A DNA stretch of 64,000 bases, taken from contig NZ_CP041692.1 of NCBI RefSeq assembly GCF_007362775.1, positions 868,001 through 932,000 on the forward strand, in the 5' to 3' direction. This document shows positions 1 through 64,000 of this stretch, piece after piece. The first letter of the stretch is position 1; each line of letters opens with the position of its first letter. Made by a program: the position numbers and the translations under genes. Source of the DNA: Microlunatus elymi. Lineage in GTDB: Bacteria > Actinomycetota > Actinomycetes > Propionibacteriales > Propionibacteriaceae. The notes beneath the pieces were generated by a model. The model was not told the origin of the DNA, searched no databases, and was given only the letters and a program-made list of their open reading frames with translations.

Positions 1-891
1 CTCGGCCAACGTGGCCAGCACCCGCACCGCCTCATCGGCCGTCCGGGCGAACGCGGAGAACAGGTGGCGGCCGGTGGCCAGCTCGACGCCGGCCTTCAAG
101 TCCACGCCCCACAACCGAACCAGGTCGGCATGCACAGCCGGAGCCAGGCCACAGCAGATGCCCCACAGCACCGAACCCTTGCCCGATCCCGAAGCGCCGA
201 CACACAGGGTGTGGCGTCCAGTGATCGGCAATAGCCAATCCCTGCCCGCCTGCGTCCGGCCCAGGCGAACCGTGTCCACCACCAGGCCGTCGGGTTCGGT
301 TCCGATCGTCGGCGTGATCAACACGTCCCGCATGATCAACTCGATCGCCACCGTCGATCCCGACACCGGCCAACACCGGACCGCGACAGCATCGAAGATC
401 GAGCCGATCCGTTCCGCGCCGGCCTCCAACTCCGTCACCGTCTGACCCGACCGGGCCCGGATGATCAACTCCATCGCATGACTGGTCGTCCGAACCCTGG
501 CCAGTCGGGGACAGCGCCACGATTCGGTGATCATCCGCTCACCGGTCAGCGATCGACGCTCCACCCTCCGCCGCTCGGCCAGGTGCGCGTCGCGACAGAC
601 CGCCTCCCACCGCGAGGTGATCACACGCCGCCACCGAAGCCGCCGCCACGGTCCAGCCGCCAACCGCTCGAACGATCGAGGAGATGCCGCAACCCACGTC
701 GCGCCGACCAGGCCAGGCGACACACCAACCGCGACCACCACGGCGACCAAGATCAACTCCTGGCTCAGCCACCAGACCGTGACCGCTGTCAGCAACAGCA
801 AGGCGAGCCAGCACTTGGCCCGAAGCAGCCAACGGCCCAGCCACCGCAACCCCCGAGCCGCGGTGGCTGAACCGACAGTGCTGCCAGTCAT
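1..891 (-). CDS. FtsK/SpoIIIE-type DNA translocase of an integrative element (TraSA-like), 3' part outside window
   Basis: Reading leftward from an ATG at 891 there is an open frame of 297 codons running off position 1 without a stop. The first 60 residues are hydrophobic and basic, as expected for the membrane anchor of FtsK-like conjugation proteins. Around residue 235 the Walker A motif GASGSGKGS is followed by a segment typical of the FtsK/SpoIIIE domain (LWGVDLKAGVEL). In actinomycete integrative elements of the pSAM2 kind a single such hexameric pump moves double-stranded DNA between hyphae or cells. The start overlaps the upstream stop by four bases (ATGA), so it is translated with the Cys-rich protein and Pra. 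The family is clear; the TraSA role is inferred from the neighbours. Confidence 0.88.
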   Translation of the reverse strand, partial: MTGSTVGSATAARGLRWLGRWLLRAKCWLALLLLTAVTVWWLSQELILVAVVVAVGVSPGLVGATWVAASPRSFERLAAGPWRRLRWRRVITSRWEAVCRDAHLAERRRVERRSLTGERMITESWRCPRLARVRTTSHAMELIIRARSGQTVTELEAGAERIGSIFDAVAVRCWPVSGSTVAIELIMRDVLITPTIGTEPDGLVVDTVRLGRTQAGRDWLLPITGRHTLCVGASGSGKGSVLWGICCGLAPAVHADLVRLWGVDLKAGVELATGRHLFSAFARTADEAVRVLATLAE

Positions 892-1211
892 GACGCCGCC
901 AACTCCACCGGGCCGGCGTTCACATGGATGTTCGCTGTCGCCAGCAGCAGATCCGGCACCACCTCAACCACACGCCGCGGGGCCAAGATCGGTGCACCCC
1001 AGAACTGGCCGCCGCAGCTGCACGACCAGGAATCGGCGCTGAAATCGACCCGATGCCCACCGCCTTCCAGCCGCCGGACAGGGCCGACCTGCGAGCACCA
1101 GCGGCACAACACCACGCCGCCAGCGAAGAAGTCGAACCAATGCGCCGAAGCACTCCGCCCGCCGTACCCGCAAAGATCACACCAATACAGCGTCAACTGT
1201 GCGGTGCTCAT
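888..1211 (-). CDS. Small Cys-rich protein of the conjugative operon
   Basis: This 107-residue protein sits between pra and the FtsK-like gene. It has Cys pairs CDLCG, CRWC and CSCGG, which could bind a zinc ion, and no signal peptide or membrane segment. The start is GTG (1214) or ATG (1211): the GTG overlaps the pra stop by four bases, while the ATG overlaps it by one. Its own stop overlaps the FtsK-like start by four bases. Small genes at this position between pra and tra are common in actinomycete integrative elements, but I do not recognise a named family. Function unknown; coupling to transfer is inferred from the operon. Confidence 0.72.
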   Translation of the reverse strand: MSTAQLTLYWCDLCGYGGRSASAHWFDFFAGGVVLCRWCSQVGPVRRLEGGGHRVDFSADSWSCSCGGQFWGAPILAPRRVVEVVPDLLLATANIHVNAGPVELAAS

Positions 1212-1675
1212 CACGCCGCCCGAGAACCAGAGCCGCCGCTGGCCGACCCACCAGGCTTCTTCGCCTCACCCGGCGCCATGATGTCCTCGGCCTTGAACGA
1301 CCACGCCACCCGCGCACGATCGCGACCCTCACGATCCTTCCCACCGCCGTAATCCACCCACGCCAACGCCGTCAACCCGACGAACTCCACCGGCCGCCAA
1401 GGAGTCCCGGTCGGATTCTCCGGCGGCGTCGGCTGCACCCTCGCTGCCAACTTCACCGTCACCGCCGTATCCCGCTTGCCCGCCTCATCGTCGGCGTCCA
1501 GGACCGTGACCTGCCACAACGGCAGGCCAGTGTCCTTGTCGAGTTGTTGCGGACGTGACCCGTCCTGTCGCTGCGGTGCGGTGAAATCAGCCACCGCCTC
1601 AACCGAGCCCTTCATGTACGCGCCCATCGGGAACACATCACCGTGAGCGACCTTGAACCGCTTCTGCAACGCCAT
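1211..1675 (-). CDS. pra: Pra-like activator of replication, integration and excision
   Basis: This is a 154-residue protein starting MALQKRFKVAHGDVFPMG. It contains the family pattern of 'plasmid replication, integration and excision activator' proteins: DKDTGLPLWQVTVLDAD in the middle, then VKLAARVQPTPPENPTG and RPVEFVGL, and a Gly/Ser/Lys-rich tail. In pSAM2, Pra switches the element from the integrated to the replicating state and is repressed by KorSA. I chose the ATG at 1675 because the homology begins there and the promoter and two palindromic operators lie immediately upstream; a longer frame to 1873 would read through those operators. It heads the pra, Cys-rich protein, FtsK operon. 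Confidence 0.85.
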   Translation of the reverse strand: MALQKRFKVAHGDVFPMGAYMKGSVEAVADFTAPQRQDGSRPQQLDKDTGLPLWQVTVLDADDEAGKRDTAVTVKLAARVQPTPPENPTGTPWRPVEFVGLTALAWVDYGGGKDREGRDRARVAWSFKAEDIMAPGEAKKPGGSASGGSGSRAA

Positions 1676-1699
1676 CGTCTTGCCCTTCCACTCGCTGAA

Positions 1700-1717
1700 T
1701 ACAGCACTAACGCTGTA
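1700..1717. promoter_or_regulatory. Second palindromic operator downstream of the pra -10
   Basis: TACAGCACTAACGCTGTA has the same outer arms (TACAGC/GCTGTA) as the copy at 1725-1742. It is centred 25 bp away, near two to two-and-a-half helical turns, and lies between the -10 and the pra start. Confidence 0.7.
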
Positions 1718-1718
1718 C

Positions 1719-1747
1719 ACGCTATACAGCACTCGTGCTGTAGTCAA
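1719..1747 (-). promoter_or_regulatory. pra promoter (-35 TTGACT, -10 TAGCGT)
   Basis: On the minus strand TTGACT (1747-1742) and TAGCGT (1724-1719) are separated by exactly 17 bases. The -10 is 43 bases before the pra ATG. The spacer is almost entirely the second palindromic operator, which is the arrangement of a repressor-controlled promoter. Read by eye from sequence; no transcript evidence. Confidence 0.6.
1725..1742. promoter_or_regulatory. Palindromic operator between -35 and -10 of pra
   Basis: TACAGCACTCGTGCTGTA is a perfect 18-bp palindrome (8-bp arms, 2-bp centre) filling the promoter spacer. A KorSA-type repressor is the expected ligand in this element family. No GntR gene is in the window, so the XRE protein at 2299-3525 is the local candidate. 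Confidence 0.75.
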
Positions 1748-1829
1748 TGGCTTCGTCGATTCAACTGTGATGTGTCGCGGCCAAGCAGAGAGGGGCCAAA
1801 TTAGGGGCCAGTTGGAGGTGACCGCCGGT

Positions 1830-2327
1830 ATGGTTCCCGCCATGTCTCGCCTTTGGTTCGACACGGAGTTCATTGACGACGGCCGGCGGATCGAGCTGCT
1901 GTCGATCGGGGTGGTTCGCGATGACGGCGCGACGTACTACGCCGAGCCGATCGAAGCGGACCGCGAGGCGGTCAATCCCTGGGTGCGCGAGAACGTGTTG
2001 CCAAAGCTGTGCGGACCGCAGAAGGCCCGACACGAGATCGCGGCTGACCTGGTTGCATTTGCCGGTGCGAATCCGGAATGGTGGGCCTACTACGCCGACT
2101 ACGACTGGGTAGCTCTGTGCCAGCTATTCGGCCCCATGGTGGATCTGCCGAGCGGGTGGCCGATGTTTTGCCGCGACCTGGAGCAGCTCGCAGTTGATCT
2201 TGGGATTGACATTGAATCGAGCGTGCCGCCCAGTGGTCAACATCACGCCTTGGCGGACGCTGAATGGACCCGCGCCGCGTGGGACTTCTGCCAGTCGGTC
2301 AAGCTGGGGAGCGAATCAGTTCTCTGA
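1830..2327 (+). CDS. Rv2179c-like 3'-5' exoribonuclease (DEDDh fold)
   Basis: This RNase T-like exonuclease has WFDTEFIDDG near the N-terminus (Exo I, metal-binding Asp and Glu), YYADYDWVALCQLFGPM in the middle (Exo II region) and HHALADAEWTRAAW near the C-terminus (Exo III with His and Asp). These match the mycobacterial Rv2179c family, shown to be a 3'-5' exoribonuclease. The ATG at 1830 follows GGAGG with an 11-base gap; ATG 1842 (MSRLWFDTEF) matches the Rv2179c start better, so the first four residues are uncertain. It is the only plus-strand gene among the element genes. Its 3' end overlaps the convergent XRE gene by 29 bases. Role in the element unknown; RNA turnover on transfer or phage-like use are possible. 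Confidence 0.82.
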   Translation: MVPAMSRLWFDTEFIDDGRRIELLSIGVVRDDGATYYAEPIEADREAVNPWVRENVLPKLCGPQKARHEIAADLVAFAGANPEWWAYYADYDWVALCQLFGPMVDLPSGWPMFCRDLEQLAVDLGIDIESSVPPSGQHHALADAEWTRAAWDFCQSVKLGSESVL

Positions 2328-3525
2328 CTGCATCGGCACGCTCCGGCGCATGCGAAGACATGATCTTGGAAGCCTCCCGTAGCTTCTCGACCGCATGGCG
2401 ATTCAGAGCTACGGCATCGTCTGCAATCTCATTGGCCACCTTCACACATCCGTCGACTTCGCCGCTTGCTGCGAGGGCGAGCGAGAGGCAGCTACCGATC
2501 CAGGCCTGGTCTCGCGGATAGGTCGACTTGATCCGCTCGTATCCAGTGGAGAGCAGATCAACGGCGACGGGGAAGTTGCCGAGTTGCAGCTCGATCGTTC
2601 CTTGTTGCCTAAGAAGCCAATCCTCGTCGTAGAAGTACAGCCAATCGGGGGCGGCCTTCGCAGAATCAGACGCAAGTTGCAGGAGCTCGCCAGCACGCTC
2701 AAGCTCGGCTCTCGCCGTTTCTGCGTCGCCAGCCAGTGCGAACCCTCGCGCCGAAGTCTGACGAAGCATTCCGCTCAGCCCAGGGGAGAGCCCGTCGTAC
2801 TCATCGGCGGCCGCGATCGAGCGCTGGCACAGTCGTGCGTCGCCCTGCCCCCAAGCGTGGTGCGCCTGCATACTCAGCGCGGTTGCAGCCAATTCCGAAT
2901 GATCCGCTTGCTCGGCCCACTCTCGTGATCGCCCGTACCAAGCCGATGCCTCGGCGTGATCGGCCGTGGTGACCGCCATCCACCCCAGGAACTGCGCGTA
3001 CTGCGCCGCCAAGTCGACGGCGCCGATCCGCAGGTCACCCTGAGACTTGTTCGCGATGTCGATCACGGCGTTCAACTGCGCACGAGCCACCGGAGCAATT
3101 GGCTCTGCGCCAAGATCATCTTCTGCCGTCCGATGCCGAGCCAGGCAGTCCGTGATCCAGTCGAGCGTGGCGGCATCCGGACGACGCAATCCCGAGACCA
3201 CACCATCGACTCGTTGCGCCTCGTCTGGATCAGGGGCGATATTTGGCAGGTTCAGAGTTGGAATCGGAGCGTTCCCGCGTAGCGCCTTCGCAGCAGTGCG
3301 CGACTCCTGAACACGGTCGAAAGGGATGCCGCCAACATCGGCAATCCACCTTGCCCAATGGTGTTGAGGAACACGAACCCCGCGCTCCCACCGCGAGACC
3401 TCGGTCCTCGTGAGCGTGACTTCGCCCGACGCCTGGTTCAGCTCGTCGGCAAGATCACCTTGGGACCACCCGTTAGCACGACGGATGCTCGCGATCAGAT
3501 CGCCGATCACCATATCGTCCGCCAT
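2299..3525 (-). CDS. XRE-family regulator with TPR-like C-terminal domain
   Basis: This 408-residue protein starts at ATG 3525 (MADDMVIGDLIASIRRANGWSQGDLADELN). The first 75 residues form a Cro/C1-type helix-turn-helix (LTRTEVSRWERGVRVP is the recognition region). The remaining 300 residues are Ala- and Leu-rich helical repeats similar to TPR regions of peptide- or partner-sensing actinobacterial regulators. It begins eight bases after the stop of the excisionase-like gene, so they form one unit. It is a candidate for the protein that binds the three TACAGC...GCTGTA palindromes. Ligand and targets cannot be read from sequence. Confidence 0.82.
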   Translation of the reverse strand: MADDMVIGDLIASIRRANGWSQGDLADELNQASGEVTLTRTEVSRWERGVRVPQHHWARWIADVGGIPFDRVQESRTAAKALRGNAPIPTLNLPNIAPDPDEAQRVDGVVSGLRRPDAATLDWITDCLARHRTAEDDLGAEPIAPVARAQLNAVIDIANKSQGDLRIGAVDLAAQYAQFLGWMAVTTADHAEASAWYGRSREWAEQADHSELAATALSMQAHHAWGQGDARLCQRSIAAADEYDGLSPGLSGMLRQTSARGFALAGDAETARAELERAGELLQLASDSAKAAPDWLYFYDEDWLLRQQGTIELQLGNFPVAVDLLSTGYERIKSTYPRDQAWIGSCLSLALAASGEVDGCVKVANEIADDAVALNRHAVEKLREASKIMSSHAPERADAVRELIRSPA

Positions 3526-3533
3526 GGCCAGGT

Positions 3534-3758
3534 TCACCCACGCTCGCGCTTCTGAGCCTGGCGCTTCCTGGGACGGCTCGCGTGCCACTCCTGGATGGTC
3601 TCCGGGCGCCACAGCCGCATGTTGCCCATGGTTCGGTCGGGTGTAGGCATTTGGCTGCGAGCCAGGTACGCCCGGATGGTGGAAGCGGACACGCCCAGCG
3701 CGTTAGCCACATCCTCTGTCGTCCACCAGTCAGTCGGCGGATCGCCTCCCGGCACCAT
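3534..3758 (-). CDS. Excisionase-like small helix-turn-helix protein
   Basis: This 74-residue protein is mostly a winged-helix/MerR-like DNA-binding domain: WWTTEDVANALGVSASTIRAYLARSQMP, then MRLWRPETIQEWHASRP and a very basic tail. That is the pattern of AlpA/Xis recombination directionality factors and helix-turn-helix excisionases of actinobacterial elements. The ATG at 3758 is chosen because an 18-bp operator lies eleven bases upstream. In most such elements xis sits beside int; here it is paired with an XRE regulator and the integrase is outside the window, so a purely regulatory role is also possible. Confidence 0.7.
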   Translation of the reverse strand: MVPGGDPPTDWWTTEDVANALGVSASTIRAYLARSQMPTPDRTMGNMRLWRPETIQEWHASRPRKRQAQKRERG

Positions 3759-3768
3759 GTGTCCACCG

Positions 3769-3786
3769 TACAAGGCCCGTGCTGTA
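3769..3786. promoter_or_regulatory. Third copy of the TACA...TGTA operator, in front of the excisionase-like gene
   Basis: TACAAGGCCCGTGCTGTA matches the perfect palindrome at 1725-1742 at 14 of 18 positions, keeping the right arm intact. It ends eleven bases before the ATG at 3758. A possible -35 (TTGGAG) abuts it on the minus strand, so a bound protein would block initiation. Confidence 0.55.
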
Positions 3787-3888
3787 CTCCAATGCGGCTG
3801 TTGTCTGACGCACTGCGCGTCCACACTGCGACGTTCGCTCGGCGGAAAGTTCTCTCCGGCACTACTTGGCCAGTTACCCACGACGTGA

Positions 3889-5826
3889 CTACTCCTCTAG
3901 CCACCCCGATGGGATGAGAGCAACGCCGTTGCGCCAGTTGTCTATCACCGCGTCCTGGAACCATCCATCGGCCAGGTTGGCGTGGTCGCACACGATGACC
4001 TGCAGCGAGCCATCGAGAGCAGCCACGACGTCCCGCATGAGAGTGAATTGTCGTCGCACAGCTTCCCAGTCAGCGTTTTCATCATCCGCGGCGTCGACAA
4101 TCTCCTCAGGAAAGAATGCTTGCGTCGGCTGGTCGAACATCAGGAAGCGCGGGACTGGTCGGTCATTAGTTGCGAACCAATGATGAAGAGCGAGGTGCGC
4201 GGCCAGATGGTAGCCCACCCAGTTCTCTGCACTACCCATACGAGCTAGCGGAATTCGGCCGCCAGGGCGCTGGATTGCCACGGTCAGCTGGACCGGGTCA
4301 AGGCGGACGTAATGCTCAGACCCTTCGAGTTGGAGGAACCGCGCATAGTCAGTCATCAGATCCGAAATTGCGTCCACCGCCGACCGAAGCAAGGCGTCGG
4401 GGTTATCGCGATCCGCCAACTCCTCGAGCCGGGCCAACCGTCCTCGCTGCTGACGTTCGGCAGCTCTCAACTCGGCGAGGTCCCCGGCCACGTCTACGCC
4501 ACGTTCCAACTCCTGACTGACTCGGCCTTGGAGAAAAGCGATTCGCTCGGCCCGTTCCCGGCCATCCGCTATGGCGCCTTCTTGCTGTGCTAAGGCGTCA
4601 AGTTCAATCAGATTCTCTTGAATTGCCTCTATGAGTGGGGCCCGTCTGCCGCGCAAGCGTTCGATGCTCGCATCACGTCGTGCGGCGGCTCCAGTCGAGG
4701 ACTGAAGGCGCAGCTCCAGGCGCTCCAACACTGCACGGAGTTCATCAATCGTTTCGTCTCGATGAGACAGGCTTTGGTCACAAAGCGGGCACACGCTGAC
4801 ATCGCCATCGGTTAGGTCCCCAGCTGGCACTAGCAAGTCCAAAGCTCGTAGCCGCTGTACCTGATAGCCGGCTTCGCCCAGTTCGTCCGATTGTTCCTTC
4901 CCTAGCCGCTCCAGTAACTCAATCTGGTCGTCGATCTCGCGAACGCGACTCCTGAGGGAATTGCGTTCCTCCGTCAGTAGGCGCCGCCGCAACGATGTTT
5001 CGTCCCCACCGCCCAAGTCTGAGGCCGTCGAGTAGGCCATTATCTCCTCAAGGAGCGACAGTACTCCTTCACGCGCTAATACGGCGTCGCCCGGAAGCAC
5101 GTCGAGGGATGTAGCAGACTCGATAATGTGGGTGATACGCGCGTCTTGCTGCTCCAAGTCCTGTTCCATGGATCTCATCGCGTTTAACGTCCGTTGGAGA
5201 GCCCGTCGGGCGGTCACCAGTTGGCGTCGAATTGCAGCCTGCTCGGGAGTCGCGGCGCCCAGAAAATACGGGAGCGTCTCACGAATGGTTCCGCGGATCT
5301 CATCCTTTACCTGCCGATGGAACAGTATGTCGCGACTTGCAATTTCCCCTTGCGTTTGGAAGCAAAAGAACAGCGCCTGGCGGACCGAGACATCGAAAGA
5401 CGATCGTAGGGAACTTGCATCCGCCTCAACCGTGAATGCTTCTATGCCGAGGCGTCCCGAAAGTGTGTCTCGAACGACGTCTGTGTCGGCATTAACCTCC
5501 AATTCCGCGAAATCTGGGGCTGTGAGATCTAAGCCCCCGGTTCGAACCATTGCCCGGTTGGTGGTCGCCGTTTCAGGGTTCGGCCTGCAGATGAGCACTC
5601 TTTCGTCAGAAAACTGCACCAGTACGTAGTACCAAGATGCGATATCACTGATTGTCCCTTGCGAGATCGTAACTGTATCGCGGCCGAGACAATATTCAGC
5701 GATGTCCAAGATCGCCGTTTTCCCTGTCTTTGATTTGCCCGTCAAAATGTTTAGTGCGTTGGTCTGGAACTTCACATCGCGCCTTTGGCCCTTCTTCCCG
5801 TAGACGCCGAGCGCAACTAACTGCAT
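3889..5826 (-). CDS. ABC-3C system ATPase (DUF3732, Rad50/SMC-like)
   Basis: This 645-residue ATPase has Walker A GKSKTGKT at residues 30-37, a long central helical segment, a CPLC pair near residue 345 resembling the zinc-hook of Rad50, and a late Walker B-like FLMFDQPTQ near residue 562. The DQP variant is typical of DUF3732 proteins. Families of this type are the ATPase component of ABC-three-component (ABC-3C) systems defined by comparative genomics and predicted to act in anti-phage conflict. I start at ATG 5826 (MQLVALGVYG), two bases after the stop of the middle component; a TTG at 5853 would extend it by nine residues. Base composition is clearly lower in GC than the surrounding genome, which suggests transfer. 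Confidence 0.85.
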   Translation of the reverse strand: MQLVALGVYGKKGQRRDVKFQTNALNILTGKSKTGKTAILDIAEYCLGRDTVTISQGTISDIASWYYVLVQFSDERVLICRPNPETATTNRAMVRTGGLDLTAPDFAELEVNADTDVVRDTLSGRLGIEAFTVEADASSLRSSFDVSVRQALFFCFQTQGEIASRDILFHRQVKDEIRGTIRETLPYFLGAATPEQAAIRRQLVTARRALQRTLNAMRSMEQDLEQQDARITHIIESATSLDVLPGDAVLAREGVLSLLEEIMAYSTASDLGGGDETSLRRRLLTEERNSLRSRVREIDDQIELLERLGKEQSDELGEAGYQVQRLRALDLLVPAGDLTDGDVSVCPLCDQSLSHRDETIDELRAVLERLELRLQSSTGAAARRDASIERLRGRRAPLIEAIQENLIELDALAQQEGAIADGRERAERIAFLQGRVSQELERGVDVAGDLAELRAAERQQRGRLARLEELADRDNPDALLRSAVDAISDLMTDYARFLQLEGSEHYVRLDPVQLTVAIQRPGGRIPLARMGSAENWVGYHLAAHLALHHWFATNDRPVPRFLMFDQPTQAFFPEEIVDAADDENADWEAVRRQFTLMRDVVAALDGSLQVIVCDHANLADGWFQDAVIDNWRNGVALIPSGWLEE

Positions 5827-5827
5827 G

Positions 5828-6331
5828 TCAATTTCCGATCCCAAGCAACTCAAATGCCATGTGTGTGTCGACTGCGTTGAACCATTGGCCGCAGATCGCA
5901 GCCGCCCGAACGGACTTCTGAAGTTCTTCCGGCCAATTCTTCGCTGGCTGTTTCGGTCGCTTCAATGCCACGAGAGAAGTTCCATCCATGCCCAGCCGGC
6001 GTGCTCGCAGTCCGTGGCGAATTGCCCGCTTCGTCGGCTGCACCATTGTTGCGACCCGGTACTCCATGTCGGCAAGCAGGTCGGGCTGCCTTACTGCCCA
6101 TCGCGAGAGCGTGATCCGGCGATCTCGCGGTAGACTTTCGCGCGTTGGCGGGTGCAGGGTCAATGGGAGAATCAAATACGCAGCGGGCCAGTCCAACCCG
6201 CTCGAACCTATTCGAGCCTTATTCCAGCACGCATTCACCAACAGTTCCGACGTGAAGACAACGTTGAACAGTGCGATTGCCTCGGGTGACCTTGCCGTCC
6301 GAGAAGAGTCATCGCTTCGCATCTCAGACAT
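5828..6331 (-). CDS. ABC-3C system middle component
   Basis: This 167-residue protein has no catalytic motif I can identify. Its size, position between the nuclease and the ATPase, and segments such as EAIALFNVVFTSELLVNACW and SLVALKRPKQPAKNW fit the 'middle component' (MC) of ABC-three-component systems, a small helical adaptor seen only in such operons. Its ATG overlaps the end of the nuclease gene by eight bases, and its stop is one base from the ATPase start, so the three proteins are translationally coupled and probably form one complex. Confidence 0.78.
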   Translation of the reverse strand: MSEMRSDDSSRTARSPEAIALFNVVFTSELLVNACWNKARIGSSGLDWPAAYLILPLTLHPPTRESLPRDRRITLSRWAVRQPDLLADMEYRVATMVQPTKRAIRHGLRARRLGMDGTSLVALKRPKQPAKNWPEELQKSVRAAAICGQWFNAVDTHMAFELLGIGN

Positions 6332-7514
6332 GAATCAGTAAGGCCTCCAACTTCTTCTCAAATTCAGGGTGCCACCCGATTCTTTGGCCCAATTCTCCGT
6401 CCGCAAGTGCATGAAGCATCCCGCGATTGAACCACTGTTCGTCGAACCGCTCACGTACCCGTGCGCGACAGGTCTTGGTAAGTTCCGCCAAGATTTCCTG
6501 CCCGACAAGCTCTGCGTCAGTGCGTCCAGAATGCGACATGGAGGCCATGCTCGCATCGAAGATCTGCTCCCACTCGTCGTGCAACTTGAACGCGTAGCGA
6601 TCCAACTCCGCTTCCGCAAGTAATTGATGCCTGAGCCAAAAGGACCGTTGAGAATAGGCGCGATGGTAATCGCGGATCGCTTTCCATAACCGGTTGTTTT
6701 CGAACGCTATCCAGAGCAGTTGTTGAACAAAGGGTCGGTCTTTATAGGTGTCGACTATGGACTCATCGTAGTCCTGCATTACCTGTGGATCCACAGGTAA
6801 AGTGTCGTGCTTCAGCTGATCTGCAATGTCGTTGACTTGTAAGACGAGGTCGTTTCCCGTGATCGCCTCGAGATTGCCCGCAAGCAACTGGACAGATATT
6901 CCCGCCCACCAGCCCTTGATGAGGTGCGTGAAGACAGGTTCCTTGCCAACCGGGATGGCGAATCGAAAGGTTCTGGTCAAGTCCTTGTCGAAATCAGAGG
7001 CTTGAGTGGAGTTATCGTCAATCACGATTTTTCCGATCAACTCCTCCTGGCCGTCGATGCCCATCTTGATGAATTTTTGTCGCCATGGTGCGCTGGTGCT
7101 GCTCCGCGACTCCTCTGCGGCCTTAACCAGAGCGCTCAATGCGCCGGCTGTATCCCGATCGGCCCCGGACCGCAGGCCACGAAGGGGGGAGTTGCTGGGG
7201 ATCTTCTGGGTCGTAACCAGGCGCAGCAGTAAGTCTTCGCAGGACTGTAGGTCCATCCAGACATTTAGTGTCCGCCACAGATCCGTGCTGGACGGAGTGA
7301 GGGAGCCCGAGGACGATCCAATGTGATGCTTTGTCTGGAGAAGCTCTTCTGGAGTGCCGCTCGCGTCAAACTGAATATCGTCCAGGCACTCCAATCGAAG
7401 CTGGGTCGCAGGATCTGGGGCGCGGCGCCCCAGCTCGACGAGGGCCCACATGCATTGGTGGAGATAGCCAAGCGCCTGCCCAGCAGCGCTGTGCTGCGGC
7501 GCGCCAGATGCCAC
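6324..7514 (-). CDS. ABC-3C system effector: DUF4297/Cap4-like nuclease with ABC-3C C-terminal domain
   Basis: This 396-residue first gene of the operon begins at GTG 7514 behind an AAAGGAA ribosome site. The N-terminal 80 residues look like the DUF4297 (Cap4-type) restriction-endonuclease fold: GYLHQ, then E42, D45-D46 and the Q60-T-K62 motif (a Q-x-K variant of PD-(D/E)xK), followed by LWRTLNVWMDL. The C-terminal 150 residues (YAFKLHDEWEQIFD ... ILAELTK ... RGMLHALADG..IGWHPEFEK) match the C-terminal domain that marks ABC-3C effectors. Predicted action: DNA cleavage licensed by the partner ATPase when foreign nucleic acid or a nucleoprotein signal is sensed. The nuclease assignment is from motifs only. 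Confidence 0.8.
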   Translation of the reverse strand: MASGAPQHSAAGQALGYLHQCMWALVELGRRAPDPATQLRLECLDDIQFDASGTPEELLQTKHHIGSSSGSLTPSSTDLWRTLNVWMDLQSCEDLLLRLVTTQKIPSNSPLRGLRSGADRDTAGALSALVKAAEESRSSTSAPWRQKFIKMGIDGQEELIGKIVIDDNSTQASDFDKDLTRTFRFAIPVGKEPVFTHLIKGWWAGISVQLLAGNLEAITGNDLVLQVNDIADQLKHDTLPVDPQVMQDYDESIVDTYKDRPFVQQLLWIAFENNRLWKAIRDYHRAYSQRSFWLRHQLLAEAELDRYAFKLHDEWEQIFDASMASMSHSGRTDAELVGQEILAELTKTCRARVRERFDEQWFNRGMLHALADGELGQRIGWHPEFEKKLEALLIHV

Positions 7515-7620
7515 GAATCCAATTCCTTTCGCGTGGGGCCAAGTGTCGCGAGCCTAATGCCAGATACGGCGCCGTGCGGGCGATCTCCCCGTTTTGTCGG
7601 GCCTAGCTGTCTGGCCTACT

Positions 7621-7666
7621 GGTCTGTGGCAGACCTTGCAGACCTCGCAGACCTCGCAGACCTTGT
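7621..7666. repeat. Short tandem array of a 9-bp GCAGACCTY unit at the IS target
   Basis: Four near-identical 9-bp units (GCAGACCTT or GCAGACCTC) follow one another just before the insertion sequence, and the sequence resumes with the same unit on the other side. The stretch 7515-7620 upstream holds only the putative promoter region of the ABC-3C operon. Confidence 0.7.
7652..7666. repeat. 15-bp target-site duplication, left copy
   Basis: CCTCGCAGACCTTGT occurs here and again at 9755-9769, directly abutting both inverted repeats of the insertion sequence. IS481-family elements make duplications up to this size. The target is itself repetitive, so a shorter duplication extended by chance is possible. 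Confidence 0.7.
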
Positions 7667-9754
7667 TGTGATCCGACAGGTGATGTGCGACAGAGTTCCG
7701 CCAGCTGATGTGCGACAGCTGGCCTAGGAAACTGAGGGTTCAGCGGTCCGTGGCCGCTGTCCCTTGATGCTACGCACCGGGTCGATGGTGGTCCTGCGGA
7801 CCACGAGTTCATCGGCTCCGGGCAACTCGATAGCCAGACTGGTCTCGGACACATGCACGGTGACGGTGCGGTGTTGGTGTTCTCGGCCGAGCGCGACGTG
7901 CTGGCCGGCGACGGTGACGACGCCGGTGTTGGAGGCCCGCCGCTGGACGGTGATCGGCTCGGTCGAGGGCCGGGGAACCGGGCCGACCGGGCGGGCGTGT
8001 CTGAGATCGAACGCCTCACCCGGTTCCAGCGGGTTGGGTCGCACCCGCAGCAGTTCTCGCGTGTCGGGGTCGAAGAACAGCAGCGGGGCACCTTCCTCGA
8101 TGAAGATGCCGACCCGACGCCCGGCCAGAATCTCCGCTGCCAGGACCACCCGGTTGCCCAGCGACACGGTGCCGGCTCGGCCCACGGTCCGCTCGACCTC
8201 GGTCACGGTCCGACTGGCCCGGCTGCCCGGACCGGGCTTGGCCGGCAACGGCGGCGCACCGGCCGGCACCGCACCTTGGCCGGTCAGCACATCGAGGTCG
8301 GTGACGGTGAACCGAGATCGCAAGGACTTGACCCGGGTTCCGCCGATCGACAGGTGCACCCATTGGCAGTCGATCCAAAACCGCACCACCTGACCTGCCC
8401 GGCCCGGTCCGAGCCAGAACTGGTTGTTGCACAACGCCATGTTCCCCGACGCCGGCACCACCCGATCCAACTCGATCGCCGCACCACTGCCCGGCACCCG
8501 AACCGCTGGTTGCCCGCTCACCGGTTCATGATCATCACCCAGGTCATGAACACGCGGCGGTTCGTGATCATTTGCTGACTTGCCGGCGTTGGCGGGATCG
8601 CTGGTGGTGTTGAGGATCCCTAACCCGGTCGGCACCCACAACCCAATCCCTGGCACGGCCGCAGCGGGGGTGAACCGGTCGGCCGGCACTACCGGCACCT
8701 TGTCGTCTAGTGCCTGGTGCGGCCGGTCGGCGTTATAGCCGGCCACCCAGGCATCCACCGCGGCCTGGGCGGCCTCAACCGATGCGAACGGGCCAGCCTG
8801 ATCGAGGAAGTCGGGCCGGAACGTGCCGTGAAATCTCTCCACTTTGCCGTTCTGATTCGGCGAGGCCGGCCGGGTCAGCCGGTGCGTGATGCCGTTCTTG
8901 CGGCAGATCTTGTCGAACAACACCTCACCCCGGCTGGGCCCATACCGGTTGAACCGGTCGGTGAACTGCTTGCCGTTATCGGTGATCACTTCCTCCGGCA
9001 CCCCATACCGGGCCAGCGCCTGCGCAAAGGCCAGACACACCGCCCGGCCGGTCGCCCGTTCCACCACCGCCGCCATCACACAAAACCGGGAATGATCATC
9101 AACCCCGGTCACGATCTTCGCGCCCCGAATCTCCCCGGTCCGCACATCGACCAGCTCGATCCCGCCGACAATATCGATGCCCCACAACTGCATCGGCCCC
9201 TCACGCTGGAACCGGATAAACGACTCCCGCGGCCGTTTCCGCGGCCGCTGCCGCAACAACCCCTGACGGATCAGGATCCGATCGATCGTCCGCTCCGACG
9301 GCACCGGCAACGGCACCGAACCATCCCGAGCCCAAGGCAGCGGTCCACGCAACAACTCCAACCGGATCCGCCGCGAACCCCACCGCGGATGCAACCGCCG
9401 CATCTCCGCCACCGCCACCTCGACCGGCTCACCAGCCTGATGCGGACACGACACCGGCCGATGCGACCGATCCGCCAGACCGCCGATCTGCTCAGCCAAA
9501 TAGCGGGCCACCCACCGATGCACCGTCGCTCGATGCACCCCGGTCCGGGCCGCAACCTCGACCACATCCATCCCACTCAGCACTGCCCGGACCGCGTCCA
9601 GACGCTGCTCCACCACAGACAAGACAACCAGTACCAATCCCGGCCTCCCTGACTCCGAGACGCCCCACGGAGACGCCCAAAATCAGAGTGCCGACAAGAC
9701 CGGTGTCGCAGATCAACTGACGGACGTGTGTCGCACATCAACCGACGGAGCACA
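7667..9754 (-). mobile_element. Complete IS481-like insertion sequence, 2,088 bp
   Basis: The ends are TGTGATCCGACAGGTGATGT... at 7667 and its inverted match ending at 9754. The outer 26 bp of the two ends agree at 22 positions and both begin TGTG, as IS481 ends do. Each end carries the word TGATGTGCGACA twice, 13 bp apart (7681-7692 and 7706-7717; inverted at 9729-9740 and 9704-9715, the last with one mismatch). A 15-bp direct repeat flanks the element. It is inserted upstream of the ABC-3C operon, inside the larger integrative element. Confidence 0.85.
7724..9637 (-). CDS. IS481-family DDE transposase with long C-terminal extension
   Basis: This 637-residue transposase starts at TTG 9637, six bases after AGGGAGG. 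Residues 5-60 are a helix-turn-helix (VAARTGVHRATVHRWVARY). A second HTH-like segment and the rve integrase core follow with the DDE triad in GIDIVGG, VITDNGKQF and NGKVERFH. Usual IS481 transposases are 300-400 residues. Here about 280 further residues contain two related beta-rich blocks (SGNMALCNNQFWLGPGRAG... and TGVVTVAGQHVALG...), like the beta-barrel DNA-binding modules found after the core in Mu-type and IstA-type transposases. The frame is intact, so the element may be active. Confidence 0.88.
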   Translation of the reverse strand: MVLVVLSVVEQRLDAVRAVLSGMDVVEVAARTGVHRATVHRWVARYLAEQIGGLADRSHRPVSCPHQAGEPVEVAVAEMRRLHPRWGSRRIRLELLRGPLPWARDGSVPLPVPSERTIDRILIRQGLLRQRPRKRPRESFIRFQREGPMQLWGIDIVGGIELVDVRTGEIRGAKIVTGVDDHSRFCVMAAVVERATGRAVCLAFAQALARYGVPEEVITDNGKQFTDRFNRYGPSRGEVLFDKICRKNGITHRLTRPASPNQNGKVERFHGTFRPDFLDQAGPFASVEAAQAAVDAWVAGYNADRPHQALDDKVPVVPADRFTPAAAVPGIGLWVPTGLGILNTTSDPANAGKSANDHEPPRVHDLGDDHEPVSGQPAVRVPGSGAAIELDRVVPASGNMALCNNQFWLGPGRAGQVVRFWIDCQWVHLSIGGTRVKSLRSRFTVTDLDVLTGQGAVPAGAPPLPAKPGPGSRASRTVTEVERTVGRAGTVSLGNRVVLAAEILAGRRVGIFIEEGAPLLFFDPDTRELLRVRPNPLEPGEAFDLRHARPVGPVPRPSTEPITVQRRASNTGVVTVAGQHVALGREHQHRTVTVHVSETSLAIELPGADELVVRRTTIDPVRSIKGQRPRTAEPSVS

Positions 9755-9769
9755 CCTCGCAGACCTTGT
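9755..9769. repeat. 15-bp target-site duplication, right copy
   Basis: Second copy of CCTCGCAGACCTTGT, starting one base after the IS end. Confidence 0.7.
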
Positions 9770-10238
9770 GGTCCGTGAGGACTTTCTTTACTGGTTCAAG
9801 GCGCGCCTTCGGCGCGCAGCCCGGGCACCCCGGGGCCCCGCCTCGCTGCGCTCGGCACCCCGGGGACCCCACCCGGGCAAACCAAAGGGAGCGCCCGATC
9901 CCGCAAGATCAAGACGCTCCACTCATCGACCAAGGCCCGACGATGCCCTGGTCTGCCGATCAACTCACCTCCGAGCCGCCGACCCGATGTTTGATTGTCA
10001 CTCGCCGCCGGCCGGCGTCAAGAGCACTCCGCTGCGCTCCGTGGCCCAAGGGCTGCCTTCGGCACACTTGACTCCGACCAACGCCGAGTAATTGGCTGGC
10101 TATCGGGTCGGTGGCTCTCCCTGGCCAGCGCGGGTGACGAACTGGGTGACAACCCACGCTCACCACCACCACAAACCAGCAAACCAATCCGACGGTCCAC
10201 CACCGCGACGATAGGCACCGGACGGCGCCCCAGCCGGC
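9770..10238. other. Gene-free right arm of the island with GC-rich hairpins
   Basis: I see no convincing gene here. The stretch contains a 7-bp perfect hairpin with a TTC loop (GCGCGCC/GGCGCGC at about 9802-9818), a run of CCCCGGGG half-palindromes to about 9890, and an interrupted inverted repeat GTCAAG...CTTGAC around 10018-10072. These may be terminators protecting the chromosome from element transcription, or remnants of a decayed gene. Confidence 0.5.
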
Positions 10239-10282
10239 TCGTAATGAATAGGTCGTCGGTTCGATTCCGACAGGTGGCTCCA
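10239..10282 (+). tRNA. Truncated 3' part of a tRNA-Thr(CGT) gene: attR of the integrative element
   Basis: The fragment begins at the anticodon loop (CTCGTAA, anticodon CGT). It then has a variable region, a perfect T-arm (GTCGG, loop TTCGATT, CCGAC at 10255-10271), the 3' acceptor strand AGGTGGC, the discriminator base and an encoded CCA. The 5' half (acceptor, D-arm and the 5' anticodon stem) is missing: the bases before it do not pair. Integrases of pSAM2-like elements recombine within tRNA 3' ends, leaving a full tRNA on one side and such a fragment on the other. This marks the right boundary of the island. Confidence 0.82.
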
Positions 10283-10617
10283 TCCCGAAATCCGCTCTGA
10301 CCAGTACTTTGTAGCGGCCCACCCACAGCAGCTTCAGCAACGACCGATCGGCGAAGGAGCGAACGCCAGCGCTGCGCCTACGGCGTACTTAAGCTTTTCG
10401 GTCAGACCGTTCCCAGCCCTGCCGCTGAATCCGGCAGGACCTGACCACCCGCCGGCCCCACGGCGAGTGTGTCTCGACCGGATCCACTACCCGGGCTCCT
10501 GGGGCCAGTGGCGGTGCTGTTCGTCGCCTGTTTCGGGTGAGTCGATGGTGGTCGGGATCGGGCTACGATCGGCGGCAGCGTGGGTGGGCACGGCCGACCG
10601 GGTGGGGTGATCGGGCG
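10283..10617. other. Intergenic stretch between attR and the sulfatase remnant
   Basis: Nothing coding is convincing here. Sequence composition returns to that of the host chromosome. A GGGTGGGG stretch just before 10,618 could serve the GTG start of the sulfatase. Confidence 0.4.
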
Positions 10618-11969
10618 GTGGATCGACCGAACGTGTTGTTCTTCCATGTGGACAATCTCGGATTCGGTGAGCTGAGCTGCTACTCGGGCGGACCATTTCG
10701 AGGGGCGTCGACGTCGCGTATCGATGCGTTCGCCGGCGACGGCTTCCGCTTGACCAACTACTGCCCTGAATCGCAGTGCACCCCGAGCCGGTCGGCCCTG
10801 CTGACGGGTCGCCACTCGATCCGATCCGGAACCCACAGTGTCCCGATCGGCGCCGGCTCCAACTGGGGCCTGGTCGCGTGGGAAAGGACACTTGGCGACC
10901 TGTTGGGGGAGGCGGGCTACGCGTGCGCCGCGTACGGGAAGTGGCACGTCGGGGAGGGGCCGGGACGGTGGCCCACTGATCATGGGTTTCGGGAGTGGTA
11001 CGGGCCGCCGCGCACTACGACGAGGCGTTGTGGCCTACTGACCCCTGGTACGTCCCGGGCCGAGACCCGGTGTCGCGCATGCTGGAGATCCGTGCCGGAT
11101 CCGACGTTCCCGCCGAGAAAGATCAGCTGACCTTGGACATCCGGCGCGACTGCGATTTGGACTACCTCCGGCGCGTCGAGGACTTCATCCGTGCCAGTCA
11201 CGCTCAACAAACGCCGTTCTTCGTGTACTTCAACCACTCACTGATGCACATGCCGGTGATCCCGCGTGAAGAGTTCGGTGGCCGGACCGGTCAGGGAGAG
11301 TGGGCCGACAGCTTGCTGGAACTCGACAGCGATTTTGGCCGGCTTCTCGACCTCATCGACGATCTTGACCTCGCCGGCAACACCTTGGTGGTCTTCGCCG
11401 GCGACAACGGACCCGAAGACATCTTGCTGTGGCGCGGTTCTCCCGGCTACTGGGAAGGCTCCTACTTCGCCGGGGGCGAGGGCAATCTCCGCACTCCCTG
11501 CATAGTGCGATGGCCACGGCATATCCCCGCGGGCACAAGCAGTGACGAGATCATGCACGTCACCGACTGGTTCACCACAATCCTGCACATGGCCGGTCTG
11601 ACGGCACCCACCGACCGCATCATCGACGGCATCGACCAGACAGACTGGCTGACCGGAAACAGCCAGCAATCGGCGCGTGAGGGGTATCTGTACTGGATGG
11701 GCCCCGAGTTGTACGGCGCCAAGTGGCACAACTTCAAGCTCGTTCTCGTCGCTCAGCGGTACCTGGAGGACACGGCCGCCAAGCTCCCCACCCCACGCAT
11801 CATCAACCTGACCACCGACCCCCAGGAACGCGAACCCGTCGCACTTCCGTACCTGCACACCTGGACCGCCAAACACTTCAACGCCATGATCGAAGACTTC
11901 CAGGCCAGCCTGAAGCGCGAACCGCCAATTCCAGTTGGCGCCGCACTGGACTGGGTCCCCACGTCATAA
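10618..11969 (+). pseudogene. Type I sulfatase, interrupted by one frameshift
   Basis: The first frame starts at GTG 10618 (VDRPNVLFFHVDNLGFGELSCY) and holds the sulfatase signature CTPSRSALLTGR, whose Cys would become formylglycine. It reads to DHGFREWYGPPRT. The second frame continues with YDEALWPTDPWYVPGRDP and carries YFNHSLMHMPV, VFAGDNGPED (metal site) and the C-terminal domain to 11969. Adding one base near 11,014-11,016 (CGCAC-TAC) joins them into a protein of about 450 residues of the arylsulfatase family. It has no signal peptide. It may be a real pseudogene or a one-base sequencing deletion; three more such deletions occur within the next 9 kb. Confidence 0.82.
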
Positions 11970-12026
11970 CCACAAAGCGATGGTCCAGGCCATGAGCCAG
12001 CCCGCCACCAGACCCGAAGGCATACC

Positions 12027-12431
12027 GTGGCCGAGGTCGTAAGTATCGATGGCAAGCCCTACCTGAAACGCAGGCCGATCGCTGTACTCCTGCTGACAGT
12101 CGTCACACTCTTCGTCTACTGGGTCATCTGGTACTACAAGATCAACAACGACGCACGCCGCTACCTCCGCGACCCCACCATCAAACCCTGGCTCAGCGCA
12201 CTCGCGATCGCACCCGGACTCATCCTGATCGTCCCGCCATTCATCTCCATCTACCGCACCGGCACCCGCATCCGCAGGATGGAATCCAGCGCCGCGATCG
12301 ACAAACCGCTCCACCCACTACTCGGTGTCCTCTGCGCCCTGCTCACCAGCATCACCCTCATCTTCGCCGGCGGCACCGGCTACTACTACCAACAACACCT
12401 CAACACGCTCTTCACCAAGGCCGCCCGTTAG
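12027..12431 (+). CDS. DUF4234 membrane protein
   Basis: This 134-residue protein has three to four membrane segments (RPIAVLLLTVVTLFVYWVIWYY, PWLSALAIAPGLILIVPPFI and HPLLGVLCALLTSITLIFAGG). The N-terminal 'KRRPIAVLLLTVVTLFVYWVIWYYKINND' pattern is typical of DUF4234 proteins, which are common in actinobacteria and of unknown function. Its stop codon overlaps, tail to tail, the restored stop of the convergent adhesin gene. Confidence 0.75.
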   Translation: MAEVVSIDGKPYLKRRPIAVLLLTVVTLFVYWVIWYYKINNDARRYLRDPTIKPWLSALAIAPGLILIVPPFISIYRTGTRIRRMESSAAIDKPLHPLLGVLCALLTSITLIFAGGTGYYYQQHLNTLFTKAAR

Positions 12432-13559
12432 CCACGCCGAACCTGCGTCTTGCGGCTCCTGGCCACCAGCAGTGCACCGGCCGGGTGAGCGCGGCGCCGA
12501 GGACGGCGGTCGCCCAGAGACCTTCGGCGGCACCGGTGTTGGGCAGCGCGCCGGCGGTGCCCGGGCCGCCTTGGCCGCCGTTGCCCGCCGGGCCGTTGCC
12601 TCCCGGAGTCACGGTGCGGTGTTCTCCGTCGTCGCTCTTCACCGACGTCACGGTGTTGGTCACCGTCAACCGGGCGATGCCGCGAGGCCGGACCGTCGCC
12701 GACTCACCGCTGCCCTGGGCCGTGACCTCGACGGTCCTCGATGCGCCGGTGGCGGTCTCGGTGACCGTGCACGTCGTACCGCCGGGTATCCCGCCCCGGT
12801 AGCGGTGCTGACTACCTGCTTGGGCTCCGGCCGGGATCACCCAGCTGGCCGCCTTGCCCAAGGCCGGGCAGGACACCAGGAGTTCGATGTCGCCTTGCTC
12901 TCCGGCGGCCGGTCCGGTGATCGTCTTGTCCACCCAAACGATTCCGGGCGCCAAGTGGTAGACGTTCGACGGGCCGGCGCCGACTTGTCCACCGGCCGGC
13001 ATGGTCACGGTCACCGGTGCCCGATCACCGCGAGGACGTATTTGTCCGTGAAGTACCAGATGGCTGCCTGCACGGCAGCAGCCCTCTGGTTCGTGGTCAG
13101 TCCGGCGGGGGCGTCGGTCTGCGGGTAGTACTCGTTGAGAATCCTCGCCACCAGTCCGACGTTGGGCACATTGGATTCATCCCAGGTGCCGAGTTCATAG
13201 CCGATGCCGATCTGTGTCGTGGTCCTGATGTCGATGCAGTACAGGCTCGTCTCGGCACCGCCGCCGGCCGGTGTGCCGCGCAGGATTCCGGCAAAGCTTT
13301 CGTTGAGCGGGCTGAATCCCGCGGTCGGATCAGAACTGGGATACGGTTCGACGGACGAGTCGAACGGATTGTCGAGGTCGGCGATGTAGCCCCGGACTGC
13401 CTGACCGGGACCAAGGCTGGTGAACGTGATCTGCGTGTTGTCGCCGCGGATCGACGGGGCCGGGCCGTTGCCCGGTATCGCCGCAGCAGTTCCGGTTGCG
13501 AGCAAACACAGCGTTATCGCCACGATCAACGCGCCCGCGGCCCGGAAGAAAGATCGCAT
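12428..13559 (-). pseudogene. LPNTG-anchored surface protein with thioester (TQXA) domain, two frameshifts
   Basis: Starting at ATG 13559 there is a signal peptide (FFRAAGALIVAITLCLLATGTAAA), then a TQXA/thioester-type adhesin domain (SLYCIDIRTTTQIGIGYELGTW ... AAAVQAAIWYFTDKYVL). The frame breaks at about 13,028-13,030. One added G gives ...KYVLAGDRAPVTVTMPAGG and the second frame, a beta-rich Cna-B-like region. A second break at 12,483-12,485, again cured by one base in a C run, yields LPNTG, a hydrophobic segment, RSRK and a stop at 12,428-12,430. The restored protein of about 375 residues is a classical sortase substrate. Whether the breaks are biological or assembly errors is undecided. 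Confidence 0.8.
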
Positions 13560-13680
13560 GGTCGGGAGACAAAGACTCTGAGGCCCGCCTGACCAGACCT
13601 ACGGGCCCGCACCACTCGAATTACGGCTGTCCTCAACTCCGAGCGAAGAATTCAAGAGTCTTCTGACCCAAATGCTGAAT

Positions 13681-13719
13681 TCGCGATCAGCCTGCCCGGT
13701 ATCCCGGGCGGCTGATCGC
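13681..13719 (-). terminator. Strong hairpin after the rhamnosidase gene
   Basis: CGCGATCAGCC (13681-13691) pairs perfectly with GGCTGATCGCG (13709-13719). Inside, GCCCGG/CCGGGC pair around a TATC loop, leaving a single bulged base. It lies 28 bases downstream of the rhamnosidase stop and before the adhesin gene on the same strand. There is no T-run, as usual in high-GC actinobacteria. Confidence 0.7.
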
Positions 13720-13747
13720 GATCAGGGGCCACGGCAATGGACCTCGG

Positions 13748-16045
13748 TCAGCCGTGCGGAACCGTTGCGGTGAAGCGATGTTCGCCGCTGCTCACCACCT
13801 CGCTGGTGCCGTCGGGCAGTTCGACCTGAGCGGTGCTGCCACCAGGAATCGTCACGTCCAGGCTGAATTGATCACCGTCGAGCCGCCAACTGCCGTGCAC
13901 CTCGCCGTTCGGCGTGACCAGGCTGCTCTTGGCCCAGGTCAGCCCACCGCCGGGCTCGGGCGCGATCTTGATCTTGCGGTAGCCCGGCTCGAGCGCGTCG
14001 ATGCCGGTGACGACCTTGTGCATCCAGTCCGCGACCGCGCCCAGGGCGTAGTGGTTGAAGCTGGTCATCTCGCCGGGGTTGATGGTGCCGTCGGGCAGCA
14101 TCGAGTCCCAGCGTTCCCAGATCGTGGTGGCGCCCATCGTCACCGGGTAGAGCCAGGACGGGCACTCACGCTCCAAGAGCAGCTTGTAGGCGGCGTCGGT
14201 GTGCCCGGTCTCGCTCAGCGCCCAGGTGACGAACGGCGTACCGGCGAAACCGGTGGAGACCCGATAGCCCGCCTCCTCGACGACCTCGGCCAGCCGGTCG
14301 CCGGCCCGCTGCCGCAGGTCTGCGTCCAGCAGACCGAAATGGATCGCCAGCGCGTACACGGTCGCGCAGTCGCTCTGCACGATTCCTTGATCATCAACGT
14401 AGTGATCGAGAAATGCCTGCCGAAGATCAGCGGCCAGCTTCCGGAAGTGCTGTTGATCTTCGTCGTGGTCAAGCAACTCCGCGGTCCGAGCGGTCAGGTC
14501 CGCGGAACGGTAGGCACAGGCGGTGGCCACCACACCCTTGTCCGCCTTCGCGTCGGCCGGCTTGTCCGGCGGCGCGTCCGGATCCAGCCAGTCCGCGAAC
14601 TGGAAGCCGGTGTCCCACAGGCCGGTCGGGGACAGGTTGCGTTCGATCGCTCGTACGTGTGCGGTCATCGAGTCGTACTGCGCCCGCAGCACGTCCTCGT
14701 CACCGTAGGCCTGGTAGAGGGTCCAGGGCACCCAGACCGCGGCGTCGCCCCAGATCGCGGTGACCGGTTCGTCCCGCGGCCCGTTCTTGCTCCGCCCGAG
14801 GGCGATCACGTCCGGGGCCACGAACGGCACTCGGCCGTCGGCGGAGAGTTGCTCGGCGCGAAGATCACGAAGCCAGTCAGCGAGGAAGTCCTTGACGTCG
14901 AACAGGTACGTGGCGGTGGGTGCGAACGCGGCGATGTCACCGGTCCAGCCGAGCCGTTCGTCGCGTTGCGGGCAGTCGGTCGGGACGTCCAGGAAGTTGC
15001 CCCGCTGCCCCCAGACCACGTTGCGGTGCAACTGATTGACCAGCTCGTCGGAGCAGGAGAAGTCGCCGATCCGGCGCAGATCGGAGCTGACCACCACGGC
15101 TTCCAGCCCCGCCGCGGCAGCGGACTCCAGGGTGAGTCCGCCCGGCCAACCGTCCACCTCGGCGTAGCGAAATCCGTGGAATGTCTTCGTGGGTTCGAAA
15201 AAGTCCTCGCCACCGGAGAGGATGAACCGGTCGGTGGCCTTGGCGGAACGCAGCGGCCGGGAGCCGAGCTCGCCGTGCTCCAGCACCTCGGCGTGCCGGA
15301 TGGTGATCTCCTGCCCGGCCGGTCCGGTGAGCGAGAATCGCAACCAGCCAACGAGATTCTGACCGAAGTCGATCAAGGTCCTGCCGGAAGGAGAGGTGAT
15401 CACCTCGACCGGTTCGACCGCTTCGTGTCGGATCACCGGCGGCCCGATCGGCGCGGTCAGCAGACCATGATCAAATTCGAGTCGGTGGACGCCGACCCAA
15501 TCGCTGACGTCCAAGCCCGGTGAGGACCAGCCCGGGATGGCACGGCGAGCGTCGATGGTCTGGCCGTCGTAGATCTGATTCTCGGTGCTGGTCGAGGGGC
15601 CGGCCCGCCAACTCTCGTCGGTGACGACGGTCTGCTGGTGGCCGTCGGCATAACGCAGGTCGAGCCGGGCGATCAGGCCGAGTTGATCACCGTACAGGCC
15701 GCGGCCGCCCTGGAAGCCCAGCCGGCCGCGGTACCAGCCGTTGCCCAGCGAGGCGCCGAGTGCTGCGGCCTCGCCCGGGGCTGGTAGCAACCGGGTGACA
15801 TCCCAACTGCGGTAGCGAATCCGCCACTGGTAGCTGCTCCAGCCCGGCGTCAACACGTCCGGGCCGACGGGTTGGCCGTTGATCTCCAGTTCGACCAGCC
15901 CCAGTGCGGTGGCGGTCAACTCGGCCGAGACCAGTGGGCCGTGGTCGGAATCAAGATCAAATTCGGTGCGCAGCAGTGGCGCTCCCGAGAAGTCGTCGTC
16001 AGCGGCGATCATGGTCGCCCCGGTCAGCGGCACCTCTTCCGCCAT
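13748..16045 (-). CDS. GH78 alpha-L-rhamnosidase
   Basis: This 765-residue enzyme has an N-terminal beta-domain (LVELEINGQPVGPDVLTPGWSSY, typical Bac_rhamnosid_N), a concanavalin-like middle (TLIDFGQNLVGWLRF) and the (alpha/alpha)6 catalytic domain with the GH78 signature DCPQRDERLGWTGD, whose Glu is the general acid, and NPGEMTSFNHYALGAVADW. It removes terminal rhamnose from plant or bacterial polysaccharides. It has no signal peptide, so it probably acts on imported oligosaccharides. I start at ATG 16045, since the longer frame to 17047 is only an antisense shadow of the GH2 gene. A LacI-type operator lies 29 bp upstream. It is a functional partner of the GH2 enzyme. Confidence 0.88.
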   Translation of the reverse strand: MAEEVPLTGATMIAADDDFSGAPLLRTEFDLDSDHGPLVSAELTATALGLVELEINGQPVGPDVLTPGWSSYQWRIRYRSWDVTRLLPAPGEAAALGASLGNGWYRGRLGFQGGRGLYGDQLGLIARLDLRYADGHQQTVVTDESWRAGPSTSTENQIYDGQTIDARRAIPGWSSPGLDVSDWVGVHRLEFDHGLLTAPIGPPVIRHEAVEPVEVITSPSGRTLIDFGQNLVGWLRFSLTGPAGQEITIRHAEVLEHGELGSRPLRSAKATDRFILSGGEDFFEPTKTFHGFRYAEVDGWPGGLTLESAAAAGLEAVVVSSDLRRIGDFSCSDELVNQLHRNVVWGQRGNFLDVPTDCPQRDERLGWTGDIAAFAPTATYLFDVKDFLADWLRDLRAEQLSADGRVPFVAPDVIALGRSKNGPRDEPVTAIWGDAAVWVPWTLYQAYGDEDVLRAQYDSMTAHVRAIERNLSPTGLWDTGFQFADWLDPDAPPDKPADAKADKGVVATACAYRSADLTARTAELLDHDEDQQHFRKLAADLRQAFLDHYVDDQGIVQSDCATVYALAIHFGLLDADLRQRAGDRLAEVVEEAGYRVSTGFAGTPFVTWALSETGHTDAAYKLLLERECPSWLYPVTMGATTIWERWDSMLPDGTINPGEMTSFNHYALGAVADWMHKVVTGIDALEPGYRKIKIAPEPGGGLTWAKSSLVTPNGEVHGSWRLDGDQFSLDVTIPGGSTAQVELPDGTSEVVSSGEHRFTATVPHG

Positions 16046-16073
16046 TGGAAGTCCGTCCTGTCGTCGTCGGGTG

Positions 16074-16087
16074 TTGAAACGTTCTAA
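16074..16087. promoter_or_regulatory. LacI-family operator upstream of the rhamnosidase
   Basis: TTGAAACGTTCTAA is a near-palindrome centred on CG. It resembles the operators of LacI/GalR-type sugar regulators in actinobacteria. Confidence 0.5.
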
Positions 16088-16185
16088 GCAGCAAGCGAAC
16101 CAGTCGCCATCGGCACTGTCAAGGTGCGCACCGGTCGATTTACACCCCGATTCAGCTCGCCTTCCTCGACCGGCCCGCGCGAACC

Positions 16186-16352
16186 CGCGACAACGCGACT
16201 TGTGGTGGTGCTGGTGGTCTCCGAACCGCCCGAAGTCGCGCCAACACGACTTTGGGCGGTGGATCGCTTGGGTTCGAATGCCGGAAGTCGTGTTGTCGCG
16301 GGTTAGGGCTGTTTCGGGGAGGCGTTGGACCGCCGGAAGTCGTGTTGTCGCG
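16186..16352. repeat. Four copies of a 16-bp REP-like word
   Basis: AAGTCGTGTTGTCGCG occurs exactly at 16285-16300 and 16337-16352. It occurs inverted, with one mismatch each, at 16186-16201 and 16237-16252. The two orientations face each other across the 16046-16404 intergenic region, which otherwise holds no gene. Confidence 0.7.
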
Positions 16353-16363
16353 ACTTCCGGCGG
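16330..16363 (-). terminator. Perfect 13-bp hairpin downstream of the GH2 gene
   Basis: CCGCCGGAAGTCG (16330-16342) pairs with CGACTTCCGGCGG (16351-16363) around an 8-base loop. It lies about 40 bases after the GH2 stop codon and contains one copy of the 16-bp repeat word. It may be a terminator, a REPIN-type element, or both. Confidence 0.6.
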
Positions 16364-16404
16364 CCCGAAGCTAGCGGTGGTAGGGGGCGGAGCCGACGTG
16401 CCGG

Positions 16405-18210
16405 CTACTTCTCGTACGCGGCTGGGCGGATCTGCGCGGCGCGTACCCGCTCGACGTCCAACTTCTCGGACCGGTCGAAACGGTAGATGCCGTTCTCCTC
16501 CTGGAAGACGTCGGTCAGCTGGGTGTAGCAGTAGCCGAACATGTTCTCGTCGTCCAGCAGGGCGCCGACCAGGCCGGCGAAACGATCTTGGAATTCGGCC
16601 TCGTCGGCGACCCGATCGCCGTACCCCCAGGACTCTTCCCGATCGGTGCCGGCGACGGAGGCGGCCAACTCCGGGTTCCACCAGATGCCGCCGAACTCGG
16701 AGACGAAGTAGGGCTGACCGCCGTACGGGATGGAGATCGCGTGTCCGTCGTGCTCGTTCAGGTAGGGGTCGTCGGTCGCGAGCCCGGCCTGGTTGGCGGA
16801 GAACTTGGCCGGATCCTGTTCGTAGTCGTGGCTGTCGTAGACGTCGGTCTCCGGCACCCGGTGGGAATATCCGCTGGTGTCGAGCACCGGCCGGGTCGGA
16901 TCGGCGACCTTGGTGGCCAGGAACATGCCGCGCATCACGTCGTCCAGCTGGGTGATCTTGTCGGTGATCACCTGCCAGGTCTCGTTCATCGGGCACCAGC
17001 CGATCAGCGACGGATGGTTGAAGTCGCGCTCGACCACCTCGAGCCACTGCGTGATCATGGACGCGGTCGGACGCTGATGATCTTCGTACGGCCCGTAGCC
17101 GCCGACGCCCCAGTCGCCGAACTCGCCCCAGACCAGATAGCCCAACTTGTCTGCGTGGTAGTAGAAGCGTTCCTCGAACACCTTCTGGTGCAGCCGTGCG
17201 CCGTTGAAGCCGGCGGCCAGCGAGAGCTCGATGTCGCGCTTCAGGGCCGCATCACTGGGCGCGGTCATCAAGGACTCCGGCCAGTAGCCCTGATCCAGCA
17301 CCAGCCGCTGGAAGATCGGCTCGCCGTTGATCTTGATCTGCTTGCCGTCCAGGGACACCGAGCGCAGTCCGGCGTAGCTGGTGATCTCGTCGACCACCTG
17401 TTGATCGGCATCCAGCAACTGCACCGTCAGGTCGTACAGATGCGGATCGCGGGGCGACCACGGGCGAACCCGATCGGCCGGAATGATCAAGGTCGCCGCC
17501 GGAGCAAGATCAAGATCGGCGCGTACGTGCTGGGTCGCGACCTCGCCGGCGGCGTCGGACAAGATCACCCGTACGGTGTGCCCGGGCCGGTTGGCCGACA
17601 GGGCGGTCTCCACCACGAACGACGACGAGGCGAGCTGCGGGGTGACCCGAAGCCGCTTCACGTACGTCTGCGGTACGGCTTCCAGCCAGACGGTCTGCCA
17701 GATGCCGGTGGTACGGGTGTAGTGGCAGTCGGCGTTGTCGAATCGCAGCGACTGCTTGCCGCGGGCCTGGATCGCCTCCCGCGGATCCCGGGCCCGGACC
17801 ACGATCGTCGCCTCGGAAGCCGGAGCCTGTCGAAGCGCGTCGGTGATCTCGAAGGTGAACGAGCTGAAGCCGCCCCGATGCCGGCCGACCTCGACGCCGT
17901 TCACCCAGACGGTCGCGTCATGATCAACCGCGCCGAAGTGCAGCAGCACCCGGCGGCCGTCCCAGTCCGCCGGCACGCTGACGGTGCGGCGATACCAGAC
18001 GGCCTCGAGGTAGTCGGTGTTGCCGATGCCGGAGAGCTCGGTCTCCGGCGCGAAGGGGACGAGGATCTCGCCAATCAGGTCGCGATCGAGCAGGCCGCGG
18101 TGGATGCCGCTGTCGCCGCCGTCGATCTCGAACTGCCAGGTTCCGTTCAAATTCAGCCACTGCGAGCGCTGCAATTGCGGGCGTGGGTGTTCAGCCTTGG
18201 GCACGGTCAT
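16405..18210 (-). CDS. GH2-family glycoside hydrolase (beta-galactosidase/beta-glucuronidase type)
   Basis: This 601-residue protein starts MTVPKAEHPRPQLQRSQWLNLNGTWQFEID, the usual GH2 opening. A jelly-roll sugar-binding domain (about 10-180) is followed by an immunoglobulin-like domain (about 180-280) and a TIM barrel. The acid/base Glu is in WCPMNETW and the nucleophile Glu in FVSEFGGIW. No signal peptide is present, so it is probably cytoplasmic and acts on short imported oligosaccharides together with the GH78 enzyme. Substrate cannot be fixed from sequence: galactosides, glucuronides or mannosides are possible. Confidence 0.87.
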   Translation of the reverse strand: MTVPKAEHPRPQLQRSQWLNLNGTWQFEIDGGDSGIHRGLLDRDLIGEILVPFAPETELSGIGNTDYLEAVWYRRTVSVPADWDGRRVLLHFGAVDHDATVWVNGVEVGRHRGGFSSFTFEITDALRQAPASEATIVVRARDPREAIQARGKQSLRFDNADCHYTRTTGIWQTVWLEAVPQTYVKRLRVTPQLASSSFVVETALSANRPGHTVRVILSDAAGEVATQHVRADLDLAPAATLIIPADRVRPWSPRDPHLYDLTVQLLDADQQVVDEITSYAGLRSVSLDGKQIKINGEPIFQRLVLDQGYWPESLMTAPSDAALKRDIELSLAAGFNGARLHQKVFEERFYYHADKLGYLVWGEFGDWGVGGYGPYEDHQRPTASMITQWLEVVERDFNHPSLIGWCPMNETWQVITDKITQLDDVMRGMFLATKVADPTRPVLDTSGYSHRVPETDVYDSHDYEQDPAKFSANQAGLATDDPYLNEHDGHAISIPYGGQPYFVSEFGGIWWNPELAASVAGTDREESWGYGDRVADEAEFQDRFAGLVGALLDDENMFGYCYTQLTDVFQEENGIYRFDRSEKLDVERVRAAQIRPAAYEK

Positions 18211-18242
18211 GAAGCGCGACCCTAACAGCAGCCGTCGCGGCA

Positions 18243-18256
18243 TTTCAACGCTGTAA
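18243..18256. promoter_or_regulatory. LacI-family operator upstream of the GH2 gene
   Basis: TTTCAACGCTGTAA is a near-palindrome centred on CG, about 33 bp before the GH2 start. Its design matches the operator in front of the rhamnosidase, suggesting a shared sugar-responsive repressor that is not in the window. Confidence 0.45.
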
Positions 18257-18350
18257 CCCCGGATCCGAGACCGTCTTCGGATGAGGTTGTGCGGCATCGC
18301 AGCCGCGCGCGAGGTGTGGGTCCGCGGATCCCTCGTCTACCGTGTCGGGA

Positions 18351-19019
18351 ATGCAGCGGATCAGCTGGCCCGGAGCGGGCTTCGAGGACCTCGTCGAGCG
18401 GGCCGCCGCGATGGTCCGAGCGTCGGGCAGCCGACGCCGGATCCTCGGCATTGCGGGTGCGCCGGCCTCCGGCAAGTCGACCCTGGCTGCGGAGTTGGCG
18501 GCCCGCTTGCGACGCGACTTCGGCCCGCAGGTCGCGACGGTCGGGATGGACGCGTTCCATCTGGCCCACCGCATCCTGGAGCAGCGCGGTCAGGTCGAGA
18601 TCAAGGGCGCGCCCGAGACGTTCGACGGGCTCGGCTACCTCCGGCTGCTGGAGCGGCTCAAGCGGTCCGACGAGACGATCTACGCGCCGGTGTTCGAGCG
18701 CACGATCGAGGACTCGATAGCCAACGCGATCGAGATCACGGCGGAGGCGAAGTTGATCATCACCGAAGGCAACTATCTCTTGCTGGACAGCGATCCCTGG
18801 CGCTCGGTCCACTCGACGCTGGACGAGGCCTGGTACGTCGACCTCGACGATTCCGTACGCCAACAGCGACTGCTGCAACGGCATCTCGATCACGGACACG
18901 AACCCGGCGAGGCCAAGGAGCGGACCTCCGGCAGTGATCAACGCAACGCGGAGTTGATCATGAATTCCATGCTGCCGCCGGATGCCTGGATCGAGCACCG
19001 GGCGACGCCGCTCGACTGA
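18351..19019 (+). CDS. Nucleoside/nucleotide kinase family P-loop protein
   Basis: This 222-residue kinase of the uridine-kinase/pantothenate-kinase-like family has Walker A GAPASGKST near residue 37, ATVGMDAFHLAH (substrate Asp), a Walker B-like ITEGNYLLLD and a lid with DDSVRQQRLLQRHLDHG. Proteins of this family are often annotated as putative fructose or nucleoside kinases, and the substrate is not certain. ATG 18351 is used; GTG 18342 would add three residues. It diverges from the GH2 gene, so it may phosphorylate a sugar released by the hydrolases. Confidence 0.8.
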   Translation: MQRISWPGAGFEDLVERAAAMVRASGSRRRILGIAGAPASGKSTLAAELAARLRRDFGPQVATVGMDAFHLAHRILEQRGQVEIKGAPETFDGLGYLRLLERLKRSDETIYAPVFERTIEDSIANAIEITAEAKLIITEGNYLLLDSDPWRSVHSTLDEAWYVDLDDSVRQQRLLQRHLDHGHEPGEAKERTSGSDQRNAELIMNSMLPPDAWIEHRATPLD

Positions 19020-19060
19020 TCAACTCGGGTCGACCGGAGCCGATCGACGCTGCGGCGTGG

Positions 19061-19387
19061 TCAGGGGCGCGCGGGCGCATCCAGGATCGCAGCCAGCAGC
19101 CCCGGGAAGCGTTCCTCCAAATCCTCGGTACGCAGCTGAATGATTCGGGTCCGACCGACCACCTCGGTCGAGGTGACGCCGGAGTCGCGCAGCACCTTCC
19201 AGTGGTGGGAGATGGTCGGCGCGCTCACCTCAACCCCCGACGCCTCGGCAACGCCGCTGCAGTTGACGGGCTCGGTCTGTCGTCGGAGCGTCCGGGCGAT
19301 CTCCAGTCGCACCGGATCGGCCAGCGCGGCCAGCACGGTGCTCAGATCGATCGAGTCGGTGGTCGGTTGGGGAAGTGTGCGCGCCAT
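19061..19387 (-). CDS. ArsR-family transcriptional repressor
   Basis: This 108-residue winged-helix protein has LSTVLAALADPVRLEIARTL at the start and VSAPTISHHWKVLRDSGV as the recognition helix region. It lacks a clear CxC metal site; one Cys (VNCSGVAEASG) lies between the helices, so sensing of a metal, thiol or small molecule remains open. It is divergent from the MFS transporter gene, and two related inverted sites lie in the shared intergenic region. The ATG at 19387 is used. Confidence 0.86.
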   Translation of the reverse strand: MARTLPQPTTDSIDLSTVLAALADPVRLEIARTLRRQTEPVNCSGVAEASGVEVSAPTISHHWKVLRDSGVTSTEVVGRTRIIQLRTEDLEERFPGLLAAILDAPARP

Positions 19388-19404
19388 CTTTTCTCCGAAA
19401 CACA

Positions 19405-19464
19405 TTGACAGTCATCGAACAATACTCGTACCGTCGTCGATGTGACGATTCGACAACTATCGAA
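19405..19464. promoter_or_regulatory. Paired ArsR operator sites between arsR-type gene and MFS gene
   Basis: TTGACAGTCATCGAA (19405-19419) and TTCGACAACTATCGAA (19449-19464) share the pattern TTcGA-N6-TCGAA and both continue into CAAT. The second site overlaps the first codons of the MFS gene if GTG 19442 is the start. Confidence 0.55.
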
Positions 19465-20652
19465 CAATCGCGGGACCGGGAGGGTCGGCACGGCCAAGTT
19501 GGCGCTGCTGGCGATCGGTACGTTCACCCTCGGGATGGACAGCATGGTGCTGTCCGGCCTGCTGCCCCAAGTGGCCGCCGATCTTCGGGTCTCGGTGCCG
19601 ACCGCCGGCCAGTTGACCACGATCTTCGCGATCACCTATGCGATCGCGTCGCCGCTGATCGCCACGCTCACCGGCCGGCTCGAGCGCCGGACGGTGCTCG
19701 TCGGCGGCATGATCATCTTTCTGCTCGGAATCTCGGCGCAGGCACTCGGTACGACTTTCCCGATGGTCGCCGCCGGACGGGTGTTGGCCGCGATCGGTGC
19801 GGCCGGGTTTCAGGCGAACGCGTACGCCGTGGCCGGGCTGCTGGCCGAGGACGGCAAGCGAGGCCGGGCGCTGGCGACGATCAGCACCGGCAGCACGGTG
19901 TCGACGGTGCTCGGCACACCGTTCGGTGTGCTGGTCGGTCAGTCGCTGGGCTGGCGTACCTCGATCTGGCTGATCGCCGCACTGGCGGCGATTTCTGCGC
20001 TGGTCGTCCCGTTGTTGCCGGCGGTGCGGATGCCCGCGGTCGCGCTGCAGCAACGGATTCGGGTGCTCGGGCAGCCCGGGTGCTGGTGATCTTGATCGGT
20101 ACCGCGCTGATCCTGCTGCCCACCTTCGCGGTGACGTCGTACCTGCCGGTGGTGGCGGCGCCGGTGGTCACCGGTTCACTGCTGGCGATCGCGATGGTGA
20201 TCAACGGTGGCGGTCAGGTGATCGGGAATCAGGTCGCCGGCCGATTGATCGACACCCGTGGCGCGTTGCCGGTGGTGTCCATCGCGCTCGCCGGATCGGT
20301 ACTGTCTTTCCTGATCTTGCCCGCCGCCCGGCACAACCCGTGGTTGTTGTTGATCATCCTGCTGGTGCTGGGCGGTCTCGCCGGCGCCGACGTCGTCCCG
20401 CAGCAACACCGACTCTTCGCCGTCGCCGGCGACTCCGCCACCACCGCGCTCGGCCTGAACGGGTCGGCGATCTACCTCGGCATTGCCGCCGGCTCGGCCA
20501 TCGGCGGCCTCTCGATCCGGACCGTCGGCGTCGGCTGGCTTCCGGTGGTGGCCGCCGTCCTCGCCGCGGCGGCGTTGTTGTTCATCCGGCGAACCGCCCC
20601 GGAGCGGCAAACGCGGCCGGGTCGGCGCTCCGGCGCGCCCACGGCCCGATGA
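19442..20652 (+). pseudogene. MFS efflux transporter (DHA1 type), one frameshift
   Basis: From GTG 19442 the first frame encodes six membrane segments, with the A-motif region LTGRLERRTVLVGG and GMDSMVLSGLLPQVAADL, to RIRVLGQP. The second frame continues VLVILIGTALILLPTFAVTSYL and six more segments to 20652. One added C in the CCC run at about 20,080 gives ...RVLGQPRVLVILIG... and a 12-segment protein of about 400 residues. The ArsR neighbour suggests inducible export of a toxic compound. It could be a genuine pseudogene or a sequencing deletion. Confidence 0.8.
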
Positions 20653-20724
20653 GGCAACCGTCGTCCCAGCTGTGAAAAACGACCGAGTGCTCGCGAACCA
20701 TCGCACGCGGTCCTCGGACGTGCT

Positions 20725-20784
20725 TATACTCATCCCGCCGGACCGCGGGGGTGGTCCGTGAAGATTGTTTGGGGGAGCAATCTT
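20725..20784 (+). promoter_or_regulatory. Promoter and structured leader of the LamG/PKD gene
   Basis: A -10-like TATACT (20725-20730) is followed by two adjacent hairpins. GGACC/GGTCC (20740-20744 and 20753-20757) comes first. AAGATTG/CAATCTT (20761-20767 and 20778-20784) comes second, and its ten-base loop contains the Shine-Dalgarno GGGGGAG. The ATG follows the second stem directly. No good -35 is visible. Confidence 0.6.
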
Positions 20785-23700
20785 ATGAGCAAGAGCTTGC
20801 GGCTTCGCCGCGTCATCGCCGGTTCTGCGGCGTTCTTCACCGCACTCGCTGGAGCAATCTTCTTCGCCGGCTTGACTGCTCCGTCCGCGCACGCGGCGGT
20901 GAGTCCGGTCGTGCCGCGGCCGGCGAATGCCGTGACCGCCGACGTGTTGCCGACCGTGCAGATCGACAACAACGGCATCGTTTGGACCCAGGCGATCCAC
21001 GGCAACACCGTCTACGCCGGTGGCAGCTTCAGCTACGCTCGGCCGGCCGGCGCAGCCGCAGGCACCAACCAGACGTCGCGGCCCAACCTGCTGGCCTACG
21101 ACATCACCACCGGCCAGCTGAACACCGGCTTCAATCCTGCGCCGAACGCCGTGGTCAAGGCCCTGACCGTCTCACCGGACGGGTCTCGGCTCTACGTCGG
21201 CGGCAGCTTCACCACCATCGGCGGTCAGACCCGCTATCGGATCGCCGCATTCAACACCGCGACCGGTGCGCTGATCAGCAGCTTTGCGCCGTCGCTGAAC
21301 TCAACCGTGACGGCGATTGCTGCCACCAACGACACTGTCTACGTCGGTGGTTGGTTCAGCACGGCCAACGGCAACGGCCGCACTCGGCTGGCGGCATTCC
21401 AAGCCAGCAACGGAGCCCTGCTGACCTGGGCGCCGACCGCCAACGCCGACATCACCAGCATGGTGATGACGCCGGACGGTTCGAAGGTCGTCATCGGCGG
21501 GGCGTTCCAGAACATCAGCGGAGTCCCCAACATCGGTGTCGCCGCAGTGAGCGCCTCCACCGGAGTACCGGTCTCCTGGCCGGTCAACTCGGTGGTGCAG
21601 AACGGCGCGGCCCAGGCCGGCACGTACAGCCTCAGTGCCGACAACGACACCATCTACGGCACCAGCTACAACTTCGGCGACGGCAACTTCGAGGGCGAGT
21701 TCGCCATGAACACCGACGGCAGCATCAAGTGGCTGGCCGACTGCCACGGCGACACGTATTCCGCCTTCAGCGTCAACAACATCGTGTACGGGGCCGGTCA
21801 CCAGCACTTCTGCAGCAACATCGGCGGCTATCCGGAGTTCAACCCGCGGATCGAGAAGCACATCGTCGCGTTCACCAAGGACGCCACCGGTACCGTGTTG
21901 CCCAACGGAGAGGGCGGCGCCGGTTACGGCAACTTCGCCGGCCAGCCGTCGCCGTCGATCATCGACTACTTCCCGGACTTCACCACCGCCAACGTCTCGG
22001 GCGCCCACCAGGCCGTGTGGAGCCTGACCGGAAACTCTCAGTACCTGGCGGCGGGTGGCGAGTTCCCGACCGCGGGCGGCAAGGCACAGCAGGGACTTGT
22101 CCGGTTCGCCATCTCCTCGATCGCCCCGAACAAAGTGGGCGTGAAGGATCTCGGCGGCACCACCAATCCCACCGTCTCGGCGATCCCCGGTTACGGAGTC
22201 CGGATCAACTGGAAGCTCAACTGGGACCCCGACGACATGGCCCTGACCTACAAGGTCATTCGGCAGGACAAGGGTACGGGCGCGCCGCTGCAGACCGTCA
22301 CCTACAACTCGACCTGGTGGACGCGGCCGACCGTCTCGTTCGTCGACAAGACGGCCCAGCCCGGACAGTCGTACAACTATCGGATCATCGTCTCCGACCC
22401 GTCCGGCAACGGCACCCAGAGCGATTGGGTCGGCGCGACCATGGCCGCCGGCTCGATCTCCGACTACAGCAAGGACGTCCTCAACGACGGCGCCAGTAAC
22501 TATTGGCCGCTCGACGATGCCGGACAGAGCACGCTGAGCGACCTCGCCGGCGGCAGCTCGATGACCGCGCAGGCCGGGATCACCTCAGTCACTCCGGGCG
22601 CCATCAACGGAACCGACAACGCGGCCGCCTTCAACGGATCCGCCAACGCCGGCACCCAAACCGCGGTCAGCGGGCCGCAAACCTTCAGCGCGGAGACCTG
22701 GATCAAGACAACCACGACTCAGGGCGGGAAGATTCTCGGCTTCGGCGGCTCCCCGGTCGGCAGCACGAGTTCGTCCTACGACCGGCACATCTACATGGAC
22801 AACGCCGGCCACATCACCTTTGGCGTCTACCCGGGTGCGGTCCGGACCGTGACCACGTCGGGCACCTACAACGACGGGCAGTGGCACCACATCGTGGCCT
22901 CGCTGTCGTCGGCGGGCATGGAGCTTTGGGTCGACGGGGTGCGCCGCGGCGTCGATGCCAGCACGACGTCTGCCCAGGACTACACCGGGTATTGGCGGCT
23001 CGGCGGCGACAACCTCGGCGGCTGGCCGAACACGGGTTCGTCCACCAACTTCAGTGGCCAGATCGACGACACCGCGATCTATCCGACCGCGCTGACGGCG
23101 ACGCAGATTCGTGATCACTACACCGAGGCCGGCGGTACGCTGAACATCCCGGCCCAGCCGTCCGACGCCTACGGCAAGGCCGTCTACAACGACAATCCGA
23201 CGCTCTACTGGCGGCTCGACGACGCATCGGGACCGACGATCGCCGATGCCGGTACGAACCTGCAGCCCGGCGTCGCGTCCGGCGGGATCAGCTATCGCTC
23301 GTCGAGCCCGGTGACGGCCAACGGGACAGGTGTGACCTTCGACGGTTCGAGCGGAACGATCGCCTCGGCGAACCAGTTCACCAACCCGACCACGTACTCA
23401 TTGGAGCTGTGGTTCAACACCACGACCACGCACGGCGGCAAGCTGATCGGCTTCGGGGACAAGCAGTCCGGGACGTCGAGCAATTACGACCGACACGTCT
23501 ACATGGAGAACTCCGGGCAGCTCACCTTCGGCACGTACACCGGAACCACGAACACGGCAACCTCGGCCGACAGCTACAACGACGGAAAGTGGCATTATCT
23601 CGTTGCCACGCAGGGATCTGACGGCATGAAGCTCTATGTCGATGATCAACTGGTCGGTACGAACAGCCAGACCCAGGCGCAAAGCTACGCCGGCTACTGG

Positions 23701-25248
23701 CGCGTCGGCGGTGACACGGTCTGGTCCGGTGACAGCAACTTCTTCGCCGGCAGCATCGACGAGGTGGCCGTCTATCCGACCGTGCTCAGCCAGGCCGACG
23801 TCGACGATCACTACGCCGCCTCGCCGGCCGCGGTGATCAACAAGGCGCCGACCGCCGCGTTCACGTCGTCGTGCACCGAACGCGACTGCACCTTCGACGG
23901 GTCAGGCAGCGCTGACCCCGACGGAAGCATCGCCGGCTACGCCTGGGACTTCGGCGACGGCAGCACCAGCACCGACGCCAAGCCGAGTCACAGCTACTCC
24001 GCCGACGGCACGTACACCGTCGCGCTGACCGTCACCGATAATCAAGGCAAGACCGACGTGGTCAAGCACGACGTGACCGTCAAGGCCAACCAGAAGCCGG
24101 TCGCCGCCTTCACCCCCACCACGGACGGGCTGAAGGTCAGCGTCGATGCGTCGGCCAGCTCCGATCCGGACGGCACGATCAGTTCCTATGCGTGGGATTT
24201 CGGTGACGGCGCTACCGACACCGGCAAGACGGCAACGCACACCTATGCGGCGGCCGGTGACTACACGGTGAAGCTGACCGTGACCGACAACGACGGCGCG
24301 ACCGACTCGACCACCAAGACGGTGACCGTCGCGGTGCCGGTCAACCAGAAGCCGACCGCGGCATTCACCACCACGACGGACGATCTCAAGGTCAGTGTGG
24401 ACGGCTCCGGCAGTTCGGATCCGGACGGCACGATCAGCTCTTATGCGTGGGACTTCGGTGACGGTGCTACCGACACGGGTAAGACCGCCTCGCACACCTA
24501 CGCGGCTGCTGGTGACTACACGGTGAAGTTGACCGTCACCGACAACGACGGTGCCACCGACTCGGCCACCAAGACGGTGACGGTCACCGCGCCTCCAACC
24601 GGGCCAGACGTCATCGCCAAGGATGACTTCAACCGCGACACCACCCGGTGGGGGACGGCCGACGACGGCGGCGCCTGGACCTACCCGGCCGGCGGGGGAG
24701 CGTTCAGCACCAACGGCGAGACCGGGGACGTGAAGCTGACTGCCGGGACGGCGGCAATAGCAACGCTGAACGACGTCAGCGCCGCCGACTTCAACTTCAG
24801 CATCGACATGAGCGCCGACAAGGTGGTCGCCGGTGGCGGCGCCAACGTCGGAGTGATCGGACGCAAGATCGGCAACACGTACTACTCGATCAAGGTCCGT
24901 TACCTCGCCAACGGCGTCGTACATCTGGTCGCGGCTCGTACCGTCAGCAACTCCGAGACGATCATTCAGGAAATCAACGTCCCGGGCGTGACCTATGCGG
25001 CCGGCGACGTGCTGCACCTGGACGCGTCGATGACCGGGGCATCGCCCACCACACTGGCTGCCACGGTGTGGAAGGACGGGACGACCAAACCCGCGAACCC
25101 GCAGCTGAGTGTGACCGACAGTACGGCGGCGCTGCAGTCGCCAGGAGCGGTGGGCGTCGCCTGCTATCTGTCCAGTGCCGCCAGCAACGGCCCGGTGACG
25201 GTCAGCCTCGACGACATGGTCGTCACGTCGACCGACGGCACCCAGTAG
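20785..25248 (+). CDS. Large secreted multidomain protein: beta-propeller, FN3-like, two LamG, three PKD, C-terminal jelly roll
   Basis: This 1,487-residue protein has a signal peptide (first about 37 residues, ending APSAHA). Residues 40-450 contain repeated 'SPDGSRLYVGGSFTTIGG.TR..IAAFNTATG' blades like delta-60/DUF5122 propellers. A fibronectin-III-like stretch follows (about 450-550), then two LamG/concanavalin domains (about 630-775 and 865-1005), three PKD repeats (about 1017-1275, the last two nearly identical) and a C-terminal beta domain (DDFNRDTTRWG...). There is no LPxTG or membrane anchor, so it is released or held by carbohydrate binding. Probably a polysaccharide-binding surface or matrix protein; no catalytic site seen. 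The lipoprotein gene follows after a 9-bp gap. Confidence 0.85.
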   Translation: MSKSLRLRRVIAGSAAFFTALAGAIFFAGLTAPSAHAAVSPVVPRPANAVTADVLPTVQIDNNGIVWTQAIHGNTVYAGGSFSYARPAGAAAGTNQTSRPNLLAYDITTGQLNTGFNPAPNAVVKALTVSPDGSRLYVGGSFTTIGGQTRYRIAAFNTATGALISSFAPSLNSTVTAIAATNDTVYVGGWFSTANGNGRTRLAAFQASNGALLTWAPTANADITSMVMTPDGSKVVIGGAFQNISGVPNIGVAAVSASTGVPVSWPVNSVVQNGAAQAGTYSLSADNDTIYGTSYNFGDGNFEGEFAMNTDGSIKWLADCHGDTYSAFSVNNIVYGAGHQHFCSNIGGYPEFNPRIEKHIVAFTKDATGTVLPNGEGGAGYGNFAGQPSPSIIDYFPDFTTANVSGAHQAVWSLTGNSQYLAAGGEFPTAGGKAQQGLVRFAISSIAPNKVGVKDLGGTTNPTVSAIPGYGVRINWKLNWDPDDMALTYKVIRQDKGTGAPLQTVTYNSTWWTRPTVSFVDKTAQPGQSYNYRIIVSDPSGNGTQSDWVGATMAAGSISDYSKDVLNDGASNYWPLDDAGQSTLSDLAGGSSMTAQAGITSVTPGAINGTDNAAAFNGSANAGTQTAVSGPQTFSAETWIKTTTTQGGKILGFGGSPVGSTSSSYDRHIYMDNAGHITFGVYPGAVRTVTTSGTYNDGQWHHIVASLSSAGMELWVDGVRRGVDASTTSAQDYTGYWRLGGDNLGGWPNTGSSTNFSGQIDDTAIYPTALTATQIRDHYTEAGGTLNIPAQPSDAYGKAVYNDNPTLYWRLDDASGPTIADAGTNLQPGVASGGISYRSSSPVTANGTGVTFDGSSGTIASANQFTNPTTYSLELWFNTTTTHGGKLIGFGDKQSGTSSNYDRHVYMENSGQLTFGTYTGTTNTATSADSYNDGKWHYLVATQGSDGMKLYVDDQLVGTNSQTQAQSYAGYWRVGGDTVWSGDSNFFAGSIDEVAVYPTVLSQADVDDHYAASPAAVINKAPTAAFTSSCTERDCTFDGSGSADPDGSIAGYAWDFGDGSTSTDAKPSHSYSADGTYTVALTVTDNQGKTDVVKHDVTVKANQKPVAAFTPTTDGLKVSVDASASSDPDGTISSYAWDFGDGATDTGKTATHTYAAAGDYTVKLTVTDNDGATDSTTKTVTVAVPVNQKPTAAFTTTTDDLKVSVDGSGSSDPDGTISSYAWDFGDGATDTGKTASHTYAAAGDYTVKLTVTDNDGATDSATKTVTVTAPPTGPDVIAKDDFNRDTTRWGTADDGGAWTYPAGGGAFSTNGETGDVKLTAGTAAIATLNDVSAADFNFSIDMSADKVVAGGGANVGVIGRKIGNTYYSIKVRYLANGVVHLVAARTVSNSETIIQEINVPGVTYAAGDVLHLDASMTGASPTTLAATVWKDGTTKPANPQLSVTDSTAALQSPGAVGVACYLSSAASNGPVTVSLDDMVVTSTDGTQ

Positions 25249-25257
25249 GAGTCGGTG

Positions 25258-26085
25258 ATGATGCGAGCCTCGATCACCACGCAAACTGCCTCCCGGATCC
25301 GGAGTGCCCGGACTCGGGGGCTCCGGACGCGGGCCTGGGCCGTGGTCTGTGTGCCGGTGGTTCTGCTGGCTTTCCTGGCCGGTTGTGCCGACAACAGCCA
25401 GGCAACGCCGCCGACTCACACGCCGGGTGCGGGGCAGTCGAGCCCGGCTGCGTCACCGTCCGAATCCGCGTCGTCCTCGGCGAAGCCGTCCAGCCCGACG
25501 AGTGCGTCGCCGCGGAAGACGTCGCCGAGCGCCAAATCGCCGAGCGCAAAATCACCGAGTCCCAAGTCACCAAGTGCCAAATCATCGAAGACAGGGGCGA
25601 CCTCGGCAGCCTCCGGCAGCGCCTCGGAGCCGGCCCAGAAGCCGAGCAAAGGCAGCATCAAGACAACCGTGAAGTCCAAGACGGTACGTACTGCTTCGGC
25701 GGTCCCGGTCGGCAACGGCACCGCAAAGGTCAACAACCAGATCACCGTCCGGATCACCTCGATCGGGCATCGTTTCGTCACGGCGAAGCTGCCCGGGCAA
25801 CGATCAGGTGACTCGGTGGTCCTCGGGCTCCGGATCGACAACCAGGCTGCGCAGCCGCTCGACCTGAATGCCGCCGTGGTGACCCTGACGGACTCCGCCG
25901 GGGATCCGGCCACCGCCATCACCACCGACCCCGCCACCACGTTCCCGAACGAGCTCGCGCCGGGTGAGTCTGCGACCGCGACGTACGTGTTCATCGTGCC
26001 GAAGAATCGTCGCGACCCCGTCGACATCGACGTCACCGTCAACGCCGACCAGCAGGTCGTGGTCTTTCACGGAGACGTCGGCTGA
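25258..26085 (+). CDS. Lipoprotein with Ser/Pro/Lys-rich spacer and DUF4352-like domain
   Basis: This 275-residue protein has a twin-arginine-rich N-terminus and a lipobox, LLAFLAGC, so the mature protein is membrane-anchored. About 90 residues of Ser, Pro, Ala and Lys follow, with five SAKSP/SPKSP units encoded by 15-bp near-repeats at 25,525-25,590. This would form a flexible spacer through the wall. The last 115 residues (QITVRITSIGHRF ... DSVVLGLRIDNQAAQPLDL ... ELAPGESATATYVFIVP) form an immunoglobulin-like domain similar to DUF4352. AGGAG precedes ATG 25258. It likely works with the LamG/PKD protein upstream. Confidence 0.8.
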   Translation: MMRASITTQTASRIRSARTRGLRTRAWAVVCVPVVLLAFLAGCADNSQATPPTHTPGAGQSSPAASPSESASSSAKPSSPTSASPRKTSPSAKSPSAKSPSPKSPSAKSSKTGATSAASGSASEPAQKPSKGSIKTTVKSKTVRTASAVPVGNGTAKVNNQITVRITSIGHRFVTAKLPGQRSGDSVVLGLRIDNQAAQPLDLNAAVVTLTDSAGDPATAITTDPATTFPNELAPGESATATYVFIVPKNRRDPVDIDVTVNADQQVVVFHGDVG

Positions 26086-26131
26086 CGGCCGGCGGTACAG
26101 CCGCGGCGCGTCTCGCCATCTGGACAGCACC

Positions 26132-26148
26132 TTGACGCATTGCGTCAA
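26132..26148. promoter_or_regulatory. Perfect palindrome, probable operator
   Basis: TTGACGCATTGCGTCAA has two 8-bp arms around one base, a typical TetR/MarR-type site. It overlaps the start of the putative promoter for the cellulase genes. Confidence 0.5.
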
Positions 26149-26186
26149 TCTTTGACATCTCAGGTTTTCCCTAGCGCTTGCCCCTT

Positions 26187-26229
26187 GGTCATCCGTTTGC
26201 AGTACGTCCGGCCGACGGACGCGATGACC
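26187..26229 (+). terminator. Long hairpin downstream of the lipoprotein gene
   Basis: GGTCATC (26187-26193) pairs with GATGACC (26223-26229). An inner stem CGTCC/GGACG forms near 26205-26221. It lies about 100 bases after the lipoprotein stop and could end that transcript. Confidence 0.45.
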
Positions 26230-26449
26230 TAGTCAGCAAGGAATCCCGGACACGGTCAGGCTGTCGGCGCGGTGGCGGCCGGTGCTCTGTTTTCCACCCT
26301 GCCGATAGGCGGCCTACGAATTCGAGGTGCCGCCGATGATCACGGTTAGGTAAATGTTGATCTTGCCAACGTGGCCTCCGCCGGGTTTCAATCCCGCCGC
26401 AAGGTACGGCTCGTGGACCGTCCACCAGCCTTCTACCAGGAGCCCACTC

Positions 26450-27985
26450 ATGACGATCTCCCCCGGATCGCGTGCGGTTCTGAGCTTCGCAGGCGTGGCG
26501 GCAATTGTCGCGAGCACCCTCGTCCACACATCGTGGGCGGCGGCAGACGAGTCAGCGAGTTCAGGCCAGCGATGTCAGTCGATGACCTCTCCGGTGTACG
26601 AATCGACCAATCCCACGTCCGACGCGACGCTGCTCACGACCTCGTCGAATGAGTCAGAGCAGGCGAAGGCGAAGTACGGATTCACCAACAGTCTGGGAAC
26701 TCCGTTCAGTGCCAGTACGTCTGCGGCCGACGGACTGGTCGCCGTACATCGCCTTTACAACAACGCGTCGCACGACTTCCTGTGGACGAAGTCGACCACC
26801 GAGGTCACGTCGGCCACCACCAAGTACGGCTACGTCGACCAGGGTGTGGACTTCTACGCGTCGGTCTCCGGCGGGTCCTGTCTGACCGCGGTCGACCGCT
26901 ACGTCAAGAACGGTGTCCGCCAGTATGCGAGCACCCCTGCCCAGCGGCAGGCACTGGCCAACAACGGCTGGACCTACGAGAGCATCGCCTTCTACGCGGC
27001 GACCAACACCTCGACCGCGGGCGACAGCACCACAGAACCGGCAGCGCCACCGGTCGACTCCACCGGCCAGCCGAGCTCCGGACCGTACGAGTGGCCCGCC
27101 TACCTGAACAAGTCCACCCAGGCGTGGAACGCGTACACGAATGAGACGAACACGACGAACAAGGGACTGATCTACCAGATCGCGTCCACGCCGACCTCCA
27201 TCTGGCTGGGCGGCCGATCCGACGATCAGGCCCGGGTGGACAAGATCATGGACGAAGCCGCGGCCGCGCATCAGACGCCGCAGTTCGTTCTGTACGCAAT
27301 CCCGAATCGGGACTGCGGCAGCTACTCCGCCGGTGGACTGAGCACCGTCAGCCAGTACGAGAACTGGATCGACGAGGTCCGCAAGGGGATCGCCGGGCGC
27401 AAGGCCGTGATCATTGTCGAGCCGGACGCCATCGGCATGGGCTGCCTGTCCAGCAGCCAGCAGGCCGACCGCTACACCATGCTCAAGTACGCGATGACGA
27501 CGCTGAGCTCGGCGAACACCTGGACCTATCTGCATGCCGGCAGCTCGGGCCTCGGCGCGAGCGACGTCGCTGCCGTACTGAAGAAGGCGGGCATTGCCGA
27601 TGCTCGAGGCTTCGCGGTCAACGTGTCCAGCTTCGACTCGACCGCCAACGAAATCGCCTACGGCAACTCGATCATCAAGGCGCTCGGCCTCAAGACGCAC
27701 TTCGTCATCGACACCTCGCGCAACGGGCTCGGACGTTACAGCGGGGACAACGGCGGTGCGCCGGGCTGGTGCAACCCGCCCGGCCGCGCACTCGGTGAGC
27801 GACCGACCACCGATACGGCCGACCCGAACGTCGACGCGTACCTGTGGATCAAGGCGCCGGGCGACTCCGACGGATCGTGCCATTCCGGCGATCCGGCGTC
27901 CGGTCAGTGGTTCTCCTCCTACGCTCTCGGGTTGTCCCAGCGAGCGCTCGACAACAAGATCATCAGCCGCCGAAGCCTGCCGTGA
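26450..27985 (+). CDS. Secreted GH6 cellulase-family hydrolase (copy 1)
   Basis: This 511-residue protein has a signal peptide (to about residue 30). An N-terminal domain of about 130 residues follows with 'VYESTNPTSDATLLTT ... VAVHRLYNNASHDFLWTKSTTEV ... VDRYVKNGVRQYAS', the repeated pattern of DUF5648-type lectin-like modules. Next come a short Thr/Pro linker and a GH6 catalytic domain from about residue 210. GH6 marks include VLYAIPNRDCGSYSAGG (catalytic Asp), VIIVEPDAIG, GWCNPPGRALG and YLWIKAPGDSDGSC. It should cut beta-1,4-glucan, as endoglucanase or cellobiohydrolase. ATG 26450 follows CCAGGAG. Confidence 0.88.
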   Translation: MTISPGSRAVLSFAGVAAIVASTLVHTSWAAADESASSGQRCQSMTSPVYESTNPTSDATLLTTSSNESEQAKAKYGFTNSLGTPFSASTSAADGLVAVHRLYNNASHDFLWTKSTTEVTSATTKYGYVDQGVDFYASVSGGSCLTAVDRYVKNGVRQYASTPAQRQALANNGWTYESIAFYAATNTSTAGDSTTEPAAPPVDSTGQPSSGPYEWPAYLNKSTQAWNAYTNETNTTNKGLIYQIASTPTSIWLGGRSDDQARVDKIMDEAAAAHQTPQFVLYAIPNRDCGSYSAGGLSTVSQYENWIDEVRKGIAGRKAVIIVEPDAIGMGCLSSSQQADRYTMLKYAMTTLSSANTWTYLHAGSSGLGASDVAAVLKKAGIADARGFAVNVSSFDSTANEIAYGNSIIKALGLKTHFVIDTSRNGLGRYSGDNGGAPGWCNPPGRALGERPTTDTADPNVDAYLWIKAPGDSDGSCHSGDPASGQWFSSYALGLSQRALDNKIISRRSLP

Positions 27986-28069
27986 ACGCGTCGCCGGTCC
28001 GCCGATCGTGGCGGACCGGCGTGTCGCGAGCCTTGCCAGTGCCCCCGCAGACGGGCTTTAATCCCACAA

Positions 28070-28105
28070 GGAGTCCCCCTTCGGGGCAAGGAACTACCTT
28101 GCTCC
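28070..28105 (+). promoter_or_regulatory. Three-way-junction RNA leader in front of the second GH6 gene
   Basis: GGAG (28070-28073) can pair with CTCC (28102-28105). Between them lie two hairpins: CCCC/GGGG with a CTTC loop (28075-28086) and CAAGG/CCTTG with an AACTA loop (28087-28101). The ribosome site AAGGAG starts about seven bases later. A CGGGCTTTAATCCC element (about 28052-28065) precedes it and resembles CGGGTTTCAATCCC in front of the first copy. Confidence 0.5.
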
Positions 28106-28125
28106 GCCTCCAAGGAGCACACGCC

Positions 28126-29742
28126 ATGACGATCTCCCCCGGATCGGCTCGCGCGCCCATCGCATTCGCTGCGGTTGCTCCACTGATGGCTGCGATAGCC
28201 ATCAGCACGACCGCAGCGTCGGCCGAACAGACCGCGCCAGCAAATCAGCGCTGTCGGTCCATGTCCGCATCGGTCTACGAATCGACGAATCCGCAGACCG
28301 GCGCGACATTGCTGACAACCTGGAAGAACGAATCGACCAAAGCCAAGGCTCAGTACGGCTTCACGAAGAGCCGCGGCACTCCGTTCAAGGTCAGCCGCAA
28401 CCCCCCTGCCGACGGCCTGATCGCCGTCCACCGGCTGTACAACAGTCGCTCCCACGACTTCATCTGGACCAAGTCCAGCAAGGAAGTCCAGAACGCCACC
28501 GCCGAGTTCGGTTACCGCGATCAAGGCACGGACTTCTACGCCTCGATGTCCGGAGGAGCCTGTCTCACGGCCGTCCACCGTTATGTCAAGGACGGCGTCC
28601 GCCGCTACGCCACGACTGCCTCGGAGCAGAAGGACCTGAAGTCGGCGGGCTGGCGCTACGAGAATGTCGCCTTCTACGCGGCCTCTGCGAAGCCTTCGGC
28701 ACCGAAGACCACAGCCGGGGCGACATCGCCGAAGGCGAGCAACGCGAAGCCCGCCACCGCGAAGGTGGCCACGTCGACGACTAACAAGACTGCTGCATCG
28801 CAGGCCGCGGTGAAGACGGCCGGCTCACGCCCGAGTTCGGGACCGTACGAGTGGCCGGCCTACCTGAACAAGTCGACTCAGGCGTGGAACGCGTACAGCA
28901 AACAGACGAACAGGACCAACAAGGCGCTGTTGTACCAGATCGCGTCGACCGAGACGTCGATCTGGCTGGGCGGACGCACCGATGATCAGGTCCGGGTGGA
29001 CAAGATCATGGACCGGGCCGCGGCAGCACACCGAACACCACAACTCGTGCTCTATGCGATCCCCAATCGCGACTGCGGCGGGTACGCCGCCGGCGGACTC
29101 AACACGGTCAGCCGGTACAAGGGCTGGATAGATTCGGTGCGTAGAGGGTTGGCCGGGCGCAAGGCCGTGATCATCGTTGAACCGGACGCTATCGGGATGG
29201 GTTGCCTGTCCAGTAGCCAAAGGGCCGATCGGTATTCGATGCTGAAGTACGCGATGACCACGCTGACCTCCGCGAACACCTGGACCTATCTGCACGCCGG
29301 CAGCTCCGGTCTCGGCGCAAGCGACGTCGCGGCCGTGCTGAAGAAGTCGGGCATCGCCGACGCCCGCGGGTTTGCCGTCAACGTATCGAGCTTCGACACC
29401 ACATCGAGCGAGATCAAGTACGGCAACTCGATCATCAAGGCACTGGGCATGAAGAAGCACTTCGTGATCGACACCTCCAGGGGCGGACTCGGCCGCGCGA
29501 GCTCGAACGGTGGCGCGCCGGGCTGGTGCAATCCGCCGGGTCGCGCACTCGGCACTCGGCCCACGATCCACACCGCCAACTCGAATGTGGACGCCTACTT
29601 ATGGGTGAAGCCGCCGGGTGAGTCCGACGGCTCCTGCCACAGTGGCGACCCGGCATCCGGCCAGTGGTTCGGCTCCTACGCGCTCGGACTGGCCCAGCGG
29701 GCCCTCGATCACAAGATCATCAGCCGCAGGGCGCTGCCCTGA
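28126..29742 (+). CDS. Secreted GH6 cellulase-family hydrolase (copy 2)
   Basis: This 538-residue tandem paralogue of the preceding gene has the same layout: signal peptide, DUF5648-like domain (VYESTNPQTGATLLTTWKNES ... AVHRLYNSRSHDFIWTKSS), linker and GH6 domain (VLYAIPNRDCGGYAAGG, VIIVEPDAIG, WCNPPGRALG, YLWVKPPGESDGSC). The linker differs: about 50 residues rich in Ala, Lys and Thr, against a short Ser/Thr/Pro linker in copy 1. The start sequence MTISPGS is shared. The pair looks like a local duplication followed by divergence in the linker, possibly giving enzymes with different reach or mode. Confidence 0.88.
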   Translation: MTISPGSARAPIAFAAVAPLMAAIAISTTAASAEQTAPANQRCRSMSASVYESTNPQTGATLLTTWKNESTKAKAQYGFTKSRGTPFKVSRNPPADGLIAVHRLYNSRSHDFIWTKSSKEVQNATAEFGYRDQGTDFYASMSGGACLTAVHRYVKDGVRRYATTASEQKDLKSAGWRYENVAFYAASAKPSAPKTTAGATSPKASNAKPATAKVATSTTNKTAASQAAVKTAGSRPSSGPYEWPAYLNKSTQAWNAYSKQTNRTNKALLYQIASTETSIWLGGRTDDQVRVDKIMDRAAAAHRTPQLVLYAIPNRDCGGYAAGGLNTVSRYKGWIDSVRRGLAGRKAVIIVEPDAIGMGCLSSSQRADRYSMLKYAMTTLTSANTWTYLHAGSSGLGASDVAAVLKKSGIADARGFAVNVSSFDTTSSEIKYGNSIIKALGMKKHFVIDTSRGGLGRASSNGGAPGWCNPPGRALGTRPTIHTANSNVDAYLWVKPPGESDGSCHSGDPASGQWFGSYALGLAQRALDHKIISRRALP

Positions 29743-29785
29743 GCCGCCTCCGATCAACGCGCGGACAGTGGCGTCCGCCTCGCGG

Positions 29786-30493
29786 CTACCCGGTGTCGTC
29801 TCGATATCGGAGCAGACGGGCCGGAACGCCTCCGTAGATGCCGTACGGGGCATAGTCCCCTGCCGTGACGACGGCACCGGCTGCGATCACGCAACCGTCG
29901 CCTATGTTCGCGCCGTCCAGCACCGTTGCCTTGGCGCCGATCCAGCAGTCTTTCCCCACACGGATCCCGGCGTGTCGTACGCCCTGAAGCCGAATCGGAA
30001 TGTCTCGCCGATCGGCTACGTGGTTCTCCGAGTGAAAGGTGACGTAGTTTCCGACCAAGCAGTCATCGCCGATCTCGATTCCGCCGGCGCAGCCGTACAG
30101 GCAGTCGGTGCCCAGACCGACGTTGTCGCCAACCGTGATCCCGCGCCCGAGCTGTTGGAGGTTGCCGGTGCACTCGATCCGGGTGTTGCGGCCGACCGAG
30201 ACGTTCCGTCCGAACGTCACGCCGTCGGTCGACATGGCATCGACCAGCGATCCGTGCCCAAAGGTGGTGCCTGGGCCGAACCGGACCTGGCCGCGGGTCC
30301 AGACCCGTGCGCCCTGTCCGACGAAAGCCGTAGCACCTCGCCTGCCGAAAATCGCGATCGCGCGAGTCCGCATCGCCGCACGCTCGGCGGCAATTCGTGT
30401 CAGCCCGGTGATAGGGATTCGAGCATCGATCATGTACGACGAACCCTTGACCTTGGTTGCCAAGGAGTTGAGCACAGCAGTCGATCGACTCAT
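29786..30493 (-). CDS. Hexapeptide-repeat acyltransferase
   Basis: This 235-residue protein has left-handed beta-helix repeats (GVTFGRNVSVGRNTRIEC, ITVGDNVGLGTDCL, IEIGDDCLVGNYVTF) and the C-terminal pattern IRVGKDCWIGAKATVLDGANIGDGCVIAAGAVVT, as in NodL/maltose-acetyltransferase-like enzymes; the catalytic His is in FHSENH. It probably adds an acetyl or similar group to the exopolysaccharide. It is the last gene of an operon in which each start overlaps the previous stop by four bases. Signal-less and cytoplasmic. Confidence 0.82.
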   Translation of the reverse strand: MSRSTAVLNSLATKVKGSSYMIDARIPITGLTRIAAERAAMRTRAIAIFGRRGATAFVGQGARVWTRGQVRFGPGTTFGHGSLVDAMSTDGVTFGRNVSVGRNTRIECTGNLQQLGRGITVGDNVGLGTDCLYGCAGGIEIGDDCLVGNYVTFHSENHVADRRDIPIRLQGVRHAGIRVGKDCWIGAKATVLDGANIGDGCVIAAGAVVTAGDYAPYGIYGGVPARLLRYRDDTG

Positions 30494-31383
30494 GACTTAT
30501 GACCTCCAGATACCGACTCCAGTCGCGCGAGCATGATCTCGTTCTGCCATTGAGGGTGGCCCGTGGCCAGACGATGGCGAATGCGATCCGCCCAGTACGC
30601 CGCTGCAACTGGATCGACTCTGTCCATCGGTCGCCTGCGATTGATGACACCCGTTGCGGCTTCAAAGTAGGCCCGGTCGGCGCCGGGTGGCGCAACCGTC
30701 GCATCCTCCCAGTCGAACAGCCAGAGCTTGCCACGATGATCGACTCTCAGGTTCCATGGGCTCAGGTCTCCATGTGCGGGCACCCAATCGGGATGCACCC
30801 GCTCGATCAGGCCGGGGTGTGATCGCAGGACTGCCAACAGCTGGCTCTCGAAGCCCTCGGACAAGCGCATCGAAGGACGGTGCGGAGCGGCAAACACCAT
30901 TTCCTGGGCGGACCAGCTTCTCCCGTCGGCCAGACTGCCGATGTCAACGGGGCGGGGCGCACTGAACGCGAGTGGCGACTGTCGCTGAACTGCGGCAAGG
31001 AGTTCCTGCTCCAACGCGAGGGACTCACCCGTCCTTCTGATCTTGATCAGCAAGGAGCCGGCCGATCCGACCGCGACGTAGGTCTCCCCGCTTCGACCAT
31101 CCCGGCGTTTGAAGGCGGCAACCGAATGAAGGCCGTCCCGGCCAAATCCCAGTGCTTTCGAGATCTCGGCCGTCTCGGGGATGTCGATGCGTGCAGTCCG
31201 TCCGGGGAGCGTTCGAGGTCCGAGAGTTTGAATCCAAGCCCAGGCAGCCCATTGTGCGCCGAGGATCCGACGACTCGATGCGGTATAGAGCGTGAGACCT
31301 CTCTTCGCGCATTCACGATTGTTTCTCGGGATCAGCACAACCTCCCGACCGGGAGGAAACCACACTGCGGGCGCGGAACTCAT
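30490..31383 (-). CDS. APH-fold phosphotransferase of the polysaccharide locus
   Basis: This 297-residue protein has the aminoglycoside-phosphotransferase/choline-kinase catalytic motif PAHGDLSPWNLRVD and the metal motif LWLFDWEDA. The N-terminal lobe has a Lys in SLLIKIRR. Such kinases within sugar clusters phosphorylate a sugar or a lipid precursor; antibiotic resistance is unlikely given the context. It overlaps both neighbours by four bases (ATGA), so it is co-translated with the sulfotransferase and acyltransferase. Confidence 0.78.
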   Translation of the reverse strand: MSSAPAVWFPPGREVVLIPRNNRECAKRGLTLYTASSRRILGAQWAAWAWIQTLGPRTLPGRTARIDIPETAEISKALGFGRDGLHSVAAFKRRDGRSGETYVAVGSAGSLLIKIRRTGESLALEQELLAAVQRQSPLAFSAPRPVDIGSLADGRSWSAQEMVFAAPHRPSMRLSEGFESQLLAVLRSHPGLIERVHPDWVPAHGDLSPWNLRVDHRGKLWLFDWEDATVAPPGADRAYFEAATGVINRRRPMDRVDPVAAAYWADRIRHRLATGHPQWQNEIMLARLESVSGGHKS

Positions 31384-32282
31384 ACCCAGTCCCAGGTGAG
31401 ACCGGTCAGCTCGCGCAGCCGCTTCGCGTCGTCGCGCAGCAGCGCTTCGACCTGCAGACGGGTGTCGTCGTCGAGCGGGCTGCCGGGGGCCGCGTTCTGT
31501 GGTTCACCATGGCCGAAGCGTCCCGGCTCGATGCCGAGGAATTCGGCGGCCTGGTTCAAGGAGGACCCGGGATCGGCGTAGTAGTCCTCACTCTTGATCA
31601 ACAAGAAAGATGATCTTGGAAAATGTTCGAACCAGCGCTCGAGCGCGGCGCCGTAGCGGCTCTGTTCCAGATACGACTGTTGCTCGTGGGGATAGCTGTA
31701 GAAGTGTGGATCCTGCCGCAGCCGCTCCGCGTCGTTGCCGACCCGGGACGACTCCTGCTCGACCGCGTCCAGGAAAGGCAGTGACTCCTGGCCCTCGCGG
31801 ACGCGTTCCTTCCAGTGGCTGTGCGTCCGCAACACCGGATCCCGCAGCACGGCGAGCAACTTGACCGAAGCAAGATCACGAGCAACGCGCTCGGCGGCTG
31901 CCGGATGCGTCAGATAGTACGGAGATCCCTCGCCGGTGACGACCGGTCCGCCCGCTTGCCGCGTCTGGTGTTGCCGCGCCCGGGCCGAGGGCAGATGGGA
32001 CGCGTACCACCGTCGGCTGCGGTAGTAGTTGCTGTCGAAGTAGTGGATCCCCTTCGTCGCCGCGGCCTTCGGCAGCCGATCCGGCCGAGGGAAGAGCAGT
32101 GCGACCTGCGGATGCGTGATCAGGTCGAAGTAGAACGAGGTCGAACCGCCCCGCTTGGCGCCGATCAACAGGAAGTCCGGGTCGGGACGCCAAGTCGCGG
32201 TCGCCATACCGAAGCCGCGGATCGCGGTTCGGCCGGCGTTGATCACTCCACGCCGGCCGATCGTCTTCACCGACTTGATCAT
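31380..32282 (-). CDS. PAPS-dependent sulfotransferase
   Basis: This 300-residue enzyme of the heparan/Stf0-like sulfotransferase superfamily has a PAPS 5'-phosphosulfate loop, FLLIGAKRGGSTSFYFDL (residues 37-54), KGIHYFD, a 3'-phosphate region KLLAVLRDPVLRTHSHW and the C-terminal FLLIKSEDYYADP. It would transfer sulfate onto a hydroxyl of the exported glycan. No PAPS synthesis genes are in the window. Its start overlaps the upstream GT2 stop by four bases. Confidence 0.84.
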   Translation of the reverse strand: MIKSVKTIGRRGVINAGRTAIRGFGMATATWRPDPDFLLIGAKRGGSTSFYFDLITHPQVALLFPRPDRLPKAAATKGIHYFDSNYYRSRRWYASHLPSARARQHQTRQAGGPVVTGEGSPYYLTHPAAAERVARDLASVKLLAVLRDPVLRTHSHWKERVREGQESLPFLDAVEQESSRVGNDAERLRQDPHFYSYPHEQQSYLEQSRYGAALERWFEHFPRSSFLLIKSEDYYADPGSSLNQAAEFLGIEPGRFGHGEPQNAAPGSPLDDDTRLQVEALLRDDAKRLRELTGLTWDWV

Positions 32283-33331
32283 GATCGCTCACCTACCAGC
32301 TGCTGGGGCGGCATGCTTGCCGCTGACTGACCAGGATCCTTGGTCTGCAAGGTGATTCGGCGGCCGTCGCGCGAGTATTCGTGATAGGCGAAGCCGAGCG
32401 CACCGAGTGTCATGCCGAATCCACGCAGCGCTGTTCGGGCCCCTCGGGCCTTGCCTGCTTCGGATCGGGCAATCTGGGACGCGCCGATGCGCAGCCCGCC
32501 GCCGATCAGTCGGGCGCCACCGCGTACGGACAGTCGCGCGCGCGTCGCGAGCCGTGCAGGAGTCGTCCCGGAGAGTTTGAGCGCCACCAGTGACGTGCTG
32601 TTGCCGGTGCTGATCGCTCGCTGGCTGACCCAGCGCCGGGTCGCCCGATGCGCCGGAACGATGTCCACCACGAATGCCTCGTTGCACCACACCATCGGGA
32701 CACCGGCGCGATGCAAAACCCTGGTGAAGAGGGTGTCCTCACCGCCCGTCGTGCCCAACGCAAGATCAAATCGAAGCCGCAGCCGGCGGACCGGCTCGAG
32801 CTCCAAGAGCAGGTTGTTGGTCACCGCGACGTCCAGCGGCGTGCCGGTCGGCATCCGACGCCGAGCAAAGAAGCCGCCTTGTTCGATCCACGGATCCAAC
32901 GGAGCTTCGAACTCGGATCGCACCGGACCCTGGACGACCTGAGCACCATAGCGACTGCGAGCCTCCAGCAGCAGCGCCAGCCATCGGTCGGTCGGCCGTT
33001 CGTCATCGTCGATGAAGACGAGAACGTCGAAGGCAGCAGCCGCGTCCAGGGCGCGATTGCGTGCCGCCGAGATGCCCGGCGTCGGCTCGGGCTTGTAGTC
33101 GATGCTGACGTCGTCGTGCTCGACGGCTGCGGCGGCGACGATGGATTCGGCGCTGCGATCGGGATCGTTGTCCACGATCATGATGCTGGCTGTCCTGGTC
33201 GTGGAGCGGACGGAGCGTATCTGATCCACCAACTGCGGCAGCAGGGACTGAAGATCGACCGGACGGCGATAGGTCAACACGGCGATGACGACTCGCTCGA
33301 CCTGGTCCGGTCCCGGATCGTCCGATGTCAT
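32279..33331 (-). CDS. Family 2 glycosyltransferase
   Basis: This 350-residue GT-A enzyme has VVIAVLTYRRPVDLQSLLPQL at the start, the nucleotide-binding DNDPDRSAES, VLVFIDDDERPTDRW (DxD-type metal site) and LGTTGGEDTLFTRVLHRAG (ED catalytic region). It transfers a sugar during repeat-unit assembly in the cytoplasm. ATG 33331 is chosen over TTG 33337, since AGGGGAG lies seven bases before it. It starts two bases after the GT4 gene and ends overlapping the sulfotransferase. Confidence 0.84.
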   Translation of the reverse strand: MTSDDPGPDQVERVVIAVLTYRRPVDLQSLLPQLVDQIRSVRSTTRTASIMIVDNDPDRSAESIVAAAAVEHDDVSIDYKPEPTPGISAARNRALDAAAAFDVLVFIDDDERPTDRWLALLLEARSRYGAQVVQGPVRSEFEAPLDPWIEQGGFFARRRMPTGTPLDVAVTNNLLLELEPVRRLRLRFDLALGTTGGEDTLFTRVLHRAGVPMVWCNEAFVVDIVPAHRATRRWVSQRAISTGNSTSLVALKLSGTTPARLATRARLSVRGGARLIGGGLRIGASQIARSEAGKARGARTALRGFGMTLGALGFAYHEYSRDGRRITLQTKDPGQSAASMPPQQLVGERS

Positions 33332-33333
33332 GA

Positions 33334-34572
33334 TCAACTCCCCTGCGCTCGGGCCGGCCCGGTCGTGCCGCCCACCGGTCGATGACGAAGCGTTCTCTTG
33401 CCCGTCTTGCCGTCGACTGCGTCGGTGATGATCTTGGTGATCTCGTCCCCGTAGCGTTGCGCCGAGTAACGGACGCGCGCGTACGCGGCATCGGCAACGG
33501 CTCGCGTGCGGTAGGAATCCCAGTCGTCAGCGATGGTTCTCACGGCATCGGCGATCGCCTCGGCGTGGCCGGCCGGGACCCTGACCGCCGACCCGATCCC
33601 GGCGCTGGCCTCGATCAGGCCACTGGTGTTGCTGACGATCGACGGCCGAGCGGCCAGCGCTGCTTCGACGGCTGTATTGCCGAAGGGTTCATCCAGCGTG
33701 GACGGGATCACGCAGATGTCGCCGTCCGCGCTGTAGGGCCAAACGTCGGATTGAAATCCGTGAAAGATCACTCGATCTTGCAGATCGGCCCGCCGGACAG
33801 CGGTGCGCAGTTCTTCTTCGAACCACTCGTAGCCGGGGAACACCGCCCCGACCAGGTCGAGCCGGACGTCCAACCCCTGCTCAGCAAGAAGCCGCACCGC
33901 CTCCACTGCGACGTGCGGACCCTTCCGCGCCGAGAGCCGGCCGACGAACACCAGCCGGATAGGCGGGTCGAGCGTTTTCCTCGGCGGCGTTGGGTTTTCG
34001 GGCCCTGGAACTGCGTTGTAGACGATGGTCGAGCGACGATCCAGCGGCGGCAGTGCGTCGGTCATCACCTGGTGGCTGAAGCGGCTGTTGACGATCAGTC
34101 GATCGGTGAAGATCAGCGGCAGCGCGAGGGCCCGACGCAAGAGGGACGACACGCTGGCCTCTCCCTCGTGGACGTGACCAATGGTCGGCACGCCCAGCAG
34201 CCGAGCGACCGGAAACCAGATCGGGGCGGTGACCGTGTTGACCACGACGGCGCGCGGGCGTAACCGACGAATCAGCGAGATCGCCGCCGGGATGCCGTAC
34301 GCGGTGTCTCGGAGAAGCCGCGCCATCCCCGCCGGCCGCAGCGAAGACTTCCGGATGATCGGCGTGGCCGTGATCATCGTCGTGGCGCCTCGGCGCTCGA
34401 CCTCCGCAGCCAACGGACCGTAGTTGGGCATGGTCACCACAACGGACAGGCCCCGTCCGACCAACGCAGACACCGTCTCCAGCATGACCCGGTCCGAGCC
34501 GTAGAGATCCGATCCGGGGTTCGCGATCAGGATCGGCCCCGACCGCGGGTGACGTCGTCGCAATGCCGGCAT
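33334..34572 (-). CDS. Family 4 glycosyltransferase
   Basis: This 412-residue GT-B enzyme has an N-terminal acceptor domain (NPGSDLYGSDRVMLETVSAL) and a C-terminal Rossmann domain with LVFVGRLSARKGPHVAVEA and the EX7E motif region CVIPSTLDEPFGNTAVEAALAARP. It is typical of GT4 enzymes in capsule and exopolysaccharide loci. It heads the coupled block GT4, GT2, sulfotransferase, kinase, acyltransferase; the TIM-barrel gene ends three bases upstream, so that block continues from the previous genes. Confidence 0.86.
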   Translation of the reverse strand: MPALRRRHPRSGPILIANPGSDLYGSDRVMLETVSALVGRGLSVVVTMPNYGPLAAEVERRGATTMITATPIIRKSSLRPAGMARLLRDTAYGIPAAISLIRRLRPRAVVVNTVTAPIWFPVARLLGVPTIGHVHEGEASVSSLLRRALALPLIFTDRLIVNSRFSHQVMTDALPPLDRRSTIVYNAVPGPENPTPPRKTLDPPIRLVFVGRLSARKGPHVAVEAVRLLAEQGLDVRLDLVGAVFPGYEWFEEELRTAVRRADLQDRVIFHGFQSDVWPYSADGDICVIPSTLDEPFGNTAVEAALAARPSIVSNTSGLIEASAGIGSAVRVPAGHAEAIADAVRTIADDWDSYRTRAVADAAYARVRYSAQRYGDEITKIITDAVDGKTGKRTLRHRPVGGTTGPARAQGS

Positions 34573-34575
34573 CGG

Positions 34576-35451
34576 TCAGACTCTCGTTCCCCAGTGTTCA
34601 TCGACCAGGGCGCGGGTCGAAGCGATGTTGCTCCGCGACGACGCGCCGAACACAATCGACTCGACTCCGGGCTGGGAGCACACCCAATCGATCGCTTCCG
34701 CAGCCGGAATTGCGCCGGAGGCGAACACGGACATGGCGACAACCCGAGCTTGGCGCTCGCGCAGCGCTCGGGCGTACGCATCGGGACCGCCCGACATCCG
34801 GAAGCCGATCTTGTTGATGTTGGAGCAGACGAGCGGGTTCTCCACCCCGACCCCGGCCAGCCGGTCGAGCAGCAGCGGCAGGTTCATCGTGATGAAGCCG
34901 GGCTCCGCGTTGTAGCGGCTGCGGACATGATCGGCAAAAATGCGAAAGGCCTCGTCGAATCCGAGCCCGAGCAGCAGATCGGTAACCACGTTCTGCAGCC
35001 AGATCGCCGGCGTCGGCAAGCCCTGGAACATCTTCATCTCGGCGTCGACGAGCAGGGTGACGATACCCTCGATGTCCTTGCGAGCCAGCGATGAGGTCCC
35101 GCGGAGCGCCGCGTCGAAGAACCCGCTGTCGGGCATGAATTGCTTCAGCGCGCCGATCATGCCGTAGTCGGTGACAGCGTTGGCATACTTGTGCGCGTAC
35201 GGCATGCAGGGAAAGAAGGTCATCCGGTCGTATCGATCCGGATCCGCCCTGACCACCGAGCAGATCTCGCCGACGCGGTCGTGGGTCGTGCACATGAAGG
35301 TCGTGATGCCCTCGTCGTACGCCGCGTCCAGGACCTGCATGATCGCGCGGGTGTCCTGAAATCGCATCTGCTGCGCGCGTGCCTTCTCCTCGGACATGTG
35401 GTTGACGCCGAAGAACTGGTTGTCGCCGAACAGGAGCCGATCCATGATCAT
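34576..35451 (-). CDS. TIM-barrel protein of the polysaccharide locus, function unknown
   Basis: This 291-residue protein starts at ATG 35451 (MIMDRLLFGDNQFFGVNHMSEE). It has a barrel-like pattern of alternating strands and helices (ITTFMCTTHDRVGEIC, TMNLPLLLDRLAG, LVCSNINKIGFRMSGG, SIVFGASSRSNIASTRALVDEHW). The C-terminus resembles aldo-keto-reductase-like proteins, but I cannot identify the catalytic tetrad. Similar proteins accompany Gfo/Idh/MocA oxidoreductases in polysaccharide clusters. A role in nucleotide-sugar or precursor metabolism is an inference from position only. Confidence 0.7.
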   Translation of the reverse strand: MIMDRLLFGDNQFFGVNHMSEEKARAQQMRFQDTRAIMQVLDAAYDEGITTFMCTTHDRVGEICSVVRADPDRYDRMTFFPCMPYAHKYANAVTDYGMIGALKQFMPDSGFFDAALRGTSSLARKDIEGIVTLLVDAEMKMFQGLPTPAIWLQNVVTDLLLGLGFDEAFRIFADHVRSRYNAEPGFITMNLPLLLDRLAGVGVENPLVCSNINKIGFRMSGGPDAYARALRERQARVVAMSVFASGAIPAAEAIDWVCSQPGVESIVFGASSRSNIASTRALVDEHWGTRV

Positions 35452-35497
35452 CTTCTGGCCTTCTGATGGAATCCGTTGTGGGGCAGGCTTGTCACGA

Positions 35498-36631
35498 TCA
35501 TCGGCGGACCAGTCGTCGCGCCAGTCGGCCGACCCGGCCACCTCGCGGACTCGAGCCTCGCGCAGGAGTCGCCACGGTGGACTCGTCGTAGCGAGTCATC
35601 GAAGCCCGCTGTGCGTCGATGATCATGGTTTCGATCGTGCGATCGGTGATCACCGAACTCTCGAAGGAGTTCTCGCCGTCGACCTCGCCCTTCTCGCAGC
35701 GGGTGATGAAATGGGACAGCTCGGCGCTGTATTCCTCTCCGCGCAGATAGAAGTCGACGGGCTCGGTGAGCTCGGTGGTGTATTTGACGTTCCAGCCGGG
35801 CTGATAGTTGCCCGGTCCCGATGATCGCATCGGAGAGCCGTCGCGCAGATACACGCGGCACTCCTGCCGATCGACGGAGATCCGGCCTTCGGTGCCCCAG
35901 AGGGTCAACTGGGTGGACATCTTGCGCACCGACTCGTCTGACCAACTGACCGAGATCTGCGCGGTACGACCATGATCGAAATACAGTGTCGAGGCGACTT
36001 CGTCGTCGATCTCACGTGAGAACACCCGATTCAGCACGGTGCCGCCTGCGCCGAGAGGCGTGCCGAGATACCAATTGATCAAGTTGATTGGGTGCGCTGC
36101 GTAGTCGTAGAGGCAGCCACCGCCCTCGGATCGTTGGCTGCGCCAGGTGCCGCCGGACGGCCGCAGCACCACCGGGCCGTACGCTTCGGCGAGCGCGTGC
36201 GTGACGTCTCCGATGGCGCCGTTGTCGATCAGCCGCTTGGTTTCGGCGAATGCGCCGACGAACCGATTGTGATAGCCGACCTGGGTCACCAGATTCTTGT
36301 CCGCAGCCGCGTTCGCGAGAGCGGTGCCATCGGCGGTGCTGAGGCAGAACGGCTTCTCACAGAAGATGTGCAGACCATGATCAATAGCCAGCCGGACCAT
36401 GGGCGCGTGGAGTCGCGACGGCGTCGCCACCACCAGCGCGTCCAGGTCGGCCTCGTCCAGCATCGTCTCCAGGCGATTGAAGACCGGCACTCCGGTGTAT
36501 TTGTGCAGCACCCCGAGCAGATAGCTGTTGGTGTCGCAGATGCCCGCGACTTCGACCTGCGGATGAGCCCCCAGGATCGCCTGATGGGACAAGCCCATCT
36601 TTCCGAGTCCCGCGATTCCTATCTTGATCAT
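35498..36631 (-). CDS. Gfo/Idh/MocA-family oxidoreductase
   Basis: This 377-residue NAD(P)-dependent enzyme has the Rossmann start MIKIGIAGLGKMGLSHQAIL, the EKP motif (HIFCEKPFCLS) and the C-terminal sheet with GGGCLYDYAAHPINLINWYLG, whose His is the usual catalytic residue. Relatives oxidise or epimerise nucleotide sugars (for example, UDP-GlcNAc 3-dehydrogenases). ATG 36631 lies six bases after AGGGAGG; the alternative GTG 36634 overlaps the upstream stop by four. It probably prepares an unusual sugar for the repeat unit. Confidence 0.85.
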   Translation of the reverse strand: MIKIGIAGLGKMGLSHQAILGAHPQVEVAGICDTNSYLLGVLHKYTGVPVFNRLETMLDEADLDALVVATPSRLHAPMVRLAIDHGLHIFCEKPFCLSTADGTALANAAADKNLVTQVGYHNRFVGAFAETKRLIDNGAIGDVTHALAEAYGPVVLRPSGGTWRSQRSEGGGCLYDYAAHPINLINWYLGTPLGAGGTVLNRVFSREIDDEVASTLYFDHGRTAQISVSWSDESVRKMSTQLTLWGTEGRISVDRQECRVYLRDGSPMRSSGPGNYQPGWNVKYTTELTEPVDFYLRGEEYSAELSHFITRCEKGEVDGENSFESSVITDRTIETMIIDAQRASMTRYDESTVATPARGSSPRGGRVGRLARRLVRR

Positions 36632-37806
36632 CACGCCTCCCTGGCGACTGTAAGCGATGCCGGGTTTTCGATGTCTGTCGGCAGATGCTGGGTCAGCAGA
36701 CGCTCGTACTGTCCGGCGATCTGCTCCCAGGTGAAGAGATCTGCATGGCGTTGCCGGGCTTCTGTCGACAATGTGCGGCGTAGGTCCGCGTCGTCCAGCA
36801 GCGTGCTGACGGAGCGATCGACATCGTCCTCGGTCCGGAAGTACAGCGCGCCGGCGCCGGCCACCCAGCGGTTGTAGACGTTGTCGTGCGCGATCACCGG
36901 GTTACCGGAGGCCATCGCCTCGACCAGAGATGGGTTCGTTCCGCCGACGGTGTGTCCGTGCAGGTATCCCAGCGCATGGAAACGAATCGTCTGCGTCACG
37001 TCCGGCCGATAGATCGACCCGAGGAAGACGACTTCGTCGCTGGCAGCGGCGCGCACCGCGCGATGGTAGGGATCGGTGCTTCCGTCGTAGTCACCGAGGA
37101 TCGCCAGCTTGACGCCGCGCGGGCGTGCGGAGAAGCCGCGCACGATCTCCAAGATCGAGTTCTCCGGGATCGGTCGACAGATCAGGGTGAGGTAGCTGCT
37201 CGGCGCCAGACCGAGGGAGCGCAACGGATCCACCGGAGCATCGGTGACAGCGTCCGCGCCGTAGGGGATCATGGTGATCTTGCTCGCCCGGGCGTGGCGC
37301 CGCAGGTAGGTCTCGATCTCGGGATGGTCGGCGATCAGGTCGTGACCGAGCAGGCAGCCGATTCTCTCGTTGACGTACAGGATCGCCTGCCTGGCTTTGC
37401 CCCAACGCTTTCTGGACCATTCGATCCCGTCCATGTTGAAGACCAGTGGCACGCCGCGCGCTCGCTGGAGCACGTTGACGACGGCGGTGTTGTAGCCGAA
37501 CACCAAGCAGACGTCGCGGTGCCGAGAGGCATGCATCGCCGACAGCAGATCGAATTTCGAGGTGCCACGCCAACCGGGCAGATCCACCGGAATAGTTACT
37601 CGCTCGATGCCTTGCCAAGTGTCGTAGCTCGCCTTGCCCGTGCCCTCCGCCTGGCAGTAGATGATCACCCGCCAACCGGCCCTGGAAAGGTGCAGACCGA
37701 CGTTCTCCGCTGCGGTCTCGAAACCCCCGTACTGGGCGGGAACGCCATGGGTCCCCAAGATTCTGACCGTGCGTGAGCGCGCGTGCGAACGACGTCGAAG
37801 TGACAT
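36631..37806 (-). CDS. DUF1972-type family 4 glycosyltransferase (rhamnosyltransferase-like)
   Basis: This 391-residue GT-B protein begins VRILGTHGVPAQYGGFETAAENVGLHL, the hallmark of the DUF1972 N-terminal domain found in rhamnosyl- and related transferases of capsule loci. The C-terminal domain has HGHTVGGTNPSLVEAMASGNPVIAHD in place of the common EX7E box. Its leader and start are almost identical to those of the initiating glycosyl-phosphotransferase at 44,696. Confidence 0.85.
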   Translation of the reverse strand: MSLRRRSHARSRTVRILGTHGVPAQYGGFETAAENVGLHLSRAGWRVIIYCQAEGTGKASYDTWQGIERVTIPVDLPGWRGTSKFDLLSAMHASRHRDVCLVFGYNTAVVNVLQRARGVPLVFNMDGIEWSRKRWGKARQAILYVNERIGCLLGHDLIADHPEIETYLRRHARASKITMIPYGADAVTDAPVDPLRSLGLAPSSYLTLICRPIPENSILEIVRGFSARPRGVKLAILGDYDGSTDPYHRAVRAAASDEVVFLGSIYRPDVTQTIRFHALGYLHGHTVGGTNPSLVEAMASGNPVIAHDNVYNRWVAGAGALYFRTEDDVDRSVSTLLDDADLRRTLSTEARQRHADLFTWEQIAGQYERLLTQHLPTDIENPASLTVAREA

Positions 37807-37878
37807 GCCTGAATTCCCCCGAAATCAGTTGAACCGCGGCAGGTCAGGATCCTGCACCCGTCCGCGTCATGACGAACT

Positions 37879-39219
37879 TTAGCTGCTGTTGGTCCAGTTG
37901 AACCCTCTTCCTGGCAGATCTTGCGAGAATCGGGGCGGTCCGATGGAAAGGGCCAGTCCGAGTGTCAGGGCGAGCGCTGGAGCCGACGAGTAGAGCGGGC
38001 TGAACGGCAGGTTCCAGAGCGTGTAGCAGACCAGGAAGATCAACAAGCCGTTGCCCTCGCGCGCGCTGATCGACTGCGCTGCGCCACGGATGGCGAGCAG
38101 CACTATGACGACGGCCATCGCGAGCCCCGGAATCCCGAACAACGCCCACAGGTCGCCGGCGCTGGAGTGCAACTCGACATGCCCGCCGAACATGAAGCGT
38201 TCCACATAGCCGTTGTCCGGGTCGTAGTTGATCTTGATCATGCCCGCCTTGGCGGTCATCACGTCGAAGATGTTCGGCGCGACACCGACACCGAAGCCCC
38301 ACGGGTCATGTCTGATCAGCGCGAGGGTGGCCGCCAACTCCGGCCGACCGCCCAAGATCAGCGAGCCCGCGGTCTCCACCTGGAGTTCACTGCGTTGCTG
38401 AACCTCCGCGCCGAGCGCACCGTCCAGCATCAGCGCCGTCGCCAAGTTGTAGATCGCCGCGGCCAAGCCGCCGACCAGCGCTGCCGTCCAGCCCCAGGCG
38501 ATCGGCTTGGCGCCGCTGCGCGGTCGGAGCTGCCAGCCCACCAGCACGGCCGCCAGCAGGAGCGTGCCGAACAGCGATCTCGAGTCCAGGGCAGCGGATA
38601 TCCCTGCCAAGACGAGAAGAACGACCACGCTACCGATCTTGCTGCGCCGGCCGCTGACGATGGCCAAGGCGATCACGACCAGGGGAAGCGAATAGACGAA
38701 CTTCCACATGTTCGTCGGCGCGAGCACATCGGGATGCGTGATGTTGCGGAGCAACATGCCGACCCCGAACGAGGCCCCGATCCAGCCCAGGTTGAGGATC
38801 GTCCGTGCCCAGAGCACGACCCCGACCCCCGCCAAAGTGCCGATCCACAGACTCGAGTCGTGCAGGATGTCGTGGAAGGCGGCGTGTCGATGATCCTGCG
38901 CGGCGAACGCGGTCAGCGCCATCCCGCTGAGGTAGGTCAAACCTGCACAGACGAACAACAAGGTGCCATGCCGATAACGGCGAGCCACCCCGATCCAAAT
39001 GGGGCAGAGCAGCAGAGCGGCGATGTAGCCGACGGTCAGCCCGCCCTTGACCATCATTCGCCATCCCAGCAGGAACAAGACGATCACGCAGATCAGTTGT
39101 TCCAGCGTCCGCCAGCCGCTGGAGGCGTCCACGTCGACCGACGAGCGCTGATCGTCGCCACTCGCCGCGACGACGGCGCCGGTGAGTCGATGCACCCGCG
39201 GATGATCAAGCAGTGACAT
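37879..39219 (-). CDS. O-antigen ligase/Wzy-like membrane polymerase
   Basis: This 446-residue protein has about ten to eleven membrane segments and one large extracytoplasmic loop (after LATALMLDGALG) containing GGRPELAATLALIRHDPWGFGVGVAP, a pattern of O-antigen ligase and Wzy polymerase loops (Arg followed by P-x-G-x-G). It lies directly after the flippase gene, which it overlaps by 14 bases. It would polymerise or ligate repeat units on the outer face of the membrane. Confidence 0.78.
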   Translation of the reverse strand: MSLLDHPRVHRLTGAVVAASGDDQRSSVDVDASSGWRTLEQLICVIVLFLLGWRMMVKGGLTVGYIAALLLCPIWIGVARRYRHGTLLFVCAGLTYLSGMALTAFAAQDHRHAAFHDILHDSSLWIGTLAGVGVVLWARTILNLGWIGASFGVGMLLRNITHPDVLAPTNMWKFVYSLPLVVIALAIVSGRRSKIGSVVVLLVLAGISAALDSRSLFGTLLLAAVLVGWQLRPRSGAKPIAWGWTAALVGGLAAAIYNLATALMLDGALGAEVQQRSELQVETAGSLILGGRPELAATLALIRHDPWGFGVGVAPNIFDVMTAKAGMIKINYDPDNGYVERFMFGGHVELHSSAGDLWALFGIPGLAMAVVIVLLAIRGAAQSISAREGNGLLIFLVCYTLWNLPFSPLYSSAPALALTLGLALSIGPPRFSQDLPGRGFNWTNSS

Positions 39220-40591
39220 CGGGGACCTCGCCTGAGCCCGCTGCCCGACGACGGCGTCCGACGTAGATCCAGTTGGCGACGACCTGGCACAGCAACACGC
39301 CGACGGCCGATCCGATCGCCGGACCGCTCGCGCCCAGCGGACCGGTCAGCCAGATCGACAGCCCGAGATTGAGGGGCAGCATCAGCAAGATCATCACCGC
39401 CTGGAAGCGCAGCCCCGACGGCTCGGTGAGATACATCCCCAGCGGGTAGTTCACGCCCTGCGCCACCATCAGCACCGAGAAGCTGATCAACAACAGCAAC
39501 GGCAAACCGACCTCGCCGCCGGTGGCCAGGTCGGCCAGCCATGGCGACAGCACACTCATCGCGATCGCGGCAACGCCGCCGAGTCCCGCGAACACCAGTG
39601 CCATCCGATGCGGTGAAGTGCCGGACTCGCCGATGCCGGCCCGCTCGCGGGCAAACACTGCCCACAAGGTCATCCCGGCCGAACTCATTACCAGCAGGAT
39701 CGGCGTATAGAGCTGGGTGGCGAGGTTGTACCGGTTCAGTTGCTCGAGATCCGACAGGTGACTCAGCACGATCCGATCCGACTGCAGCGCGATCGGCAGC
39801 GCGACCATCTGCATCAGCATCGGCCAGGCAACGTCGAAGACGCGCGCGCCCCGCACCGTACGGAGTTGGAGGGATTGCCGGAGCGCGACACCCACTGCCG
39901 GAGCGATCCTGCGGGCTGCGATCACCGTCATCAGCAGGCTGATCACCGCCGCAGCGGCGTAGACGATCGGCGCGACGTAGCCACCAATCGCGGCTCCGGT
40001 CCAGATCGCGACCAACAGGGCGAGCAACACCAGCGGCCGGTTCAAGCTGGTCAGTACGATCGACACGTGGTTCTGGCCGATCCCGGTAAGGATCCGCTGC
40101 CCGACGCCGAACGGCAGTGCAAAACCGATCAGCGCCAGACTCAGCCCTGCGGCCAACGAACCGGAGGTCGGCGTCAATCCGTTCCCCAGCAGGGATCTCC
40201 AGTCACCGAATGCGGTGATCAGGAACGCGACTGCGATGATCACCGCTGCTGATGCGGCCAGCAGCCGGAAGGCGCTGACCAGGGTCAGTCGCACCTTCTC
40301 GTCCTGATCCGGACGATCCGAGGCGGCAACGGCGTTCATGATCGCCGCGGAGAGTCCAAGGTCGGCAAACGGCAACAGGTTGGCTATGCCGACCAGCAGC
40401 CCGTACTGGCCGAACGCGGCCTCGCCGTAGTGGGTGATCACCAAACGGGTGATGATCAGGCCGACGACGGCGCCGACCGGCAGCATGACGATTTTGATGC
40501 CGGCGCTCTTGGCAACGCCTGACCAGGTCTTGCGTGCGCTGCTGGTGGTCGAGACCTGTGCCTGCTCTGGTCCGATCGCGGTGCGGCTCAT
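39206..40591 (-). CDS. Wzx-type polysaccharide flippase (MATE/MOP superfamily)
   Basis: This 461-residue protein has about 12-14 membrane segments. The N-terminal helix pair (IKIVMLPVGAVVGLIITRLVITHYGEAAFGQYGLLVGIANLLPFADLGLSAAI) is typical of lipid-linked-oligosaccharide flippases. It translocates undecaprenyl-linked repeat units to the outer face. A short coupled leader ORF precedes it. Confidence 0.84.
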   Translation of the reverse strand: MSRTAIGPEQAQVSTTSSARKTWSGVAKSAGIKIVMLPVGAVVGLIITRLVITHYGEAAFGQYGLLVGIANLLPFADLGLSAAIMNAVAASDRPDQDEKVRLTLVSAFRLLAASAAVIIAVAFLITAFGDWRSLLGNGLTPTSGSLAAGLSLALIGFALPFGVGQRILTGIGQNHVSIVLTSLNRPLVLLALLVAIWTGAAIGGYVAPIVYAAAAVISLLMTVIAARRIAPAVGVALRQSLQLRTVRGARVFDVAWPMLMQMVALPIALQSDRIVLSHLSDLEQLNRYNLATQLYTPILLVMSSAGMTLWAVFARERAGIGESGTSPHRMALVFAGLGGVAAIAMSVLSPWLADLATGGEVGLPLLLLISFSVLMVAQGVNYPLGMYLTEPSGLRFQAVMILLMLPLNLGLSIWLTGPLGASGPAIGSAVGVLLCQVVANWIYVGRRRRAAGSGEVPDVTA

Positions 40592-40662
40592 CGGTGGCGC
40601 CAGGCGCCCCGCTCGAGCATGATCAAATAACGGACTTGGACAGGCGTCACGGCTTCAAACAT
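40588..40662 (-). CDS. Putative 24-residue leader peptide coupled to the flippase
   Basis: An ATG at 40662 follows AAGGGGG with five to six bases spacing, the best ribosome site in the interval. It opens a 24-codon frame (MFEAVTPVQVRYLIMLERG...) whose TGA overlaps the flippase ATG by ATGA. This is the same stop-start coupling used through the rest of the operon. It may be a real micropeptide, with a hydrophobic centre and basic end, or only a translational ramp. Confidence 0.45.
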   Translation of the reverse strand: MFEAVTPVQVRYLIMLERGAWRHR

Positions 40663-40912
40663 CGGGTCCCCCTTCCCGAATGCACGCGGTCAGCAGCGTC
40701 CTCTGACTGCGCGCGCAGGCAAGGTTAGCGCCTCCGCGGGGTCGCCACGTCCGGTTCGCAGGATTGGCCGGAAGGCTTTTTGAACGCCAGATGAGCACCG
40801 GTCTTCGCCCGATCCGACGGACTGGCCCCGGGCGACCTAGGATGTAGCTGCATTGTGGCTGCGCAGCCGTCGGTTTCTGCGCGTCGCGGACTTCGGGGGA
40901 AGGTTCGTCCAG
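40663..40912. promoter_or_regulatory. Divergent control region between flippase and tyrosine-kinase genes
   Basis: About 250 bases without a gene separate two divergent transcripts. A TAGGAT hexamer at about 40,838-40,843 could be the -10 for the kinase gene, and CGGGGGAAGG just before ATG 40913 is its ribosome site. I see no convincing operator. Confidence 0.4.
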
Positions 40913-42388
40913 ATGGACTTGCGTGGCTATCTCAACGCGCTCAGCAGGAACTGGTTGATCATCTGTCTGCTCGTCGTGGCCGGGTTGGGTGCCGCGTTCG
41001 GTGCCTATCGGGTGACGCCGGCGACGTACGCGTCGACGGTGACGTTCTACGTCGCCTCGCCGCTGGCCGAGGGTTCGAATCCGCAGGCGGCCGGGCAGTT
41101 CGCCGAAAGTCGAGTCAGCTCGTATGCCCTGCTGCTGCAGGGAGATCGGCTGGCCGACGAGGTCGCGGACCAGAGCGGAATCCCGGCGAACGAGATCCGT
41201 GGCAACATCACCGCCTCGGCGCAACCGTCGACGGTGTTGGTCACGGCGACGGTCACCAGCGGTTCGGCGCAGGACGCGCAGACAATCGCACATTCGGTGG
41301 CCAGCGTCTTCCCGCCGATGGTGGATGAACTCGACAATCAGGGCTCGAGCCAGACCATGGTCGAGGTGTCGGTGGTTTCCGGGCCGACCGAAACCGTCCA
41401 GGTGGCGCCGAGCCTGAAGAAGTACCTCGTTTTCGGTTTCGCCGGTGGCCTGCTGATCGGCGTGGCGATCGCGTTGCTGCGCGAGCTGCTGGACGTCACG
41501 ATTCGTACGCCGGAGACTGCGGCGGCGCTGGTCGGCGCCCCCGTGATCGGCACGATTGATCATGACGGCGCGGTGAAGAAGGAGCCGCTGATCGTCGGAC
41601 CGGCAGCCACCTCGAGCCGAGCAGAAGGCTTCCGGCAGCTGCGGACGAATCTGCTCTACATCGACACCGCCGAGGCCACCGACGTGCTGCTGGTGACTTC
41701 GTCGCTTCCGTTGGAAGGCAAGTCGACGGTTGCGGCCGATCTTGCTCTGACCTTGGTCGAGTCGGGCAATCGGGTGTTGTTGATCGACGGTGATCTTCGG
41801 CGACCGTCGGTCGCCAAGTTGTTCGGCCTGGAGCCTGGCGTCGGACTGACCAATGTCCTGGTCGGGCATGTGTCCGTCGACGAGGCGATCCAGAGCTGGG
41901 GGGACAAGGGACCCGACGTACTCACGTCGGGCGGATTGCCGCCGAATCCTTCCGAGCTGCTGGGCTCGCCGAAAACCGAAAAGCTGCTTCAGGAGCTGCG
42001 CGGACGATACGACAAGATCATCATCGACGCGCCGCCGCTGCTGCCGGTTGCCGACGCGGTCATCGCCTCGGCACTGACCGACGGGGTGTTGTTCGTTGTC
42101 CGGTACGGAAAGACGACGCGGACGACTGTGGCCAACTCCGCTCGCGCGCTGCACGGGGTCGACGCACGGATCGTCGGCACTGTGCTGAACATGCGGCGGA
42201 TGAGCCGGCGCGAGCGCAAGCAGTACGCAGGCGACGGCTATGCCGTCCTGAGCGATACCACGGTCGGGCTGAAGGCCGCCGACAGCGGGGCCGAAGCAGC
42301 AATCCCATCGGACGGTGGTCGCCGACTCGGCCTCGAGAGCGCAGAGAAGAACCCCGTGCCCCAAAGCGCGGCGGCGACGCCGCGGTGA
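40913..42388 (+). CDS. Wzz-type chain-length regulator fused to BY-family tyrosine kinase
   Basis: This 491-residue protein has two membrane segments (about residues 15-33 and 170-190) flanking an extracytoplasmic Wzz domain (ATYASTVTFYVASPLAEG...). It is followed by a cytoplasmic BY-kinase with a Walker A-like SSLPLEGKST near 264, Walker A' VLLIDGDLRRP near 290 and Walker B KIIIDAPP near 367. The usual GEGKST is PLEGKST here, losing a glycine. The tail has only two tyrosines (QYAGDGYAV), not a cluster. With the phosphatase it should control chain length by a phosphorylation cycle. Confidence 0.86.
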   Translation: MDLRGYLNALSRNWLIICLLVVAGLGAAFGAYRVTPATYASTVTFYVASPLAEGSNPQAAGQFAESRVSSYALLLQGDRLADEVADQSGIPANEIRGNITASAQPSTVLVTATVTSGSAQDAQTIAHSVASVFPPMVDELDNQGSSQTMVEVSVVSGPTETVQVAPSLKKYLVFGFAGGLLIGVAIALLRELLDVTIRTPETAAALVGAPVIGTIDHDGAVKKEPLIVGPAATSSRAEGFRQLRTNLLYIDTAEATDVLLVTSSLPLEGKSTVAADLALTLVESGNRVLLIDGDLRRPSVAKLFGLEPGVGLTNVLVGHVSVDEAIQSWGDKGPDVLTSGGLPPNPSELLGSPKTEKLLQELRGRYDKIIIDAPPLLPVADAVIASALTDGVLFVVRYGKTTRTTVANSARALHGVDARIVGTVLNMRRMSRRERKQYAGDGYAVLSDTTVGLKAADSGAEAAIPSDGGRRLGLESAEKNPVPQSAAATPR

Positions 42389-42417
42389 TCGCTGATCAAC
42401 CCGAACCGCGACGCATC

Positions 42418-42436
42418 GGTGACTGATGACGTCACC
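42418..42436. terminator. Hairpin between convergent kinase and phosphatase genes
   Basis: GGTGAC (42418-42423) and GTCACC (42431-42436) pair around a seven-base loop, midway in the 79-bp gap between two convergent stops. Probably bidirectional. Confidence 0.45.
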
Positions 42437-42467
42437 ATGATCGACTGACAGCGGCTGTCGCCGAAGA

Positions 42468-43043
42468 TCAGTCGGGGAGCATCTGCCGGATCGCGCGGTC
42501 GATCACCTCGGCGCAGGCACGGAACCTGCGGTACGACCGGCCGACCGGATCAGCAAGATCAACATCGTCCGGCTGGATCTGCGTCTGTCCCTGGGCCGAC
42601 TTCACGGCCTCCAGCAGGGACGTCCCGTCCAGGGATGACGTTCCGGTCAAGTGTCTGGGCCGCGGGACGAGTGCGTTGGCGTGCGCCACCTCCGCCAATG
42701 CGGCGAATTGCAGCAGCGGAAAGGTTCGCGCCATCAGGTCCGGACGTGATCCGACAATCATGGTCCGATGCTCGCGGGTGGCAGTCAAGATCAACTGACT
42801 GTTCTCCAGCATCCAGCGTTCGACCCGCCGGGAACACCAGTCGCCGACGTCGATGCCGCGTGAATGCAGCAGCCTGCTGGCCTTCTCGTCCATGCCCCGA
42901 CCGGGGCGAGCATGGGTGCCCGCCGAACCGACACGCCAGTCAAGCCCTCGGCGGGCGACGACATCGCGGAGCAAGAACTCCGCCATCGGCGAGCGGCATT
43001 GATTCGCTGTGCAGATCAGCAGGACGTCGAAGGTCTGGGGCAT
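42468..43043 (-). CDS. Low-molecular-weight protein-tyrosine phosphatase
   Basis: This 191-residue protein has the active-site loop CTANQCRSPM (C-x5-R-S) at residues 11-20 and a late DPVGRS with the catalytic Asp. An insertion of about 30 residues lies between these (TSSLDGTSLLEAVKSAQGQTQIQPDD). In exopolysaccharide loci such enzymes dephosphorylate the BY-kinase; here that kinase is the convergent neighbour. Confidence 0.86.
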   Translation of the reverse strand: MPQTFDVLLICTANQCRSPMAEFLLRDVVARRGLDWRVGSAGTHARPGRGMDEKASRLLHSRGIDVGDWCSRRVERWMLENSQLILTATREHRTMIVGSRPDLMARTFPLLQFAALAEVAHANALVPRPRHLTGTSSLDGTSLLEAVKSAQGQTQIQPDDVDLADPVGRSYRRFRACAEVIDRAIRQMLPD

Positions 43044-43145
43044 CTCCTACCTACCGGCTCGGCCGGCGTCTCACGACGCCGGCGCTCGGATGTACGTACG
43101 CGCGCTGTCGACCGGGCGTGGACCTCTGCGTGCCCGATCTGGTTC

Positions 43146-44696
43146 TCAATAAGCCCCGCGGCCGGCAAATACGGCGGTTGCCGTCCGAAGGATGATGTTG
43201 ACATCAAGCCCGATCGACCAGTTCTCCACGTAGCTCAGGTCCAGCCGTACGGACTCGTCCCAGGTCAGGCTCGAGCGACCGCTGACCTGCCACAGGCCGG
43301 TCAGTCCCGGCACGACCTTCAGTCGTCGGTGCGTGTCGGTGGCGTACTCGTCCACCTCGGACTGCAGCGGCGGCCGCGGCCCGACGAGCGACATGGTTCC
43401 GTTCAGTACGTTGAACAGCTGGGGCAGTTCGTCGATCGAGTACTTGCGGATGAAGGCGCCGACCCGGGTCACGCGGGGGTCGTGTTCCATCTTGAATAGT
43501 GGGCCGGCGCCTTCGTTCTGGGTGGCCAGTGCGGCCAATCGTTGCTCCGCGTCGACGACCATCGAGCGGAACTTGTACATCGTGAAAGGTCTCCCGTCGA
43601 TCCCGATCCGGGACTGCTTGAAGATCACCGGGCCACGACGGTCTTCCAGCTTCACCGCCAGTGCGGTGACCGCCAGGATCGGCCAGATGATCAACAGCCC
43701 GCCGCTGGTCATGATCACGTCCAGCATCCGCTTGGCCCGGCGTTGCCATCCGGTGAACCGCGGCTGTTCGACTTGGACCAGCGACAACTCGGGATGGGAC
43801 TCCAGCCGGACCCTCGATCGGGTCACCCCGACCAGACCGGAATGCACCAGCACGTCGACGTCCTGATCCTCCAGCGACCAGGCCAGCCGGCGCAGGAATC
43901 CCGGCGGCGTCCCGTCCGTGCCCGCCACCGCGACCGCATGGCAACCGAGATCGCGGGCGATGGTCGCCACGTCGGCCAGATCACCGACGACCGGTAACTC
44001 CAGCGACCGGGCGCGGACCAACTCGTCGGTCGGCACGCAGACACCGAGGACCTCCATGCCTGCTCGATGATCGCGGTCGATCGTACGGCGCAACTCCGCC
44101 ACCGAGTCTGCGCCGCCGACCAAGATCAGTTGGCGACGCGATTCGCCGGAGCGGTGCTCGCGACGCCGCAGTTGGCGGACGGCCAGCCGGCCGGCGACGC
44201 TGACTACGGCAGCCGTCGGAGCGGCCACGAGGACCGCCCGAACCACCGGCACCGATCCGAGCCACGCTGCCGGCAGACAGACCAGCATCACCATGATCAG
44301 CATGGCCGTCAGCGCGGTCCGGATGCTGCCACCCGACTCGAGCCGGCGTCGCTGATAACCCGAAGCGGCCGCGTTGGCGACCGGCCAGATGATCATGGCA
44401 ACGCCAAGAAGCGTAAGCCAGTAAGCGATCCCGGCGGCGTTGACCCACGGCAACCAACCGATCGCGGCCACCGCCGACATGCCGGCAACCACGTCGCAAG
44501 CGACGAGCATCCGGACGTAGTAGCCCGTTCGTCGCCGGTAGTCGTTCGTCCTCTCCGCTGCTCGACGGGCTCTTCGAACTGCAAGCTCGTCGATCTGTGC
44601 TGCTGAAGTCGCGTTGATGAGTGCGCCGTCGTTGAAGTCCTCGGCCCCGATGCTGTCAGGCCCAAAAACAGTGACGGCAGTGTCAGGTGCTGACAT
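43146..44696 (-). CDS. Exopolysaccharide biosynthesis polyprenyl glycosylphosphotransferase
   Basis: This 516-residue initiating enzyme has an N-terminal region with four to five membrane segments, a CoA-binding-like middle (LILVGGADSVAELRRTIDRDHRAGMEVLGVCV) and the catalytic bacterial sugar-transferase domain: KRMLDVIMTSGGLLIIWPI, FKQSRIGIDGRPFTMYKFRSM, DELPQLFNVLNGTMSLVGPRPP and PGLTGLWQVSGRS. It links the first sugar phosphate to undecaprenyl phosphate. ATG 44696 sits after GGGGGATATC, nearly the same leader as the GT4 gene at 37,806. Confidence 0.88.
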   Translation of the reverse strand: MSAPDTAVTVFGPDSIGAEDFNDGALINATSAAQIDELAVRRARRAAERTNDYRRRTGYYVRMLVACDVVAGMSAVAAIGWLPWVNAAGIAYWLTLLGVAMIIWPVANAAASGYQRRRLESGGSIRTALTAMLIMVMLVCLPAAWLGSVPVVRAVLVAAPTAAVVSVAGRLAVRQLRRREHRSGESRRQLILVGGADSVAELRRTIDRDHRAGMEVLGVCVPTDELVRARSLELPVVGDLADVATIARDLGCHAVAVAGTDGTPPGFLRRLAWSLEDQDVDVLVHSGLVGVTRSRVRLESHPELSLVQVEQPRFTGWQRRAKRMLDVIMTSGGLLIIWPILAVTALAVKLEDRRGPVIFKQSRIGIDGRPFTMYKFRSMVVDAEQRLAALATQNEGAGPLFKMEHDPRVTRVGAFIRKYSIDELPQLFNVLNGTMSLVGPRPPLQSEVDEYATDTHRRLKVVPGLTGLWQVSGRSSLTWDESVRLDLSYVENWSIGLDVNIILRTATAVFAGRGAY

Positions 44697-44984
44697 GCCT
44701 GATATCCCCCGATATCCCCCGCAATGTCGCGCCACTGGCGCGTTGTGCAACCACGGGGTCAAGGGTCTTGCGGGCCTGCGACCAGGTCGCGGCCATGGAC
44801 GCGAACCGTGGGTCGCATGCAGCGATGCCGCAGACCCGCGCAACCAATCTCCCCCGAGATTCGGATTGATGCTATCGCGTCGAGTGCCACGACGGGGAGA
44901 GTTTCGGTGAAAGAACCTCGTCGGATGTGTTCCGTGTCGCGTCAGCCAGGTCCGGGCGGTGTGAAGAAGGGGAGTGTGGGGTGA
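44697..44984 (-). promoter_or_regulatory. Leader and promoter region of the initiating transferase
   Basis: Minus-strand GGGGGATATC occurs twice in tandem (44702-44721) directly before the start codon. A third CGGGGGAGATT lies near 44,850. No gene is supported in these 288 bases. Confidence 0.4.
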
Positions 44985-45485
44985 TCAGTGGCGGCCGAGA
45001 CGCAGCCAAAGCAGTCGGCCGACCTGAAGATCTGCCCACGGCACGTCGACCTCGTACGCAGCCAGGGTCGCCGTCGGGTAGCGACTGTTGATCACATCCA
45101 ACGAACGCTGGTCCGAACCAGGGCCCGCGAGCTCGACCGCCAGCCGCGGCAGCGCCGGCCCGTGCCCGATGATCATGGCGGTGACGACCTCCTCGTCCAG
45201 CAGCCTGGCCGATTCCAGCAGGGTGTCGCTGCCGGCGCTGTAGATCTCGTCGCTGAATTCGATCTTGCTGTCCAACCCGAGCGCCGACCAGGTCTGCCGG
45301 GTCCTGGTTGCCGAGGAGCAGAGCACCTGATCGATCGACACGCCTTCCGCGCGGATGGCGTTGCCGACCTCCGTCGCCTGCTCGATGCCACGGTCGGTCA
45401 GCGGACGCTCGTGGTCACGGACCCCACCGGCGTATTCCGCGGCCTGCGCGTGCCGCAGCAACAACAGCGTGTGCTTGCCTGCCAT
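44985..45485 (-). CDS. SixA-type histidine phosphatase
   Basis: This 166-residue protein opens with LLLLRHAQA (RHG catalytic motif). It also has ERPLTDRGIEQA, VLCSSATRTRQTW and MIIGHGPAL with the second catalytic His. These short enzymes remove phosphate from phosphohistidine proteins or small molecules. It is monocistronic and not clearly linked to the polysaccharide locus. Confidence 0.84.
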   Translation of the reverse strand: MAGKHTLLLLRHAQAAEYAGGVRDHERPLTDRGIEQATEVGNAIRAEGVSIDQVLCSSATRTRQTWSALGLDSKIEFSDEIYSAGSDTLLESARLLDEEVVTAMIIGHGPALPRLAVELAGPGSDQRSLDVINSRYPTATLAAYEVDVPWADLQVGRLLWLRLGRH

Positions 45486-45546
45486 GTGCTCACCCTACGA
45501 TCACCACGGTGACTGCGGCAGCGCGGTGGCTCTAGGATGCCGGCTC

Positions 45547-46551
45547 ATGGCGATGTTCGATCTTGATCTTGATCAACTGCAGCAGTATCGGCCGGACGTG
45601 TCCGAGCCGGGCGACTTCGACGACTTCTGGACCTCGACGCTGGCCGAGGCTCGGCAGCTCGATCTGAACCCGACCTTCGACAAGATCGACGCGGGCACGC
45701 CCGTCTTCGACACCTACGACGTCACCTTCAGCGGCTTCGGCGGCACCCGGGTCAAGGGCTGGCTGACCGTGCCGGCCGGCGCCACCGGCCCGCTGCCGAC
45801 CGTCGTCGAATTCCTCGGCTACTCCGGCGGCCGTGGCTTCCCCTTCGGCCGGACCGTGTACGCGGCCGCCGGGTGGGGGCACGTGATCATGGACACCCGC
45901 GGCCAGGGCTGGAATGCGGGCGGCTATGCCTCCACACCCGACGATGCCGCGGAGGCCGGCTTCAATCACGCGCCCGGCTTCATGACCTCCGGTCTGGACG
46001 ACCCGACGAACTACTACTACCGCCGGCTCTACACCGACACGATCCGTTGTCTGGAAGCGGTCCGCAGCAATCGGCTGGTGGACAGCTCCAAGATCATCGT
46101 GACCGGCGGCAGTCAGGGCGGTGGTCTGTCGATCGCGGCCGCCGGGCTGGCCCCGTACGCCGGGATCGAACTGGTCGGCTGTGCGCCGGACGTCCCGTTC
46201 CTGTGTCACTTTCAGCGCGCGCTCAAGATCACCGAGGCCTCGCCGTACTCGGAGATCACCAACTATCTGCACGGCTGGCGCGATCAGGTCGAGACCGCCT
46301 ACCGAACCCTGTCCTACTTCGACGGCGTCAACCTCGGCCGGCGGGCCACCGCACCGACGCTGTTCTCGGTCGCGCTGATGGACAACACCTGCCCGCCGTC
46401 GACCGTCTACGCCGCGTACAACTTCTACGGTGAGAATTCTGGCGAGCCGCCGGTCAAGTCGATCAACGTCTACTCGCACAACAACCACGAGGGCGGTGGC
46501 GACTACCAGACCCAGGCCAAGCTGGACTGGTTCGGCAAGATCTTCAGCTGA
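45547..46551 (+). CDS. Acetyl-xylan esterase / cephalosporin-C deacetylase family (CE7)
   Basis: This 334-residue alpha/beta-hydrolase has MDTRGQGWNAGG (the RGQ motif of CE7), the nucleophile elbow GGSQGGGLS, an Asp in VALMDNTCPP and a His in YSHNNHEGGG. CE7 enzymes deacetylate xylo-oligosaccharides and sometimes cephalosporin C. It has no signal peptide, so it likely works on imported acetylated sugars. The N-terminus FDLDLDQLQQY is encoded with GAT CTT GAT CTT GAT CAA, an extreme case of the GATC codon-context bias. Confidence 0.87.
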   Translation: MAMFDLDLDQLQQYRPDVSEPGDFDDFWTSTLAEARQLDLNPTFDKIDAGTPVFDTYDVTFSGFGGTRVKGWLTVPAGATGPLPTVVEFLGYSGGRGFPFGRTVYAAAGWGHVIMDTRGQGWNAGGYASTPDDAAEAGFNHAPGFMTSGLDDPTNYYYRRLYTDTIRCLEAVRSNRLVDSSKIIVTGGSQGGGLSIAAAGLAPYAGIELVGCAPDVPFLCHFQRALKITEASPYSEITNYLHGWRDQVETAYRTLSYFDGVNLGRRATAPTLFSVALMDNTCPPSTVYAAYNFYGENSGEPPVKSINVYSHNNHEGGGDYQTQAKLDWFGKIFS

Positions 46552-46558
46552 ACGAGGC

Positions 46559-46774
46559 GACGCGTCGACCCACCGAAGGTCCCTCCAGCGATCTCGGCTG
46601 GAGGCGGCGGGCTTCTCGTCGTACTGGGGCGTCGATCCGGGCGAGATCTCTGTGCAGGCATGGGCACTCGTCGACGGGAAGTACGTTGAGGCAGCTGCCA
46701 GCTCCGGTGCTGAGCTGGTCGAGTTGATCAGCCCGTTCCCGGTCTCGTTCCGGCCGCAGGAGTTGTTCGACTGA
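46559..46774 (+). pseudogene. C-terminal remnant of a Uma2-family endonuclease
   Basis: About 71 codons resemble the end of Uma2/DUF820 proteins: RRSLQRSRLEAAGFSSYWGVDPGE, SVQAWALVDGKYVEAA and PFPVSFRPQELFD. The N-terminal two thirds, including most of the nuclease core, are absent: the homology begins eight bases after the esterase stop. No credible start codon lies at the homology boundary. It is a decay remnant. Confidence 0.65.
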
Positions 46775-46855
46775 TCGTGCCAGGGGATGGTTCGGGGAAT
46801 CGGTGGGGGATTTCGCCGATATTCCGATCGCCGAGTGCGACCTAGCGTCAGCGAC

Positions 46856-47299
46856 GTGAACTTCACCCCGACCCGAATCGTCGCAGCCCTCTGGACGGTG
46901 ATCTTCGCCGCCCTGCAGATGATCTTGGTTGCCTGGTCGGGCCGTGGCCGCCTGCCGGTCGATCTGCCGCACGTTGTCGGCCGAACGGCGGACTATGGCA
47001 TCGCGGTGATCGGCGGCCTGCTCGTTGCGGCCGCGATCGCCCTCTGGGGACGGCGGTGGATGTTGATCTTGGTCGGTCTGCTGGCCTTGGCGCGTGGACT
47101 GGCCGGCATCGGCTACCTCGGCTACCGGGTGAGTGTCGGCGGCAGCATCGACGCGGACCGGTGGTGGGTGCCCGCGGCCTTCGTCCTCGGCGCCGTGCTG
47201 TTCATGATCGCGCAACGAAAAGCCCGGCAAGGCCAGGACGCTCTGCCCGGATCCGGCGCCGAGCTCAGCTCCGGCGACCGACCAGGATGTCGCGGTTGA
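46856..47299 (+). CDS. Small hypothetical membrane protein
   Basis: This protein of about 147 residues from GTG 46856 has four hydrophobic segments (IVAALWTVIFAALQMILVAW, YGIAVIGGLLVAAAIALW, WMLILVGLLALARGLAGIGYLGY and WWVPAAFVLGAVLFMIA). Its 3' end overlaps the convergent methyltransferase gene by 35 bases. I do not recognise a family. Confidence 0.55.
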   Translation: MNFTPTRIVAALWTVIFAALQMILVAWSGRGRLPVDLPHVVGRTADYGIAVIGGLLVAAAIALWGRRWMLILVGLLALARGLAGIGYLGYRVSVGGSIDADRWWVPAAFVLGAVLFMIAQRKARQGQDALPGSGAELSSGDRPGCRG

Positions 47300-48293
47300 T
47301 CGACGCGTCGACCCGGTGCGCGAAGCGCAGATAGGGCCCGTCGTTCAGCGGCTCCAGACCGTTGTTGATCATGATCGAGGAGAGTTCTTCGCGGCCGATC
47401 CGGTACGTGTTCCAGCTCAGCCCGAGCGCGCCGCCGCTCTTCAGCTGCCCGGCCCAGACGCCGATCGCCTCCGACAGCAGTTGTGCGGCCGATCCGGACT
47501 TGCCCTTGCCCGGGCTGTCGTGCACCACTCCGTACGGAGCATCGGTGACGACGAGATCGAATTTGCGCTTGCCGTAGAGCGCGGCCGACTGCCGGGTGTC
47601 GCCGGTGAAGACGGTCAACTGCTGCGCCGGACCGCCGGTCGGCGGCGTCACCTCGACCTGCAGTCGGCGGCCCAGGCTGCGGCCCTCACGGCGTACAGGA
47701 TTGAAGTCGGCCTTGTGCTTGATGCGCTTGCGCCGCAGGTAACTCTTCAGGAAGGCCGCGTAGGCCTCGACGGATTTCTGCTGTGATTCGACCCCGGCCA
47801 CGTCGTAGCCGAGCATCAGCCCGACACTCAGCGTGGTGCCGCGACCGCACAGCGGATCGAGCAACTGCAGCCGTTCGTCGGCCGCACCGGACCGCCGACG
47901 CACGGCGGCTGCCGTCACGTTGACCATCATCCGGGTGAACTGCTCGTTGGTCTTGCCCTGATACTTGGGGATGGTCACCAGGTCGTCGGAGAACCGGTCG
48001 GTGTTGATCAACTCCAGCGGACGCAGCAGGTCACCGTCCACCAACTCGAAGATCGCGTACGTCGACGACAGTCCGGCGATCGTGTGCAGCCAGCGCGCAT
48101 CTTGCGCGGCCGCGAGTTCGAATCCGAGGTAGTCGATCCCGGCCAGCTCGCGGTTGCCGATGTCGCTTACCTGCAAGGAGGCTGCGCTGGCACAGATCTC
48201 CAACTCGGCGGCGGCCAAGTCGGCCGCCTGTCCGGCGAACACCCGGTTGGCGGCCGGCGCGACCAAGATCAAATAGCGCTGGTTCGGGCTCAC
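47265..48293 (-). CDS. TRM11/RlmL-like RNA methyltransferase
   Basis: This 342-residue SAM-dependent enzyme has LLDPLCGRGTTLSVGLMLGYDVAGVE (motif I region) and the catalytic VVTDAPYGVVHD, the D-A-P-Y form of the (N/D)PPY motif used to methylate exocyclic or ring nitrogens of guanosine. The N-terminal 130 residues may be an RNA-binding domain. GTG 48293 starts the gene; the pyrophosphatase gene follows after a seven-base gap and may be co-transcribed. The exact RNA target is unknown. Confidence 0.8.
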   Translation of the reverse strand: MSPNQRYLILVAPAANRVFAGQAADLAAAELEICASAASLQVSDIGNRELAGIDYLGFELAAAQDARWLHTIAGLSSTYAIFELVDGDLLRPLELINTDRFSDDLVTIPKYQGKTNEQFTRMMVNVTAAAVRRRSGAADERLQLLDPLCGRGTTLSVGLMLGYDVAGVESQQKSVEAYAAFLKSYLRRKRIKHKADFNPVRREGRSLGRRLQVEVTPPTGGPAQQLTVFTGDTRQSAALYGKRKFDLVVTDAPYGVVHDSPGKGKSGSAAQLLSEAIGVWAGQLKSGGALGLSWNTYRIGREELSSIMINNGLEPLNDGPYLRFAHRVDASINRDILVGRRS

Positions 48294-48300
48294 CGCAGGC

Positions 48301-48846
48301 TCAGTGGCCCTCGGTCTTGGCCCGCTCGAAGCTCGCCAGCACCTCGGCCTCTGCCTCCTCGACGCCGGTCCAGCTGGAACCCTCGACCGACTTGCCCGGC
48401 TCGAGGTCCTTGTAGACGGTGAAGAAGTGCTCGATCTCGAGCAGGTTGTACTGCCGGACGTCGGTCACGTCGCGTAGATGATCACGACGCTGATCACCGG
48501 CCGGCACGCACAGCACCTTGTCGTCCTCGCCCTTCTCGTCCCGCATCCGGAACATCGCGATCGCGCGGCACTTGATCAGGCAGCCCGGGAAGGTCGGCTC
48601 GGAGACCAGCACCAACGCGTCCAGCGGATCGCCGTCCTGGCCCAGAGTGTCCTCGATGAAGCCGTAGTCGGCCGGGTATTGAGTGGACGTGAACAGGGTC
48701 CGATCGAGTCGGATCCGGCCGGTTTCATGATCGACTTCGTACTTGTTCTTCTGGCCCTTGGGGATCTCCACCGTGACGTCGAAGGTCAACCCGCTCAGCG
48801 GCTTGGTCGGAACCGATGGTGATGCGCCTTGATTCAGTCCGGTCAC
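48301..48846 (-). CDS. ppa: Soluble inorganic pyrophosphatase
   Basis: This 181-residue family I enzyme has [53 protein letters not shown] (the D-x-D-P-x-D metal signature) and [26 protein letters not shown]. It hydrolyses pyrophosphate from biosynthesis. GTG 48846 ([24 protein letters not shown]) is used since an AAGGAAAGGG box precedes it. That gives a 20-residue extension before the usual start of the family; ATG 48891 is an alternative. Confidence 0.9.
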
Positions 48847-49145
48847 GGATCTGGGCCCTTTCCTTGTCGCCTGGCGGGCGTTGTACGACATCGCTCGCCT
48901 TACTCTTCCGCCGCGCGTCAGGAACATGGGTGGTTCCTGAACAACGACGACGGTGTCGAGGAATTTGCGTCGGCAAGCCCTGAGCGTAACGCCACCGGGC
49001 CGACTGGTACGAACGCGTCCGGGACTGCGGGCGGTTACTGTGAGCACTCTCACTCATGGCGGCAGGACGTCGAGCCGTCGGAGAGCGTACGTTGAGCCGG
49101 TTCTTTCGGTGCCGAGCCCGGTCCGGCGAACACACGGGAATCGAG

Positions 49146-50657
49146 GTGGCGGTGGGCAAGCGACGGGTGCTGGTGGTGACGACGGCCGCCGCGGTGGCGG
49201 CGGCCGCAGTGACGGTGGCCGCGACCGGTGTGCTACGACCGTCGCATCCGGGCACCGCAGCGGCCGGCGAACAGTCGGTTACACCGAGCCCGAGCGCAAC
49301 CCCGTCGAGCACGCCGACACCGTCCGCAGCGGCAAGCCTTGATCCGGTGCTTGCCGCCGTCGACTCCGCTCGCGCCACCGACGCCGCCGAACTCGCCCGC
49401 CGGATCGCCGGCGCCGGAAAGTCGGGCGGCAAGGTCAGCGCGGCGGTGTTGTCCGGCCAGACCGGCAAGCTGCTCTACGGCAGCGGTGCTGACTCGGCGT
49501 TGATCCCGGCCTCGACCAACAAGCTGCTCACCTCCGCGACCGCGCTGCAGCTGCTCGGCCCGCAGCACCGCTTCACCACCAAGGTCGTCGCCACCGCACC
49601 GCTGCCGACACCGGCCGCCGATCCCGCCTCTGCCGGTCCGACGCCGACAACCGGCGCCAAGACGACCGCTAGTAAGAAGAAGATGACCGGCAGCATCGTG
49701 CTGATCGGCGGCGGCGACCCCTATCTGGCCGGTGACGCCGACCGCGTCACGGATCCCGGCCAGTCATCGCTGGAGAGCCTGTCGGCGGCCACTGCGAAGC
49801 GGTTGAAGAAGGCCGGGCTGACCTCGGTCAAGCTCGGCTACGACGCATCACTGTTCGCCGGGCCGGCGTGGAATCCGCACTGGCCGACCGGGTACGCCGA
49901 CGTCGTCACCCCGACCTCGGCGTTGTGGGCCGACGAGGGCCGGCTGTACGGAGCCGAGGGGCCTCGGCAGAGCGATCCGGCCAAGTCCGCGGCCAATCTG
50001 TTCGCCGCGCAGCTGACGAAGCGGGGCATCAAGGTCAGCACCGTGACGACGACCGACGTCAACGCCAAGGTCGCCGGTGCCGCCGACAACCAGGTCGCCG
50101 CGGTCGAGTCGCTGTCGCTGGAGAAGATCGTCGAACGGTTGCTGATGGCCAGCGACAACGACGCCACCGAGGTGCTGCTGCGGCAGGCCTCACTGGCCGC
50201 CGGCGGCGACGGTTCGATCACCAGCGGCGTCGCCACCGTACGGAAAACTCTCGGCAAGCTCGGCGCCTGGGTGGGCAGCACCCACACCTACGACGGCAGT
50301 GGCCTGTCCCGCAGCAACCGGGTCTCGGCCGACCAACTGGTCAGGGTGATCGATCTCGCGGTGTCCGGCAAGCAGCCGCGGTTGAGTCCGTTGATGACCG
50401 GGCTGCCGGTGGCCGGTGTCGAAGGCAGCCTGCACTACCGCTTCAGCCAGTCGGCGGCGGCCGGCGGTCGCGGACTGGTCCGGGCCAAGACCGGCACCCT
50501 CAGCCAGGTCCACTCCCTGGCCGGGTACAGCTACACCCGCGACGGCGAGCTGCTGGTGTACGCCTTCGTGGTCAACCAACCCAAGAACGACTGGGCCTCG
50601 GTCGCCTGGCTGGACCGGGTCTCCGCCGCCGTCGCCACCTGCGGCTGTCGCAGCTGA
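49146..50657 (+). CDS. dacB: D-alanyl-D-alanine carboxypeptidase (PBP4/DacB family)
   Basis: This protein of about 503 residues has an N-terminal hydrophobic anchor (VLVVTTAAAVAAAAVTVAATGVL) and a Ser/Pro/Thr spacer. The S13 peptidase domain has SxxK in IPASTNKLLTSATAL, SDN in LLMASDNDATE and KTG in VRAKTGTLSQVHSLAGY. It trims peptidoglycan stem peptides outside the membrane. The start is uncertain: GTG 49146 or 49152 in front of the anchor, or ATG 49056, which adds 30 residues. It diverges from ppa, as in related actinobacteria. Confidence 0.87.
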   Translation: MAVGKRRVLVVTTAAAVAAAAVTVAATGVLRPSHPGTAAAGEQSVTPSPSATPSSTPTPSAAASLDPVLAAVDSARATDAAELARRIAGAGKSGGKVSAAVLSGQTGKLLYGSGADSALIPASTNKLLTSATALQLLGPQHRFTTKVVATAPLPTPAADPASAGPTPTTGAKTTASKKKMTGSIVLIGGGDPYLAGDADRVTDPGQSSLESLSAATAKRLKKAGLTSVKLGYDASLFAGPAWNPHWPTGYADVVTPTSALWADEGRLYGAEGPRQSDPAKSAANLFAAQLTKRGIKVSTVTTTDVNAKVAGAADNQVAAVESLSLEKIVERLLMASDNDATEVLLRQASLAAGGDGSITSGVATVRKTLGKLGAWVGSTHTYDGSGLSRSNRVSADQLVRVIDLAVSGKQPRLSPLMTGLPVAGVEGSLHYRFSQSAAAGGRGLVRAKTGTLSQVHSLAGYSYTRDGELLVYAFVVNQPKNDWASVAWLDRVSAAVATCGCRS

Positions 50658-50684
50658 GGCGCCGGCGGGCGACACATGATCCCC

Positions 50685-50709
50685 GGTTCACTGTCGTCGG
50701 CGGTGAACC
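50685..50709. terminator. Hairpin between convergent dacB and glycosyltransferase
   Basis: GGTTCAC (50685-50691) pairs with GTGAACC (50703-50709). It overlaps the last codons of the glycosyltransferase gene and follows the dacB stop by 27 bases. Confidence 0.5.
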
Positions 50710-52694
50710 CACCGGCGGGCCAGCCGGTAGGCGTCCGCGTGCTGCAGGCCGCCCAGATCCCAGTCCCGTTGTTCCAGATCCGGCCAGTCGGCGGGCGGAT
50801 GCTGCCGGAGGTCGCTCAGCGCGGCAGTGATCGTCTGGGCACTGATCGGCCCGGAGTAGGTGTGCACCCAACCGGGCCCGACCTCGGCGGCGAGCTTGTG
50901 GTTGACCTCGTTGTCGGGCACCAGCACCGGACGATCCAGCGACAGCGCGGTCAACACCGCGGCCGAGTTGTGCATCTCGGCGTACGGCAGTACCACCAGC
51001 TCGGCCTCGGTCACCCCTCGTACCAGTTCGGGATCCTCGACGAACTCCAGCCGCAGCCGGACGCGCTGGTCCTTGCCGGCCGCCTGGATGATCTCGTCGG
51101 CCAACTCGGTCGTCGACGGACGGCCCAGCACCTCCAGGCTGAGGGTTGGGTCGGGGCTCTCGGTGAAGGCCCGCACCAACGCCGGAACACCCTTGTAGCG
51201 GCGGACCAGCCCGTAGAACACGATCCGACCGGCGACCATGGTCGACTTCTGCTGGCTGCCGTACCAGTCCCGGTAGTGACCGTGCAGCACGGTGACTCCC
51301 GGCCGGCCGGCAGGCAACTCGGTGCTCGTGTTCAACCGGATCCAGACGGCGGTCTGACGTTCCGCGGCCCGAAGCAACGCGACCTCGATCGGGTCGATGC
51401 CGCTGGGCAATTCGAGGTTGTGCATCGTGCGCACGATCGCGATCCGCCGGATCCGCATCCGGGCCAGGAAGATCGCGAACAGCACCCGCCGGGCCGCCGT
51501 CTTCGCAGGCGTACTTCCTTCCAGCAGAATCTCCGGCCAGTGCACGTGAAACACGTCGTAGTCGCCCAGCAGCGCGGTTCGCCAGGAGAAGTACTTGATC
51601 TTCAACCCGGGTGCCTTGCGCAATCCGCGTTCGAGCAACAGCCGGTACGGGTTGGCCTTGGGCGGCGTCGCCGGAAACGACATCAGCGCGACGATCGGAC
51701 TCGCATCCGCATCCTCCACCCGAGGTTCCTGAGCTCGTCGAAGGGCCGGCTCCGCGGTATCGGATATCCCGTCTCGACGCACGGGGGATCGCATCGAGCG
51801 GGCCGCGATTCCCAACCCTGCCAACGATCCGGCAACGCTGGCGATCAGTGGGGCGGGGGAGTGCAACAGCTGTCGTCGACCACCGCGGAGCAAGATCAGC
51901 CAGCTCTCGCGCGGAGTCGTGATCATCCAGTTCAACCGCTGCCGACGGCCGAGCTGCCGGGACGCGAAGACCAGCCGATTGCGGCAGTTGTAGAAGTAGT
52001 AGCGGTTGGACAGCCGGCGGTCATGATCATCGCGTTGGGTGCCGCCCTCGCTGTGGGTGACCACGAGGTCCTCGCGGACTACCGGCCGGCCACCGACCCG
52101 ACGGACGCGCAGGCTGAAGTCAACGTCTTCCCAGTAAAGGAAGTAGCCGTCGGGCATGCCGCCGACCCGTTGCCGCAATGTCTCGGAGAACGCCAGGCAC
52201 GCGCCGCTGACCCAGGCTGATTCATGCCGACGAATGTCGCGCAACCCAGGTCGCCCGCGCATCCTGCCCGTCGGCAACTCCACTGCCATCCCCGCCGACC
52301 AAGTGCTGCCGTCCGGGCGCAGGACCTTGGGTGCAACCAGGTCCAGCGGATGCGCGCGTACATGATCATGAAAGGCAGCCAGCGTGTCTGAATCGATCGT
52401 TGCATCCGGGTTGATCAACAGGTACGCGTCCGCACCGGCCCGGCGGGCAGCCGCGAGCCCGGCATTCACTCCCGCGCCGAAGCCGGCGTTGGTGTCCAAC
52501 AGCACCGCGGTCCAGCCGAGCTCGTGACACAGTTCGGCGACCCGGTCACGTTCGGCCTCACCGGAATAGTTGTCCACCACCACGACCCGGCAACCCGGTA
52601 CGCCGGCCAATCCGGCCAGGTTGCGTCTCAGCAGCCCGGTCGAGCCGTAGTTCACCACCACGACGCCGATCACTGATTGCGATCCGTCCTGCAT
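50688..52694 (-). CDS. Fused glycosyltransferase: GT2 N-terminal, GT4-like C-terminal
   Basis: This 668-residue protein starts at ATG 52694. Residues 1-290 are a GT2 rhamnosyltransferase-like domain (VIGVVVVNYGSTGLLRRNLAGL, VVVVDNYSG, TNAGFGAGVNAGL, YLLINPDATID, YFLYWEDVDFSLRVRRVGG). Residues about 327-668 are a GT4-like GT-B domain without a strict EX7E box (SFPATPPKANPYRLLLERGL, DVFHVHWPEILL, VRTMHNLE, FYGLVRRYKGVPALVRAF, VLPYAEMHNSAAVLTALSLDRPVLV). The junction reads through a REP-like repeat word. The fusion would place two sugar additions in one chain. It shares the CGGGGGA-type leader of the exopolysaccharide genes, so it may belong to that regulon. Confidence 0.83.
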   Translation of the reverse strand: MQDGSQSVIGVVVVNYGSTGLLRRNLAGLAGVPGCRVVVVDNYSGEAERDRVAELCHELGWTAVLLDTNAGFGAGVNAGLAAARRAGADAYLLINPDATIDSDTLAAFHDHVRAHPLDLVAPKVLRPDGSTWSAGMAVELPTGRMRGRPGLRDIRRHESAWVSGACLAFSETLRQRVGGMPDGYFLYWEDVDFSLRVRRVGGRPVVREDLVVTHSEGGTQRDDHDRRLSNRYYFYNCRNRLVFASRQLGRRQRLNWMITTPRESWLILLRGGRRQLLHSPAPLIASVAGSLAGLGIAARSMRSPVRRDGISDTAEPALRRAQEPRVEDADASPIVALMSFPATPPKANPYRLLLERGLRKAPGLKIKYFSWRTALLGDYDVFHVHWPEILLEGSTPAKTAARRVLFAIFLARMRIRRIAIVRTMHNLELPSGIDPIEVALLRAAERQTAVWIRLNTSTELPAGRPGVTVLHGHYRDWYGSQQKSTMVAGRIVFYGLVRRYKGVPALVRAFTESPDPTLSLEVLGRPSTTELADEIIQAAGKDQRVRLRLEFVEDPELVRGVTEAELVVLPYAEMHNSAAVLTALSLDRPVLVPDNEVNHKLAAEVGPGWVHTYSGPISAQTITAALSDLRQHPPADWPDLEQRDWDLGGLQHADAYRLARRWVHRRRQ
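51728..51744. repeat. REP-like word inside the GT2-GT4 junction
   Basis: CCTGAGCTCGTCGAAGG lies in the coding linker. The same word with one change occurs at 54527-54543. Confidence 0.6.
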
Positions 52695-52827
52695 GCGGTC
52701 CTGCTCCCCCGATCCGGCCGCCGCCTTCTCCGATGGCCGGAGCATCCCCCGATGGCAGGCGTGCCGTCGGGCCACATCGTAGAAGGCCGCCGCGTCAGAT
52801 GGGCGGAAACCCGCGAGGTCGGCGCGA

Positions 52828-53337
52828 TCAGCGGGACTGGTCGAGGAGCCGCTCGACGTCCTGGCGGTGATGCACCAACTCGTGAACGGTGTGGGCGGCT
52901 AGCCATCGCAACGTCTTGGTGGCCGGCTGGGGATAGTTGTAGACAACGGTACGAGACCAGTCGTCCTCGTCCATCGCCTCGAGAGAACGCGCCAGCCAGT
53001 CGGCGGTCATGCGGATCTCGGCCTCGAGCTGGCCGGCATCGATACCCTCGTACTCGCGCCATTCGACGCGTTCATCGCGGCCCATCGGGATGATGGTGTG
53101 ACCGGAATGGAGTCTCGCAGCGAGTACGCGTTCGCGCTGCACGAGCAGCACATCACGAACGTGCCCGCCGTATTCCAGTGCCGACCATTCGCCACCTGGA
53201 CGACGCGTCACCGCAACCGGATCGGAGTGGGCGAGTCGGTCGGCCAGCTCTCCGGCCTCGAAGCGAATCGCCCTGGCGGCCGTGGCGGAAGCGACCGAAC
53301 CGTAGTCGAATCCACAGTGTTCGCACTGCTCATCCAT
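52828..53337 (-). CDS. DinB/mycothiol-transferase-like four-helix protein with N-terminal CxxC
   Basis: This 169-residue protein starts MDEQCEHCGFDYG, an isolated C-x2-C pair. It then has a DinB-type bundle: GGEWSALEYGGHVRDVLLVQRERV (first metal His), and LAAHTVHELVHHRQDVERLL at the end with two conserved His. Relatives in actinobacteria are mycothiol-dependent or metal-dependent enzymes of unknown substrate. It is divergent from the DUF2342 gene. Confidence 0.78.
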   Translation of the reverse strand: MDEQCEHCGFDYGSVASATAARAIRFEAGELADRLAHSDPVAVTRRPGGEWSALEYGGHVRDVLLVQRERVLAARLHSGHTIIPMGRDERVEWREYEGIDAGQLEAEIRMTADWLARSLEAMDEDDWSRTVVYNYPQPATKTLRWLAAHTVHELVHHRQDVERLLDQSR

Positions 53338-53448
53338 GGCGCCATGCTTTCATCGCGCCGCGGCAATCCCACGGTGCGCCATCACGGGGGTCGGCTCAGG
53401 GTCGCGACCGGCGGGTTCACTGACCATCGACCGCATAGAGTTCCGGGC

Positions 53449-54531
53449 ATGAGTACAGCGATGGTCGACTGGAACGTCGCGGTCAAGACCGCCCGCAAAC
53501 TGGTCAAGCCCGGCCCGGAGATCTCGATGGAGGGTGCGTTGTCCGCGGTTGCGGAGCTGCGCGATGCCGCCGAACGTGCCGAGACCTACGTGCAGCAGGT
53601 GACCGGACTGACCGTGCCGAGCGCCACCGCGCCGGTGCTGGTGGTCGATCGGCCGGGCTGGATCCAGGCGAACGCCGACGCCTTCAAGACGATCATGGAA
53701 CCGCTGAACGTCCGCGCAAGTCAGCGGCTGGCGGCCACTCGCGGCGGCGCCCAGCTGCAGCAGGTCAGCTCGCGGGTGAGCGGCGCCGAGGTCGGCGCGC
53801 TGCTGAGCTATCTGGCACCGAAGATCCTCGGTCAGTTCGACCCGTTCTATCCCGGCGAGCCGGGGGAGGCGGGCGGCCGGCTGCTCCTGGTCGCACCGAA
53901 CGTGGTGATGGTGGAACGCGAGCTCAAACTCGATCCGGCCGACTTCCGGCTGTGGGTCTGCCTGCACGAGGAGACCCACCGGGTGCAGTTCACCGCGGTG
54001 CCGTGGTTGCGCGAATACCTCAATGACCAGGTGGAACAGATCGTCGGCACCACCGACCTGGAACCGGGCGTCGTGCTGGAGATGATCAAGAACGCGGTCG
54101 GCAAGGTCGGGGAGGCGATCCGCGGCAACCAGGAGATCTCGATCGTCGATCTGGTGCAGACGCCGGCCCAGCGGGAGACGGTGGAACGGATCACCGCGGT
54201 GATGAGTCTGCTCGAGGGGCACGCGGATGTAGTGATGGACAGCGTCGGGCCGAGCGTGGTGCCGTCGGTGGATACCATCCGAGCCCGGTTCAATGTACGC
54301 CGGCAGGCGCAGGGCATCGATCGGCTGGTACGCAAGCTGCTCGGTCTGGACGCGAAGATGCGGCAGTACCGGGACGGCGCGAAATTCTGCAACCAGGTCA
54401 TCGACGCCGTCGGCATGGACGGCTTCAACCGGGTGTGGATCGGGCCGCAGACACTGCCGACGCCGGCCGAGATCGCCGACCCGTCACTTTGGGTCAAGCG
54501 GGTCCACGGCACCTCGCCCAAGGGATCCTGA
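53449..54531 (+). CDS. DUF2342 zinc-dependent metalloprotease-like protein
   Basis: This 360-residue protein contains FRLWVCLHEETHRVQFTAVPWL; HEETH is the HExxH zinc site. The long helical C-terminus contains MSLLEGHADVVMDSVGPSVVPS, where the downstream Glu and His could complete the site. The family (DUF2342, often labelled 'coenzyme F420 biosynthesis-associated') is restricted to actinobacteria and typically sits between dacB and tilS, as here. Biochemical role unknown. A REP-like word overlaps its last codons. Confidence 0.85.
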   Translation: MSTAMVDWNVAVKTARKLVKPGPEISMEGALSAVAELRDAAERAETYVQQVTGLTVPSATAPVLVVDRPGWIQANADAFKTIMEPLNVRASQRLAATRGGAQLQQVSSRVSGAEVGALLSYLAPKILGQFDPFYPGEPGEAGGRLLLVAPNVVMVERELKLDPADFRLWVCLHEETHRVQFTAVPWLREYLNDQVEQIVGTTDLEPGVVLEMIKNAVGKVGEAIRGNQEISIVDLVQTPAQRETVERITAVMSLLEGHADVVMDSVGPSVVPSVDTIRARFNVRRQAQGIDRLVRKLLGLDAKMRQYRDGAKFCNQVIDAVGMDGFNRVWIGPQTLPTPAEIADPSLWVKRVHGTSPKGS

Positions 54532-54543
54532 GCTTGTCGAAGG
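54527..54543. repeat. REP-like word at the end of the DUF2342 gene
   Basis: CCTGAGCTTGTCGAAGG overlaps the stop codon of the metalloprotease gene (TGA inside the word) and resembles a motif found between genes in many GC-rich bacteria. Confidence 0.6.
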
Positions 54544-54567
54544 ACCGTAACTCCTTCAGCACGAACC

Positions 54568-55614
54568 ATGGCTCGTAAGGCACTCGGCCCCGCGACGCTG
54601 CAGGTCGTCCAAGCCGTACGCGCGATGGCCGAACGCCCGATCGTCGCCGCCGTCTCCGGCGGCGGCGATTCGCTCGCCCTGGCCTTCGCAGTCGCCGAGG
54701 TCGCCCGCAAGCTCGGCCTCGACCACTCGGCGGTCACTGTTGATCACGGACTGCAGGCTGGGTCGGCGGAGCGAGCCCGCCTGGTTCAAGATCAACTACT
54801 ACGGTTCGGCTATCCCGACGTCGTGCTTCGACGGGTCGAGTTGACCCCGGACGCCGGGCCGGAAGCCGATGCACGTACTGCTCGCTATCGAGTGCTGGAA
54901 GCAGAAGCAGCCGAACGCAACGCGGATCTGTTCCTCGGCCACACTCTGGATGATCAGGCCGAGACCGTACTGCTGGGCCTGGCCCGCGGATCCGGTGTCC
55001 GGTCACTGGCGGGGATGGCGCCGCGATCAGGTCGCAGGGTTCGTCCCCTGCTCGGGGTGCATCGAGCTACAACGCAGGCTTGTTGCGTCGAACTCGGCCT
55101 TGAGGTCTGGAACGATCCGCACAACAGCGATCCCCGGTTCACCCGCTCCCGACTGCGACAGCGAGTGCTGCCGAGTCTGGAGAATGATCTTGGTCCCGGT
55201 GTCGCCGAAGCCCTGGCCCGAACCGCCGAACTGGCCCGCGCCGATGCCGATCTGCTGGACCGGTTGGCCGAGGAACTCCACGCGGCTGCCACCGCCGGGC
55301 CCCAGCCGCCCAACCTGGAGGTGATCAACGACGAGGTGCCTTCCGCGAACCGCGGATCGCGGAAGGTCCCGGTTGGTCCGGCGCTCAACTGCCCGATCCT
55401 CGCAGCCGCCGAGCCGGCGTTGCGGGGCCGGGTGATCAAACGCTGGTTGCTCGATTGTGGTGCCCGCGACATCGCGCTGCAGCATGTTCGTGCGGTCGAG
55501 TCGTTGATCATCGACTGGCACGGTCAGCGCCAGGTCCAGTTGCCGGGGATGACGGTCTGCCGCCGCGCCGGAGATCTGCTGGCGTCGGCCGCAGGTTCAA
55601 CTCCTCGGCGGTAA
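54568..55614 (+). CDS. tilS: tRNA(Ile)-lysidine synthase
   Basis: This 348-residue N-type ATP pyrophosphatase has a PP-loop AAVSGGGDSLALAF near residue 30, VTVDHGLQ, LGHTLDDQAETVLLGLARGSG and TRSRLRQRVLPSLE. It converts the wobble cytidine of the CAU anticodon of a minor tRNA-Ile to lysidine, which is essential for AUA decoding. The C-terminal region is short, as in actinobacteria. Its stop codon lies inside the left arm of a 25-bp inverted repeat. Confidence 0.92.
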   Translation: MARKALGPATLQVVQAVRAMAERPIVAAVSGGGDSLALAFAVAEVARKLGLDHSAVTVDHGLQAGSAERARLVQDQLLRFGYPDVVLRRVELTPDAGPEADARTARYRVLEAEAAERNADLFLGHTLDDQAETVLLGLARGSGVRSLAGMAPRSGRRVRPLLGVHRATTQACCVELGLEVWNDPHNSDPRFTRSRLRQRVLPSLENDLGPGVAEALARTAELARADADLLDRLAEELHAAATAGPQPPNLEVINDEVPSANRGSRKVPVGPALNCPILAAAEPALRGRVIKRWLLDCGARDIALQHVRAVESLIIDWHGQRQVQLPGMTVCRRAGDLLASAAGSTPRR

Positions 55615-55688
55615 GAACGTCGGAGCAGATGGGATCTACCCCACCGATCGCCGGGGGTTCGGGCCATCTGCTCCGACGTTCTTACCGC
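55608..55688. repeat. 25-bp perfect inverted repeat with 31-bp spacer
   Basis: The left arm (55608-55632, beginning GCGGTAAGAACG) and right arm (55664-55688, ending CGTTCTTACCGC) are exact reverse complements. The repeat covers the tilS stop codon and ends eleven bases before the stop of the convergent oxidoreductase gene. It could be a bidirectional terminator, but its length and arms suit a non-autonomous repeat element. Confidence 0.8.
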
Positions 55689-55698
55689 TCGGACCGGA

Positions 55699-56193
55699 TC
55701 AGTGCGGCGGTTCGACCGGGATCCGCGCGTCCACTTCGGTCTCGGTGCGCGGGTCACTGCCGCGGACCAGGATCCACCGGTCGGTCACCCGCATCCGAAA
55801 GATGCGCAGCTTCCCGGCGCCGGTCACCTCGAGCTCGTCCAGCTGGTTCGGCTCGGGCAATCCGCGGTTGAGCGTCCCCAGCCCCTCGGCGATCCCGGCG
55901 TGATGAACCAGGGACGCGTGTCCGACGAGGTATGCCGCCGACGCGGCACCGACCGGCGCGGTCGAGTCGAAGACGGTGGCCGCGACCGCGTCCCGGGCAG
56001 CGATGTTGCTCGAATGCCTGCTCCCGGGCGCGGACACCCAGAAGACGTCGCCGATCTCGTTCATCCGGAAGAACACCGGCGACGCCCAGGGCAGCCCGTC
56101 GTCGTCCGCGGTGGCCAGCACCAGATAGTTCAGCCTGGCCACGATCTCGCTGAATTCCTGCCAGGACGCGCGCTGCGAATCGATGGTGATCAT
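55699..56193 (-). CDS. Pyridoxamine 5'-phosphate oxidase-like flavin protein
   Basis: This 164-residue split-barrel protein starts MITIDSQRASWQEFSEIVARLNYLVLATADDDGLPWASPVFF, as in actinobacterial PPOX/F420-dependent families. It continues with WVSAPGSRHSSNIAARDAVAATVFD. It likely binds FMN or F420. ATG 56193 is chosen because the fold begins there. The substrate is unknown. Confidence 0.82.
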   Translation of the reverse strand: MITIDSQRASWQEFSEIVARLNYLVLATADDDGLPWASPVFFRMNEIGDVFWVSAPGSRHSSNIAARDAVAATVFDSTAPVGAASAAYLVGHASLVHHAGIAEGLGTLNRGLPEPNQLDELEVTGAGKLRIFRMRVTDRWILVRGSDPRTETEVDARIPVEPPH

Positions 56194-56307
56194 CGCCCAA
56201 CCTCCATGTCGCCTTCCATCCTGCCGTCGTCCGGGAGCGATCGGGCCAAGTGGAGGTTGCGATGTCATCACCGAACGCGGCTGAAGGCCACCAGTCCGGT
56301 CGCGGCC

Positions 56308-57075
56308 TCAACCGGAACGGGTTGCGGTCACCACCAACAACCGGCTGGTGTCGGTCAGTGGTTCGTTCCGCCAACCGCCGGCGATTGATTCGATCCGCAG
56401 CCCGGCATCGGCCAGGTCGGCGGTCAACTCCGTACGCGTCCGAAAGGCCAGCACAGTAGTGAAGACGACGTGCTCGCCGGTGGCCTCGAAGACGTTGTGC
56501 GCCGCAAACGTCAGCTGGCCGCCGTTGCCGTCGTCGAAGCCGGTGACCGCGGTGATCTCGAGCCATTCGGTCAGCGGACCATGATCGGTATCGCGAGTGG
56601 CCATGGTGTTCTCCGCTGACCAGGACTCCCAGGCCCGAGCGGTCGGATTGCGGGTCTCGAAGGTCAGCACTCCGCCCGGTCGGAGGACTCGCGCGACCGA
56701 TCGCAACGTACGGTGCCAATCCGCGCCGACGATGTGCTGGGCGGTGTTGCCGGACATGATCACCAGATCGACCGAGCCGGGGTGCAGCAACGCGTCCAGC
56801 ACACTGGCATCGCCGTACTGCCAGATCACCTGATCATGTCCGGGCCGGGCCTTGGCGAGGTCCAACATGGTTCGCGACGGGTCGATTCCCAGCACCGTAC
56901 GATCCGGGCCGGCCAGCGTCACGGTCAGCAGCCCGGTGCCGCAACCAAGATCAACAATTCTGCGGACGCCGGCCCGGCCGGCCGTCCGGCGGAAGTAGTC
57001 GTGATCTTCGCCGGCCGGGTTGTCCGCGTCGTACAACGCGGCCAGCCGGGGATCACCGAACGGATCATCGGTCAC
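56308..57075 (-). CDS. Class I SAM-dependent methyltransferase
   Basis: This 255-residue protein has VRRIVDLGCGTGLLTVTLA (motif I), VLGIDPSRTMLDLAK (motif II) and SVDLVIMSGNTAQHIVG, RVLRPGGVLTFETRNP (motifs for post-SAM loops). The small-molecule target is unknown. GTG 57075 is one base beyond the stop of the DinB-like gene, so both are co-translated. Confidence 0.85.
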   Translation of the reverse strand: MTDDPFGDPRLAALYDADNPAGEDHDYFRRTAGRAGVRRIVDLGCGTGLLTVTLAGPDRTVLGIDPSRTMLDLAKARPGHDQVIWQYGDASVLDALLHPGSVDLVIMSGNTAQHIVGADWHRTLRSVARVLRPGGVLTFETRNPTARAWESWSAENTMATRDTDHGPLTEWLEITAVTGFDDGNGGQLTFAAHNVFEATGEHVVFTTVLAFRTRTELTADLADAGLRIESIAGGWRNEPLTDTSRLLVVTATRSG

Positions 57076-57076
57076 G

Positions 57077-57649
57077 TCACAACCCCGTACGGCCGTCGAT
57101 GCACTCCCGAAGCAGGTCTGCGTGGCCACAATGCCGGGCGTACTCCTCAATCAGATGTACGAGGATGTCGCGGACACTGGCGGACTCGCCGCCGTCGGGC
57201 AGGCGGACGCGTTCGCCGAGACTGTCGTCGGATCTGGTCCCCAGCCAGGTCTCGGCGTTCGTGATCACCCGATGCCAGGTCGCGAACGCGTCATCGCGGC
57301 ACTCCTCGGTGCCGGCCGCGCCGTTGAAGTCGAGGTCGTGATCGGATTCGCTGCGATACATCCGCGGCCGATCCCACTGCCCCTGCAGCACCCGGACGAA
57401 CCAACCGTCCTCGACGGCCGCCATGTGTCGGACCAGCCCGAGCAGTGACAGGTTGCTCGGCGGCACGCTAGCGGTTGCCAGCTGCTCCGGCGTCAGGTCC
57501 TGACACTTCAGCTCGAGGGTGAGCCGGTACTGCCGCAGATAGTCGCGATAGGTGGCGAGTTCCCCGTCCGGCGTGCTCCGGTTCGGCCGCGGATCCCGTT
57601 CCGGCGGCAGCCACAACCCCGCATACCCCGCCGGCGATTCATCACTCAT
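57077..57649 (-). CDS. DinB/DUF664-family protein
   Basis: This 190-residue four-helix bundle protein has TPEQLATASVPPSNLSLLGLVRHMAAVEDGWFVRVLQG (first metal His) and SVRDILVHLIEEYARHCGHADLLRECIDG (His pair). It resembles DUF664 proteins, thiol-dependent enzymes of unknown substrate. ATG 57649 is used. The longer frame to 58045 only reads through the direct-repeat array and shows peptide repeats with no homology. Confidence 0.83.
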   Translation of the reverse strand: MSDESPAGYAGLWLPPERDPRPNRSTPDGELATYRDYLRQYRLTLELKCQDLTPEQLATASVPPSNLSLLGLVRHMAAVEDGWFVRVLQGQWDRPRMYRSESDHDLDFNGAAGTEECRDDAFATWHRVITNAETWLGTRSDDSLGERVRLPDGGESASVRDILVHLIEEYARHCGHADLLRECIDGRTGL

Positions 57650-57779
57650 ACCGCCACCCAACCGGTGTTGCTGTGCCTCGGCAATCCGATATCGCGATCT
57701 GCAGCGCCGCTCTCGGCTCGACCGGGTGTCCCTGGGTGCCCATGGGTCGGAGACGCTCGGGACGGACCCGGCAGCTGGC

Positions 57780-57966
57780 GTCGTTTGGCAACTGCGGGTG
57801 GGAAAGGTCCGGGGTTCGATCGGGCTCGCTGGGTCGTTTGTCCACTCCGGGTGGGAAACGGACGGGATTCGGTCGGGGTACCGCGTCGTTTGCCCGCTCC
57901 GGGTGGGAAACGTCCGGCTCCGGACCGTTCGATCGCGGCGTCTGGCGGCCGCGGGCGGGAAAACGT
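57780..57966. repeat. Four degenerate direct repeats of 52-55 bp
   Basis: Units start at about 57780, 57833, 57885 and 57940. Each has GTCGTTTGNCC, then CTCCGGGTGGGAAACG (best in the second and third), then a GGNNTTCGNTCGGG segment. Both the 28-base core and the part between cores are similar from unit to unit. The fourth is the most decayed. Confidence 0.7.
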
Positions 57967-58095
57967 CGTTCCGAACGACGCCGAGCGGCGGTCCGTCTAC
58001 GAGACCCGAACCCCGACGAGCGCTCAGACCGTTGGCGCCGCGCAAGGTCTCGAATCAGCGATGAACGACCCGTCGAGCGCGCCAGCGCGAGACCG

Positions 58096-58112
58096 ACTCC
58101 GCATCATGCGGA
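58096..58112. promoter_or_regulatory. Perfect palindrome upstream of hpt
   Basis: CTCCGCAT and ATGCGGAG flank one base. An outer GA...TC extends it imperfectly. It may be an operator or part of a hairpin in the hpt leader. Confidence 0.35.
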
Positions 58113-58245
58113 GGAGTCGGAGCGAGGTGCCAGCGATGGCGGGACCACGGCGGGGGTACGGGCTCCGGTAGTCGCCACCCGGAACGCAACCTGCGCACGC
58201 AAGACGGGTGGCAGCGGCACTCAAACGGACCGCTAATCTGACGCC

Positions 58246-58797
58246 GTGGATGACGCGCACGTCGGCAATGAACTGACGCAGGTCCTGTACACCCCCGAGG
58301 ATCTCTCGGCCCGGCTGAAGGAAGTGTCGGCCGAGATCGATCAGGAGTACAAGGACAAGGACCTACTCCTGGTCGGCGTCCTGAGTGGTGCGGTGATGGT
58401 GATGGCCGACCTGTCCCGGGCGCTGACCATCCACTGCGAGATGGACTGGATGGCCATCTCCTCCTACGGCTCCGGCACTCAGTCCTCGGGCGTGGTCCGC
58501 ATCCTCAAGGACCTGAACACCGACATCGCCGATCGGCACGTACTGATCGTCGAGGACATCATCGACACCGGTCTGACCCTGTCGTACCTGGTCAGCAATC
58601 TGCGTTCGCGCGGACCGGCGAGCCTGGAGATCATGACCATGTTCCGCAAGCCCGAAGCGGCCAAGAGCGACGTGGACGTGCGCTGGGTCGGCTTCGACAT
58701 CCCGAACGAGTTCGTCGTCGGGTACGGGTTGGATTACGACGGCCGCTACCGCAACCTCACCTCGGTCGGCACCCTGTCGCCGCACATCTACAGCTGA
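58246..58797 (+). CDS. hpt: Hypoxanthine phosphoribosyltransferase
   Basis: This 183-residue enzyme has the PRPP loop in DRHVLIVEDIIDTGLTLSYL, MDWMAISSYGSGTQSSGVVRI (flexible loop) and VDVRWVGFDIPNEFVVGYGLDYDGRYRNL, typical of HPRT. It salvages hypoxanthine and guanine. GTG 58246 starts the gene. The order tilS, hpt, ftsH, folE is widespread in actinobacteria, with three extra minus-strand genes placed between tilS and hpt here. Confidence 0.93.
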   Translation: MDDAHVGNELTQVLYTPEDLSARLKEVSAEIDQEYKDKDLLLVGVLSGAVMVMADLSRALTIHCEMDWMAISSYGSGTQSSGVVRILKDLNTDIADRHVLIVEDIIDTGLTLSYLVSNLRSRGPASLEIMTMFRKPEAAKSDVDVRWVGFDIPNEFVVGYGLDYDGRYRNLTSVGTLSPHIYS

Positions 58798-59100
58798 CCG
58801 CCGCCGACCCTCAAACCACCGATTTCCACCCTGAGCCGGGCGGGTTTCGCCCGCGATCGGCGTCCGACCCGAGTACCCTTCGCGGCCGCCCATCGGTCCA
58901 GTTGGCAAGACCGGCTAGCCTTAGGCACCGTGTACGGTCGGATGATCCGAAAATCAGGCGGAGTGTGTCTTCGTCGACCAGTCGCGCCCCAACCCGGCGC
59001 CGCCGGAACAGATCAACTCGGCGTAGCCGGAACTGATCAGACCGGGCGCGGCTGCGACCCCACGAGCAGGACGTCCGATTAAGAACCGACAAGGCAGGTC
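58798..59100. other. hpt-ftsH intergenic region with a GC hairpin
   Basis: CGGGCG/CGCCCG pair at 58837-58853, about 40 bases after the hpt stop, a likely terminator. The rest probably holds the ftsH promoter; a TTGGCA hexamer near 58,903 is the only candidate I see. AAGGCAGG precedes the ftsH ATG. Confidence 0.4.
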
Positions 59101-61557
<2,457 letters not shown>

Positions 61558-61559
61558 CC

Positions 61560-62210
61560 GTGGTTGACAACCAAGTCGCCAGCACCAACGGCCGGGCCGT
61601 GGAAGCCGATGTCAGCAACGGCGCGCTGCTGGGCCCCGGCCATTCGGCGCCGTTCGATCATGATCGAATTGCTCGCGCCGTGCGTGAGTTGTTGATCGGG
61701 ATCGGCGAGGACCCCGATCGCGACGGGCTGCGGGACACTCCGCAGCGCGTCGCCCGGGCGTACGCGGAACTCTTCGCCGGGCTGCATCAGCAACCGTCCG
61801 AGGTGCTCGCCACCACGTTCGATCTTGATCATGACGAGATGGTGCTGGTCAAGGACATCGAGGTGTGGAGCGTCTGCGAGCATCACCTGCTGCCGTTCAC
61901 CGGAGTGGCGCACGTCGGCTACATCCCGGACGAGAACGGTCGGATCACCGGGTTGTCCAAGCTGGCCCGGTTGGTGGACGTCTACGCCAAACGACCGCAG
62001 GTGCAGGAGCGGCTGACCACTCAGATCGCCGACGAACTGGTCAACACGCTGAGCCCTCGGGGCGTGATCGTCGTTCTCGAATGTGAGCACCAGTGCATGA
62101 CCATGCGCGGTGTTCGTAAGCCTGGTTCGAAGACGATCACCAGCGCCGTACGTGGTGGCATGCGGGACCCCGTCACCCGGGCCGAGGCGATGAGCCTGAT
62201 CACCGGCTGA
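61560..62210 (+). CDS. folE: GTP cyclohydrolase I
   Basis: This 216-residue enzyme has [54 protein letters not shown] (zinc and active-site His) and [20 protein letters not shown] (second zinc Cys). It makes dihydroneopterin triphosphate, the first step of folate synthesis. GTG 61560 follows the ftsH stop by two bases, so the genes are coupled. Confidence 0.93.
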
Positions 62211-62228
62211 ATCGGCCGAATTCCAAGA

Positions 62229-63224
62229 TCATCGCCAGAGATCACGGATCGGGGTAGCGGTGGCGCTGTGCCCGAGTCGGGGCAGCCGGTAGGTGTCCTC
62301 GAGCAGGCGCAGCAACGAGTAGTGGGTGACGCGCTCGCTGATCGTGCCGACGCGTACGTGATCTCCGACGATCACGGTCGGCACCACGTTGTCGGCCGTC
62401 TTGTCGTCCTCGTCCGCGGTGATGATCAACAAGCTGTTGTGCGTACGGGCCCAGGTCACGTAGCGGGACAGATGCTGTTGGAGCCAGCTGTCGGCTTGGC
62501 CGATCGTGCCGTCGTGCATGTCGTGATCAAGATCGGGAATCACGAACGCCACCGTGGGCAGCTTGTTGTAGTCGGACGGGAAGTCCTGCAGCGGTCGACT
62601 GGTGGCTGCCGGCAGATCGGTGAAGTTCGTCCACGGCGCATGCTTGCGGGCATAGCTGCCGGAGCGGCACACCGTCGATCCCGGCTTCGGCAGGCCTTCC
62701 GCATACCCGGCGAAGGAGCGGTGGTGCGACCTCAGTTCGGAGCCAAGGTTCGGCCTTGTGAATCGGTGCGGGCAGGAGTCGTCGCGGACCTGTTGGGTCG
62801 AGCCGGAGAACAGCGCCAGATAGTTCGGCTGACTGGGATGCGTGATCGCGTGATAGTGGCTGAACCGCGCGCCGGTCGCGGCGAGATGGCGAAGGTACGG
62901 CGCGGAGCTGCTGCCGAGCACCTCGGCCGACGAATGGTTCTCCTCGACCACGATCAGCACATGCGCGGGTCGTACGACCAGGCTTGCGGCCTGGGCAAGG
63001 GTCGGCCCGGTTCGCGACGCTCGACTTGGTGACGTGGCGCCGGCCGTTGGTGCGGGACTTGTTGCTGGTGTGGGACTGGTCCCGACGGCACGCCCGGACA
63101 CGGAGTGATCGGCACGGTGGGCGCCGACCGAGGCGGCAGGCGCGCCGCAGGCAGTGATCGACAACGTCAGCCAGCACGCGCAGACGGCGAACGCGACGCG
63201 GGATCGATGGTGAGTCACACTCAT
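62229..63224 (-). CDS. Secreted phosphoesterase-family lipoprotein (acid phosphatase-like)
   Basis: This 331-residue protein has a lipobox-type signal (LTLSITACGA), a Ser/Thr/Pro spacer and a phosphoesterase-family (PF04185-like) domain: VLIVVEENHSSAEVLGSSSAPYLRHLAATGARFSHYHAITHPSQPNYLALFSGS (metal and catalytic Thr/Ser region), VIPDLDHDMHDGT and LIITADEDDKTADNVVPTVIVG. It could be an acid phosphatase or phospholipase C-like enzyme at the cell surface. It sits on the opposite strand between folE and folP, splitting the usual folate operon. Confidence 0.82.
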   Translation of the reverse strand: MSVTHHRSRVAFAVCACWLTLSITACGAPAASVGAHRADHSVSGRAVGTSPTPATSPAPTAGATSPSRASRTGPTLAQAASLVVRPAHVLIVVEENHSSAEVLGSSSAPYLRHLAATGARFSHYHAITHPSQPNYLALFSGSTQQVRDDSCPHRFTRPNLGSELRSHHRSFAGYAEGLPKPGSTVCRSGSYARKHAPWTNFTDLPAATSRPLQDFPSDYNKLPTVAFVIPDLDHDMHDGTIGQADSWLQQHLSRYVTWARTHNSLLIITADEDDKTADNVVPTVIVGDHVRVGTISERVTHYSLLRLLEDTYRLPRLGHSATATPIRDLWR

Positions 63225-63317
63225 GCCGCCCTCCGATCGGGTTGCTCGACCCGTTGCCGGAGAGTCGAGGAAGTGGCGGGCTCCGGTTCCATCATCAGCC
63301 CAATAGGGTGTGTTGGC

Positions 63318-64000
63318 GTGAACCAGTTTCCCGTCGTCGCCGGCCTGCCCGCGCCGGGCCGAACAGTGGTGATGGGCGTGGTCAACGTGACGCCGGACTC
63401 GTTCTCCGACGGCGGCGACTTCTTCCGCGTCGACAAGGCGATCCAGCACGGTCGCGACCTGATCGCCGAGGGCGCCGACCTCGTCGACGTCGGTGGCGAG
63501 TCCACCCGGCCGGGCGCTGTCCGGGTGGATCAGGACGAGGAACTGCGCCGCGTCATTCCGGTGATCACCGAACTCGCCGCCGAACCAGAGGTCCGTACCG
63601 GTCGAGTCGCGATCAGTGTGGACACCATGCGGCCGGCGGTGGCGCGCCAGGCGGTCGCAGCAGGGGCGAAGTTGATCAACGACGTGTCCGGCGGCCAGGC
63701 CGACCCGGCCATGATCCCGACCGCCGCCGAACTCGGCTGTGCCTACGTACTGATGCACTGGCGCGGGCATTCGGCCGACATGCAGAGCCGCGCGCACTAC
63801 ACCGATGTGGCGGCCGAGGTACGCGACGAGCTGGCCCGGCAGGCCGAACACGCGCTGGCCGCCGGCATCGCCGAGGATCGACTGATCCTGGATCCCGGAT
63901 TCGGATTCGCCAAGACCGGCGAGCACAACTGGGAGTTGTTGCAGCACCTCGACGTGATCGCCTCCCTCGGCCGCCCGCTGCTGTTCGGCGTGTCCCGCAA
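63318..64000 (+). CDS. folP: Dihydropteroate synthase, 3' end outside window
   Basis: From GTG 63318 there are 227 complete codons without a stop. Motifs: VVMGVVNVTPDSFSDGGDFF, DLVDVGGESTRPGAVRVD, KLINDVSGGQ and RLILDPGFGFAKTGEHNWELL, all diagnostic for dihydropteroate synthase. It condenses pterin pyrophosphate with p-aminobenzoate and is the sulfonamide target. The last visible residues are FGVSRK. Confidence 0.93.
   Translation, partial: MNQFPVVAGLPAPGRTVVMGVVNVTPDSFSDGGDFFRVDKAIQHGRDLIAEGADLVDVGGESTRPGAVRVDQDEELRRVIPVITELAAEPEVRTGRVAISVDTMRPAVARQAVAAGAKLINDVSGGQADPAMIPTAAELGCAYVLMHWRGHSADMQSRAHYTDVAAEVRDELARQAEHALAAGIAEDRLILDPGFGFAKTGEHNWELLQHLDVIASLGRPLLFGVSR

Follow-up and report, generated by a model that had tools for sequence, protein, structure and literature searches.

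A type II Lamassu operon carried by a pSAM2-type integrative element in Microlunatus elymi

Introduction

Three coupled genes on the minus strand of the Microlunatus elymi chromosome (positions 7514-3889 of the 64-kb stretch analyzed, referred to as the window) raise the question of which system they encode and what carries it. An earlier note, made from the sequence alone, read them as an ABC-three-component (ABC-3C) defence operon with a DUF4297-like nuclease. The best explanation, to which we assign a probability of about 0.93, is a type II Lamassu (ABC-3C, or DdmABC) operon lmuA-lmuC-lmuB, which forms the cargo of an actinomycete integrative and conjugative element (AICE) of the pSAM2 type and probably works like its solved relatives. 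The view that this class is known mainly from comparative genomics and is untested in activity is outdated: it bears the name Lamassu type II or DdmABC, its complexes have been solved, and the Vibrio cholerae Lamassu acts on phages and plasmids in assays, as described in a review (PMC12409362).

Operon structure and protein families

The genes of the operon are as follows.

lmuA, 6324..7514, minus strand: 396 aa, GTG start; effector with a predicted N-terminal Cap4-type nuclease and a C-terminal CTD7 domain
lmuC, 5828..6331, minus strand: 167 aa; middle component MC3
lmuB, 3889..5826, minus strand: 645 aa from ATG; Rad50/SMC-like ATPase with DUF3732

All three reading frames are intact. The lmuA and lmuC genes overlap by 8 bp, and the gap between lmuC and lmuB is 1 bp if the latter starts at ATG (an alternative upstream TTG at 5853 gives 654 aa), in agreement with the overlapping or abutting nuclease, middle and ATPase genes described earlier. 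Matches to Pfam exceed the gathering cut-offs for LmuA (PF20283, CTD7, E 6.7e-32), LmuC (PF20131, MC3, E 1.7e-24) and LmuB (PF12532, DUF3732, E 6.6e-46), and thus the family membership is not a matter of chance. The DUF3732 and ABC-3C middle component profiles suggested as a check are among these matches, and the ABC-3C identity, originally proposed from gene order and motifs, is supported by the profiles together with the predicted folds of LmuA and LmuC and the solved relatives.

LmuB matches the corresponding PADLOC model (E 7.2e-112) and, among PDB sequences, 9hqu (best, 8e-53), 9uxl and 9ny5, with E-values from 8e-53 to 2.5e-45. In the ATG numbering, it has the Walker A residue K36, the hook cysteines C346/C349, the Walker B pair D565-Q566, and H615; the Walker A lysine, hook CxxC, Walker B Asp-Gln, and histidine are invariant in 79/79 aligned LmuB rows. 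The Walker B Asp-Gln was dropped as a discovery, being natural to LmuB and already described in a paper that also presents LmuB as a Rad50 relative, many members having a zinc hook (PMC10586767).

The effector LmuA also matches its PADLOC model (E 6.6e-53), and sequence searches of PDB yielded 9nxx (E 2.9e-10) and 9hqu (E 9.4e-9). For its AlphaFold2 model (pLDDT 93.1), the best Foldseek match in PDB is the Lamassu LmuA 9nxx (E 4.6e-14), followed by Cap4 (7yia, E 1.2e-4), a HerA-DUF assembly (E 0.012), and structures titled DUF4297 (E 0.2-0.8). The putative nuclease residues E42, D45, D46, Q60, and K62 are invariant in all 74 LmuA rows of at least 350 aa (five shorter rows of 79 were left out). 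Hence the nuclease effector of the earlier note stands and its family name does not: the Pfam DUF4297 profile gives no match to LmuA at E<=1, and the related DUF4297 fold ranks below Cap4. Since the predicted fold is nearer to Cap4 than to DUF4297 and the DUF4297 profile is not matched, "Cap4-type" is the better label for the N-terminal nuclease. No SAVED domain was found in LmuA by Pfam.

The assignment of LmuC is carried by Pfam MC3 and by the predicted fold (pLDDT 92.1), whose best PDB match in Foldseek is LmuC 9hqu_D (E 9.9e-7, TM 0.76), the matches to the PADLOC LmuC model (E 0.016) and to the solved LmuC sequence (E 0.02) being weak.

Relation to characterized systems

The operon shares with the V. 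cholerae type II Lamassu (DdmABC) the A-C-B plan, the DUF3732-containing LmuB with the Walker B Asp-Gln, a Cap4-type LmuA, and an MC-type LmuC. However, the V. cholerae LmuB (structure 9uxl is titled V. cholerae, and the same LmuA sequence occurs in 9ny5, 9nyg, and 9uxh) is distant from that of the window (2.3e-45), whose hook cysteines are not matched when it is aligned with either 9uxl or 9ny5. The LmuACB complex of Salmonella enterica (9hqu, 9hqx, 9hr5) provides the best LmuB sequence match, with its CPMC hook aligned, and its LmuA and LmuC folds match the predicted ones, whereas identity in the fold match is approximately 20% for LmuA and 22% for LmuC, and the host and the carrier differ. 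The original two-gene type I Lamassu, described as belonging to the same superfamily (PMC12409362, PMC10586767), has no middle component, unlike the operon of the window. The DUF4297 and CBASS Cap4 effectors have a nuclease fold related to LmuA, but here the partners are LmuC and LmuB.

The carrier element

The carrier is a 15.1-kb element of the pSAM2 type (C1:863167-878293), inserted in a tRNA-Thr gene. Its boundaries are set by a 56-bp direct repeat, the first copy of which (C1:863167-863222) overlaps tRNA-Thr (C1:863136-863211). The following features were identified.

Element, right-hand two thirds, 1..10293, no strand: the integrase and RepSA are left of the window
Integrase, L014:520-1812, left of the window: Pfam Phage_integrase, 1.5e-16
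RepSA, L014:1895-3436, left of the window: Pfam PF20199, 2.1e-154
FtsK/TraB-type transfer gene, N-terminal part, 1..891, minus strand: 481 aa, continuing left of the window (L014:4646-6091); Pfam PF01580 (FtsK_SpoIIIE), 4.8e-12
NsdA-family TPR regulator of the element, 2299..3612, minus strand: NCBIfam NF053720, 4.9e-45
Small MerR/excisionase-like HTH gene, 3534..3881, minus strand: directly downstream of lmuB; Pfam MerR, 1.8e-7
IS481-like insertion sequence, 7667..9754, minus strand: 2088 bp; Pfam rve and LZ_Tnp_IS481
attR, 10238..10293, no strand: second copy of the 56-bp repeat, holding the 3' end of tRNA-Thr(CGT)

The integrase, RepSA, FtsK/TraB protein, and tRNA att repeat are common to pSAM2-type AICEs, and by its gene content the carrier is an AICE of the conjugative type, as had been supposed. 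It differs from them in carrying the Lamassu cargo and in the position of the excisionase-like gene, which adjoins the cargo rather than the integrase. This gene, with a first internal ATG near 3758, matches TIGR01764 (excise) at 0.0053, below the cut-off, and the PADLOC model mad1, an HTH model, at 4.5e-9; it is a putative regulator or excisionase of the element.

The operon, a cargo located close to attR, has a low GC content of 0.576, compared with 0.657 in the element backbone; among 604 intervals of trio length in the 64 kb, five have the same or a lower value, and the lowest GC outside the trio is 0.633 (531 such intervals). Both the lower GC and the location between the regulator genes and attR had been noticed earlier and are upheld, with the insertion sequence lying between lmuA and attR. 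A search of same-genus genomes for an empty attachment site (20 per search, including M. elymi itself) revealed none, the two genes flanking the element not being neighbours in the genomes covered. Two same-genus stretches with a close RepSA were dropped as cargo-free controls, too few element proteins being matched to compare the slot: only RepSA, TraB, and one HTH protein in G019, and only RepSA in G018.

Distribution of related operons

As expected from the earlier note, the trio is found together in other genomes: the A-C-B order on the same strand occurs in 78/78 loci kept. These distinct loci correspond to the 80 best-scoring of the 379 relatives confirmed in the scan; in five of them LmuA is short or split. 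DUF3732 is rare and patchy, being present in 3/96 relatives and 6/396 genomes of the phylum, both counts including the M. elymi genome itself. LmuB relatives were also found on 87 plasmid records. The closest LmuB (71%) is that of Actinomyces oris. Its Lamassu was dropped as AICE cargo: it lies 17 kb outside the AICE-like stretch, which is a separate 6-kb element in tRNA-Arg. Mycolicibacterium senegalense has another element built on this plan of the M. elymi carrier, with a distant Lamassu. The location of Lamassu at Streptomyces replicon ends was likewise dropped as a discovery, such enrichment having already been described (PMC10482375).

Proposed mechanism and alternatives

By analogy with published models (PMC10586767; PMC12409362 with an addendum on LmuA release and the tetramer; PMC12904381), LmuB would dimerize in the manner of Rad50, having a zinc hook and a head that binds ATP, and LmuC would dock LmuA on LmuB, holding the Cap4-type nuclease inactive; the PDB title "LmuACB in nuclease sequestration state" accords with this scheme. 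Once the LmuB clamp encounters DNA ends or hairpins formed during phage or plasmid replication, LmuA would be released, assemble into a tetramer, and cut DNA non-specifically, so that the cell would be killed or stalled (abortive infection) or the plasmid lost. The element could benefit by protection of the host, and hence of itself, from phages and competing plasmids.

The insertion sequence suggests another reading, namely that the Lamassu operon is genuine but silent, a decaying cargo recently split from its promoter. The IS481-like copy, flanked by a 15-bp duplication, ends 152 bp upstream of lmuA; it is identical to the 2088-bp span at a second genomic site (L118), the 637-aa transposases being 100% identical, and is recent. 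It may have separated lmuA from its promoter. A simple scan of 3400-7730 gave no sigma-70-like promoter (1.5 expected by chance), and AICE cargo genes are described as often decaying (PMC9513070). On the other hand, the frames are intact, every catalytic residue checked is kept, 152 bp remain upstream of lmuA, and the scan covered sigma-70 consensus sites only. In the 200-bp upstream alignment of the window and four relatives, no conserved promoter or operator is evident by eye. We consider a silent operon unlikely and assume that lmuACB is expressed.

Greater weight, though still short of our preference, is given to the possibility that the operon chiefly excludes rival plasmids and AICEs rather than phages. 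The plasmid activity of V. cholerae Lamassu (PMC12409362) and the LmuB relatives on plasmids point in this direction, and the host chromosome has eight RepSA matches, including that of the element (seven places if an adjacent pair is counted as one); therefore rivals are common. However, the same review describes activity on phages, and the other RepSA loci are present in the host nonetheless. An SMC/Rad50-like complex for DNA repair or housekeeping, not defence, could be imagined from the relationship of LmuB to Rad50 (PMC10586767) and its CxxC pair, but the patchy occurrence of DUF3732, the carriage by mobile elements, and the Cap4-type effector nuclease make such a role highly improbable.

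A Lamassu cargo remains the preferred reading, and in itself the system is ordinary: what is modestly new is the M. elymi instance and the same-plan element in M. senegalense, otherwise one more well-delimited carrier of a known defence system. A testable and modestly new question is how a plasmid-attacking Lamassu tolerates a carrier expected to copy by rolling circle; what triggers Lamassu and how it tolerates itself are treated as unsettled in the literature (PMC12409362, PMC12904381). As a speculation that we hold to be very doubtful, Lamassu might be a recurrent weapon of rolling-circle AICEs, occupying the slot upstream of the genes for regulation and transfer and connected to the regulators. 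It would then kill phages and rival plasmids, while timing or some self-tolerance device would spare the excision and rolling-circle replication of the element itself. The basis for a shared plan is two elements of different hosts, those of the window and of M. senegalense (L069), with LmuB proteins 36% identical.

A 22-bp perfect palindrome within lmuA was rejected as a built-in trigger: it is not conserved, and perfect palindromes of at least 20 bp occur in 0/76 relative trios (L034 and L043 left out). Hairpins with a stem of at least 9 and a loop of at most 8 number two in the element, compared with a mean of 0.7 and a maximum of 2 in 40 simulated sequences.

Lamassu operon and its protein families

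The trio comprises three closely coupled genes, with an overlap of 8 bp between lmuA and lmuC and a gap of 1 bp between lmuC and lmuB:

7514-6324, minus strand, lmuA, nuclease effector, 396 aa
6331-5828, minus strand, lmuC, middle component, 167 aa
5826-3889, minus strand, lmuB, DUF3732 ATPase, 645 aa counted from ATG (the open frame begins at a TTG, 5853)

LmuA matches the Pfam CTD7 family of ABC-3C systems (6.7e-32), and the DUF3732 and ABC-3C middle component profiles that the earlier note had proposed searching with match LmuB (6.6e-46) and LmuC (middle component 3, 1.7e-24), all above cut-off; the claimed three-gene operon and its class are thereby borne out. PADLOC identifies the first gene as LmuA (6.6e-53) and the third as LmuB (7.2e-112), its LmuC model matching the middle gene weakly (0.016). 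No NCBIfam model scored above cut-off for LmuA, LmuC or LmuB.

In sequence searches, LmuB aligns along almost its entire length with DUF3732 proteins in the PDB (9hqu, 9uxl and 9ny5; 8e-53 to 2.5e-45), LmuA matches the LmuA of 9nxx (2.9e-10) and 9hqu (9.4e-9), and LmuC by sequence alone reaches only 0.02 against the LmuC of 9hqu. The LmuC model, built on 36 sequences (pLDDT 92.1), superimposes on LmuC of 9hqu (Salmonella), 9uxh and 9ny5 with TM 0.76-0.78. The LmuA model, built on 42 sequences from the window and the loci (pLDDT 93.1, pTM 0.88), has Lamassu LmuA structures as its top PDB fold matches (4.6e-14 for the best), with a whole-chain TM of 0.3-0.6 and a large rmsd that reflects differences between the chains in conformation or in the placement of domains. 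Cap4 (1.2e-4) and Hachiman (2.1e-4) follow, then a HerA-DUF assembly (0.012). The nuclease had been called DUF4297-like, and structures titled DUF4297 do match, but at 0.2-0.8 they rank below Lamassu LmuA and Cap4.

The carrier element

The window corresponds to C1:868001-932000 of the genome. A 56-bp exact repeat that includes the 3' end of a tRNA-Thr(CGT) gene (C1:863136-863211) has its first copy at C1:863167-863222 and its second at window positions 10238-10293. The genes between the two copies are, from left to right:

Gene 1, tyrosine integrase (Pfam, 1.5e-16)
Gene 2, RepSA initiator (2.1e-154)
Gene 3, WhiB-like (1.2e-5)
Gene 4, FtsK/TraB-type (4.8e-12)
Gene 5, SCO3933-like (0.0066, below cut-off)
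Gene 6, NsdA-family regulator (4.9e-45)
Gene 7, 3534-3881, beside lmuB, MerR/excisionase-like (Pfam)
Right part, the Lamassu operon and then an insertion sequence (IS), up to the repeat at 10238-10293

Judged by this gene plan, the predicted element is a pSAM2-type AICE of 15.1 kb. Carriage by a conjugative element, as the earlier note proposed, agrees with the integrase, RepSA, FtsK/TraB and the repeat at tRNA-Thr. The suggested cargo position also holds, the trio and the IS both lying between the regulator genes and the right-hand repeat, as does the lower GC of the trio (0.576 vs 0.657 for the element backbone). The note's observation and its core interpretation, an ABC-3C operon on a conjugative-type element, are thus right.

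The IS481-like IS (7667-9754, 2088 bp, 637-aa transposase) is a late arrival, since an identical copy occurs at C1:1741188 of the same genome and a 15-bp target duplication flanks it here (14 bp at the second site).

Several further features were seen. The helix-turn-helix gene at 3534-3881 matches the PADLOC model mad1 (4.5e-9); six further element genes included in the same scan gave no PADLOC match at 0.001. An RNase AS-like (Rv2179c-like) exonuclease gene lies within the element on the opposite strand (1653-2327); the diDNases, one DEDD family, are reportedly linked to AICEs and defence systems (PMC11706625). The chromosome has eight RepSA matches including the element's own, two being adjacent pieces at C1:653923-655193. 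Adjoining attR, a sulfatase-like gene (10537-11969) is seemingly split into overlapping frames (10537-11130 and 10995-11969), the second matching Pfam Sulfatase.

Proposed mechanism

By the reported working of Lamassu, LmuB would sense DNA ends or secondary structures, and LmuA would be kept inactive by LmuC and LmuB (PMC10586767, PMC12409362, PMC12904381; PDB titles). Upon activation, LmuA would be released, form a tetramer and cut DNA, and phage growth would be aborted or plasmids purged. The Walker B Asp-Gln, described for LmuB generally, is taken as little or no ATP turnover (PMC10586767), and therefore the system could be a one-shot switch. Points disputed for V. cholerae include an effect on one ICP3 phage that was modest, and mutants in which protection against VIB04 persisted (PMC12409362). 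For the window's own LmuA, LmuC and LmuB, we infer all of these steps by analogy.

Two hairpins with stems of at least 9 were detected in the element (mean 0.7 in 40 simulations), both within lmuA. The longer is a perfect 22-bp palindrome (6779-6800), of interest only because Lamassu reportedly responds to palindromes (PMC12409362). This palindrome is not conserved, as the trios of 76 relatives contain no perfect palindrome of at least 20 bp. No device by which the carrier would tolerate its own Lamassu was found in this search for hairpins.

At the class level, the earlier note's view that such systems are known mainly from comparative genomics, with activity untested, is contradicted by tests of Lamassu in V. 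cholerae and E. coli (PMC12409362). Already in print are the carriage of predicted phage-protection genes by AICEs (PMC9513070) and the terminal enrichment of Lamassu on chromosomes and linear plasmids of Streptomyces (PMC10482375). Literature combining "Lamassu" with "integrative and conjugative" exists; none linking it with "actinomycete integrative and conjugative" was found in a search that left out most subscription papers, and we do not claim absence from print. The present case is a well-delimited addition to an already known system, of modest interest.

Conservation and distribution

A scan of the genome_contigs collection with LmuB confirmed 379 relatives; the 80 top-scoring ones, from 78 distinct loci, were kept. 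Absence of the trio as a set elsewhere had been named as evidence against the reading; all three proteins are encoded together, on one strand and in the order A-C-B, in 78 of these 78 best loci. LmuA is short or split in five (L022, L034, L036, L038, L044). In Streptomyces sp. AC1-42W (L034:3163-7487), about 3 kb of intervening DNA splits lmuA, and Streptomyces sp. F001 (L043:6333-15827) has two Lamassu trios face to face within 10 kb.

The Walker A lysine, both cysteines of the CxxC hook, the Walker B Asp-Gln and a later histidine are invariant in LmuB (79/79 rows), as are E42, D45, D46, Q60 and K62 in LmuA (74/74 rows of at least 350 aa), counts that come from best-scoring relatives and so describe the window's branch rather than all Lamassu. 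In the LmuB tree, the window shares a starred six-member clade with rows from Mycolicibacterium, Microbacterium, Georgenia, Zhihengliuella and Actinomyces; these hosts span several families, which is consistent with horizontal spread. DUF3732 is rare: it occurs in 3 of the 96 relatives and, phylum-wide, in 6 of 396 genomes (own genome included in both), one of the six matching the profile end only.

A distant Lamassu is carried in Mycolicibacterium senegalense by an AICE-like stretch of 14.9 kb with a 50-bp repeat at tRNA-Phe (L069:1853-16814). Its genes, all on one strand, encode a REP_ORF2-G2P replication protein (5.6e-11), the Lamassu trio, an XRE regulator with an IrrE-like domain, a GntR regulator, an FtsK/TraB-type protein (Pfam 6.9e-6) and an integrase. 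Lamassu lies upstream of the regulator, transfer and integrase genes, and the predicted plan is the same as in the window element. The two LmuB proteins are only 36% identical, and the M. senegalense one belongs to another clade, on a long branch that makes its placement unsure. Among the 78 loci, this is the only one with a tRNA-overlapping repeat on both sides of the trio. Full flanks are present in 42 of the loci and any tRNA in 8, so further such carriers could have been missed.

A search of phages with LmuB gave one weak match, and the plasmid collection contains LmuB relatives on 87 records. Among the latter is SLP2 of S. lividans (40.9%), whose incomplete gene table lacks the middle gene. 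In the SLP2 record of S. lividans 1326 (L119), an ABC-three component protein gene and a DUF3732 gene lie 4-8 kb from one linear-plasmid end, and the coordinates given in the records place an LmuB-relative gene near an end in several more of the listed Streptomyces plasmids.
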